Positions 1 through 52,063 of a stretch of 52,063 bases of DNA are shown here, piece by piece; positions within the stretch are counted from its first letter, which is position 1; the number at the start of each line of letters is the position of its first letter. Source of the stretch: an uncultured Flavobacteriales bacterium. Its GTDB lineage: Bacteria > Bacteroidota > Bacteroidia > Flavobacteriales_D > Sanyastnellaceae. The stretch lies in assembly GCA_938085105.1 (NCBI GenBank), contig CALKGK010000009.1:1-52063 (forward strand). Reading direction: 5' to 3'. The notes beneath the pieces were generated by a model. The model had not been told where the DNA came from. It worked only from the letters and a program-made list of their open reading frames with translations, and did no database searches. The position numbers and the translations under genes were made by a program.

Positions 1-569
1 CGCAATTCTTCTGGGATGGAGAGTACCTTACCTCCTATTTCTTCCAGATTATAGAACCGGAAAAAGCTCTCCAGTTCAGCATTCACCTTTTCAAGAACAA
101 CGATGTCTTTCACTTTTGTGAGAAGTTGTCCGCCTTCTCGACACATTTGAATGGACTGCTCTGCTGGAAGTGGTTTTTTATCTTTTGGATTTTTCTTACT
201 GAGGTATTGTTGGTAAAAAGGAATGGCCTTAGCAAACTCGTAGTTCAAGTGCAAAGCTTTTCCCATGTAGAAATAAACACGGGCATCTTCAAGCCCCTTT
301 TGGATCGCGAAGTTCAAGTGACGAATAGCGGTTTCTTTGGGTTCCCCAGCGAATAAAGTGCACGTCCCGAATTTGAAATTCAGTTCGGCATCTTTGGGGT
401 TCAGGCTCACGAGTTGGGAATACAGCGGATATGCCTGTGCGAAGGCGTCTGCCTCGAACAAAAGGTCTGCCTCTGCCTTCAACTTTTCAGTTTGGGCGGA
501 GCTTTGCTGTCCTATTGCCAAAAAAGCGGCAAAAAACACCATGATGACCGTCAAAATAAAATGACGCAT
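1..569 (-). CDS. Secreted TPR protein, N-terminal part (3' end outside window)
   Basis: The first 189 codons of a gene on the minus strand are present; the rest lies beyond base 1. The start ATG at 569-567 gives a clear signal peptide (MRHFILTVIMVFFAAFLAIG...). About three TPR-like helical repeats follow, with patterns such as YPLYSQLVSLNPKDAELNFK and the ALHLNYEFAKAIPFYQQYL segment. The visible part ends in a stretch resembling the linker of large Bacteroidota proteins that combine TPR repeats with a PD40/WD40-like propeller and sometimes an OmpA domain. The signal peptide and repeats are seen; the propeller/OmpA continuation is inference from family knowledge. Such proteins are exported to the periplasm or outer membrane, and no enzymatic role can be assigned. 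No good -7 box was seen just upstream. Confidence 0.8.
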   Translation of the reverse strand, partial: MRHFILTVIMVFFAAFLAIGQQSSAQTEKLKAEADLLFEADAFAQAYPLYSQLVSLNPKDAELNFKFGTCTLFAGEPKETAIRHLNFAIQKGLEDARVYFYMGKALHLNYEFAKAIPFYQQYLSKKNPKDKKPLPAEQSIQMCREGGQLLTKVKDIVVLEKVNAELESFFRFYNLEEIGGKVLSIPEEL

Positions 570-724
570 AATGCAAGTTCTTTTAGAGAAAGCGGGTTTC
601 CTTGTTTTCAAAAGGGAAATTAGGCAATTCTTGATAGCTAGAACAAAATCTGCCTGCTTTCGGTCGTTTCCTACAGTTTTCGCTCTTGTTTACGGACACA
701 CTTGGGAAAGGTTACCTCGGTTAC

Positions 725-754
725 TTGTAAGCCACGAAATGCTTGTTACCTTTG
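725..754 (+). promoter_or_regulatory. Bacteroidota-type promoter for pruA
   Basis: TTG at 725-727, a 19-nt spacer, then TACCTTTG at 747-754. This matches the known Bacteroidota primary sigma consensus (-33 TTTG/TTG, -7 TAnnTTTG) with the usual spacing. It predicts transcription starting near 759 and a leader of about 15 nt before the ATG at 774. It is the best complete promoter in the window. Confidence 0.75.
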
Positions 755-773
755 TCGAAAAATACAGATAAGC

Positions 774-2402
774 ATGTCAAAAGGAGTTTATACTGTGCCA
801 TTCGAAGGAAACGAAGAAGTTTTATCCTACGCTCCCGGCACTCCAGAAAGAGAAGAGTTATTGCGCACTTACAAAGAGATGTACTCTCAAGCGCCTATTG
901 ATGTTCCAATGTACATTGGAAGTGAATTGGTGAGAACGTCGGACAAGCGTCCAATGTCGCCACCACACGACCACCAACATGTTATTGGTCATTACAACTA
1001 CGGTGGAGCTGAACACGTGAAAAGTGCCATTGATGCTGCTCTAGCTGCAAAGCAGGCTTGGGCTGACCTTCCATGGGAGCACAGAGCATCTGTATTTTTG
1101 AAAGCGGCTGATCTTCTTGCTGGCCCTTACAGAGCTAAAATGAACGCAGCTACCATGCTCGCTCAGTCGAAGAACGCTTTCCAGGCGGAGATTGATGCAG
1201 CTTGCGAGTTGATTGATTTCTTGCGTTTCAATGTGAATTTCATGCAGGAGATTTACGAGAACCAGCCAGACAGTAGTCCGGGAATGTGGAACCGATTGGA
1301 ATATCGTCCGCTCGAAGGATTTGTGCTTGCGGTAACTCCGTTTAACTTCACCGCCATTGCAGCCAATTTGCCTGCGGTAGCCGCGATGATGGGGAACACT
1401 GTGGTATGGAAGCCAGCAGACAGTCAAGTATACTCTGCTGAAGTAATTATGGAATTGTTTCGCGAAGCAGGATTGCCAGACGGAGTGATTAACATGATTA
1501 CCGTTGATGGACCAGTTTTGGGTGACGTTGTATTCAAGCACCGCGACTTGGCGGGATTGCACTTTACTGGATCGACCGGAGTATTCCGTCATCTATGGAA
1601 AGAAATAGGGAACAACATTGAGCACTACCGTTCTTACCCTCGAATTGTGGGTGAAACTGGAGGGAAAGATTTCATCTTTGCTCACGAAAGTTCACATCCT
1701 TTGGAAGTTGGAACCGCCATTGCAAGAGGAGCCTTTGAATTTCAGGGACAAAAATGTTCTGCTGCATCAAGAGCCTACATACCATCCAACATTTGGCCAG
1801 AAGTTAAGGCGCACGTTATTAGTGAAGTTGGAAGCTTCAAAATGGGATCACCAGAAGACTTCTCGAACTTTATTACCGCTGTTATTGATAAGAATGCTTT
1901 TGATAAAATCACAGGCTATATCGATTACATCAAAACTCAGGATGATGCTGAAATCATTGCTGGTGGTGGGTATGACGGTTCGAAAGGGTACTTCGTAGAA
2001 CCGACCGTTGTTGTGACCACGAATCCTAAATTCAGAACGATGTGTGAAGAGATCTTCGGACCTGTAATTACCATCTATGTGTACGAGCCGAAAGACTACG
2101 AAGCAACGTTGACTTTGGTGGACGAAACATCAGAGTATGCATTGACGGGTGCTATCTTCGCTCGCGATCGTTACGCATTGAACCACATGGCAAAACGTCT
2201 AGAGAATGCTGCAGGAAACTTCTACATCAATGACAAGCCAACTGGAGCTGTCGTTGGTCAGCAACCTTTTGGTGGAGCACGTGGATCTGGAACAAACGAT
2301 AAAGCCGGAGCCGTCTTTAATTTGCTTCGTTGGGTATCTCCAAGAACCATCAAAGAAACATTTGTACCAGCGAAAAGCTACCGTTACCCATTCTTGGATT
2401 AA
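774..2402 (+). CDS. pruA: L-glutamate gamma-semialdehyde dehydrogenase (P5C dehydrogenase)
   Basis: This 542-residue aldehyde dehydrogenase is the usual length for the stand-alone P5C dehydrogenase family. It oxidises glutamate-5-semialdehyde (from proline via P5C) to glutamate with NAD+, the second step of proline catabolism, in the cytosol. The catalytic glutamate is visible in VGETGGKDF (about E294) and the nucleophile in GQKCSAASRAY (about C328). The C-terminal PFGGARGSGTNDKAG stretch is also characteristic of PruA. The frame is open 24 codons further upstream, but the ATG at 774 (MSKGVYTVPF) fits the family and lies just after the promoter at 725-754, so the longer start is rejected. No proline dehydrogenase gene is adjacent. 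Transcription probably ends at the hairpin at 2451-2477. Confidence 0.95.
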   Translation: MSKGVYTVPFEGNEEVLSYAPGTPEREELLRTYKEMYSQAPIDVPMYIGSELVRTSDKRPMSPPHDHQHVIGHYNYGGAEHVKSAIDAALAAKQAWADLPWEHRASVFLKAADLLAGPYRAKMNAATMLAQSKNAFQAEIDAACELIDFLRFNVNFMQEIYENQPDSSPGMWNRLEYRPLEGFVLAVTPFNFTAIAANLPAVAAMMGNTVVWKPADSQVYSAEVIMELFREAGLPDGVINMITVDGPVLGDVVFKHRDLAGLHFTGSTGVFRHLWKEIGNNIEHYRSYPRIVGETGGKDFIFAHESSHPLEVGTAIARGAFEFQGQKCSAASRAYIPSNIWPEVKAHVISEVGSFKMGSPEDFSNFITAVIDKNAFDKITGYIDYIKTQDDAEIIAGGGYDGSKGYFVEPTVVVTTNPKFRTMCEEIFGPVITIYVYEPKDYEATLTLVDETSEYALTGAIFARDRYALNHMAKRLENAAGNFYINDKPTGAVVGQQPFGGARGSGTNDKAGAVFNLLRWVSPRTIKETFVPAKSYRYPFLD

Positions 2403-2443
2403 TTGATAACCACGATTGCGATTTTCTATCGCTTTTTATGATA

Positions 2444-2477
2444 ATAAAAAACCCGTTCGAATCGAACGGGTTTTTTT
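2444..2477. terminator. Bidirectional intrinsic terminator
   Basis: Stem ACCCGTTC (2451-2458), loop GAATC, stem GAACGGGT (2464-2471), with A-tract before and T-tract after. It can therefore terminate both pruA (plus) and the convergent gene at 2504-3097 (minus). Confidence 0.9.
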
Positions 2478-2503
2478 ATTGCTTTTAATCAGTAAATCCA
2501 TGC

Positions 2504-3097
2504 TTATTCAGCCTTGTCTGACTTTTCTTTGAGGTGTTTCAATTCATCCAATTTGTGGTTGTAAGGCGAAACCAATTTTCCTTGTTCATCCATCCATTTT
2601 GTGAGGACAATGAATTTTTCTTTTTTCCCCTCTTCTCCAATGGTATCGATTTTATTGGACACCGTTCTTAAGCGGAAAGCTGAATTGAGAACTGAGGCTT
2701 TCGTAGCCGGAAATTCTTCTGGAGCCTTATTTTTAAGGACCATTGCATCTCTAAAGAGTTCGTTGTAAGTCATGGGACGGTCTGCAGCCTTCAAACGGTC
2801 TAAGATAAATTTGCTCCACGTTGGTTTTGGACCTCTTTTCTTTTTGCGTTTTCTGCGCTGAACATCGGATTCACTTGACTTTTTAGCTTTCGGGCTGGCC
2901 ACTGGGGCTTGAACAGATGAAGGAAGGTTAGTCATGATCTCTTCCTTATCCACTTTAACTCCTCCCAATTTCTCGAGCATGTTGGCCAAATGGTTCAACT
3001 TCGATTTGGTTGCGATGTATTCTTGCTCGTAAAAAGCACGCATACTCAACAACTCTTCTGCCGAAACAGAAATTGTTTTTTGATCTGTTTTATTCAT
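2504..3097 (-). CDS. Putative DNA-binding protein: coiled coil, basic patch, winged-helix-like C-terminus
   Basis: This 197-aa protein has no signal peptide and no assigned function. Residues about 10-50 are helical and heptad-like. Residues about 70-95 form a very basic linker ending in RRKRKKKRGPKPTWSKF, which resembles an AT-hook or histone-tail patch. Residues about 100-165 (LDRLKAADRPMTYNELFRDA ... KEKFIVLTKW) have the spacing of a winged helix and weakly resemble the HARE-HTH (HB1/ASXL) fold. A charged helix ends the protein. Chromatin or nucleic-acid binding is inference from charge and layout. The gene is monocistronic, transcribed away from rnpB, and ends at the shared terminator. 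The ATG at 3097 is the only sensible start. Confidence 0.75.
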   Translation of the reverse strand: MNKTDQKTISVSAEELLSMRAFYEQEYIATKSKLNHLANMLEKLGGVKVDKEEIMTNLPSSVQAPVASPKAKKSSESDVQRRKRKKKRGPKPTWSKFILDRLKAADRPMTYNELFRDAMVLKNKAPEEFPATKASVLNSAFRLRTVSNKIDTIGEEGKKEKFIVLTKWMDEQGKLVSPYNHKLDELKHLKEKSDKAE

Positions 3098-3185
3098 GAT
3101 GTGCGGTTTTTCAAGTCTATGAGAAGAAATTTCTGAGATATCTTCGCTTAAACTACTAATGCATTATAACAAAGATAATATAAAT

Positions 3186-3209
3186 AAAAAAGCCCCGCAG
3201 TGCGGGGCT
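3186..3209 (-). terminator. Intrinsic terminator of rnpB
   Basis: Stem AGCCCCGC (3191-3198), loop AGT, stem GCGGGGCT (3202-3209). Read on the minus strand it is followed by a U-rich tract (complement of 3181-3190). It lies immediately 3' of the RNase P RNA. Confidence 0.9.
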
Positions 3210-3530
3210 ACAAATTCATAAGCCGGATTCTGTTCTTCAAAATAAATTGAAGTCTCGTCATTTATCTATTCAACCTACCCCCCAACTTCGAGCGAGCAGC
3301 CCTCAAACGCTGGTGTACATGGTATTTCATCCCACAAGGTTTACCAAAGCTTACACAATCACTTGTGCAACTGGTGAGCTCTTACCTCACCTTTTCACCC
3401 TTACCAAACATGTTGGCGGTTTAAATCTCTGTAGCACTATCTGTCATCCTAAAATGCCTGCTTTTTGGGCAGTGTGGCGCTCTTTGATGTCCGGACTTTC
3501 CTCTTCCGAAGAAGCGACGAGCCGATTTGC
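3210..3530 (-). ncRNA. rnpB: RNase P RNA (bacterial type A)
   Basis: This is the catalytic RNA that removes 5' leaders from pre-tRNAs. On the minus strand it carries the universal 5' core GAGGAAAGTCCGGAC (complement of about 3487-3501) and the 3' core ACAGAATCCGGCTTA (complement of about 3221-3235). The GGTAAGGGTGAAAAGGTG-type P-loop region lies between them. The 5' GCAAAT and 3' ATTTGT ends can pair to form P1, which sets the boundaries to within a few bases. Length is about 320 nt. A perfect -7 box lies at 3535-3542 and a hairpin terminator directly follows. The open frame running through it on the plus strand is spurious. The aldehyde dehydrogenase gene ends 24 bases upstream. Confidence 0.95.
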
Positions 3531-3534
3531 GGTG

Positions 3535-3542
3535 CAAAAGTA
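3535..3542 (-). promoter_or_regulatory. -7 promoter box of rnpB
   Basis: TACTTTTG read on the minus strand fits TAnnTTTG. It places the transcription start at about 3530, which agrees with the folded 5' end of the RNA. No clear -33 element was seen. Confidence 0.65.
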
Positions 3543-3554
3543 CGTTAATATTTG

Positions 3555-4898
3555 TTATTCGATGACGATGGTCTGCTTATTCACAAAAGACAAAATCCCT
3601 TCCTTCCCCAACTCTCGGCCGTAACCTGATGTTTTCACACCTCCAAAAGGCAAGTTGGGGTCTGATTTTACAAAGGCATTGAAAAACACAGCTCCTTCAG
3701 CCAATTTTGAACAAGCGGGAAGATAATCTTCAGGGTTTTCACACATGATGGATACCCCGAGTCCGAAAGGACCATGATTACTAAGTTCAATGGCTTCATC
3801 GAAAGAAGAAAAAGGCGTTACAGTGAGCACGGGTCCGAACAATTCTTCATCAAAACACTTCATTCCCGGTTTGCAATCGAACAGTGCGTTTGGCCAAAAA
3901 TGGGCTTTATCTCTCTTGATTTCAAATAAAGCTTGAGCTCCCGAAGAAATGCTTGATCGGCATTGTTCTTCGAGCTCTTCAGCCAGGTCTTCTCGTGCCA
4001 TCGGACCCAAGTCTGGATTGTTCATGGGGTCACCCAAAGTCATATCGCGAAGTGCTTTCTCGATCTCTAACTTGGTCCTTTCGTAAAAGCGCTCGTGCAC
4101 CAAAAGACGTTTGACAGCGATGCAGCTTTGTCCGTTATTCTGAAACCTCCCTTGAATTGCAAGTTCAATACTCTTTGAAAAATCAGCACTTTCAGTAATG
4201 ATCATCGCATTGCTTCCTCCCAATTCTAAAAGGGAAGGCTTGATGAGCTCAGCTGCTGTTTTGGCTATAGAACTACCCGCTTTGAGCGAGCCCGTTAAGG
4301 TCACTCCTTTGATTCTTGGGTCTTCCACGATTTCAGGAGCATCTTTTCCTGAGATGAAAATACTTTTGAAAAGGGACGGAAAGCCCTCCACATTAAAAGC
4401 ATCTTCCAAAGCTTCGGAACAGGCTGAAACATTGCTTGCATGCTTCAAAAGGAACGTATTTCCCGCCAGAATTGCCGGGACTGCTGCTCTAAACACCTGC
4501 CAGAAAGGGTAATTCCAAGGCATCACCGCGAAAATAACTCCCAGTGCTTGGTGTCTCACCATCGCTTTTTTCGCACCCGTTTCGATCAGTTCGTCGGCCA
4601 AATATCTTGGGGCATGCTTTGCATGGTGTTCACAAAGCCAAATGCATTTGTCGATCTCACCTTCTGCTTGAGACAAGGGCTTCCCCATTTCGAGCGTCAT
4701 CAATTCAGCCCACTTGGATTTGTTCTTTTTGAGTGAAGCAGCTAAGCCCAGAATGAAAGAGCAACGTTGAATGATTGGACTCGACCTCCACTGGCCAAAA
4801 GATGCGTTGAGGGATTGAATGCTTTCTTCAATTTCTTCATTTGAAGAGGCTTCCCGTTCGAAGATGATTTCTTGATTCCAAGGATTAATGCTTTTCAT
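3555..4898 (-). CDS. NAD(P)-dependent aldehyde dehydrogenase, succinate-semialdehyde dehydrogenase-like
   Basis: This 447-residue member of the aldehyde dehydrogenase superfamily is close to the short SSADH (GabD/YneI-like) group, which lacks the longer N-terminus of other members. Visible signatures are the NAD-binding VMPWNYPFWQVFRAA segment (about 125-139), the general base in LELGGSNAM (E225), the nucleophile in NNGQSCIAVKR (C259), and FDEELFGPVLTVTPF toward the C-terminus. It probably oxidises succinic semialdehyde to succinate in the cytosol, but substrate choice cannot be read from the sequence. It is a single gene: the M28 peptidase upstream on the same strand ends 45 bases before its ATG at 4898, so co-transcription is possible. 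No gabT or other GABA gene is nearby. Confidence 0.9.
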   Translation of the reverse strand: MKSINPWNQEIIFEREASSNEEIEESIQSLNASFGQWRSSPIIQRCSFILGLAASLKKNKSKWAELMTLEMGKPLSQAEGEIDKCIWLCEHHAKHAPRYLADELIETGAKKAMVRHQALGVIFAVMPWNYPFWQVFRAAVPAILAGNTFLLKHASNVSACSEALEDAFNVEGFPSLFKSIFISGKDAPEIVEDPRIKGVTLTGSLKAGSSIAKTAAELIKPSLLELGGSNAMIITESADFSKSIELAIQGRFQNNGQSCIAVKRLLVHERFYERTKLEIEKALRDMTLGDPMNNPDLGPMAREDLAEELEEQCRSSISSGAQALFEIKRDKAHFWPNALFDCKPGMKCFDEELFGPVLTVTPFSSFDEAIELSNHGPFGLGVSIMCENPEDYLPACSKLAEGAVFFNAFVKSDPNLPFGGVKTSGYGRELGKEGILSFVNKQTIVIE

Positions 4899-4943
4899 GA
4901 GGCTAAAGAGTTTAGAAGTGAAAATAGCCAGCAGCGATCTGTC

Positions 4944-6230
4944 CTAATCCCAAATCACTTCGAGCTCCATGGCTTGGCCGTCTCTGATGATGTCAACAAG
5001 GGTGGTGTCTTCTGGTTCAAAAATGCTCAAGCCTTCCATATAGCTTTGCATATCCGTTACCTTGAGTTCTCCCATCTGAACGACAATGTCTCCCTTCATC
5101 ATGCCCGCGTTTTGTGCCGGACGCTCTTCTCTCAAACCATCGATACGCATCCCTTCACCATCAAACAAGTAATCAGGAATCACTCCTAAAGTTACCTTGA
5201 ATGCAGGAGCGCTCTCATTGTCTTCGTCTTTCGTTTTGGTGAAAGCCATTTGTTCCAACTGGTCCACCTGTTGAATTAAGCGAGCGGTATAATCATTCAC
5301 CAACTTCATCCCGTTCATATTGATTTTCTCCACATCGTCACTTGGGCGGTGGTAATCTTCGTGCTGGCCAGTGAATAAGTGAAGTACCGGAATATCTTCG
5401 AGGTAGAAGCTTGTGTGATCGGAAGGACCTACCCCCGACTCGCTCAAGACCAATTTTAAGCTGTCCGTGTTTGCCACCTCGAGTTCACTGTTCCAAGCTG
5501 GGCTCGTTCCATTACCGTAAATCGCCAAAGTGTTTTCTTCATTCATTCTCCCCACCATATCGAAATTGATCATGCACTTCACTTGATCTAAAGGAATCGT
5601 TGGTCGGTCACAAAACGTATTTGAGCCCCAGAGTCCTTTTTCCTCACCGGAGAAAGCAATGAAGAGGACATTGCTGTTTTTCGTCAAAGCTTGAATATCT
5701 TCAGCCAGAGAAAGCATCAGCGCTACTCCACTTGCGTTATCATCTGCTCCGTTATGAATTGCGTGGCCTTCTGTATGCAAGGAGTTTTCATCTCCCATCC
5801 CCAAGTGATCGTAGTGAGCACCAATAATGATCCACGAATCGCTTTGGTTTTCAAACTTTGCAATTACATTTTTTCCGGTAATCTCTTTCACCACGCCCAT
5901 ACCGAATCGAGTGGAGTCGCCATCGTTCATTTTTTGAATGGGTGGGTGAGGTTTTTTGCTGAAAGATTGAAAGTAGCCCTCTTCTCCTGCTGCTTGCAAA
6001 CCAAGTTGATCAAATCGATTGGCGATGTAAGCCGCCGCGAGTTCTTCTTCCTTTGTTCCTGTCTCTCTTCCGCCCAATTCATCGGAAGCCAAGTAGTTCA
6101 AATCAGCAAGAACAGCGTTTTGGTTGAAAGAATATTGGGGTGACTCTTTTTCCTGACAAGCGGTAAAAACAGTGAGAATGAGTGCAGAAAAGGCTACACA
6201 TTTTAAAGCAATTTTGGAGCTAAACATCAT
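4944..6230 (-). CDS. M28-family zinc aminopeptidase lipoprotein with C-terminal PDZ domain
   Basis: This 428-aa exported lipoprotein has signal peptide residues 1-24, lipobox FTAC and acylated C25. The M28 domain (about 35-325) shows the metal ligands: H139 in GAHYDHLG, D163 in GADDNASG, the catalytic and ligand glutamates in FSGEEKGLWGS (about 196-197), an Asp in MINFDMVGRM, and the last His in GQHEDYHRPSDD. A PDZ domain follows (about 345-428), with MRIDGLREERPAQNAGMMKG as its carboxylate-binding start. Co-catalytic zinc peptidases of this type trim peptides outside the inner membrane; the PDZ probably helps hold substrate. Two ATGs occur in tandem at 6230 and 6227, and either may be used. 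It is divergent from the TolB-like gene, with 50 bp between. Confidence 0.92.
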   Translation of the reverse strand: MMFSSKIALKCVAFSALILTVFTACQEKESPQYSFNQNAVLADLNYLASDELGGRETGTKEEELAAAYIANRFDQLGLQAAGEEGYFQSFSKKPHPPIQKMNDGDSTRFGMGVVKEITGKNVIAKFENQSDSWIIIGAHYDHLGMGDENSLHTEGHAIHNGADDNASGVALMLSLAEDIQALTKNSNVLFIAFSGEEKGLWGSNTFCDRPTIPLDQVKCMINFDMVGRMNEENTLAIYGNGTSPAWNSELEVANTDSLKLVLSESGVGPSDHTSFYLEDIPVLHLFTGQHEDYHRPSDDVEKINMNGMKLVNDYTARLIQQVDQLEQMAFTKTKDEDNESAPAFKVTLGVIPDYLFDGEGMRIDGLREERPAQNAGMMKGDIVVQMGELKVTDMQSYMEGLSIFEPEDTTLVDIIRDGQAMELEVIWD

Positions 6231-6280
6231 TGGGACAGCATTTGTTGTAATTTCGCTGCCAAGTTAGTTAACAATCTACA

Positions 6281-7429
6281 ATGAGACACCTATTCATACC
6301 ACTCTCGGTACTTTTTCTTCTCTCTTGTTCTGATGGAAGCAATACAGAACAATACGAACACGGACATCACCATGCTGATAGCAAGGACAGTACAGCTCAT
6401 CATCATCACGCTCACGGCGGAAATGCTGGTCCGGAAACCACACACTATGAAAAGGAAACACACCTTAAAAACGTGCGTCAACTGACTTACGGTGGTGACA
6501 ATGCTGAAGCCTATTGGAGCTTTGACGATCAAAGTTTGGTATTTCAATCCAACAACCCAAAATGGGGATATGCTTGTGATCAGATCTACGTAATGCCATT
6601 GGAGAACATGACTCCAGATACCATTCCTCCTTTCATTGTATCTACTGGAAAAGGAAGAACCACCTGCAGTTATTTTATGCCAGGTGATAGCACCATCATT
6701 TACGGATCAACCCATTTGGGTGGAGATGCTTGTCCGGAAGAAGCCGATCGCAGCAGCGGACGATATGTGTGGTCCATTTACGACACCTACGACCTTTTCG
6801 TGAGTGATATGGAAGGAAACATCATTCAGCAACTCACTGATTTTGATGGATATGATGCTGAGGCCACGCTCTCTTCTGATGGAAGCAAAATTGTTTTCAC
6901 CAGCACCCGAAGTGGTGATTTGGAATTGTGGACCATGAATGTTGACGGAAGTGATCTTAAGCAGATCACCTTTGATTTGGGATATGACGGTGGCGCATTT
7001 TTTAGTCCAGACGGTACCCAACTCGTGTACAGATCGAGCAGACCAAAAACACCGGAAGAAGTTGATAAGTATACTTCTTTGCTGGCTGAAGGTCTTGTAG
7101 AGCCTAGTGATATGGAATTGTATGTTTGCGATGTAGATGGGACAAATCACCGACAAGTGACCTCATTGGGAGGAGCTAATTGGGCCCCGTTCTTTCATCC
7201 ATCCGGTGAAAAGATCCTTTTTTGTTCGAATCATCACAGCGGAGGTTATCCCTTTAATTTGTTCATGATTAATGTGGATGGAACCGGCCTCGAGCAAGTT
7301 ACGTTCGACGATTCCTTTGACTCTTTCCCCATGTTCTCTTATGATGGAAAGCACCTTGTTTTTGCATCGAACCGAAACAACGGTAGAACTCGTGACACCA
7401 ACCTTTTCATTGCAGAATGGCAAGACTAG
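6281..7429 (+). CDS. TolB/PD40-type beta-propeller lipoprotein with histidine-rich linker
   Basis: This 382-aa lipoprotein has signal peptide MRHLFIPLSVLFLLS followed by an LLSC lipobox (C16). A linker (about 25-50) is extremely rich in histidine (HGHHHADSKDSTAHHHHAHG). The rest is a propeller of PD40/WD40-like blades with repeated signatures such as ATLSSDGSKIVFTSTRSGD, FFSPDGTQLVYRSSR and MFSYDGKHLVFASNRNNG. PD40 propellers resemble TolB and usually act as periplasmic or surface binding scaffolds; no enzymatic residues are evident. The His-rich stretch could bind Zn, Ni or Cu, but this is inference. The gene overlaps the next small ORF by 13 nt, suggesting translational coupling. Weak promoter elements (TTTG at 6241, TAGTTAAC at 6265) lie just upstream. 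Confidence 0.88.
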   Translation: MRHLFIPLSVLFLLSCSDGSNTEQYEHGHHHADSKDSTAHHHHAHGGNAGPETTHYEKETHLKNVRQLTYGGDNAEAYWSFDDQSLVFQSNNPKWGYACDQIYVMPLENMTPDTIPPFIVSTGKGRTTCSYFMPGDSTIIYGSTHLGGDACPEEADRSSGRYVWSIYDTYDLFVSDMEGNIIQQLTDFDGYDAEATLSSDGSKIVFTSTRSGDLELWTMNVDGSDLKQITFDLGYDGGAFFSPDGTQLVYRSSRPKTPEEVDKYTSLLAEGLVEPSDMELYVCDVDGTNHRQVTSLGGANWAPFFHPSGEKILFCSNHHSGGYPFNLFMINVDGTGLEQVTFDDSFDSFPMFSYDGKHLVFASNRNNGRTRDTNLFIAEWQD

Positions 7430-7593
7430 AAGAAGATAAAGATCACCAAAAAACAGATCAAAGCTCTCCGTTCCGAAGGTGGATAAAACGCCTCGGATGG
7501 GGAGCTTTTTTGTTTTTTCTGATCAAAGGAATACTCTGGTTGATTGTGCTGTTTTTTGGCGCACAAATCCTTGTTTTAGAGGGATGTAACTAG
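7417..7593 (+). CDS. 58-aa single-pass membrane protein overlapping the TolB-like gene
   Basis: This short ORF starts with an ATG inside the last codons of the TolB-like gene (13-nt overlap). It encodes a charged N-terminus (MARLEEDKDHQKTDQSS), a basic stretch PFRRWIKRLGW, and one hydrophobic segment (AFLFFLIKGILWLIVLFFGA) ending in EGCN. The layout (cytoplasmic charged tail, RRW-K-LG, then a membrane helix with FFLIKGxLWL) resembles small conserved Bacteroidota membrane proteins with no known function. The overlap and organised composition argue that it is real. Function unknown. Confidence 0.7.
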   Translation: MARLEEDKDHQKTDQSSPFRRWIKRLGWGAFLFFLIKGILWLIVLFFGAQILVLEGCN

Positions 7594-7600
7594 ACCCACC

Positions 7601-7975
7601 TCAACTCTTGATAAAGTCGATACACAAGGGGTAATTGTAGTCTTCACCTTTCGACGCCGCTACCGAAGCGATGATCATTACGATGGTTGCAAATACTCCC
7701 AATGCGGCCATGATAAAAATCCCGATGATGAAGAAAACCATGATGAAACTTACGATGACATAAATGAGCAGGGATAATTGAAAATTGAGTGATTTCCGTG
7801 CGTGTTCAGCGACAAATCTCGATTCCTCTTTTTTCACGATCCATAAAATAAGTGGAACTATAAAACCACCAAACATGGTCCCGAGATGTGCCAAGAGTGC
7901 AAGGTTTTTATCGTCTTGTGTAATTTGCTCTTGGTGGAGGGTGATATCGTCGAGTGTATTTCTATTTGATTCCAT
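7601..7975 (-). CDS. DUF4870 (Tic20-like) small membrane protein
   Basis: This 124-aa protein has a hydrophilic N-terminus and three hydrophobic segments: about 28-48, about 68-88 and about 88-108. The family signature is visible as LAHLGTMFGGFIVPLILWIV, then KKEESRFVAEHARKSLNFQL, then the paired C-terminal helices and an YPLCIDFI end. DUF4870 proteins are widespread inner-membrane proteins of unknown role, distantly similar to Tic20 import components. The gene is monocistronic and convergent with the 58-aa ORF (7 bp between stops). Confidence 0.9.
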   Translation of the reverse strand: MESNRNTLDDITLHQEQITQDDKNLALLAHLGTMFGGFIVPLILWIVKKEESRFVAEHARKSLNFQLSLLIYVIVSFIMVFFIIGIFIMAALGVFATIVMIIASVAASKGEDYNYPLCIDFIKS

Positions 7976-7991
7976 AGTACTGAGGTTTAGA

Positions 7992-7999
7992 CAAAGGTA
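7992..7999 (-). promoter_or_regulatory. -7 promoter box of the DUF4870 gene
   Basis: TACCTTTG on the minus strand, 16 nt before the ATG at 7975. Perfect TAnnTTTG; no TTG was seen at the usual -33 spacing. Confidence 0.6.
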
Positions 8000-8114
8000 A
8001 GCTCAATGAATGAAAAAGGTGAACCGCTGCTCCTTCGAAATGGTTCATTCATCACAATATTTCGATGAAAAGGAAGGTCTGATTAATGATAGAAGATGAT
8101 TTTCAATGTGCTGA

Positions 8115-9239
8115 TTAAAAGGCCTCTCCAATGGTGAAGTAGTAGTCTTGATGATCTTCACTCACGGCAAAATCCAATCGAAGGTTCAAATGTTTTTCTC
8201 GATCAAGCACAAAACGCAAGCCTGCACCACCTGCAATGGAGCTTGAATTCATGCCGAGATCATTAAAGTTTTCTCCCGTGTTTCCTATCGACAAAAAGGC
8301 AACTGCTCCAAATCGTTTGTACACCTCTGCCCTGATTTCACTTTGGAAGAGGATGGCTGTATTGTCGCGATATCTCCCTTCGAACATCCCTCGCATGCGA
8401 TTTTGTCCGCCAAGAATCGCCATCGCGAAGAATGGCGCATCCCCTGAGATATGATCAATGAACGCTTGGTTTGCCCATACCAATTTCGGAGCAAGGTGTT
8501 TGTAGAGCCTTAGGTCTGCTCGATTCCTCCAAAAATTAAAATCACTTAAGGGTTTAAAATCTGGGTGACTCACCAATTCAATAAAATGGCCTTTTTTGGG
8601 ATAGAATACCTGATCTCGGCGATCTTGGTTGAGGATGAGGCCAAAACCCCATGTTCGTCCGCCCTGTTCCCCTAAAATCATGTTCTGCCCTAGAAGTCCA
8701 GGCTCATTGGCTTCAATCTCGAAGTCTTCCAGCCACATTCTCAAGCCAAGGTACCAACGGTGTTTGATTTCTCTGAGATAATTCAGTCGTATTCTGGTAA
8801 AGTTCGCATCGTAATTTTGGGCTTGGGATTGAATGAAATCTCCTTGTCCGAAATAATTATAGGAATAACGATAATAGCTGAGTTCTCCGTAGGCCACATT
8901 CTTTCTTTGTCCCCAAAACAGGTGAAAAGGCAATGAGCTCAAGACTTGCTTATTTTGAGTGTACGCCGCTCCAAGTTGGATTTGGCTGGGCGGACTGAGG
9001 CTATCTTCCTTGTCGAAATAGAAGTTCAACAAACTAGCCACACCTGCCCCCCACCGGGTTTCAGGAAATCGAAAAGCTACTGGAAAAGCGAGGAGATAAG
9101 ATTTCTTTTCGAGCGAATCTGTTTTGGATACTTCCTCTTGGGCTTTGAGGGTTGTCGATGAGAAAAGAGCGAGCAGCATCAAAGCACAAACCCACACTTT
9201 TGAAGGTGTCCAGTACACAACATTCTTCCATCTTTTCAC
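8115..9239 (-). CDS. BamA/TamA-family (surface antigen D15-type) outer-membrane beta-barrel, POTRA-less
   Basis: This 374-aa exported barrel has an N-terminus MKRWKNVVYWTPSKVWVC then a hydrophobic core ending LKAQ, a plausible signal peptide. The rest alternates as in an Omp85 16-strand barrel: GGAGLRFVLD near the end, an RGM(F)EGRYRDN stretch in place of the conserved VRG(F/Y) loop-6 motif, and a C-terminal aromatic F. There is no room for POTRA domains. It belongs with the Bac_surface_Ag group of unknown substrate rather than with essential BamA. The start is a GTG at 9239; the next Met (9179) would leave a signal peptide with no basic N-region. A -7 box ends only 4 nt before this GTG, so the mRNA may be leaderless. 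Confidence 0.85.
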   Translation of the reverse strand: MKRWKNVVYWTPSKVWVCALMLLALFSSTTLKAQEEVSKTDSLEKKSYLLAFPVAFRFPETRWGAGVASLLNFYFDKEDSLSPPSQIQLGAAYTQNKQVLSSLPFHLFWGQRKNVAYGELSYYRYSYNYFGQGDFIQSQAQNYDANFTRIRLNYLREIKHRWYLGLRMWLEDFEIEANEPGLLGQNMILGEQGGRTWGFGLILNQDRRDQVFYPKKGHFIELVSHPDFKPLSDFNFWRNRADLRLYKHLAPKLVWANQAFIDHISGDAPFFAMAILGGQNRMRGMFEGRYRDNTAILFQSEIRAEVYKRFGAVAFLSIGNTGENFNDLGMNSSSIAGGAGLRFVLDREKHLNLRLDFAVSEDHQDYYFTIGEAF

Positions 9240-9243
9240 GCCT

Positions 9244-9251
9244 CAAAGGTA
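9244..9251 (-). promoter_or_regulatory. -7 promoter box 4 nt before a GTG start
   Basis: TACCTTTG on the minus strand. The predicted transcription start coincides with the GTG at 9239, implying a leaderless mRNA for the barrel gene. Confidence 0.6.
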
Positions 9252-9273
9252 GTCTCTTGGAATTAGAAAACGT

Positions 9274-9281
9274 TATTTTTG
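9274..9281 (+). promoter_or_regulatory. -7 promoter box of rluE
   Basis: TATTTTTG ends 4 nt before the ATG at 9286. It is divergent from the box at 9244-9251, and both genes look leaderless. Confidence 0.55.
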
Positions 9282-9285
9282 TGTC

Positions 9286-9867
9286 ATGAGGTATTTCGCA
9301 TTTCACAAGCCCTACGGCTATTTGTCTCAATTTACCGATGAAGGTCGTTGGAAAGGATTGGCTGATTTATCCCTTTTTCCGCCCAGCGTTTATCCTATAG
9401 GCCGCCTTGATGCCGACAGTGAGGGGCTTTTATTGCTGAGTAGTGACGCTAGTATCAACGCCCGTTTACTTCACCCAAAAAACAAGCACGAACGCAGCTA
9501 CCTCGTTCAAGTTGAAGGAGAAATTACATCTGAGGCGATTGAGGCTTTGAAAGGTCCTTTAGAATTGAACTACAAAGGGAAAATTCACATTACTGCAGCT
9601 GCAAAGGCGAGAAAAATAAGTGCTCCTGAGTTTCTTGAAGAGCGAGAACCACCGGTGCGATTTCGGAAATCTGTTCCCAGTTCTTGGATTGAGTTGATTT
9701 TAACCGAAGGAAAGAATCGGCAAGTCAGAAAAATGACCGCCAAGCTTGGTTTCCCTACCCTACGTTTACTGCGCAAATCGATAGAAGGCATTTCCATTGA
9801 ACATTTGCCACAAGGACAAATCAAAGAGTTCAGCAAGGGGGAATTTGAATCCTTGTTGCGGCTTTAA
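9286..9867 (+). CDS. rluE: 23S rRNA pseudouridine synthase, RluE-type
   Basis: This 193-aa protein matches the RluE branch of the RsuA family, which makes pseudouridine at position 2457 (E. coli numbering) of 23S rRNA. The catalytic aspartate lies in the hallmark YPIGRLDADSEGLLLLSSD (about 37-55, catalytic D in GRLDADSEG). The downstream RluE-specific pattern PPVRFRKSVPSSWIELILTE plus GKNRQVRKMTAKLGFPTLRL is very clear. There is no S4 domain, as expected for RluE. It is divergent from the barrel gene and convergent with the response regulator; the two 3' ends overlap by 4 nt (9864-9867). Confidence 0.92.
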   Translation: MRYFAFHKPYGYLSQFTDEGRWKGLADLSLFPPSVYPIGRLDADSEGLLLLSSDASINARLLHPKNKHERSYLVQVEGEITSEAIEALKGPLELNYKGKIHITAAAKARKISAPEFLEEREPPVRFRKSVPSSWIELILTEGKNRQVRKMTAKLGFPTLRLLRKSIEGISIEHLPQGQIKEFSKGEFESLLRL

Positions 9868-10532
9868 TCCAGGTCGCTCAGTTCGATGATGCCATGTTTA
9901 ATTGCGTGCACTACAAGTGAAACTGTTTTTTGAACCTCTGCTTTCTCCATCATTCCGGCTTTGATGTTTTCAATGGTTCGAACAGAACGACCTAATTCTT
10001 CAGCAATTTCAGAAGCTTTTTTTCCTTGACAGAGTCGGATCAAAATGAAACGCTCTTGCTCGGTGTACATTCCTTTGAGTCCGGAAGGACGTTTCCGATA
10101 TCTTTGCTCTAATCCTTTGATCAGTTGTTGGGTCAAGTGATCGGACAGGTAGTAGCCTTCTTTCTGAACCGAATGCAGCGCTTTTTCGAGTTCATTCTCA
10201 TCGATGTCCTTCGGCAGCAATGTTTTTGCGCCCAATTCAAAAACATGAAACGAATCCTGTTCCAAAAGGTCATTGGCTAAGGCAATAACTTTACATTGAA
10301 GGTGTTCGGAATAGTTAATGTGCTTGATGGTATCAAAACCATTGAGAAAGGGCATATCGAGATCAACGAGTATGATGTCAATCCCATGTAAACCCTCTTG
10401 GTTTTTAAGCATTTCATTACCACTTTTTGCCAGCAGTCGCACCTCCATTTCCTCGAAGGAGTTGATCACGTTTGCGAGTCCTGTCCTCAGAAGAGACTGA
10501 TCTTCAGCAATTGCGATATTAATATTACTCAT
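9864..10532 (-). CDS. NarL/FixJ-type response regulator (orphan) with altered switch residue
   Basis: This 222-aa protein has a receiver domain (1-125) and a LuxR-type HTH (about 155-215, QERFILIRLCQGKKASEIAE then GRSVRTIENIKAGMMEKA). The acidic pocket is E10-D11, the phospho-acceptor is D57 in ILVDLDMP, and the conserved lysine is in TLLPKD. The switch Thr/Ser at the end of beta-4 is replaced by alanine (VIALAND instead of the usual LTA/LSG pattern), so phospho-signalling may be altered. No histidine kinase is adjacent and its targets are unknown. Upstream lies a 560-bp non-coding region. Its stop overlaps rluE's stop on the other strand. Confidence 0.9.
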   Translation of the reverse strand: MSNINIAIAEDQSLLRTGLANVINSFEEMEVRLLAKSGNEMLKNQEGLHGIDIILVDLDMPFLNGFDTIKHINYSEHLQCKVIALANDLLEQDSFHVFELGAKTLLPKDIDENELEKALHSVQKEGYYLSDHLTQQLIKGLEQRYRKRPSGLKGMYTEQERFILIRLCQGKKASEIAEELGRSVRTIENIKAGMMEKAEVQKTVSLVVHAIKHGIIELSDLD

Positions 10533-11092
10533 AATTATTTAGCTAGATTCTTCATTGTTCCAAGCATCGAGGCAGCGATCTTCATTCCATCAAGATGTTT
10601 AGTATTCAACTCAATGCTTTCAATTCATTTCGATGATTTGATGTTTACAAATCAGAACTTGCAATTCAATACAAGCGTAGTTATTCCAAATGATCTTTCT
10701 GGCACTTTCTTCAACAAAACGAAGAAAAACAGCGATACACCATCGCAGCATTTCTCCAAGCATTGAGCCTTACAAAACTAGGGAATTCAAGCGTTCCGAA
10801 CCACGATATTTATGCACAACTAGAACATAAGATGTTAAGAAGTTAGTTGTCAGAACATTATATCCATCATCGCTTGGTCAATGAGGTGGTTCAATGTGGA
10901 TTAAGTAAAATTACTTACTGTGCTTCTTTTAATACCTCTATTTCACCAAGAATATTCGCACAATTTCGGTTGAACGGATGATTCTTTTGCAATAGTATAA
11001 CGCCCTGAAGGTATTAAGGAGTTGTAGTGTGCGTCCTTTGAAATTTGTGCGCCCTCAGCTGATGCCCGAGCATTTTCTTTATTTTCGCCAAC
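10533..11092. other. 560-bp intergenic region, no gene found
   Basis: The region is AT-rich with frequent stops in all frames; no tRNA, terminator hairpin or repeat was recognised. It lies between the divergently transcribed response regulator and plsC. TATTTTCG at 11080-11087 is a near-match to the -7 box, 5 nt before the plsC ATG. The length could accommodate regulatory sites for the response regulator, but none was identified. Confidence 0.5.
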
Positions 11093-18287
<7,195 letters not shown>

Positions 18288-18453
18288 TGCAGGGAATATC
18301 GGAAATCAAGTTGAATGAGCCGTAGTACAAACGCTGAAATTCCACCACTTTGGTGTTAAAGTTTCAGATTCTCTAGCTCTGACTCAAAGGTGCAAAAGAT
18401 TTAAGGTCTGCAAGACTGAAGCCAAACAATTCATGAACAGCGCTCTGCTCATT

Positions 18454-19293
18454 TCATTCTGACACCTTTTCTCCCAAGTACATCGCCCAACCTTCTTTAT
18501 CATCCACCTTTTTCATTTGAATCCCCAAAGACGCTGCCTGCTCTTGAAGAACGGGCACATCTGTTTCGAAAAAACCGCTCAAATAGAGGCTTGCTCCTAC
18601 CTTCATTGCCTCAGCATATCTCGGAAGTTGGGCTTGAAGAATGTTTCTGTTGATGTTAGCGATGATCACATCGTATTTTCGATCAGGGATGGCTTCTACC
18701 CCACCGAGAATAGCTTGAATCTCTTTACTGCCGTTCAGTTCGATGTTTTCTTGTGTGTTTTGAAAAGACCATGGGTCGATATCAATTGCATCAATTTTCT
18801 TTGCTCCGAGCTTTTCAGCCAGAATCGCCAAAATACCCGTTCCACACCCCATATCTAAGACCTCCTTCTCCTTATAATCGAGATCGGCCATGTTTTTCAT
18901 GATTAGGTAAGTCGTTTGATGGTGACCAGTACCAAAGCTCATTTGAGGTTGAATCAAGACTTCATGACTAAACCCCTGTTTTTCCTCATGAAAAGGTGCT
19001 CTTACTCGAACGAACTCTCCGACTTCAATGGCTTGAAAAGTCGCCTCCCAAGTAGCATTCCAGTTTTGATCTTCGAAAGACTTTTCCTCAAAGGAAATGC
19101 TCCATTCACTCGAGTTGAGCTCTTTTATCTGGAGTACCTCTTCTTTGTTGTAGTCGTTTTGTGGAATGTAAGCCTCTAGTCCATCTTCACTCTCTACAAA
19201 ACTCTCGAAACCAATTTCTGCCAAACGAGCAGTAAGAATATCTCGAGCCGGAAAAAGTGGGCTGATTTTAAAAATGAGTCCTTGGTAGTCCAT
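18454..19293 (-). CDS. prmA: Ribosomal protein L11 methyltransferase
   Basis: This 279-aa protein trimethylates ribosomal protein L11 using S-adenosylmethionine. The N-terminal substrate-recognition domain (1-95) is followed by the hallmark QPQMSFGTGHHQTT loop (about 116-129). The SAM-binding motif VLDMGCGTGILAILAEKLGA follows, then IDIDPWSFQNTQEN and the catalytic-loop motif ANINRNIL. Its order and length match bacterial PrmA. The gene follows tpiA on the minus strand with 8 bp between, so the two are likely co-transcribed. Confidence 0.95.
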   Translation of the reverse strand: MDYQGLIFKISPLFPARDILTARLAEIGFESFVESEDGLEAYIPQNDYNKEEVLQIKELNSSEWSISFEEKSFEDQNWNATWEATFQAIEVGEFVRVRAPFHEEKQGFSHEVLIQPQMSFGTGHHQTTYLIMKNMADLDYKEKEVLDMGCGTGILAILAEKLGAKKIDAIDIDPWSFQNTQENIELNGSKEIQAILGGVEAIPDRKYDVIIANINRNILQAQLPRYAEAMKVGASLYLSGFFETDVPVLQEQAASLGIQMKKVDDKEGWAMYLGEKVSE

Positions 19294-19301
19294 GTGAAAA
19301 T

Positions 19302-20051
19302 TTAGAAAGAGTGAATGATCGCATTAAAATCTTCCGCCTTCAAACTCGCACCACCAATGAGTCCGCCATCCACATCCTTCTGTGCAAAGATCTCTTTTGC
19401 ATTGCTTGGCTTGCAGCTACCACCGTAGAGAATCGAAGTGTTGTTTGCGCACTCCTCGCTGAATTCCTCTTTCAGCCAAGACCTGATCGCCTCGTGCATC
19501 TCTTGTGCTTGTTCAGCGCTTGCTGTTCTTCCTGTGCCAATAGCCCAAATTGGTTCATACGCAATAACAATTTGTTTCATTGCCGTTTCATCCAAATCAA
19601 AGAGAGCACTTTCAATCTGCATTTTCACCCAGTCGAAGTGGGCGTTTTCATCGCGATGTTCCAAGCCTTCACCACAACAAAAGAACACATGCATACCTGC
19701 ATTCACTGCTCGTTTCACCTTTTGGGCAACCACCTCGTTGTTGTCTCCGAACATTGATCTTCTTTCGGAGTGACCGATGATCACATGATCAATTCCCATG
19801 CTCATCAACATTTCGGGATGAACCTCGCCCGTAAAAGCACCGAAATCATTTGCACTTGAATTTTGAGCAGAAAGATGGATCCCATCACTCTCGTTCAAAA
19901 ACGCTCCCAAGTAAGGAAATGGGCAAGCAATTGCCACCTGAACATCCTTTGGAAAATCTTTTTTTAATTGAGACAATTCAGCCAAAAGCGACTTTGCCTC
20001 TTGAAAGTTGAGGTTACTTTTCCAGTTACCAGCTACAATTTGTGAACGCAT
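19302..20051 (-). CDS. tpiA: Triose-phosphate isomerase
   Basis: This 249-aa glycolytic enzyme interconverts dihydroxyacetone phosphate and glyceraldehyde 3-phosphate. All active-site landmarks are present: AGNWKSN at the N-terminus (N9, K11), the catalytic histidine in VIIGHSERR, the catalytic glutamate in AYEPIWAIGTG, the phosphate-gripping loop after it, and ILYGGSCKPSNA / GGLIGGASLKAEDF at the C-terminus. It is first in a probable two-gene operon with prmA. It is divergent from recQ, with 61 bp between. Confidence 0.97.
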   Translation of the reverse strand: MRSQIVAGNWKSNLNFQEAKSLLAELSQLKKDFPKDVQVAIACPFPYLGAFLNESDGIHLSAQNSSANDFGAFTGEVHPEMLMSMGIDHVIIGHSERRSMFGDNNEVVAQKVKRAVNAGMHVFFCCGEGLEHRDENAHFDWVKMQIESALFDLDETAMKQIVIAYEPIWAIGTGRTASAEQAQEMHEAIRSWLKEEFSEECANNTSILYGGSCKPSNAKEIFAQKDVDGGLIGGASLKAEDFNAIIHSF

Positions 20052-20112
20052 ATCATTGTTTTGCTGCTAAATTATAGCTTTTCGATAAGTACTACGATCT
20101 TTGTGACAAAGA

Positions 20113-22011
20113 ATGGCATCAGCAAAAGAAATATTACAAGAGTACTGGGGATATCCTGATTTTCGAGGAAAGCAAGCTGAAATTATATCAGAAGCGCTCG
20201 AAGACAAGGATCTTCTTGCCATATTGCCCACCGGTGGAGGTAAATCCTTGTGTTTTCAAGTCCCTGCCATGGTGAAAGAAGGCATTTGTTTGGTAGTTTC
20301 TCCCCTATTGGCCTTGATGAAAGACCAAGTGGACCACCTCAAAGAGCGCGGAATAAAAGCCAGTATGATCTCCTCTGCTCATACTCCGAGGGAAATCGAC
20401 ATCTTATTGGACAATGCCATTTACGGGGGAACCAAATTTCTATATGTCTCCCCAGAACGACTCAGTAACGACCTTTTCCTCACCCGCTTTGAGAAAATGA
20501 ACGTCAACTTCATCGCCATTGATGAAGCGCACTGCATCTCACAATGGGGACACGAATTCCGTCCCGCTTATCGCTTGATAGCAGACATCCGCAAGGTCAA
20601 ACCTCAAGTTCCTGTTCTTGCGCTCACCGCATCTGCCACCCGAGAAGTTGAAGAAGACATCATGACTCAGCTCAATTTCAAAACGCCCAATGTGCTGCGT
20701 GGAGAAATGAATCGGAGTAATCTTTCGCTGGCTGTAGTTTCTGCCGAAAACAAGTTGCAAAAGCTATTGCAATCGTGCGAACGACTCGGTGGAAGCGGTG
20801 TCATTTACGCTTCAACCCGAAGAAGAACCAAACAAGTTGCTGAATTTTTGAGGAGTCATGGACAATCGGCCTACTTCTACCACGCCGGACTCAGCATTGA
20901 GCAGAAAGATCAGCTTCAGGACGAATGGAAAAAGGGGAAGATTCGAATCATCGTTGCCACCAACGCTTTTGGGATGGGAATTGATAAAAGTGACGTACGT
21001 TTTGTGCTTCATGCCGACATCCCGGAAACTCCCGAAGCCTACCTTCAAGAAGCCGGTCGTGCAGGACGGGATGGCGAACAATCTTGGGCCGTATTGTTTT
21101 ACAGTGAGCAGGACATCGTTAACAAAGAAAAAGAGTTAGACATCCGTTTTCCTGAGGACGATGAAATACGAGAAATTTATCGTAGGCTCTGCTCCCATCT
21201 TCAATTGGCGCATGGAAGTGGTTTTGAAAGCAGTCATTCCATCTCACTTTTGGACTTCTCGAAACACATCGACAAATCGCCAAGAACCGTTATGAATGCT
21301 TTTCATATTCTCTCTTTGGCCGGTTATCTTCAATTATCTGAAGGACTCCAAATGCCCAGTAGGATTCACTTCAGCATGAACAAACAAGAGTTGTATAATT
21401 TTCAAGTGAAGTACCCCACATGGGATCCTTTTATTCAGCTTTTGGTGCGGACTTACGGAGGGGTTTTCGACACCTATGTTCGCATACAAGAAGGAAAACT
21501 CGCCGACCTTACCGGCTGGACTTATCGCGATATTCAGGACAAACTCGAACAACTCTCTGGAATGGGTGTGTTGCATTATGCCAAGAAAAGCAGTTCGGAC
21601 ATGATTACCTTTCTCGCAGCCGTTCAGGACGCACAATACATCACCTTTCCCAAAGCCGCAAAGGAAGAACGGGAGAACCGAGTAAGGCTGCGATGGGAAG
21701 CCATCAAAGACTACATTTACAGCTCGGGATGCAGGGAAGCCGCTCTTCTTCAGTACTTTGGCGTAGAACAAGCAGATGATTGCACTCATTGTGATTGGTG
21801 TAGGAAAAACCAGCTCGACCTTGATCACAGTTTGGAGCAAATTCAGAAAGATATCTTTAGAGTACTTGAGGGAGTGGACATGAATTTGGACGAACTCATA
21901 GCCGCTCTTCCTCACCGAGAAGAACTCGTTGTTGGTCAAGTCCTCCGCACCTTGATGGACGAAGACCTCGTTCGTCCGCTCGATGATGATCGTTTTTGTT
22001 TAAGATCTTAA
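20113..22011 (+). CDS. recQ: RecQ-family ATP-dependent DNA helicase, without HRDC domain
   Basis: This 632-aa 3'-5' DNA helicase acts in recombination and stalled-fork repair. The Walker A motif is PTGGGKS (39-45), with DEAH at 137-140. The RecQ aromatic loop follows (CISQWGHEFRPAY), then motif VI QEAGRAGRDGE. The zinc-binding subdomain uses C540, C557, C560 and C563, followed by a short winged helix. The C-terminus ends after a second wHTH-like segment (RVLEGVDMNLDELIAAL ...). No HRDC domain is recognisable, as in the shorter RecQ paralogs common in Bacteroidota, so a longer second RecQ may exist elsewhere in the genome. It is followed after 25 bp by rlmI, which has its own -7 box. Confidence 0.93.
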   Translation: MASAKEILQEYWGYPDFRGKQAEIISEALEDKDLLAILPTGGGKSLCFQVPAMVKEGICLVVSPLLALMKDQVDHLKERGIKASMISSAHTPREIDILLDNAIYGGTKFLYVSPERLSNDLFLTRFEKMNVNFIAIDEAHCISQWGHEFRPAYRLIADIRKVKPQVPVLALTASATREVEEDIMTQLNFKTPNVLRGEMNRSNLSLAVVSAENKLQKLLQSCERLGGSGVIYASTRRRTKQVAEFLRSHGQSAYFYHAGLSIEQKDQLQDEWKKGKIRIIVATNAFGMGIDKSDVRFVLHADIPETPEAYLQEAGRAGRDGEQSWAVLFYSEQDIVNKEKELDIRFPEDDEIREIYRRLCSHLQLAHGSGFESSHSISLLDFSKHIDKSPRTVMNAFHILSLAGYLQLSEGLQMPSRIHFSMNKQELYNFQVKYPTWDPFIQLLVRTYGGVFDTYVRIQEGKLADLTGWTYRDIQDKLEQLSGMGVLHYAKKSSSDMITFLAAVQDAQYITFPKAAKEERENRVRLRWEAIKDYIYSSGCREAALLQYFGVEQADDCTHCDWCRKNQLDLDHSLEQIQKDIFRVLEGVDMNLDELIAALPHREELVVGQVLRTLMDEDLVRPLDDDRFCLRS

Positions 22012-22028
22012 GCATTGTTCTACCTTTG
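21995..22028 (+). promoter_or_regulatory. Promoter of rlmI
   Basis: TTTG at 21995-21998, a 22-nt spacer, then TACCTTTG at 22021-22028, only 8 nt before the ATG at 22037. The spacer is slightly long. It lies at the end of recQ. Confidence 0.6.
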
Positions 22029-22036
22029 CGCAAAAG

Positions 22037-23233
22037 ATGAACATGAGCACAGCAACGGTATTCCTCAAACCAAAAAAAGACGAAAGCATTCGAAGATTCC
22101 ACCCGTGGGTATTCAGCGGCGCCATTAAACAAATTGACGGTCAGCCAGCTAACGGAGATACCGTGCGTGTTTGTGCGAACAAAGGAGGGATATTGGGCTA
22201 CGGACATTACTCTCCCAACGCCACCATCGCCGTTCGAATGGTGAGTTTCGAAGAGCAAGAACCCAACGAACAGTTTTGGATTGACAAGTTGAAAAATGCC
22301 TATGCATTGCGTTCATCACTTGGAATGACCGACGACCCGAATTCCAACACCTACCGGTTGGTTCATGCAGAAGGAGACCGATTACCCGGTTTGATCATTG
22401 ATCATTTTGACGGACACCTTGTGATTCAGACCCACAGCTTGGGCATGCATTTATTGCGCGACCATTGGGTGAGTGCATTGAAAGAAATTTACGGCGAAAG
22501 GCTCAAATCCATTTACGATAAAAGCTCCGATACGCTCAAAAAGAACGGCGGTTTTGAAATGGAGAATGGATATCTCTTTGGCGATCAAGAAAGTGGTAAT
22601 GTTTCATTGGAAAACGGACATCAGTTTTTGATTGATTGGGAAGGTGGTCAGAAAACCGGTTTCTTCATTGACCAACGCGAGAACAGAGAATTGCTGGGGA
22701 AAGTCTCTAAGGGGAAAAAAATACTCAACACCTTCTGTTACACTGGAGGGTTTTCCATCTATGCATTGGCCCAAGGCGCAGAGCTCGTGCACAGCTTGGA
22801 CAGCTCGCAAAAGGCCTTGGACTTGGTGGAGGAAAACGTTAAAATCAACGGTTTGGATGAAACCAAGCACGCCTGCATTCATGCTGATGCCGTGCAGCAC
22901 ATTAAGGAAGCCGAAACCGACTACGACATTATCATTCTAGATCCTCCCGCCTTTGCGAAACACATGAGTGCACGTCATAAAGCGGTTCAAGGCTATAAGC
23001 GCATCAACGCCAGAGCCATGGAAAAGATCAAGCCAGGCGGATTGATTTTCACCTTCTCTTGCTCACAAGCCGTTGACAAGAGTTTGTTCAATCACACCAT
23101 CATCTCAGCAGCCATATCTGTTGGAAGAGAAGTTAAAATCCTTCATCAGCTGCATCAGCCAGCAGATCATCCGGTGAGTGCATTCCATCCTGAAGGGGAA
23201 TACCTCAAAGGCTTGGTGATCCAAGTCATTTGA
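22037..23233 (+). CDS. rlmI: Class I SAM-dependent rRNA methyltransferase, RlmI family (m5C)
   Basis: This 398-aa protein has an N-terminal PUA domain (about 5-75: VFLKPKKDESIRRFHPWVFS, ANKGGILGYGHYSP) and a Rossmann methyltransferase domain. The methyltransferase motifs are KTGFFIDQRENR, ILNTFCYTGGFSIYALAQGA, the acidic SAM-binding VHSLDSSQKAL, DIIILDPPAFAKH and the catalytic-Cys motif FTFSCSQAV. E. coli RlmI makes m5C1962 in 23S rRNA; the exact site here is inferred. ATGs occur at 22037 and 22043. It is convergent with pdxH; the stop codons abut with no gap (23233/23234). Confidence 0.87.
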   Translation: MNMSTATVFLKPKKDESIRRFHPWVFSGAIKQIDGQPANGDTVRVCANKGGILGYGHYSPNATIAVRMVSFEEQEPNEQFWIDKLKNAYALRSSLGMTDDPNSNTYRLVHAEGDRLPGLIIDHFDGHLVIQTHSLGMHLLRDHWVSALKEIYGERLKSIYDKSSDTLKKNGGFEMENGYLFGDQESGNVSLENGHQFLIDWEGGQKTGFFIDQRENRELLGKVSKGKKILNTFCYTGGFSIYALAQGAELVHSLDSSQKALDLVEENVKINGLDETKHACIHADAVQHIKEAETDYDIIILDPPAFAKHMSARHKAVQGYKRINARAMEKIKPGGLIFTFSCSQAVDKSLFNHTIISAAISVGREVKILHQLHQPADHPVSAFHPEGEYLKGLVIQVI

Positions 23234-23872
23234 TCAAGGAGCTAATCGTTCCATTTTCCAATCACCACCTGAGCGTTTGTAGCGCAATCGATCGTGCAAT
23301 CGGCTTGGTCGACCTTGCCAAAATTCGAAGCTCTGTGCTTCAATAATAAAACCTCCCCAGAAATCTGGACGAGGAACCTCTTGTCCGTCAAAACGTTCTT
23401 CCATCGCCTTCACTTTCAATTGAAGTTCTTCTCGTGATTGAATTTCTTCACTTTGGTTGCTCGCCCAAGCACCAATTTGGGACGGTCTTGGTCGGGAAGC
23501 GAAGTACTCATCAGAAACCATTTCATCAATCTTACGAGCTACACCCGTAATACGCACTTGTCGTTCAAGCTCTTTCCAAAAGAAAGAAACGCAGACCTTA
23601 TTTTCATTAAGAATCTGTTTTGCTTTTGAACTGCTGTAATTGGTATAGAAAACCAAACCTTTTTCCGTGAATTCCCGGCAAAGGACAATTCTGCTTTGTG
23701 GGAATCCTTCTGCATTGATGCTTGAAAGAGTCATGGCATTGTAGTCCGTAGCATCAGACTCCTTGGCCTCTTTTAGCCACATCGTGAGTTGATCTGTTGG
23801 GTTTGACAATGCGTTTTCTTCGCTCAGCTGATCGTTACTGTAATCTTTTCTTACCGATTTAAGGTCTTTCAT
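23234..23872 (-). CDS. pdxH: Pyridoxamine 5'-phosphate oxidase
   Basis: This 212-aa FMN enzyme oxidises pyridoxamine or pyridoxine 5'-phosphate to pyridoxal phosphate, the last step of vitamin B6 salvage and synthesis. Family landmarks are MTLSSINAEGFPQSRIVLCR (FMN-phosphate contacts), LVFYTNYSSSKAKQI, VCVSFFWKELERQVRITG, the ASRPRPSQIGAWAS segment, and the C-terminal EFWQGRPSRLHDRLRY with the active-site RLHDR. The start chosen is the ATG at 23872 (MKDLKSVRKDYS). A longer version needs a TTG at 23902 and is less likely. A TACCTTTG box lies about 57 nt upstream. The repeat array at 23986-24425 lies behind its promoter. Confidence 0.95.
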   Translation of the reverse strand: MKDLKSVRKDYSNDQLSEENALSNPTDQLTMWLKEAKESDATDYNAMTLSSINAEGFPQSRIVLCREFTEKGLVFYTNYSSSKAKQILNENKVCVSFFWKELERQVRITGVARKIDEMVSDEYFASRPRPSQIGAWASNQSEEIQSREELQLKVKAMEERFDGQEVPRPDFWGGFIIEAQSFEFWQGRPSRLHDRLRYKRSGGDWKMERLAP

Positions 23873-23928
23873 AGCTATTGGTTCATCCTTGGTTGCTGAC
23901 AATAGAACTCTTAGAGTTTGAATTGGTT

Positions 23929-23936
23929 CAAAGGTA
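23929..23936 (-). promoter_or_regulatory. -7 promoter box of pdxH
   Basis: TACCTTTG on the minus strand; predicts a leader of about 50 nt. No -33 TTG at the usual distance. Confidence 0.55.
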
Positions 23937-23985
23937 CTATTGTCTTCTTGGATGAATGCTGATGAAGGTCAGTTTTTGTGTTTTT

Positions 23986-24425
23986 TGGATTGATAGGTTT
24001 AGGTCGCAAGATTGAGTTTTTTTATTGACCGGCTTACGTCGCAAGATTGAGTTTTCAGCGCTAATCATGCGGCTTTAACGCTGGTTTGAACCCTTATTGA
24101 CTTACGTCGCCAACCCCAAAATAAAGCTACTGACTTACGTCGCCAAAACAACTTCAACATTGAACGGCTTACGTCGCAAGAATAAGTTTTCAGCGCTAAC
24201 CATAAGGCGTTAACACTGGCTTGAACCCTTATTGACTTACGTCGCCCAAATTAAAAAATACAGCTATTGACTTACGTCGCCCAAAACAACTTCAACATTG
24301 AACGGCTTACGTCGCAAGATTGAGTTTTCAGCGCTAATCATGAGGCGTTAACACTAGTTTGAACGCTTATTGACTTACGTCGCCCAAAACCTTCAGCCCC
24401 ACTATCCCCCTGACCTACATCTCAC
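23986..24425. repeat. Higher-order tandem repeat built on CTTACGTCGC, 34-bp phase, 135-138-bp units
   Basis: The 10-mer CTTACGTCGC occurs exactly eight times on the plus strand, starting at 24033, 24101, 24134, 24168, 24236, 24271, 24306 and 24374. Degenerate copies flank the array at 23998 and 24414. Spacings are 35, 68, 33, 34, 68, 35, 35, 68 and 40 bp, close to multiples of 34. There are two element types: A, GGCTTACGTCGCAAGA, and B, TGACTTACGTCGCC. They are arranged A-B-B three times: 24031-24165 (135 bp), 24166-24303 (138 bp) and 24304-24425 (decaying). Each A block is exactly 67 bp. A truncated A copy precedes them. No frame stays open across the array on either strand. It lies between divergent pdxH and the DUF4236 gene. 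Confidence 0.95.
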
Positions 24426-24541
24426 ACCACGCTATAAAACACTACCACTTCAAGGCCTCTATTCCACCCTAAATTGACATTTCTTCGCATTCTTCGTTTG
24501 GAATTCAGTACCTTATGCTGTATTCTCACAAAAAAAATAAA

Positions 24542-25630
24542 ATGCGCTTCCGTCGTAAGACAAAAATTCTTCCCGGGGTTTACCTCAACTTTAGCAAATC
24601 AGGTGTGAGTACCACTATTGGCCCCAAAGGGGCTAGCGTAAACTTAGGAAAACAAGGTGCCTTTTTGAACACAGGCATTCCTGGAATGGGGCTCTATAAC
24701 CGTCAAAAGTTCTCATCCAAGTCCTCGACAAAATCCAATGCTACACAAAAGACTTCTAAAGAACAGTATCAAGATCTGATTGATGAGATTAAAAGCGACC
24801 CGGCCCAAAACCTCACTTCCGATTCACTAAAAGAGTTGAAAGCAACACTGCTCGATTGTCATATTCGACGACAAGAACTTACCTCGAAGATTGTCCGACA
24901 AAAAAATCGAGTAAAAAAAACACGCCAACTTCTAACTTGGATGCGCATCCTCATCATCGGATTTGTTGTTCTTTCCTTTCGAAGAAAATGGCTTGAAGCA
25001 AAACATGAGCTCAAAGGACTTCAACATCAACTCCATGATGAATTCATTGATATGGATCACGAATGGAACGATGAACTATCGAGCGCATACAATTCCGTTG
25101 AACTGGCTTTTGAGGGGTTGATGACTTGTCATAAAGTTTGGGATATCATCGGTGCTGGAAATAGACAAGCATTAAAAGGTCTGGTCGTTCGCGAAGAATG
25201 CAATTTGAACAGAAAAAGATTGGCCGAAATCAAATCTTCCCAAGAGGCACTCCACTTTGAAAACAACAATGGTGGCGAACTCTTCTTTTATCCCTTCTTT
25301 CTCAGTATAGTCGATGGTTTGGGTGAATTTGGTATTGTTGACTTTAAGGAGCTGAAAATTAGCTACGAAGAACACGAATTCACTGAAAACAATGAAATCC
25401 CCTTGGATTCAGAGGTCATCGACCATCGCTGGTTCAAAGAGAATAAGGACAACTCAAGGGACAAACGTTTCAAAAATAATTTTCAAATTCCTGTTTGTGC
25501 CTATGCCGGCATCACCTTCCAAACCGATAAGGGAGTGCACGAAAAATACATGTTCAGTAATCGCGATAAAGCGTCAAAATTTGTTGAAGAATTCCACTCC
25601 TACCAAAAACTGCTTTTACCAGAACTTTAA
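24542..25630 (+). CDS. DUF4236 protein with coiled coil, membrane segment and novel C-terminus
   Basis: The N-terminus (about 1-55) is a clear DUF4236 domain: PGVYLNFSKSGVSTTIGPKG, SVNLGKQGAFLNTGIPGMGL. A Ser/Thr/Lys-rich linker, a coiled coil (about 80-130) and a hydrophobic segment (WMRILIIGFVVLSF, about 131-144) follow. The C-terminal region (about 160-362) contains a possible PH-like beta sandwich (GELFFYPFFLSIVDGLGEFG ... VCAYAGITFQTDKGVH). DUF4236 has no known function. The ATG at 24542 (MRFRRKTKILPG) fits the family; an ATG nine codons upstream (24515) is possible. Candidate promoter: TTTG (about 24495-24498), 20 nt, then TATTCTCA. The gene and the repeat array together may be an accessory insertion between pdxH and the helicase gene. 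Confidence 0.85.
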   Translation: MRFRRKTKILPGVYLNFSKSGVSTTIGPKGASVNLGKQGAFLNTGIPGMGLYNRQKFSSKSSTKSNATQKTSKEQYQDLIDEIKSDPAQNLTSDSLKELKATLLDCHIRRQELTSKIVRQKNRVKKTRQLLTWMRILIIGFVVLSFRRKWLEAKHELKGLQHQLHDEFIDMDHEWNDELSSAYNSVELAFEGLMTCHKVWDIIGAGNRQALKGLVVREECNLNRKRLAEIKSSQEALHFENNNGGELFFYPFFLSIVDGLGEFGIVDFKELKISYEEHEFTENNEIPLDSEVIDHRWFKENKDNSRDKRFKNNFQIPVCAYAGITFQTDKGVHEKYMFSNRDKASKFVEEFHSYQKLLLPEL

Positions 25631-25698
25631 GTGAGCGCTTGTATTTTCCAAGCAACTTCAATTTTACCTTTTAAGGGCTTTCAGATAACTAGATTCGG

Positions 25699-25706
25699 TA
25701 TCTTTG
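25699..25706 (+). promoter_or_regulatory. -7 promoter box of the DEAD-box gene
   Basis: TATCTTTG, 20 nt before the ATG at 25727. It supports 25727 rather than the in-frame GTG at 25631 as the start. Confidence 0.6.
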
Positions 25707-25726
25707 CGATCAACAAATTCATTTGC

Positions 25727-26863
25727 ATGTCCTTTAAAAGCCTAAAACTTCCTGCCTACCTCGTTCAACACCTGCAAAAACATCACTTTACAAAGGCTAC
25801 TCCTGTTCAACTTGAAGCCATTCCTGCTGTTTTTTCGGGAAAAGATGTGTTGGGCGTTGCTCCTACTGGAACTGGGAAAACGGCTGGATATGTACTCCCC
25901 CTCCTCAGTATTTTTGAAAAGAAACCGCTGAACAATCGGCATGTGAATGCACTGGTTTTGGTTCCTACTCGAGAGTTGGCTGTACAGGTTGATGAAGTGT
26001 TGAGTCAGTTTTCCGCCGGACTAAAAACACCGCTTAAAACGATGGCTGTCCATGGAGGAAAGTCGATCAACCTCCAAATGATGAAAATGAACCGAGTAAG
26101 CATTCTTGTGGCTACTCCTGGTCGACTCTTGGATCTGGTTCGAAACAAAGCTGTGCACTTGGACGAAGTGAAAACGTTTGTTTTGGATGAAGCAGATAAA
26201 CTCTTGAACCTCGGTTTTCAAGATGAATTGAACGAAGTCTTGGCCTTACTTCCTGCGAAAAGGCAAAACCTGCTCTTTAGTGCTACTTTAAATTCGAACA
26301 TTCAAGATTTGAGCCGACTCTTTCTCGACGAACCTCAACTCATCGAAATGCCAGACGCTCCAGTGCAAGAGCGCTTGATTCGAGAATATGGTTTTCGGGT
26401 TGAACAGAACAAGAAAGGGGTTTTACTGCGTGAATTGATCAAGAGGAACAACTTCTCATCAGTGCTCGTTTTCACATCTTCCACCCATCAAGCCGATCAC
26501 GTATGCACAAAATTGGAACGGAATGGAATTAAAGCAGCTGCCATACATGGTAAGAAAAGTCAAGGTGCACGTGATGCAGCCTTGATTGCTTTCAAAAATG
26601 GGGAACTCCAAGTTCTAGTAGCAACGGATCTTCTCGCCCGTGGGGTAGATATTAAAGGTCTACCTGCCGTAATCAACTACGAACTCCCAAGGTCGCCTAA
26701 AGACTACACCCACCGGATCGGCAGAACCGGAAGAGCCGATGAACGAGGAGAAGCATTCAGCTTGGTTTCGCCAGAAGAAGAACAGCATTTTCGCATCATC
26801 CAGAAGAAGGCCAAGAAGTGGGCTGAAATGGTGGAGTCGACAGCTTTTCTCGCACAAGAGTAA
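25727..26863 (+). CDS. DEAD-box RNA helicase (RhlE-like core)
   Basis: This 378-aa ATP-dependent RNA helicase core has almost no C-terminal extension. It shows the upstream aromatic/Q motif (FTKATPVQLEAIP), Walker A APTGTGKT (45-52), DEAD at 154-157 (LDEADKLL), SAT at 185-187 and the C-terminal HRIGRTGRAD. Such minimal helicases remodel RNA in ribosome assembly or mRNA decay; the precise role is not visible. The ATG at 25727 follows a perfect -7 box. A longer frame beginning with GTG at 25631 overlaps the promoter and is rejected. Confidence 0.92.
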   Translation: MSFKSLKLPAYLVQHLQKHHFTKATPVQLEAIPAVFSGKDVLGVAPTGTGKTAGYVLPLLSIFEKKPLNNRHVNALVLVPTRELAVQVDEVLSQFSAGLKTPLKTMAVHGGKSINLQMMKMNRVSILVATPGRLLDLVRNKAVHLDEVKTFVLDEADKLLNLGFQDELNEVLALLPAKRQNLLFSATLNSNIQDLSRLFLDEPQLIEMPDAPVQERLIREYGFRVEQNKKGVLLRELIKRNNFSSVLVFTSSTHQADHVCTKLERNGIKAAAIHGKKSQGARDAALIAFKNGELQVLVATDLLARGVDIKGLPAVINYELPRSPKDYTHRIGRTGRADERGEAFSLVSPEEEQHFRIIQKKAKKWAEMVESTAFLAQE

Positions 26864-26957
26864 TTTCCATGCCCCGCCTATCGGGAAAATTAAACAAGAT
26901 TAACACCCCAAGAGTAGCAAATGGGCCTTCGATCTTCGTCTCACTTCAAATAATGCT

Positions 26958-26965
26958 TAACTTTG
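26958..26965 (+). promoter_or_regulatory. -7 promoter box 5 nt before an ATG
   Basis: TAACTTTG, followed by AAGCG and the ATG at 26971. It suggests a leaderless or near-leaderless transcript. Confidence 0.5.
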
Positions 26966-26970
26966 AAGCG

Positions 26971-27603
26971 ATGAGGTATTTCCTAATTATATTCAGTGTG
27001 CTGTTTTCATTCGCCGGTCTTTCTCAAGGCGACATGGAAAGCGAGAATGATGTGGTTCAATTCAGTGGTATCGTGGTTACTGGAGACAGCCTCTCTCCTG
27101 TCCCTTTTGTCACCGTTTACCGAACAAGAGATGCGAAAGGAACCATAACGGACACAAAAGGTTTTTTCTCCATCCCTGTTCTCAAAGGAGATACCGTACG
27201 TTTTTCAAGTGTTGGATATGTCCCAACTCAGATGAACATTGCTGATACCCTTTCTTCAAACAGATACAATGTTGTCCAGTTTCTAGGAGTGGATACCGTT
27301 CTCGTTCCCACAACCTTCATTTATCCTTGGCCTACCAAACAAAAGATGAAAGAAGAAATTCTTGCACTTCGATTGGAAGATGATCAAGCCGAACGAGCAA
27401 GAAAGAACTTGGAATCCATCATGATGTATAACCGCATGGCTGAGATGGGAATGGATGGTGGCGAAAACTACAAGATTGCAATGCAGCAACAAGCACAGCG
27501 CATTTCTTACGCCGGTCAAGCCCCTCCACAGAATATCTTTAGTCCAATTGCCTGGGCTCAATTCATCAAAGCATGGCAAAGCGGAGCTTACAAAAAGAAA
27601 TAG
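26971..27603 (+). CDS. Exported CarboxypepD_reg-like domain protein
   Basis: This 210-aa protein has a signal peptide (MRYFLIIFSVLFSFAGLSQ). A carboxypeptidase-regulatory-like beta domain follows (about 25-110: FSGIVVTGDSLSPVPFVTVY, GTITDTKGFFSIPVLKGDTV, RFSSVGYVPTQM). The C-terminal half is helical (YPWPTKQKMKEEILALRLED ... AQFIKAWQSGAY). The domain is the same fold that begins the TonB receptor next door, but here it stands alone with a conserved helical tail. An envelope location is likely and function is unknown. The frame extends upstream to 26869, but that would bury the signal peptide, and the -7 box at 26958 supports 26971. Confidence 0.85.
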   Translation: MRYFLIIFSVLFSFAGLSQGDMESENDVVQFSGIVVTGDSLSPVPFVTVYRTRDAKGTITDTKGFFSIPVLKGDTVRFSSVGYVPTQMNIADTLSSNRYNVVQFLGVDTVLVPTTFIYPWPTKQKMKEEILALRLEDDQAERARKNLESIMMYNRMAEMGMDGGENYKIAMQQQAQRISYAGQAPPQNIFSPIAWAQFIKAWQSGAYKKK

Positions 27604-27642
27604 TTTCTTCATCTGAAGGCACGATTCCCGTTTCATTCTCGT

Positions 27643-27650
27643 TAAGTTTG
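27643..27650 (+). promoter_or_regulatory. -7 promoter box of the TonB-dependent receptor gene
   Basis: TAAGTTTG, a perfect TAnnTTTG match, 26 nt before the ATG at 27677. Confidence 0.5.
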
Positions 27651-27676
27651 CGATTGCAACTCTCTGATTACGCAAA

Positions 27677-30244
27677 ATGACACGACTTTTCGTCTTTCTA
27701 ATTCTTGCCGCACTCCCCTTTTTAGTTTCAGCTCAAACGGCTGAAGTGTACGGTATCATTCGTGATACAGACGGACTCACCCTCCCAGGTGCAACCATTC
27801 AGTCCAATCAAGGACAAGTTAGCGTGAGTGATAATTACGGTTTTTACAGAATTACCGTAAATGCGAACGAAGCTTTGGTGCTCCGCTTTTCTTATGTGGG
27901 TAAAAAGACAGAAAGTTTGGCCCTACAACTCAATCCTGGTGAGCAAAGAGAAGCAAACATTCAGCTCAAAGACAACAGCATTATTACTGACAATGCTGTC
28001 ATTTACGGAACTGGAAAACAAGACTTTATTCAGCGTCTTGAACCAAAAATTGCTTCCCAACTTCCTTCCGTTCGTGGTACGGTTGAAGACCTCCTTTTGC
28101 AAGCCCCTGTAAATTTCACTTCTGAGCTGAGTTCTTCCTACAACGTGCGTGGTGGTTCTTTTGATGAGAACTTAGTGTATGTGAATGACATTCAAGTGTA
28201 CCGCCCATTTCTCGTTAGAGCAGGTGAACAAGAAGGACTCTCCTTTCCGAATACCGACATGATCGAACGCATCGACTTTTCGGCAGGTGGATTTCAAGCA
28301 AAATATGGAGATAAGATGTCGTCTGTTCTAGATATTCGATACCGTAAACCGACCGAATTTGGAGGCGCCGTAACGCTCAGCATGTTGGGAGCTTCGCTGC
28401 AATTAGAAGATCGAAGCGCGAACAAAAAGTGGTCACACAACAGCGGTTTTCGTTACCGAAACAACAGCTACATCCTAGGGACCTTGGACAATCAAGGCGA
28501 TTACAACCCGAATTATATCGATTTTCAAACCTATGTGACTTTCGATCCTGATACTGCCGGACCTTGGGAATTTAACTTTCTTGGGAATTATAGTAGAAAC
28601 AAATACAACTACGTTCCTCAAACCCGTCAAACCGACGTGGGAAACATCAACGAGGCACTTCGTTTGACGGTCTTCTTTGATGGACAAGAAGTGACCCAAT
28701 TTCAAACCTTTTTTGGAGCGGGAAGCGCATCCTACACCACCGATGTTACCCGTTTGAGCTTGGTAGCTTCTGCTTTTAATACATCGGAAAGCGAGACTTT
28801 TGACATTTTCGGACAGTATTTTTTAGATGAATTGGAACGTGATTTGGGTTCGGATGAATTTGGTGAAGTGCTGAACAATCGTGGAGTTGGTGGATACCTC
28901 GAACATGCCCGAAATCAATTGGATGCAAGTGTCTTGAACATCGTCCACAAAGGGTCACACAACATCGATCACAAGAACCATTTCCTCGAGTGGGGAGTTA
29001 CACTTCAACAAGAAATCATTTCTGATAAGTTGAGCGAATGGACTTATCTCGACAGTGCGGGATACAACCAACCTCGTCCTGCCGATAGCATTGGATACCA
29101 AATCCCAGACCTTCAACCCCAACAACAAATTGTCTTAACAGATGTGATCAAGGCGAGAAACGATATTCGTTCAAACAGAGCCATGGCCTATATTCAGGAT
29201 TCCTACGCTTGGAAAAATAAACGTGGAGATGATTTTACCGCTAACCTTGGAATTCGTGGGCACTATTGGGACTTTAACAATGAATTTGTTGGCGGTCCGA
29301 GAGCACAATTCTCCTGGAAACCACGCTGGATGTTCGCCAAGGTAAACGAGTTCGGTGTTGAGGACAGTGTTCGGAGAAATGTGGTTTTTCGTTTTGCGAG
29401 CGGACTCTATTGGCAGCCGGCGTTTTATCGCGAGATGAGAGGTTTGTTTGGTGAAGTGAATCAGGACATTCAAGCACAACAAGCCATTCACTTCGTAGGT
29501 GCGGTTGATTATGTCTTTGAAGCTTGGGATCGTCCGTTTAAGTTCACGGGTGAAATCTATTACAAGGACCTCAACCGACTTATCCCCTACGAGGTGGAAA
29601 ACGTTCGTTTGCGTTATTATGCCACTAACAATGCCAATGGTTATGCCACGGGAATCGACTTGATGCTGAACGGAATGTTCATCGACGGTGTCCAATCTTG
29701 GGTTCGGGCTTCAGTGCTGAAAACAGCTGAAGATTTGGTAGACGATCAGTATTATGAGTATTTCAACGATGAAGGAGATTTGATCCGACCAGGATTTACT
29801 CTGAACGACACTCCAGTAGATTCGAATCTAGTCATGCCCGGCTTCATCCCACGTCCAACCGATCAACGCTTCAGTTTGAGTTTGGTTTTTCAAGACGAGA
29901 TGCCGCGTTGGCCAGAATACAAAGTGCTACTAAGCATCTTCTACGGAACCGCCCTTCCTTTCGGTCCGCCAACCTTTGAGCGCTTCCGAGATACAGAAAG
30001 AACATCCGCCTATCGCCGTGTAGACATCGGTTTCTCTAAAGACCTGGTGACAGAAAAATCAATTGAAAAAGGAAGACTGAAGTGGATGAAAGAAGGAACC
30101 TTCTCCATCGAAGTCTTCAACCTTCTCGGAATCAACAACACCATTTCTCATACTTGGATTGAAGACGTGAACGGAAGACAGTATTCCATCCCTAACTTTC
30201 TTACGGGTCGCCGACTCAATGCAAAACTTTCTTTCCGATTCTAA
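27677..30244 (+). CDS. TonB-dependent outer-membrane receptor with CarboxypepD_reg N-terminal domain
   Basis: This 855-aa receptor has a signal peptide (MTRLFVFLILAALPFLVSAQ), a CarboxypepD_reg-like domain (about 22-105: GIIRDTDGLTLPGATIQSNQ, FSYVGKK) and a plug domain (about 110-215: YNVRGGSFDENLVYVNDIQV, IERIDFSAGGFQAKYGDKMS). A 22-strand-type barrel ends in the aromatic C-terminus AKLSFRF. It imports an unidentified substrate using the proton-motive force via TonB. No SusD-like gene follows, so it is not a classic SusCD pair. Instead it lies 5 nt before the DUF3810 gene, suggesting an operon. Confidence 0.93.
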   Translation: MTRLFVFLILAALPFLVSAQTAEVYGIIRDTDGLTLPGATIQSNQGQVSVSDNYGFYRITVNANEALVLRFSYVGKKTESLALQLNPGEQREANIQLKDNSIITDNAVIYGTGKQDFIQRLEPKIASQLPSVRGTVEDLLLQAPVNFTSELSSSYNVRGGSFDENLVYVNDIQVYRPFLVRAGEQEGLSFPNTDMIERIDFSAGGFQAKYGDKMSSVLDIRYRKPTEFGGAVTLSMLGASLQLEDRSANKKWSHNSGFRYRNNSYILGTLDNQGDYNPNYIDFQTYVTFDPDTAGPWEFNFLGNYSRNKYNYVPQTRQTDVGNINEALRLTVFFDGQEVTQFQTFFGAGSASYTTDVTRLSLVASAFNTSESETFDIFGQYFLDELERDLGSDEFGEVLNNRGVGGYLEHARNQLDASVLNIVHKGSHNIDHKNHFLEWGVTLQQEIISDKLSEWTYLDSAGYNQPRPADSIGYQIPDLQPQQQIVLTDVIKARNDIRSNRAMAYIQDSYAWKNKRGDDFTANLGIRGHYWDFNNEFVGGPRAQFSWKPRWMFAKVNEFGVEDSVRRNVVFRFASGLYWQPAFYREMRGLFGEVNQDIQAQQAIHFVGAVDYVFEAWDRPFKFTGEIYYKDLNRLIPYEVENVRLRYYATNNANGYATGIDLMLNGMFIDGVQSWVRASVLKTAEDLVDDQYYEYFNDEGDLIRPGFTLNDTPVDSNLVMPGFIPRPTDQRFSLSLVFQDEMPRWPEYKVLLSIFYGTALPFGPPTFERFRDTERTSAYRRVDIGFSKDLVTEKSIEKGRLKWMKEGTFSIEVFNLLGINNTISHTWIEDVNGRQYSIPNFLTGRRLNAKLSFRF

Positions 30245-30249
30245 GAGCG

Positions 30250-31302
30250 ATGCTGAAGAGGATCAAAAAACACTTTGGACTGTTCTTAGTACTGTGTTGT
30301 ATCCTCGTTTTTCAAATCTTTAAAGCATTTCCCGAATGGGGAGAAAACTATTACCGAAGAGGGGTTTATAAAAGCATTCGCAGTGTTTGGATCTTCTTGG
30401 ACCGAACAGCACCCATCGATGCCGACGTACTATTTCTTTTATTTTTCGGGGTGATGTTTTTCTTTCCCATCCGAAGATTGGGACTGTTTCATCATGGCAA
30501 ACGACCTTTTGCCGTGCTCCGGCTCGGCACACTGATTACTTTTTTCTACATCATCTGGGGATTCAATTATGCTTGTCCGAGTTTCTTCGAACACCTCAAA
30601 ATAGAAGTGTCCGACCCCCCCATTAAAATCAATACGCAAAAATACCTTGACCAATGCGAAGTGCTCCACCGAAGTATTGAACCAACATTGCATTATATGA
30701 GCACAGATCTTCCTCAAGAAGAAATCGATGATTTGTCTGAGCTCTTAGTAGCAACCCTCAATCAATATCACTTTTTCAATCATGGCAAAGCGAGTGTGCG
30801 ACAATTGAGTAAAAACGGAGTCTTACGAAGATTGGGCATCGCAGGAATTTTCATGCCTTTTTCGGGTGCGGGAAATATTGATCGAAGCTATACCCGTCAT
30901 CAAAAAATCTTCACCTGCACACACGAACTAGCACACGCCTATGGAATTACCGACGAAGGAGAAGCCAACCTCCTTGCCTATTTGGCCTTGATGAATTCTA
31001 CATCACAGGAGTACCGTTTTTCAGCAGCCTTCACCCACCTTAGATACCTCCTTTCCACTGGCGATCTTCAAGAAGAAGAACTTCCTTCCTGGGCTCTAGA
31101 TGAATTGGAGATCCTGAGAGCAAATGCCGCCATGTATCCTCCTTTTTTCCAAGAAATAAGTCAAGAAATAAACAATATCTACCTCAAAACCAATGGCTTG
31201 GATGACGGTGTTTCTTCTTATCTCAGCTTTCCCCAAAAGTTGGTGTATATTGAACACTTTTTGGAGTCGGGGAAATCCCACAACAAGAATAGGGTGAATT
31301 GA
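30250..31302 (+). CDS. DUF3810 membrane protein with zinc-metallopeptidase-like HELAH motif
   Basis: This 350-aa protein has two or three N-terminal hydrophobic segments (about 10-25, 58-72, 92-108) and a large soluble domain. The soluble domain contains HELAHAYG (H225, E226, H229) followed by DEGEANLLAYLA, where E238 is suitably placed as a third zinc ligand of a gluzincin. DUF3810 has no proven activity. The motif suggests a membrane-anchored peptidase, but this is inference. The gene is 5 bp downstream of the TonB receptor and probably co-transcribed with it. Confidence 0.88.
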   Translation: MLKRIKKHFGLFLVLCCILVFQIFKAFPEWGENYYRRGVYKSIRSVWIFLDRTAPIDADVLFLLFFGVMFFFPIRRLGLFHHGKRPFAVLRLGTLITFFYIIWGFNYACPSFFEHLKIEVSDPPIKINTQKYLDQCEVLHRSIEPTLHYMSTDLPQEEIDDLSELLVATLNQYHFFNHGKASVRQLSKNGVLRRLGIAGIFMPFSGAGNIDRSYTRHQKIFTCTHELAHAYGITDEGEANLLAYLALMNSTSQEYRFSAAFTHLRYLLSTGDLQEEELPSWALDELEILRANAAMYPPFFQEISQEINNIYLKTNGLDDGVSSYLSFPQKLVYIEHFLESGKSHNKNRVN

Positions 31303-31327
31303 ATTCCTCCAAAGGAAATCAGTTTCC

Positions 31328-31335
31328 TATATTTG
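31328..31335 (+). promoter_or_regulatory. -7 promoter box of the lectin-like gene
   Basis: TATATTTG, 10 nt before the ATG at 31346. It starts a probable three-gene transcript (31346-34927). Confidence 0.5.
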
Positions 31336-31345
31336 ACCTAATCAC

Positions 31346-33289
31346 ATGAGAACGAAACTTACACTCCTCAGCATCTTAGCTTTCATTCCTGTTTTGATGC
31401 AAGCGCAATCCTATTTTTTGAATGGAGATGCTACCTTCTTGGGCAACGATTGTTATCGACTAACCGACGCTTTCAACGATGAAAACGGCACCGTATGGTA
31501 CGCTGATCAGATTGACCTAAGCGAAGCCTTCGAATTTCAATTTTTGATGAACTTCGGAAGCATCGATGCCAATGGTGCAGATGGAATTGTATTTGTGCTC
31601 CAAACTCAAGGAACCGATGCCCTTGGTGATACTGGTGGTGGACTAGGTTTCGAAGGTTTTGATCAAAGTTTTGGAATTGAATTCGATACTTGGAGCAATG
31701 CTGACAATGGCGATCCTATTTTCGATCACATTGGCATGGTTTCCGACGGTGTTGTAAATCACAACGCTCCTCAAGCCATCGCTGGTCCGGTTCAAGCGAG
31801 CAACGGCAGCGTGAATATTGAAGATGGCCAAGACCACGTGGTCACCGTTCGTTGGGATCCTGCAACTTTGACCGTTGCCGTGGATTTCGATTGTGTGCCC
31901 CGCTTAACCGGTGGAGTAGATTTGATCAACGAAATTTTTAATGGTGAAGAACTTGTTTACTTTGGATTCACGGCCTCTACAGGTGGTGCAGTGAACGTAC
32001 AAACGGTTTGTTTGCAAGAGAACATTTTGGCTTCCGACCCCAATTCATTCATTTGCCCGGGAATGGAAGTAGAACTTACCGCTGCAGGAAATGCAAATGG
32101 GTCCTTTTCGTGGACACCAATCGACTTCCTTTCAGACCCTAACAGCGCCATCACCATCGCTAATCCGCCAGTAACAACGACCTACACCGCCACCTACGAG
32201 GACCTTTGCGGAGATATCATTAACTCGGAATTCACGGTAGTTGTGGAACCCCTGGATTTAGCTCCTACAGCTTCAGGCATTCTTAATTGTGTGAATGAAA
32301 CCGTCGACTTGAGCTACAACAGTGGTTTTGAAAATCTGGATATCGTTTGGACGACTCCAGGAGGAGCGGAATTGAATAACGAAGGAATTACCGTTTCCAA
32401 CTCAGGTTGGTACCAAATCAATGGGGCTTTTGAGAGCTTTTGTTTTGCTGAAGATTCCATTTTTGTTGATGCAAACTTTGAAGTGTACAACGTGAGCCTG
32501 AGCAGCAATGGAAACATCGACTGCCTTCAGAACAGCGTCAATATTCTCGCAGAAACCAACCCCGAAGCCAACATCATTTGGGAGAGCGATGACATCTTCA
32601 TTGAAGCTCCCGATGGGAACAGCATCGAAGCGATTGAAGCAGGAGTTTTTACAGCAATTTCAGTGCACCCCATTAGTGAATGTGAAAGCGAAGAGAGCGT
32701 TGAGGTTCTAAATCTTATTGATTACCCAACAGTTGAAGCGGGTGAAGATGATAGTCTAAGCTGTCGGTTCCCAACTCTGGAAGTGGAAGGCGCAAGTGTT
32801 TTACCTGAAGATGCTCAAATCACATGGTCTTCAGACACCAATGCAAGCATCGCAAACGCCAACAGCCTCTCTCCTACTTTAAGTGCTGCTGGTGTATATT
32901 ACTTGAGCGCAACCAACCCCTTGAACAACTGCACTACTGTGGATTCCATGACTGTTTTTGTAGATGAAACATTGACCTTCGATGTGGACTTGATCCGCTT
33001 TCCGAACATCATCACGCCTAACCAAGATGGAGACAATGAAGAATTTCGTCCTTACCTTTCAAACGACACCGAATTCAACTTATTCCCGCTCATGACCGAT
33101 GTGGAGCTTTTGATCTTTAATCGTTGGGGTCAATTGATCGAAGAAATCCAAAAACCTCTCCCTTGGAATGGAAGGTCATCCGGCGATGAACTGGCAGAGG
33201 GCGTTTACTTTTATACCTACAAATTCAATATCGATTGCAACGGAACTGAACCTTTTGATGTGAGTGGTACCATCCAAATTCTCCGATAA
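31346..33289 (+). CDS. Secreted L-type-lectin-like protein with T9SS type-B (CHU_C) sorting domain
   Basis: This 647-aa protein has a signal peptide (MRTKLTLLSILAFIPVLMQAQ). A legume-lectin-like sandwich follows (about 22-225: GADGIVFVLQTQGTDALGDT, GIEFDTWSNADNGDP, DHVVTVRWDPATLTVAVDFD), a fold that usually binds glycans. Three or four Ig/PKD-like segments with paired cysteines come next. The C-terminal gliding-motility-associated domain is clear (PNIITPNQDGDNEEFRPYL, VELLIFNRWGQLIEEIQ, WNGRSSGDELAEGVYFYTYK). This domain directs T9SS export and cell-surface attachment in Bacteroidota. A carbohydrate-binding adhesin-like role is inferred. The stop TAA overlaps the ATG of the next gene (TAATG). 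Confidence 0.9.
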   Translation: MRTKLTLLSILAFIPVLMQAQSYFLNGDATFLGNDCYRLTDAFNDENGTVWYADQIDLSEAFEFQFLMNFGSIDANGADGIVFVLQTQGTDALGDTGGGLGFEGFDQSFGIEFDTWSNADNGDPIFDHIGMVSDGVVNHNAPQAIAGPVQASNGSVNIEDGQDHVVTVRWDPATLTVAVDFDCVPRLTGGVDLINEIFNGEELVYFGFTASTGGAVNVQTVCLQENILASDPNSFICPGMEVELTAAGNANGSFSWTPIDFLSDPNSAITIANPPVTTTYTATYEDLCGDIINSEFTVVVEPLDLAPTASGILNCVNETVDLSYNSGFENLDIVWTTPGGAELNNEGITVSNSGWYQINGAFESFCFAEDSIFVDANFEVYNVSLSSNGNIDCLQNSVNILAETNPEANIIWESDDIFIEAPDGNSIEAIEAGVFTAISVHPISECESEESVEVLNLIDYPTVEAGEDDSLSCRFPTLEVEGASVLPEDAQITWSSDTNASIANANSLSPTLSAAGVYYLSATNPLNNCTTVDSMTVFVDETLTFDVDLIRFPNIITPNQDGDNEEFRPYLSNDTEFNLFPLMTDVELLIFNRWGQLIEEIQKPLPWNGRSSGDELAEGVYFYTYKFNIDCNGTEPFDVSGTIQILR

Positions 33290-33810
33290 TGATCAAAAAG
33301 GCGGCACTCTTCATTTCGATTGCAGGAATTCTTCTTTTGGGGGGAGCTTTCATTTATGGTTCAAGCCAAGGAGCTTTGAGTTCAGAAATGGAATTGGAGA
33401 TTGATGCCAAGCAAAAAGAAGTTTGGTCCTATTTCCAGAATCCTGGCAATTTCAAAAAATGGATGTCGGGTTTTGAAAAAATCGAAATGCTCGAAGGAAT
33501 TCCTGGAACCGTTGGCAGCACTTATGCTTTGCATTTCAACAATGATGGAAATGAACAAGTTCTCCATCAGGAATTGACTTCAATCGATCCACCAAATGGT
33601 TTATCTTTCAATTTGACGAACGATTTATTTGCCGCACAGTTGGATATTAGAATGAGCGAGAACGCGGGAAAAACGAAGATGATCGTTAATATGACCAGTG
33701 AAGGCAACAACGCGTTCTACAATGCTGCCATGCACCTTGCAAAAGACGACATTGATCTCAACCAGCGAAAAAACTATGAAGCTTTCAAAAACCTTCTCGA
33801 AAACAAGTAA
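33289..33810 (+). CDS. SRPBCC-fold protein with N-terminal membrane anchor
   Basis: This 173-aa protein has an N-terminal hydrophobic segment (AALFISIAGILLLGGAFIYG) and a START/SRPBCC (polyketide-cyclase-like) domain. The domain shows SSEMELEIDAKQKEVWSYFQ, then the conserved WMSGFEKIEMLEG and NGLSFNLTNDLF strands. These small-ligand-binding folds vary widely in function, and nothing here fixes the ligand. It overlaps the preceding stop by one base (TAATG), and its 3' end overlaps the peroxidase gene by 35 nt, so the three genes form one transcription unit. Confidence 0.85.
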   Translation: MIKKAALFISIAGILLLGGAFIYGSSQGALSSEMELEIDAKQKEVWSYFQNPGNFKKWMSGFEKIEMLEGIPGTVGSTYALHFNNDGNEQVLHQELTSIDPPNGLSFNLTNDLFAAQLDIRMSENAGKTKMIVNMTSEGNNAFYNAAMHLAKDDIDLNQRKNYEAFKNLLENK

Positions 33811-34927
33811 GCTTCTCTTTCCTTTGATGCTGCTTTTCTTTCTTTCAGCTTGCAAGAAAGAAAATGCAGAACAATTGTCCAGCAATCATCAAGATGCATT
33901 AAGTCCTGTCCCTCTTCTGCCTGAGGTTCCGTTTGATTATGCTGCTATTGAACTTCCTTCCCATTTTCAAACCAATGCCTTGAGTTTATACGAGTCCTTT
34001 GCCAACCCGGTGGATGTGAGCAATGAGGGAGCTGCTTTGGGAAGGGTTTTGTTTTACGACAATAAACTGAGTGCAAATGACATGGTGAGCTGCGCTTCCT
34101 GTCACCAACAAGAACACGCCTTTTCAGATCCGCGCATTCGAAGTATTGGGTTTGAAGGTGAATTAAGTCATCGGCACTCACAGACCTTGGTGAATTTGCG
34201 ATGGTCGAGACGACTTTTTTGGGACCATCGTGTGAACGGAGTAGAAAATCAGGTACTGATGCCCATCCAGGACCCGCTAGAAATGGGGATGACTTTGGAT
34301 GAGTTGATCATGAAGCTGCAATCCACCCCCTACTACCCTGAACTTTTCAGTGCCGCCTATGGTGATGAAACGGTAACAACAGAACGTATTTCGAATGCTT
34401 TGGCCCAGTTCATCACGTCCATCTATTCTTTCCGTAGCAAATATGATGAAGGCTATTTTAATGATTTCGCTTCATTCTCTGATGAAGAACTAGCAGGTAA
34501 AGACCTCTTCTTTAATGGTGAAACGCGATGCAATCAATGCCATTCCACCGCTCTTTTCTTTGATCCACAAGCACGCAACACAGGTATGGACTACAGCGAT
34601 GATTTAGGACTGTATGAAGTCACAGGAAACGAAAGCGATAAGGGCAAATTCAAAACCACTACACTTCGCAACATTGAACTCACCGCTCCTTACATGCACG
34701 ATGGACGCTTTGAAACCCTCACGGAAGCAATTCAGCACTACAATCAAGGAATCTTGCCCGATCCGAACTTGGACGATCGTCTAAGCGTTGAACTTGAAAT
34801 TGGTGGAACTCCAGTTGAAATGAATTTGAGCGACGAAGACGTTGCCAATCTTGTGAGCTTTCTCAAAACACTGACGGATGAAGCGCTGGTGAACGATCCC
34901 ATGTACGCCAACCCCTTCCTTCGTTAA
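33776..34927 (+). CDS. Di-haem cytochrome c peroxidase / MauG-family lipoprotein
   Basis: This 383-aa lipoprotein has a signal peptide and lipobox LSAC (C26). Two haem c attachment sites are seen, CASCH (106-110) and CNQCH (252-256), the layout of bacterial di-haem peroxidases and MauG-like enzymes that reduce H2O2 in the periplasm. Conserved segments include DNKLSANDMVSCASCHQQEH, HSQTLVNLRWSRRLFWDHRV and LRNIELTAPYMHDGRF (with the distal Met region). ATG 33776 (MKLSKTFSKTSKLL) gives a proper signal peptide; the same frame is open further upstream (33698) but that start would be buried in the SRPBCC gene. The electron donor is not encoded nearby. Confidence 0.92.
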   Translation: MKLSKTFSKTSKLLFPLMLLFFLSACKKENAEQLSSNHQDALSPVPLLPEVPFDYAAIELPSHFQTNALSLYESFANPVDVSNEGAALGRVLFYDNKLSANDMVSCASCHQQEHAFSDPRIRSIGFEGELSHRHSQTLVNLRWSRRLFWDHRVNGVENQVLMPIQDPLEMGMTLDELIMKLQSTPYYPELFSAAYGDETVTTERISNALAQFITSIYSFRSKYDEGYFNDFASFSDEELAGKDLFFNGETRCNQCHSTALFFDPQARNTGMDYSDDLGLYEVTGNESDKGKFKTTTLRNIELTAPYMHDGRFETLTEAIQHYNQGILPDPNLDDRLSVELEIGGTPVEMNLSDEDVANLVSFLKTLTDEALVNDPMYANPFLR

Positions 34928-34954
34928 AGACTTGCTCCTTTTCTAGGAATCAAT

Positions 34955-38632
<3,678 letters not shown>

Positions 38633-38647
38633 GCAGACAAAAATAAA

Positions 38648-39529
38648 TCAATTCCGATTAAGAGCGCTGATCATTCTGTCTTTGCCCTGTAAATCTTTGT
38701 GAATTTCAACTTCAGAAAGCCCATGAGCAATAAACGTGCCCTTTACTTCTTCTGCATAATCTTCATGAATTTCAACGCACAACACTCCGTGATGTTTCAA
38801 AGATGTTCGGGCAATTTTTGCGATGGCCTCATAAAAGACGAGTGCATGATCGTTGGGCACAAACAAGGCCATTTCGGGTTCTTGATTCACCACATGGTCT
38901 GCCATGAATGACTTTTCCCTTTCTGGAATATATGGTGGATTGGAAACGATACCATCAAATTTATCGTCCAAATGAAAATTTGGAGATAGAAGATCTCCTT
39001 GAAAGAGCTCAAGCTCCAAGGCCAACTCGGTCTTGTTTTTTTCTGCTATCCTTAGTGCATCTTCGGAAAAATCCATCGCCTGAACCTTCATTCCGCGATT
39101 TCTATCAGCGAGTGCCAGTGCTATACACGCACTTCCCGTTGCTAAATCAATCACTTCTGCGTCCTTGGGCAACATCTTTTCAAAGAGTACGACCAATTCT
39201 TCCGTTTCCGGACGAGGGATCAAAACCCCAGGAGCCACGTGAAGTTCAAGATGAAGAAAATGAGCTTTACCTGTGATGTATTGCAAAGCCTCTCCGGCAT
39301 CCAGACGATTGAGCTGATGTTTGAATCGAATGAGCTGAGGTTCTGTAAGCCGCACCTGATCCATTTTCAATTTGAAAATCGGTTTCGATAGAAGCGACTC
39401 TAGAATAAGGTCGACCAATTGCTGAGCACTTCGTTGATCATGCTTTTTAGCCATTGCTTCTCTGCCCCATTTTCGAGCATCGTCAAAAGCGTTGGAGCGA
39501 GGCCAATCGTGAACCTCAAACAGTGGCAT
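38648..39529 (-). CDS. prmC: Peptide chain release factor N5-glutamine methyltransferase
   Basis: This 293-aa protein methylates the GGQ glutamine of release factors RF1 and RF2. The N-terminal helical domain ends near YITGKAHFLHLELHVAPGVL. The hallmark LIPRPETEELV motif follows, then the SAM-binding VIDLATGSACIALALADRN and the catalytic NPPYIPE. The ATG at 39529 (MPLFEVHDW) overlaps the mgsA stop by 14 nt and is preferred to an upstream in-frame extension at 39589. Second gene of the mgsA-prmC-DUF2490-ligA-GT2 operon. Confidence 0.95.
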   Translation of the reverse strand: MPLFEVHDWPRSNAFDDARKWGREAMAKKHDQRSAQQLVDLILESLLSKPIFKLKMDQVRLTEPQLIRFKHQLNRLDAGEALQYITGKAHFLHLELHVAPGVLIPRPETEELVVLFEKMLPKDAEVIDLATGSACIALALADRNRGMKVQAMDFSEDALRIAEKNKTELALELELFQGDLLSPNFHLDDKFDGIVSNPPYIPEREKSFMADHVVNQEPEMALFVPNDHALVFYEAIAKIARTSLKHHGVLCVEIHEDYAEEVKGTFIAHGLSEVEIHKDLQGKDRMISALNRN

Positions 39530-39896
39530 TGGTAAGCAGTCCTTTGAGCATGTATTCAGCAGAAGCAGGATTGGTGGCCAAGGGTACATTGTGAACGTCG
39601 CAAATTCTCATGAGCATGTTGATGTCTGGCTCGTGCGGGTGCTTGTCGAGAGGATCTCTAAAAAAGAACACCATGTCTACTTGTCCAGTTGCACATTGCG
39701 AAGCGATTTGTGCATCACCTCCTATCGGACCAGACAACAATCGTTCAACAACGAGTCCTGCACGTTCAACATGTGAACCTGTGGTTCCCGTCGCGATTAA
39801 ATCGATGTCTTTTTGCTTCAACACTCCAATGTGATTGGTGAGAAACTGGACCATCTCTGCTTTTTTGCCATCGTGGGCAATGATTGCAATTTTCAT
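39516..39896 (-). CDS. mgsA: Methylglyoxal synthase
   Basis: This 126-aa enzyme converts dihydroxyacetone phosphate to methylglyoxal and phosphate, a bypass of lower glycolysis. The phosphate-binding TGTTG (37-41), the catalytic Asp in LLSGPIGGDAQIA (D61) and the catalytic His in FRDPLDKHPHEPDINML (H88) match E. coli D71 and H98. Length matches short MgsA forms. It is the first gene of a five-gene overlapping operon. A near-consensus -7 box (TATTTTAG, complement of 39901-39908) ends 4 nt before the ATG. Confidence 0.95.
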   Translation of the reverse strand: MKIAIIAHDGKKAEMVQFLTNHIGVLKQKDIDLIATGTTGSHVERAGLVVERLLSGPIGGDAQIASQCATGQVDMVFFFRDPLDKHPHEPDINMLMRICDVHNVPLATNPASAEYMLKGLLTNATV

Positions 39897-39900
39897 TCAG

Positions 39901-39908
39901 CTAAAATA
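39901..39908 (-). promoter_or_regulatory. Near-consensus -7 box of the mgsA operon
   Basis: TATTTTAG, one mismatch to TAnnTTTG, 4 nt before the mgsA ATG. A leaderless start is possible. Confidence 0.35.
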
Positions 39909-39952
39909 CTTTTTCAAAAATTCTAAACCCCTCAGGAATCGACACAGGGTCA

Positions 39953-41347
39953 TTATTTAATAAAGACTTGATATCCATAAGCTGCGAGTGGAATTTCTCC
40001 TTTGTTCACATCCGTAATCACTTGTTGATCAAAAATGCTGTTCAGCTCACCACTCAAGGTATCTTTAATGGTGACGAATGTAGGAATACTGTCAAGGTTG
40101 ATGAGTGTTACGACGTGAGAATTGTTTTTACGACGTTGAAAGGCAACAACACGTTCTTTCGTGTCTTCAATCTCCAAGACCTCGAAATCGCCACCGTGAT
40201 ATCCGTTCCAAAGGGCTCGCTCCTGTTGATTCAATAGGTACAGCTTCTCGTAGAATTCCTCAAAAACGATATCCCCCCAAGCAATGCTGTCCTTATCGAA
40301 AAACCTCAATCTTTTTGGGTTTCCTGCTTCTTGTCCAGAATAAACCAAAGGCATACCGCTGATTGTTGCTGCCAAAGTTGCGTATGCCAAGTGGGCATCT
40401 CCATAGCGTTCGAACACCGTTCCATTCCAAGAGTTTTCATCGTGATTGGTGATGAAGTTCATGCGGAAGTCGTTCTTTTGAAAATTGGTGTCTTCCTTGA
40501 CCATATAATCATACAAATCCACAATGCCCTTTTCTTTCTTCGCTAAACCGTTCAAGATGTGCATCAGCTCCCAGCTATAGGTCATGTCAAAGGCTTGCTC
40601 ATGCAACTCTGGATTTTCTGCTTCGGCGAGCATGAATACGGGTTTTACAGCATCAAGTTGCGGACGAAGTTCATTCCAAAAATCAACAGGGACCCAATCG
40701 GCAACATCACAGCGGAAACCGTCAATGTCCATTTCCTTCACCCAAAAGAGCATGTCTTCGGTCATTGCTTTTCGAAGTGAATCGTTGTCGTAATTCAAAT
40801 CAGCCACATCCCACCAATCGGTTCCGATGGGCGGTTGAATATTCCCCAAAGAGTCGGGAGTATAAAAATCAGGGTTGGTATTGGTCCACGCGTGATCAAA
40901 AGCGGTATGGTTAGCTACCCAATCAATGATCACCCTCATATCATACGAGTGTGCCGTTCTCACCAAGGATTCAAAATCGCTCATGGTTCCGAATTCTGGA
41001 TTCACTGCGGTATAATCCTGAACACTGTAATAGCTTCCCAATCCTCCTTTGCGGTTCTTTTCGCCAATGGGATGAATGGGCATTAACCAAAGAATTTTCA
41101 CTCCCATTTTATTCAAACGGGGAATGTCTTTTTCAAAAGCAGCAAAGGTTCCTTCGTCGGTATGTTGACGAACGTTCACTTCATAAATGGTTGCGTTTTT
41201 CGACCATTCGGGGTGCTGAAGAACATCCTCTACGTTTGTTTCACCAAGGGGTTGTGCTTCTGATGTTGCAGGGTGCTTTTCTGCGGAGTTTGAATCACAG
41301 GCCATTAAAGCCACGGTCCCAAAAAGGGCAAGAAGTACCTTTCTCAT
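39953..41347 (-). CDS. GH13 alpha-amylase-family lipoprotein
   Basis: This 464-aa lipoprotein has a signal peptide and lipobox (LMAC, C17). The GH13 catalytic barrel shows region I DWVANH (142-147), nucleophile region GFRCDVADWV (D214), acid/base region FMLAEAENPE (E242) and the third carboxylate in FITNHDENSW (D303). A short all-beta domain C follows (FVTIKDTLSGELNSIFDQQV). It probably hydrolyses or transfers alpha-1,4-glucans at the cell surface or periplasm; the exact specificity is not readable. No SusCD genes are nearby. A perfect TATCTTTG box lies 14 nt before the ATG (41362-41369). Confidence 0.92.
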   Translation of the reverse strand: MRKVLLALFGTVALMACDSNSAEKHPATSEAQPLGETNVEDVLQHPEWSKNATIYEVNVRQHTDEGTFAAFEKDIPRLNKMGVKILWLMPIHPIGEKNRKGGLGSYYSVQDYTAVNPEFGTMSDFESLVRTAHSYDMRVIIDWVANHTAFDHAWTNTNPDFYTPDSLGNIQPPIGTDWWDVADLNYDNDSLRKAMTEDMLFWVKEMDIDGFRCDVADWVPVDFWNELRPQLDAVKPVFMLAEAENPELHEQAFDMTYSWELMHILNGLAKKEKGIVDLYDYMVKEDTNFQKNDFRMNFITNHDENSWNGTVFERYGDAHLAYATLAATISGMPLVYSGQEAGNPKRLRFFDKDSIAWGDIVFEEFYEKLYLLNQQERALWNGYHGGDFEVLEIEDTKERVVAFQRRKNNSHVVTLINLDSIPTFVTIKDTLSGELNSIFDQQVITDVNKGEIPLAAYGYQVFIK

Positions 41348-41361
41348 GTTACGATTTTAAT

Positions 41362-41369
41362 CAAAGATA
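41362..41369 (-). promoter_or_regulatory. -7 promoter box of the GH13 gene
   Basis: TATCTTTG on the minus strand, 14 nt before the ATG at 41347; the box lies just beyond the parC stop. Confidence 0.6.
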
Positions 41370-41389
41370 GTGTGTAATTTACACTTTAT

Positions 41390-44182
41390 CTAAAACAGGG
41401 TGGTTTGTCCTTCACTGTCTCTATTATCGGAAGGCTTATCTTTCTTTTCCTCCTTTGGTTTGACCTTAGTATCCAATTCAATGGTCTGCGAGATTTCGTC
41501 GGGAACACCTTTGATTTCTTTTTTGTCCGACTTTTGATTTTGCGGCTCTTCGGTATTTTCTCCAACCTCTTCCTCAGCAGGTTGATCTGCATCCACTTTC
41601 TCATTGCCTTGCCGGTCAGCCAGAACAGCTTCCATTGCCGCCTTCTCCTTTTCTTCGTCTGCGGGTTCGAGCAAGACCTCAGTTACAGGGAAAGCAGAAA
41701 GTTTATTGCCGATGGCTTTTAGTCCTTTCACGGAAATGAACTCACTCAAATCCACCAATTCATCTTCCATGTCTCTGGTTTTTTTGAACTTCTTGTTGAA
41801 GCGCAAACGAGCAACGGGATGGAATTGTGAGCTGACTACATGAAGTTTGGTGTTTTCATGTTCACTGATGAAGGTAACGGGCTTGGAGTTGGGCTCCACC
41901 ATGAATCGCTTCACGTAGTTGTCTTCCTTCTCTCCATCATAGTACACTGCAGAAAGGGGCTTTTCAGGAACCCACTTCTCCATGTGGATCATGTTCTCAT
42001 CAAAGTGGGTATTGAGGTCAAAACCAATCAGTTTGTAAACTCCTGTGCTCAGCAAGACGAGGATTTTATCTTCCGGATGGAACTCTCCCAAGAAGGTGCC
42101 TCGCTCCTCAACATTGAGTCGTTGCACGGTTTCATCAAACCAAATTTTCCGAGCTCCCAAAGTGGATACTCCTTTTTCTTTGAGTTCAACGCGTTTAAGT
42201 GGATACTTCGAAACGAGGTTCCCTCCTGCTCCTCGTCCTTTGATCGCCAATTCGGAGAAATCGATGTCAAATTTCAATTTCTTCACTCGCTGTAACTGTC
42301 GGAGCAAAACGGTCACCACTTCAGCTTCCCCGTTCGGGTTGTGCGTGAAGTAGAACACCTTGGATTTGGGGTTTCCTTTGGTGAGCGGATATTCTTTATC
42401 TCTTGTGATGGATGTTACGGAGAAGCGTTTCATGTATGATGCTCCGGTTTTTCCATCTTGATAGATCATATTGTAGACGGTGCGCTTATCGCCTTTTTTC
42501 CAAACCCCAACGTAGATGATGTTTTTCCCAACGAATGCTTTCTGGGAGATTTTGGTAACGAGCATCATTCCATCTTCTCGAAAAACGATAATGTCATCAA
42601 TGTCACTGCAATCGCAAACAAATTCGGATTCCGACTTCTTCAAGCCACTTCCAATAAATCCTTCTTCGTAATTCACATACAACTTAGCATTGGCTACAGC
42701 TACTTTCGCACGGTCTATGGTGTCGAAGGTTTTGATTTCGGTTTTGCGCTCTTTTCCTTCTCCGTACTTTTTCTTGAGGTTTTGGAAATAAGCAATGGCA
42801 AAGTCGGTCAAATGCGCCAAGTGGTTTTTGACTTCCGCAATTTCTTCATCGAGATTCCTGATTTTCTCATCGGCCTTGAAGCTGTCAAACTTGGAGATTC
42901 TTTTGATTCGAATTTCGGTGAGTCGGGTCACATCTTCATCGGTTACTTCACGCAACAAGTGCTTAATGAAGGGTTTCAAGCCGCTATGAATGGCTTCCAA
43001 GATTTCTTCCCACGTTTCGCATTCCTCGATATCGCGATAAATCCGATTCTCAATGAAGATTTTTTCCAATGAGCTGAAGTGCCATTGTTCCTCCAGTTCT
43101 GCTTTTTTAATTTCGAGCTCTTGCTTGAGGAGGTCTTTTGTTCTTTCCGTTGATATCTTCAACATTTCACTCACTCCGAGGAAATGAGGTCGGTCGTTCT
43201 CAATCACACAAGCATTGGGAGAAATGGACACCTCACAATCGGTGAAGGCATAAAGCGCATCAATGGTTTTATCTGTGGACACTCCTGAAGGCAGGTGAAT
43301 CATGATTTCTACCTGATCTGCGGTATTGTCTTCAATCTTTTTGATCTTGATTTTTCCACGATCATTGGCTTTTAGAATGCTTTCGATCAAGGAGCTCGTT
43401 GTTGTTCCAAAAGGCAATTCGTGAATCACGAGCGTCTTGGTATCTTCTTTTCGAATCCTTGCTCTCACTCTCACTTTACCTCCGCGCAATCCATCATTAT
43501 AGTTGCTAAAATCCGCCATTCCTGCAGAGAGAAAATCTGGATAGATGGTGGCTTTTTGTCCTTTCAAGACCTTAATAGAAGCATCAATCAACTCCACGAA
43601 GTTGTGGGGAAGCATTTTACACGCCAAACCAACGGCAATTCCTTCCACACCTTGCGCGAGTAACAGTGGGAATTTCACGGGAAGGGTTTCGGGTTCCTTA
43701 TTTCTTCCGTCATACGATTGAAGCCAGGTGGTGGTTTTCGGGTTGAAGACCACATCGTTTGCGAACTTGCTCAACTTCACCTCAATATAACGCGGGGCTG
43801 CTGCGCTATCTCCGGTAAGGGTATTCCCCCAGTTCCCTTGCATGTCGAGAAGTAGTTCTTTTTGACCAATTTGAACCAAGGCATCTCCAATCGAAGCATC
43901 TCCATGCGGGTGATACTTCATGGTATTCCCAATGGCGTTGGCCACCTTATGGAATCGTCCGTCGTCCAATTCTCTCAAGGAGTGCAAAATTCTTCGTTGC
44001 ACAGGCTTCAAACCGTCATGCAAGTGAGGCACAGCACGCTCCAAAATCACATAAGATGCGTAATCGAGAAAATACTCATCGAACATGTCTTTGACGTGGA
44101 TGACGTTCTCTAATTCGTCGCCCTTCCCTCCATCAAACTCATCGTCGCGTTCAATCTCTTCTGAATCGTCAATGTTGCTCAT
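41390..44182 (-). CDS. parC: DNA topoisomerase IV subunit A (ParC/GyrA-type)
   Basis: This 930-aa DNA-cleaving subunit has catalytic Y132 in SAAAPRYIEVKLS, with the winged-helix region containing YHPHGDASIGDALVQIGQ (90-107). The breakage-reunion domain is followed by the C-terminal beta-pinwheel (about 520-800). A long, highly charged acidic/Lys tail (about 845-930) ends in SEGQTTLF. The position equivalent to the quinolone-contact Ser83 of E. coli GyrA is alanine here (A96), with D100 at the Asp87 position. The tail ends in Q-T-T-L-F, which resembles a sliding-clamp-binding pentapeptide. It starts 27 nt after parE ends, forming a parE-parC operon. Confidence 0.94.
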   Translation of the reverse strand: MSNIDDSEEIERDDEFDGGKGDELENVIHVKDMFDEYFLDYASYVILERAVPHLHDGLKPVQRRILHSLRELDDGRFHKVANAIGNTMKYHPHGDASIGDALVQIGQKELLLDMQGNWGNTLTGDSAAAPRYIEVKLSKFANDVVFNPKTTTWLQSYDGRNKEPETLPVKFPLLLAQGVEGIAVGLACKMLPHNFVELIDASIKVLKGQKATIYPDFLSAGMADFSNYNDGLRGGKVRVRARIRKEDTKTLVIHELPFGTTTSSLIESILKANDRGKIKIKKIEDNTADQVEIMIHLPSGVSTDKTIDALYAFTDCEVSISPNACVIENDRPHFLGVSEMLKISTERTKDLLKQELEIKKAELEEQWHFSSLEKIFIENRIYRDIEECETWEEILEAIHSGLKPFIKHLLREVTDEDVTRLTEIRIKRISKFDSFKADEKIRNLDEEIAEVKNHLAHLTDFAIAYFQNLKKKYGEGKERKTEIKTFDTIDRAKVAVANAKLYVNYEEGFIGSGLKKSESEFVCDCSDIDDIIVFREDGMMLVTKISQKAFVGKNIIYVGVWKKGDKRTVYNMIYQDGKTGASYMKRFSVTSITRDKEYPLTKGNPKSKVFYFTHNPNGEAEVVTVLLRQLQRVKKLKFDIDFSELAIKGRGAGGNLVSKYPLKRVELKEKGVSTLGARKIWFDETVQRLNVEERGTFLGEFHPEDKILVLLSTGVYKLIGFDLNTHFDENMIHMEKWVPEKPLSAVYYDGEKEDNYVKRFMVEPNSKPVTFISEHENTKLHVVSSQFHPVARLRFNKKFKKTRDMEDELVDLSEFISVKGLKAIGNKLSAFPVTEVLLEPADEEKEKAAMEAVLADRQGNEKVDADQPAEEEVGENTEEPQNQKSDKKEIKGVPDEISQTIELDTKVKPKEEKKDKPSDNRDSEGQTTLF

Positions 44183-44209
44183 TGTCTTCTACCTTGTTTT
44201 ATGCTCAAC

Positions 44210-46066
44210 TTAGGCGCTTAGCACCTCGTCAATTTTATCTTTTTCAACTTTCAAATTCTCGACAATGTACTGTTGTCTCGATGGCGTATTCTTCCCCATA
44301 TAGAATTCCATCAGCTCTTTCAAGCTGCTATCTTTTCCAATCAATACAGGATCTAAACGAATGTTTTCACCAATAAAATGCTTGAACTCGTCTGGAGAAA
44401 TCTCTCCGAGTCCTTTAAATCGGGTGATCTCAGGATTTTTACCCAGTTTATTCATGGCATCCACCTTCTCTTGATCGGAATAGCAATAGATGGTTTCTTT
44501 CTTATTTCTAACCCTGAAGAGCGGTGTTTGTAGAACGTAGAGGTGTCCGGCTTTCACCAAATCTGGAAAAAACTGGAGGAAGAAGGTGATCAACAACAAA
44601 CGAATGTGCATTCCATCTACATCGGCATCGGTGGCGACTACCACGTGCTTGTACCTCAAGTTTTCAATTCCATCTTCAATATTCAATGCAGCTTGGAGCA
44701 AGTTGAACTCCTCATTTTCGTAAACCACTTTTTTCGTCAATCCGAAACTGTTCAAGGGCTTTCCTTTCAATGAAAAAACAGCTTGAGAGTTGACATTTCG
44801 CGCTTTTGTGATGGACCCTGATGCAGAATCTCCCTCGGTAATGAAAAGGGTGCTTTTCTCTGCTTCACCCTTTTTCGAGTCGAAATGAATTCGGCAATCG
44901 CGCAGTTTTTTATTGTGAAGATTGGCTTTTTTGGCTCTTTCCTTGGCAATTTTCTTAATTCCCGCCAGCTCTTTTCGCTCTTTTTCCGACTGCAGGATCT
45001 TCTTCTGAATGGCATCTGCAATTTCCGGATTTTTATGAAGGAAATTGTCCAAAACTCTCTTCAGAAAGTCCAGTGTAAATGCCCGCATAGAAATTCCGTT
45101 GGGTTCCATCTCCGTGCTTCCTAGCTTGGTTTTGGTTTGCGATTCAAAAACGGGCTCAATTACTTTCACTGCGATGGCTGCAACAACACCTGAACGAATA
45201 TCAACAGCATCATAATCCTTCTGAAAAAACTCACGAATCACTTTCACATACGCTTCACGGAAGGCTCCTTGGTGTGTTCCTCCTTGGGTGGTGTACTGTC
45301 CGTTCACAAATGAATAATACTCTTCCCCGTAAGCATGCGTGTGCGTGATGGCCACTTCAATGTCATCTTCCATCAAATGGATGATGGGATAGAGTGGTTC
45401 TTGACTGAGGTAGTTTGTCAAAAGGTCTTTTAATCCTTCATCTGAATGGTACTTCTCGCCATTAAAATAGATCGTTAGCCCCGTGTTCAGATAGGCATAA
45501 TTCCAAAGGAGACGCTCAACATATTGCATTTTGAACTGGTAGTCCATAAAAATGGACGGGTCTGGCGTAAAGCTAAATCGCGTTCCTCTGCGTTTGGAGC
45601 TCTCAACGATGGGTGCATCTTCCGCCAGAACACCTTGTTCAAAAGTGGCCGACTTCATTTGTCCTTCACGAACCGACTCTACAACAAAGTTACTCGACAA
45701 AGCATTCACCGCTTTCGTACCCACACCATTTAATCCTACCGATTTCTTAAAAGCGCGGGAATCGTATTTCCCACCGGTATTGATTTTCGACACACAATCG
45801 ATCACCTTCCCCAAAGGAATTCCTCTACCATAATCCCTCACCTTCACAACACCATCTCGGATGCTCACCTCAATGGTTTTTCCATAGCCCATCACGTACT
45901 CATCAATGGAGTTATCGATGACCTCTTTGAGGAGGACATAAATACCATCGTCAGCAGTAGAGCCATCTCCCAACTTTCCAATGTACATTCCCGGACGCAA
46001 GCGAATATGCTCCTTCCAGTCCAGGGAACGAATATTGTCTTCCGTGTAATTCACTTCATTTTCCAT
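44210..46066 (-). CDS. parE: DNA topoisomerase IV subunit B (ParE/GyrB-type)
   Basis: This 618-aa ATPase subunit shows the GHKL fold: [17 protein letters not shown], the Bergerat VIDNSIDE motif, [11 protein letters not shown], and [15 protein letters not shown]. The transducer and TOPRIM domains follow, with the metal-binding E in [11 protein letters not shown] and the [10 protein letters not shown] acidic motif. The C-terminal [16 protein letters not shown] motif is intact. Length and parC adjacency fit ParE rather than GyrB. The ATG at 46066 ([11 protein letters not shown]) is chosen because the further frame starts with a TTG at 46129. A -7-like TAATTTG lies near 46127-46133. Confidence 0.95.
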
Positions 46067-46419
46067 AAAAACCAGGGTCCTTTCTCGCTTTGAAAATGCT
46101 GATTCGATCTTGAATTCAGCGACCTGCAAATTAGCAAAACCCGTATAAACAAAGGAAGTTCGGGCAATTCACTTATTAACATTCGCACGAAGTTTTCCAT
46201 ATAGAAATGGCAGATAATGAGCCTTGTTGAATGATTTTTGACCATTTAACGAGTAGCAATGCGCTCCAACAGTCGTGACAAACACTATGACACGCAATAA
46301 ATATTAGCATTTAAGAATCCAATAATACAAAGCTCATTATAACATAGCAGGAACCTTTTGAAAGATTAATCGTATCTTAACGCAGCCATCAAACACGGCA
46401 TGCTTAACCAAAATTTCCT
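46067..46419. other. 353-bp divergent intergenic region, no gene seen
   Basis: It separates divergent parE and the secreted serine protease. It is AT-rich, with no RNA gene or hairpin recognised. A weak promoter candidate for the plus strand is TTTTG near 46356-46360 followed by TATCTTAA at 46373-46380, but the spacing (about 12 nt) is poor. Confidence 0.4.
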
Positions 46420-49158
46420 ATGAAACGAATACTGAATTACGCGCTATTTCTAGGCGTCGTCTTGCTTTACACATCTAATTTACGGTCCCAGATTAGTCAA
46501 GGAGGTACTCCCATTACTTGGAACAACGATAAAATCAATTGGAATATCCCCAATTATGAACTGGATTCCTTTGATATCGAGGCCTATCTCGCTGAAGATG
46601 AAATTGTCAATGAAACCAAGGCTGCTCCTTACCGTTTCGGAAAAAACTTTGATGTTTCATTAACGTTTGACAACGCTGGTCGTTGGAAAACACTTCCCAA
46701 CGGAGATCGTGTTTGGTTGATGAGTATTGAATCTGCTGGAGCCAAATCCATCAATCTCGCCTTTGATCAATTCTACCTCCAACCCGGTTGTGAATTATTC
46801 ATGTATTCAGAGGATCACGCTCATTTGATTGGGGCCTTCACCCATAAAAATAACGCAGCAGACGGGCTTTTTGCTACTTATCCATTACCTGGAGAGAAAA
46901 TTATTTTGGAATTTTATGAGCCACTTGAGCAAGTTGGAAATTCAAGCATCGAGATCAAAACCGTTACCCATGCATACCGCGATTTAGATGTCATCGCTCG
47001 AGGCATTGGTGATTCTGGAGCCTGCAATAACAATGTGGTGTGCTCAGAAGGAGATCCTTGGGAGGATCAAATTAACGCGGTTGCCATGGTTGTTGTTGGA
47101 TCTAACGGGATTTGTACTGGAGCTTTGATCAATAACACTGCAAACGATGGTCACCCCTATTTTTTAACTGCTGACCACTGCACAGGTGGCGGGGTAAGTA
47201 ATTGGGTTTTCCGTTTTAATTGGCAAAGCACTACCTGCGTTGGAAATAACGCAGGTACCTTCCAAACTGTTAATGGTTCAACTATGCTGGCACAAGGAGG
47301 AATAGCAGATTATGCCCTTCTAGAAATCAATAACGGGAACCCCATTCCGCAAGCAGCCACTCCGTATTTTGCAGGTTGGGATGCTACTGGAGTTAACCCG
47401 AACAGCCAGGTAGCCATTCACCACCCTTCTGGTGATTTAAAGAAAATTTCATTTGATACTGATCCAGCAGGAACCGCTACTTATGGAGGCGCTACATGTT
47501 GGAGAATTTTCGATTGGGAAGATGGAACCACTGAGCCAGGCTCTTCCGGATCTCCTTTGTATGATCAGAACCAAAGGATCATTGGTCAGCTTTACGGCGG
47601 ACAAGCAACTTGCTCAAATAATGTCAACGATTATTACGGAAAATTCGATGTGACCTTTCCGTTTGTATGTCAGTGGCTAGCCCCTGGCTGTGTTGCCACT
47701 GCAATCGATGGTTATGATCCTTATGCCCCTTCTGTTGCTTTGGATGCACAGGCATCGGGTGTTGTGGAACCTTCGGGAACCTATTGTTCGAATACAATTA
47801 CTCCTGAAGTCAACATTCGCAACGCAGGAACGACTACACTTACTTCTTTAACCATTACTTATAATGTAGATGGCGGAAGCAATCAAGTGTTTAACTGGAC
47901 CGGTTCACTTGCGAGCGCTGCTATTGCTTCAGTGACTTTACCAGCCTTGTCACTCGGTGATGGCCCGCACACCTTCAACTACACCGTCTCTTCTCCAAAT
48001 GGAGGAAGCGATGAAAATGCTGCGAACAACTCTGCCAGCTCTAGTTTCAGCACTACTTCTAATGGAGTGGATTTTAACTTCACTTTGTTGACCGATAACT
48101 ACCCAGGGGAAACAACATGGACCATTGCAGATGATCAAGGAACTGTGCTTTTCTCTGGCGGACCCTATGCAGACACGCAGACGACGTATTCAATCGATGC
48201 TTGTTTGCCTGCAGGGTGCTACGATTTAACCGTGTTTGACTCATTTGGAGACGGTATGCAATACCAAGGAGTCGTAGGAAACTATACCTTGAGCGACGAT
48301 CAAGGAAACGTGCTTGTGAGCATGATTGCTGGAGGAAACTTCGGAGCATCTGCCACTGATCAATTCTGTTTGACAGCAAGCGGTACACCAGGCTGTACGG
48401 ACAACACCGCCTGTAATTTCAATGCCTCCGCTACTACTGATGATGGATCGTGTGAGTTTACTTCATGCGCAGGATGTACGGATGTAAATGCTTGTAACTA
48501 CGACGCCACCGCAACAATTGATGATGGCTCTTGTGAATCTACCACATGTGCTGGATGTACGAACCCAAGTGCTTGTAACTACGACGCAGCGGCAACCATC
48601 GACGACGGCTCTTGTCAACTTCCTGATGGATGTACCGATGCGGGAGCATGTAATTACGACGCCAGCGCTGTGTGCGACAACGGAAGTTGTGAATTCACTT
48701 CTTGTGCAGGTTGTACCAACCCAAGTGCGTGTAACTTCAACGCTGGAGCGAGTATTGACGACGGATCATGTGTTTTGCCAAGCGTAACTTACTATTTGGA
48801 TAGCGATGGAGATGGATTTGGTGATGCAGCTGTAAGCCAGGTAGCATGTTCAGCACCTGCGAATTATGTGACAGACAACACGGATTGTGACGACTCCAAC
48901 GCAGATATGTATCCAAACGCACCATCTACTGAAACAGGAATTGATAACGATTGTAACGGAACCGTAGATCCAGATGAGCTTGCTCCTTGTATGGGTGATT
49001 TTAATGGAGACGGAAACCGAAACATTAGTGATATGCTTATGATGCTCGAATTCTTCGGTTGTTCTGGAAATTGCCAAGGTGATTTGAACCAAGATCAAAA
49101 CGTGAACGGTAGCGACGTACTCGTGTTCTTAAGCTTCTTTGGAACAACGTGTAACTAA
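46420..49158 (+). CDS. Secreted trypsin-like (lysyl-endopeptidase-type) serine protease with Cys-rich repeats and dockerin-like C-terminus
   Basis: This 912-aa exported protein has a signal peptide (MKRILNYALFLGVVLLYTSN...) and a chymotrypsin-fold domain (about 190-425) whose catalytic triad reads H253 (LTADHCTGG), D297 (IADYALLEI) and S376 (GSSGSPLYD). A CARDB/Ig-like domain (about 440-548) and a beta module (about 548-655) follow. Then come five Cys-rich repeats (48391-48783) and a MopE-like metal-binding segment (YYLDSDGDGFGD, TDCDDSNADMYPNAPS, DNDCNGTVDPDE). The protein ends in a dockerin-like pair of Ca-binding loops (DFNGDGNRNISDMLMMLEFF, DLNQDQNVNGSDVLVFLSFF). T9SS-type export is likely, but the usual sorting domain is absent. 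A terminator follows at 49171-49205. Confidence 0.9.
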   Translation: MKRILNYALFLGVVLLYTSNLRSQISQGGTPITWNNDKINWNIPNYELDSFDIEAYLAEDEIVNETKAAPYRFGKNFDVSLTFDNAGRWKTLPNGDRVWLMSIESAGAKSINLAFDQFYLQPGCELFMYSEDHAHLIGAFTHKNNAADGLFATYPLPGEKIILEFYEPLEQVGNSSIEIKTVTHAYRDLDVIARGIGDSGACNNNVVCSEGDPWEDQINAVAMVVVGSNGICTGALINNTANDGHPYFLTADHCTGGGVSNWVFRFNWQSTTCVGNNAGTFQTVNGSTMLAQGGIADYALLEINNGNPIPQAATPYFAGWDATGVNPNSQVAIHHPSGDLKKISFDTDPAGTATYGGATCWRIFDWEDGTTEPGSSGSPLYDQNQRIIGQLYGGQATCSNNVNDYYGKFDVTFPFVCQWLAPGCVATAIDGYDPYAPSVALDAQASGVVEPSGTYCSNTITPEVNIRNAGTTTLTSLTITYNVDGGSNQVFNWTGSLASAAIASVTLPALSLGDGPHTFNYTVSSPNGGSDENAANNSASSSFSTTSNGVDFNFTLLTDNYPGETTWTIADDQGTVLFSGGPYADTQTTYSIDACLPAGCYDLTVFDSFGDGMQYQGVVGNYTLSDDQGNVLVSMIAGGNFGASATDQFCLTASGTPGCTDNTACNFNASATTDDGSCEFTSCAGCTDVNACNYDATATIDDGSCESTTCAGCTNPSACNYDAAATIDDGSCQLPDGCTDAGACNYDASAVCDNGSCEFTSCAGCTNPSACNFNAGASIDDGSCVLPSVTYYLDSDGDGFGDAAVSQVACSAPANYVTDNTDCDDSNADMYPNAPSTETGIDNDCNGTVDPDELAPCMGDFNGDGNRNISDMLMMLEFFGCSGNCQGDLNQDQNVNGSDVLVFLSFFGTTCN
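48391..48783 (+). repeat. Five tandem 75-81-bp coding repeats (Cys-rich GCTxxxACNYDA module)
   Basis: In-frame units start at 48391, 48472, 48553, 48628 and 48709; each encodes 25 or 27 residues. The consensus is GCT(D/N)xxACN(Y/F)(N/D)AxA followed by xxDDGSC, with four cysteines in most units. The fourth unit differs (VCDNGSC). The same repeat occurs in the next gene from 51896. Confidence 0.92.
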
Positions 49159-49164
49159 AACAAC

Positions 49165-49205
49165 TTTTAAAAGAGGTCTGCTCAGAACAGGCCTCTTCTT
49201 TTTTC
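49165..49205 (+). terminator. Intrinsic terminator after the serine protease gene
   Basis: Stem AAGAGGTCTG (49171-49180) pairs with CAGGCCTCTT (49188-49197, one G-U), followed by a T-rich tract to about 49205. It separates the two protease genes into independent transcripts. Confidence 0.85.
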
Positions 49206-49237
49206 CTTTGGAAAGACTTTAACCCAACTGATTTCTT

Positions 49238-52063
49238 ATGAAGAAAATCTTACTAATCTGCCTTTTTGCAATCGGAATGATTTCCATGCATGGCCAACAA
49301 ATGTGGAACGATTGTGCTGAACCCACATTGGACTTAAACTACATCAAACCGCAGAAAGCACGCTTTTTACAAGCCGACTTCGATCAAATCAAATCTCAGT
49401 TGACGGATGTGCCCCATGAGGATGATCTTTCAGTGGTCCAAAGTGATTTTGTTTTGATGCTCCCTCACCCCGATGGAACTTTGCAAGCATTTAAGCTTGT
49501 GGAAGCTCCAATTATGGAAGATGGTTTGGCTGAACAATTTCCTGAGCTTCGTTCTTTTTTAGGACAAGGAATTGACGATCCAAGCGCCCGTCTCCGCTGC
49601 AATATCACTCACAAGGGTTTTCACGCCATGGTAATGAGCAATGAAGGGACATGGTTCATTGATCCTTATTCGATGCTCAACAGCGATTACTACCTCGCAT
49701 ATACCCGCTCTTCATTCTATGCTACCAACACAAAGAGTTTTGTTGAAGGAGCAATTGAACCATCAACGGAATTTAACATCAACAAAGATCAGTTGGATGA
49801 GCAGTTGGAAATCAATCGCAAAGGAAAAAAAGGAAAGAAAGTCCTCAACATGGGTTTCAATATGGCCAAAACCCCAAGCGGAACTCAGTTGAGAACCTAC
49901 CGTCTTGCCTTGGCTGGAACTGGTGAGTACACAGCATTTCACGGAGGAACAGTGGCTGATGGCTTGGCTGCAATGGTGACTTCGATGACTCGGGTGAACG
50001 GCGTTTATGAAAGTGAATTCGCCATTCGAATGATTATTGTTGCAAACAACAACCTCATTGTCTATACCAACGGAGCGACAGACCCTTATACCAACGGAAA
50101 TGGTGCTACCATGTTGAATGAAAACCAGAACAACTGTGACAACGTCATTGGTTCTGCGAATTATGATATTGGTCACGTTTACTCTACTGGTGGTGGTGGT
50201 ATTGCCCAATTGAATTCTCCATGTGGTTCTGGAAAAGCTCGTGGGGTAACTGGACAAGGTGCACCTGTTGGCGATCCTTTTGACATCGATTACGTTTGTC
50301 ACGAAATGGGACACCAATTCGGTGGTAACCACACTCAAAACAACTCGTGTAACCGATCAACTGGTGCTGCATTTGAGCCTGGATCAGCTTCAACCATCAT
50401 GGGGTATGCAGGTATTTGTCCGCCAAACCTTCAAACCAACAGTGACGACTATTTCCACAACCACAGTTACAACGAGATCATCAATTTCTCTCAAAACGGA
50501 AACGGAAACACCTGTGCCGTGCTCACACCAACAGGAAATACGCCTCCAACGGTAGATGCGGGTCCGAGTGGATATGTAATTCCAATCTCTACCCCATTCG
50601 AGCTAACCGCCACGGGTAATGACGCCGATGGAGACATCTTGACCTATACATGGGAACAATATGATTTGGGTCCAGCAACCACCGACATCAACAACCCAAC
50701 AGGTAACCAACCCATCTTCCGTTCATGGAAAGGAACTGTTGACCCAACCCGTGTATTCCCCAGAATCACAGACCTCGTGAACAACACAACAGCAGTTGGA
50801 GAAGTGCTTCCAAATTATGCAAGAAACATGAACTTCCGATGCACCGTGCGAGATAATCGCGCAGGTGGTGGAGGTGTGAACGACGACCAAATGAGCATGT
50901 CGGTAAGCGATCAAGCAGGACCATTCCTCGTTAGCTTTCCAAACACAGGAGTAACCTTTCCTGGAAACTCCATTCAGAATATCACTTGGGACGTAGCAGG
51001 AACTAATGCAGCGCCCATCAACTGTTCAAACGTTGATATCTACCTCTCAACAGATGGTGGTTTGACCTACCCTACCCTTCTATTGGCGGGGACTCCTAAC
51101 GATGGGAGTCAGGGCGTATTTATTCCAGCAGGAGAAACTTCAACTGCTCGAATCAAAGTAAAAGCTTCGAACAACGTCTTTTTTGACATCAGCAACACCA
51201 ATTTTACCATTGGGGCTGCCGTAGGTGCAAACGACAATGATGCTGCAGTTTTAGGCATTGCTTCTCCAAGCGGAGATTACTGTGGAGATGATTTTGATCT
51301 TGTGTTCAGCATCGCTAACCAAGGAGCTTTGAACCTTACAAGCTTGAACATTCAATACATTTTGGACGGAGCACCAGGAGTGAACATTCCATGGAGTGGA
51401 AACTTAAGCTCCGGTCAAACAGAAGAAATCACCGTTGCTGGATTGAGTGCCCCAACTGGTGCACATACCATACAAATTGTTTTGAGTCTTCCTAACGGAG
51501 TGAGCGATGACAACGCAACAAACAACACCTCAAGCAGTACCTTCAACACGATTTCAAATGCATCAACCCTCACCTTCTCTTTCTTGACCGATTGTTGGGG
51601 AGAAGAGAGCAGCTGGATTCTTGCAGATGATCAAGGAACAACGATCCAAAGCGTGAGCAGTGGAACCCTGGCAGATCAAACCTTGTTCACCTACGACTTT
51701 TGTTTGGCGGATGGATGTTATGATGTGACCATAGGTGATACTTATGGTGATGGTTTGAACGGAACAGCATTCAACTGCGCCATTGATGGGAATTACTCTC
51801 TTGTGGATGACCAAGGAACAGTTATCTTCCAAATGGGAGTGGCCGACTTCGGAAACGAGGTGATTGAGAGCTTTTGTGTAAGTTCTGCCGGACCAGGTTG
51901 TACAGACGTTACCGCATGTAACTATGACGATACCGCTACCAGTGATGATGGATCTTGCGAATTTACTTCATGTGCGGGATGTACCAATGCTACGGCATGT
52001 AACTTCGATGCTACGGCAACGATTGACGATGGTTCTTGTATTCTTCCTGATGGATGTACGGAT
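49238..52063 (+). CDS. Secreted metzincin-type zinc metalloprotease with repeat cassette (3' end outside window)
   Basis: The first 942 codons are present with no stop before the window edge. The signal peptide is MKKILLICLFAIGMISMHGQ. A propeptide-like region (about 20-205) precedes a reprolysin-like catalytic domain with the extended zinc motif HEMGHQFGGNH (H355, E356, H359, H365) and a Met-turn STIMGYAGIC (M388). After it come Ig-like domains (about 440-665), a CARDB-like module (about 675-780) and a beta module (about 780-885). The Cys-rich GCTDVTACNYDDTATSDDGS-type repeats start at 51896 and run off the end. It is probably exported by the T9SS and degrades proteins outside the cell. The last three modules match those of the upstream serine protease. 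Confidence 0.9.
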   Translation, partial: MKKILLICLFAIGMISMHGQQMWNDCAEPTLDLNYIKPQKARFLQADFDQIKSQLTDVPHEDDLSVVQSDFVLMLPHPDGTLQAFKLVEAPIMEDGLAEQFPELRSFLGQGIDDPSARLRCNITHKGFHAMVMSNEGTWFIDPYSMLNSDYYLAYTRSSFYATNTKSFVEGAIEPSTEFNINKDQLDEQLEINRKGKKGKKVLNMGFNMAKTPSGTQLRTYRLALAGTGEYTAFHGGTVADGLAAMVTSMTRVNGVYESEFAIRMIIVANNNLIVYTNGATDPYTNGNGATMLNENQNNCDNVIGSANYDIGHVYSTGGGGIAQLNSPCGSGKARGVTGQGAPVGDPFDIDYVCHEMGHQFGGNHTQNNSCNRSTGAAFEPGSASTIMGYAGICPPNLQTNSDDYFHNHSYNEIINFSQNGNGNTCAVLTPTGNTPPTVDAGPSGYVIPISTPFELTATGNDADGDILTYTWEQYDLGPATTDINNPTGNQPIFRSWKGTVDPTRVFPRITDLVNNTTAVGEVLPNYARNMNFRCTVRDNRAGGGGVNDDQMSMSVSDQAGPFLVSFPNTGVTFPGNSIQNITWDVAGTNAAPINCSNVDIYLSTDGGLTYPTLLLAGTPNDGSQGVFIPAGETSTARIKVKASNNVFFDISNTNFTIGAAVGANDNDAAVLGIASPSGDYCGDDFDLVFSIANQGALNLTSLNIQYILDGAPGVNIPWSGNLSSGQTEEITVAGLSAPTGAHTIQIVLSLPNGVSDDNATNNTSSSTFNTISNASTLTFSFLTDCWGEESSWILADDQGTTIQSVSSGTLADQTLFTYDFCLADGCYDVTIGDTYGDGLNGTAFNCAIDGNYSLVDDQGTVIFQMGVADFGNEVIESFCVSSAGPGCTDVTACNYDDTATSDDGSCEFTSCAGCTNATACNFDATATIDDGSCILPDGCTD
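51896..52063 (+). repeat. Cys-rich coding repeats, cut by the window edge
   Basis: Units start at 51896 (27 aa), 51977 (25 aa) and 52052 (first four residues only). They follow the same consensus as 48391-48783 in the neighbouring gene. Confidence 0.9.

Follow-up and report, generated by a model that had tools for sequence, protein, structure and literature searches.

The window, by which we mean the whole analysed stretch of 52,063 nucleotides, carries an array in which, as we read it, transposon ends of two kinds are repeated in tandem; it would belong to a REP/RAYT-like system that came from a DDE-less IS1595 lineage. We give this reading a probability of about 0.75. It is almost certain that the arrays of this type derive from the terminal inverted repeats (TIRs) of an IS1595-like gene family, A to E. 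A REP/RAYT-like working pairing of the arrays with the DDE-less proteins is probable.

The array in the window

The array is located between a pyridoxamine 5'-phosphate oxidase-like (PNPOx) gene on the left (23234–23902, minus strand; Pfam PF01243 and PF10590) and a DUF4236 gene on the right (24515–25630, plus strand; Pfam PF14020). The profile scan showed nine elements of about 22 bp in a single orientation (+) between 23988 and 24389. The exact core CTTACGTCGC, of which the earlier note had reported eight copies, was located eight times, at 24033, 24101, 24134, 24168, 24236, 24271, 24306, and 24374, always on the plus strand. With at most one mismatch, it gave 9 matches in the window against 1.11 expected, and 9 was reached in 0 of 100 shuffles. 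The spacings from element to element were 35, 68, 33, 34, 68, 35, 35, and 68 bp, and the repeat units of 135 and 138 bp described before were both found.

Read from left to right, the subtypes are A A B B A B B A B. The A element reads ATTGAMCGG-CTTACGTCGC-AAGA and the B element CTATTGA-CTTACGTCGC-CCAA, and all elements given below are on the plus strand. The array opens with a degenerate A element, GATTGATAGG-TTTAGGTCGC-AAGATT (23988–24013, core 23998–24007; 25.6 bits), and continues with a second A element, TATTGACCGG-CTTACGTCGC-AAGATT (24023–24048, core 24033–24042). Two B elements come next, CCCTTATTGA-CTTACGTCGC-CAACCC (24091–24116, core 24101–24110) and AAGCTACTGA-CTTACGTCGC-CAAAAC (24124–24149, core 24134–24143). 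The A element CATTGAACGG-CTTACGTCGC-AAGAAT (24158–24183, core 24168–24177) is again followed by two B elements, CCCTTATTGA-CTTACGTCGC-CCAAAT (24226–24251, core 24236–24245) and CAGCTATTGA-CTTACGTCGC-CCAAAA (24261–24286, core 24271–24280). The last pair consists of the A element CATTGAACGG-CTTACGTCGC-AAGATT (24296–24321, core 24306–24315) and the B element CGCTTATTGA-CTTACGTCGC-CCAAAA (24364–24389, core 24374–24383).

For a re-scoring of the nine elements, the profile was built anew from 51 elements, all from outside the window, and it gave values of 25.1 to 31.3 bits. Two decayed copies had been proposed in addition to the exact ones. The first, TTTAGGTCGC at 23998, stood, with 25.7 bits on the window-free profile against at most 2.2 bits at any position of the window apart from the nine elements. 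The second, CCTACATCTC at 24414–24423, scored −10.9, −4.8, or 0.8 bits depending on the pseudocount; it has three core mismatches, is preceded by CTGA like the B elements, and may be a worn B element (24404–24429, plus strand). A fourth element, supposed in the middle of each A block, was not recovered, as the best profile scores there were −22 to −24 bits and no stable hairpin was observed either (z 0.05).

No inverted repeats were found in the window array. Between 23850 and 24560 we observed one promoter-like site (1.2 expected) and no terminator (0.7 expected); a promoter or terminator role of the array was set aside, as these counts are no higher than chance expectation. A CRISPR array has near-identical long repeats, unique spacers, and adjoining cas genes. 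Here two repeat subtypes alternate, the spacers are repeated, and the flanking genes are PNPOx and DUF4236, and this candidate was rejected. The only match of the window to known RNA families was distant from the array, a complete bacterial class A RNase P RNA at 3203–3533 (minus strand, 196 bits). A tandem repeat of 81 bp in 2.4 copies (48424–48615) was also seen, within a 912-aa open frame at 46420–49158.

The element family in two species

The 10-mer core occurred 32 times in the genome of the window (G000), compared with 13 for the reversed control pattern. The gene content suggests that the genus is one of the Bacteroidota. The profile search, with a sequence-only model of 58 elements at E up to 1, gave at least 72 matches in G000 and at least 79 in its congener G001; these counts may be low, as at most 150 first-pass candidates were scored per genome. 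For other genomes of the family, G002, G007, G010, and G016, the same profile listed 1, 1, 1, and 0 matches, respectively. Of 60 relatives, three carried the exact core, one of these as a single site in apparent coding DNA, and a core-pair search responded in 3 of 114 family genomes, in one of these (G078) with a single pair judged to be chance. In the genomes searched, the repeat family is restricted to the genus. An exact 15-mer scan of contigs was discarded: at least 117 stretches gave one match each, judged to be chance, and the pattern was too short for the collection.

Elements of at least 11 bits in the stretches read numbered 75 in G000 and 91 in G001. They formed 27 and 23 clusters, respectively, 18 of them in each genome with two or more elements. 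Orientation was uniform within 34 of the 36 multi-element clusters; it was mixed in the E elements of G001 C26 and in G000 C44:45.3k. The 11-bit profile overlooked one weak copy in G001 C27. One array in each species spans two contigs (C76/C45 in G000, C12/C102 in G001), and the same locus is represented twice, in different versions, by G001 C27 and C69; the distinct arrays are therefore slightly fewer than counted. Array numbers are probably underestimated, because short-read assemblies break at arrays. Contig ends fell in or near arrays at C76/C45 and C94 of G000 and at C12/C102, C27/C69, C54, and C73 of G001.

No chosen reading frame was overlapped by 40 of 49 clusters (one further cluster, which had no gene calls, was omitted). 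Among the other nine, one was a single weak hit within a 1624-aa frame, one was a gene's own end, five touched only frames of 93–232 aa that have no match across the species, and two overlapped a conserved frame near its start, where the frame was probably called too long. Clusters followed a co-oriented gene in 19 of 30 cases (p = 0.20), and the gaps were divergent in 9, convergent in 8, and co-directional in 7 cases. An apparent preference of arrays for places after the 3' end of co-oriented genes therefore failed on the full count. The spacing of other arrays was 35, 38, 45–46, 57, 77–83, 102–103, or 113–137 bp, and the general 34-bp phase suggested by the earlier note did not hold. Its four-element 34-bp ancestor found no support either, as the unit in the window instead mixes subtypes A and B, the ends of two different genes.

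The elements fall into five subtypes, A–E. Subtype A is spelled ATTGAACGG in G000 and GATAACCGG in G001. Subtype B has TATTGA, C has CTATCCA or CTTATCCA, D has CTATCGG, and E has CTATATA with GTCTC. The spelling is species-wide. A elements with ATT were 23 of 23 in G000 and 0 of 36 in G001, C elements with CTATCCA were 15 of 18 and 0 of 38, and B elements with C/TTTACGTC were 19 of 23 and 0 of 6, respectively; copies within one array are not independent, so these counts overstate the number of events. For A, B, and C the species-specific spelling spans unlinked loci, and the array elements match the gene-linked ends. In subtype D the 5' half did not vary with the species.

Unlinked loci also have spacers in common, as in the C units of about 80 bp in G001 C15, C47, C73, and C95 and in G000 C36 and C48. 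This indicates that units were copied between loci and that not the core alone was kept. Folding of four single elements showed no advantage over shuffled sequences (z 0.58 to −1.03); they are not palindromic. The clearest miniature-element array seen is in G001 C26 (L301, 2740–3010), where three tandem units of about 77 bp, with about 26 bp between one unit and the next, each have both inverted E-type ends. In G001 C95 (L297, 2887–3209) two kinds of C unit of about 78 bp alternate and give a higher-order repeat of about 156 bp. At a contig end of G000 C4 (L280, 1–70) we observed three 19-bp tandem copies of GATTTAGGTCGCTTCGCTT with the core TTAGGTCGC, without A–E flanks. C-type elements, such as those of G001 C47 (L277), contain TTATCCA, seven letters of the DnaA-box consensus TTATCCACA; this is probably a coincidence.

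Gene ends and DDE-less IS1595-like proteins

Facing element pairs in G000 enclose a gene of about 290 aa. Gene and family-profile searches gave five members in G001, and in G000 four of full length together with one fragment. Each species has one gene for each subtype. Genes A–D are at shared loci, and gene E is whole in G001 (C62) and a fragment in G000 (C35). Reading frames were open in 9 of the 10 genes, 8 of these 9 at loci common to both species. Gene A is on C45 and gene B on C37 of G000, and the window array joins the ends of both.

Each subtype matches the TIR of its own paralogous gene. An inverted element was present at the gene 3' end in 8 of 10 loci; in 7 it had an identical offset and encoded the last codons and the stop, for example GCGACGTAA. 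The type-C genes of both species, 2 of the 10 gene loci, were without the 3' element. One or more elements in the same orientation as the gene were found upstream at 9 of 10 gene loci, at G001 C88 only with 2 mismatches. Intact relatives have TIRs of the same layout, as in G007, with the TIR GGTTTAACGGCTTACATCTCA and a gene that ends GAG ATG TAA inside it. When a profile made only from elements of the genus was applied to the intact relatives, its best hit was at a gene end in 5 of 6 loci, and in 4 of the 6 a hit fell at exactly the 3' offset known from the genus; the ends of the intact relative in G026 (L338) were not found. The elements are homologous to the TIRs of intact IS1595 relatives. 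Insertion sequences of the IS1595 family make an 8-bp target-site duplication. No such duplication was seen by eye in the two units viewed (G001 C82 and G000 C44).

The A–E genes were not found to be multi-copy and mobile like those of IS1595. No intact IS1595 relative was found in G000 or G001, as the 5 and 5 matches were all of the A–E set. Of the 199 genomes of the order, 33 had relatives at E up to 1e-8, with at most 248 bits outside the genus compared with 366–445 bits for the nine proteins. In the tree the nine proteins formed one clade (100/100), with the pairs A-A (89/93), B-B (95/96), and D-D (92/94). The C proteins gave no resolved pair and were paired by their neighbouring genes.

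All nine proteins matched Zn_ribbon_IS1595 (PF12760; E 1e-5 to 3e-3), and two of them reached the Pfam gathering score. The four zinc-ribbon cysteines are invariant, and the ribbon and a W/H-rich C-terminus are conserved among the nine. NCBIfam transpos_IS1595 was also hit by all nine; one member scored 35.6 against a cut-off of 75. Both protein ends are retained (hhalign probability 100, E 1.1e-64). In DDE_Tnp_IS1595 the nine proteins matched only the last 25–37 of 153 positions, whereas three relatives from other genera matched positions 2–153. The VDE and TDGW motifs were absent from 9 of 9 proteins in the alignment, where the VDE position is a gap and the TD aspartate is missing; E61 and E246 are the only invariant acidic positions. 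Intact relatives with the VDE and TD motifs were found in G007, G026, G010, G054, and G240. By eye, G001 C62 and C82 carry LDE near the position that VDE has in the relatives. In these two the first of the catalytic acids might therefore still be present, displaced in the alignment.

The Pfam matches of the nine proteins included no Y1 domain. None of the nine matched a PADLOC defence system, the family profile had no match among solved structures, and all nine matched one PHROGs family without function. Zinc-ribbon proteins of 283–306 aa with no visible VDE or TD motif were also observed in another genus of the family, g6 (G006 L272 and L249; G025 L247, L255, and L240), with TIRs TGATTATCCG... 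Their end pattern was found 11 and 8 times in that genus, with no cluster except the gene-flanking pairs. DDE-less proteins therefore do not always go with arrays. The g6 proteins possibly represent a parallel loss of the DDE site.

Loci, rival explanations, and proposed working

Fourteen element loci have flanking genes common to G000 and G001. They are, as G000/G001, C37:22k/C82, C36:107k/C131, C45:73k/C29, C35:69k/C62, C44:42k/C88:25.7k, C44:39k/C88:28k, C36:8.8k/C73, C76-C45/C12-C102, C36:112k/C94, C43/C41, C94/C54, and, with one common flank only, C45:15k/C102:15k, window/C27-C69, and C12:83.6k/C17-C69. Ten other loci are occupied in one species only. The orthologous gaps hold no element of at least 9 bits; both flanks were located for five of these gaps and one flank for the other five.

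The array stands between PNPOx and DUF4236 in G000. In G001 the order is a TraB-like gene, an A array, and DUF4236, so that an A-type array lies directly upstream of DUF4236 as in the window. The end of C69 and the start of C27 overlap by 481 bp at 95%, which suggests that the two contigs join here. By our own count, 21 of the 24 differences in this overlap fall within the array; 2 more come immediately ahead of it, and the flanks have 1. The PNPOx gene of G001 adjoins the A-type gene and A elements, and the TraB-like gene of G000 adjoins a different A/B array (C12:83.6k). A zinc-protease-like gene, which is beside gene A in G000 and was expected as the third rearranged flank, was not found among the G001 stretches read; the other neighbour of the G001 C17 array is a methyltransferase-like gene. 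The changed gene neighbourhoods meet at arrays. Of the roles that the earlier note had offered, that of a recombination substrate gains support, as the differing gene orders of the two species break at arrays. That of a protein-binding array may fit, since the elements are transposase-end sequences and their cognate transposase-like proteins are encoded by the genome itself.

It is unlikely that the system is only a relic, in which an active DDE IS1595 scattered its ends and miniature copies and died out, the DDE-less genes being decayed or non-autonomous (perhaps repressors) and the arrays changing by slippage and ordinary recombination only. The loss of the DDE motifs, the fragment of gene E in G000 (C35) that is whole in G001 (C62), and the E elements of G001 C26, which resemble three tandem two-ended miniature units, agree with it. 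However, neither species yielded an intact relative, all matches being of the A–E set, the frames have stayed open in nine of ten genes, eight of them at shared loci, and since the two species diverged the A, B, and C spellings have shifted at unlinked loci in step with the ends of their genes. This change and the loci occupied in one species only ask for continued activity. A plain minisatellite without function, grown by slippage, is very improbable; the tandem copies and the concentration of strain-level differences in the C69/C27 array of G001 (21 of 24) are what it would explain. The same element stands in many unlinked arrays of two species, tied to the ends of one gene family. The genome-wide pattern refutes slippage as a full account, and the chance minisatellite of the earlier note is disfavoured by the search of the genome and its relative, with 18 clusters of at least two elements per genome in both congeners and an array beside the same DUF4236 gene.

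Rather doubtful is the explanation by host regulatory or structural arrays, where the host would have taken over the proteins for DNA binding and the arrays would be binding platforms under selection, serving for instance chromosome organisation or regulation of neighbours. The 14 loci with common flanking genes, the conserved zinc ribbon and C-terminus, and the concerted change of sites and gene ends are in line with it. The ten single-species loci, the lack of an orientation rule relative to neighbours, and the shared spacers, which suggest that whole units and not sites alone were copied, speak against it.

Among the closest known systems are REP sequences or BIMEs with RAYT (TnpA-REP), the REPtrons. 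In the outline given in PMC8266576, these are scattered short intergenic repeats of several subtypes, each with a single-copy, apparently non-mobile transposase-like gene that is flanked by its own repeats, and repeats and protein change together. The elements described here likewise lie next to their genes as well as dispersed through intergenic DNA, and they co-evolve with these genes. A RAYT, however, is an HUH/Y1 protein of IS200/IS605 relationship, and a REP is a palindrome that carries a GTAG-type tag. The proteins of the present system are IS1595-like, have a zinc ribbon, and lack DDE motifs, and its repeats are non-palindromic and mostly direct (34 of 36 clusters). The arrays therefore resemble REP/RAYT in their way of life but are not members. 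With the zinc-ribbon groups of IS1595 insertion sequences they share Zn_ribbon_IS1595, TIRs, and a stop codon inside the TIR; unlike these, the DDE domain is unpreserved in 9 of 9 proteins, the genes are at positions shared between species, and ends are abundant without a gene. MITEs are likewise non-coding units with transposon ends, and the E units of G001 C26 are two-ended, but most arrays hold ends in a single orientation, and the window array does not have inverted ends on both sides of a short unit. STAR elements of Staphylococcus, by the description in the abstract of PMC3532100, are also interspersed intergenic direct-repeat arrays; they expand and contract, and their locations differ between species. 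That abstract names no cognate protein, and here 14 loci have common neighbours. No paper on an IS1595-derived repeat system was found in the open-licence PMC literature; the IS1595 family itself is reported to have been defined in a 2009 paper.

In the REP/RAYT-like reading, each DDE-less protein would bind its own end subtype. Units of 35, 38, 45, or 80 bp, or longer, would be copied within and between loci by recombination, perhaps aided by the protein, and the same process would homogenise them. The arrays would persist through the pairing of protein and end, as REPs do with RAYT proteins. We infer from the sequences both that protein binds the arrays and that the arrays may be of use to the host. 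Going further, we tentatively suggest a second, independent origin of the REP/RAYT type. A triad-less IS1595 lineage would have given five vertically inherited end-binding proteins, each keeping and spreading its own ends by a non-DDE route, with the arrays as preferred points of rearrangement.

If such a pairing has also arisen in an unrelated transposon family, it would show that transposon ends together with a tamed transposase can become settled in bacterial genomes repeatedly. Whether these pairs live by mobility, by a service to their host, or by both could then be tested. Since gene and array agree in their spelling, the five subtypes of the two species would form a specificity series that is ready for use in binding tests. 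That arrays coincide with breaks in gene order may give a simple explanation for some rearrangements.
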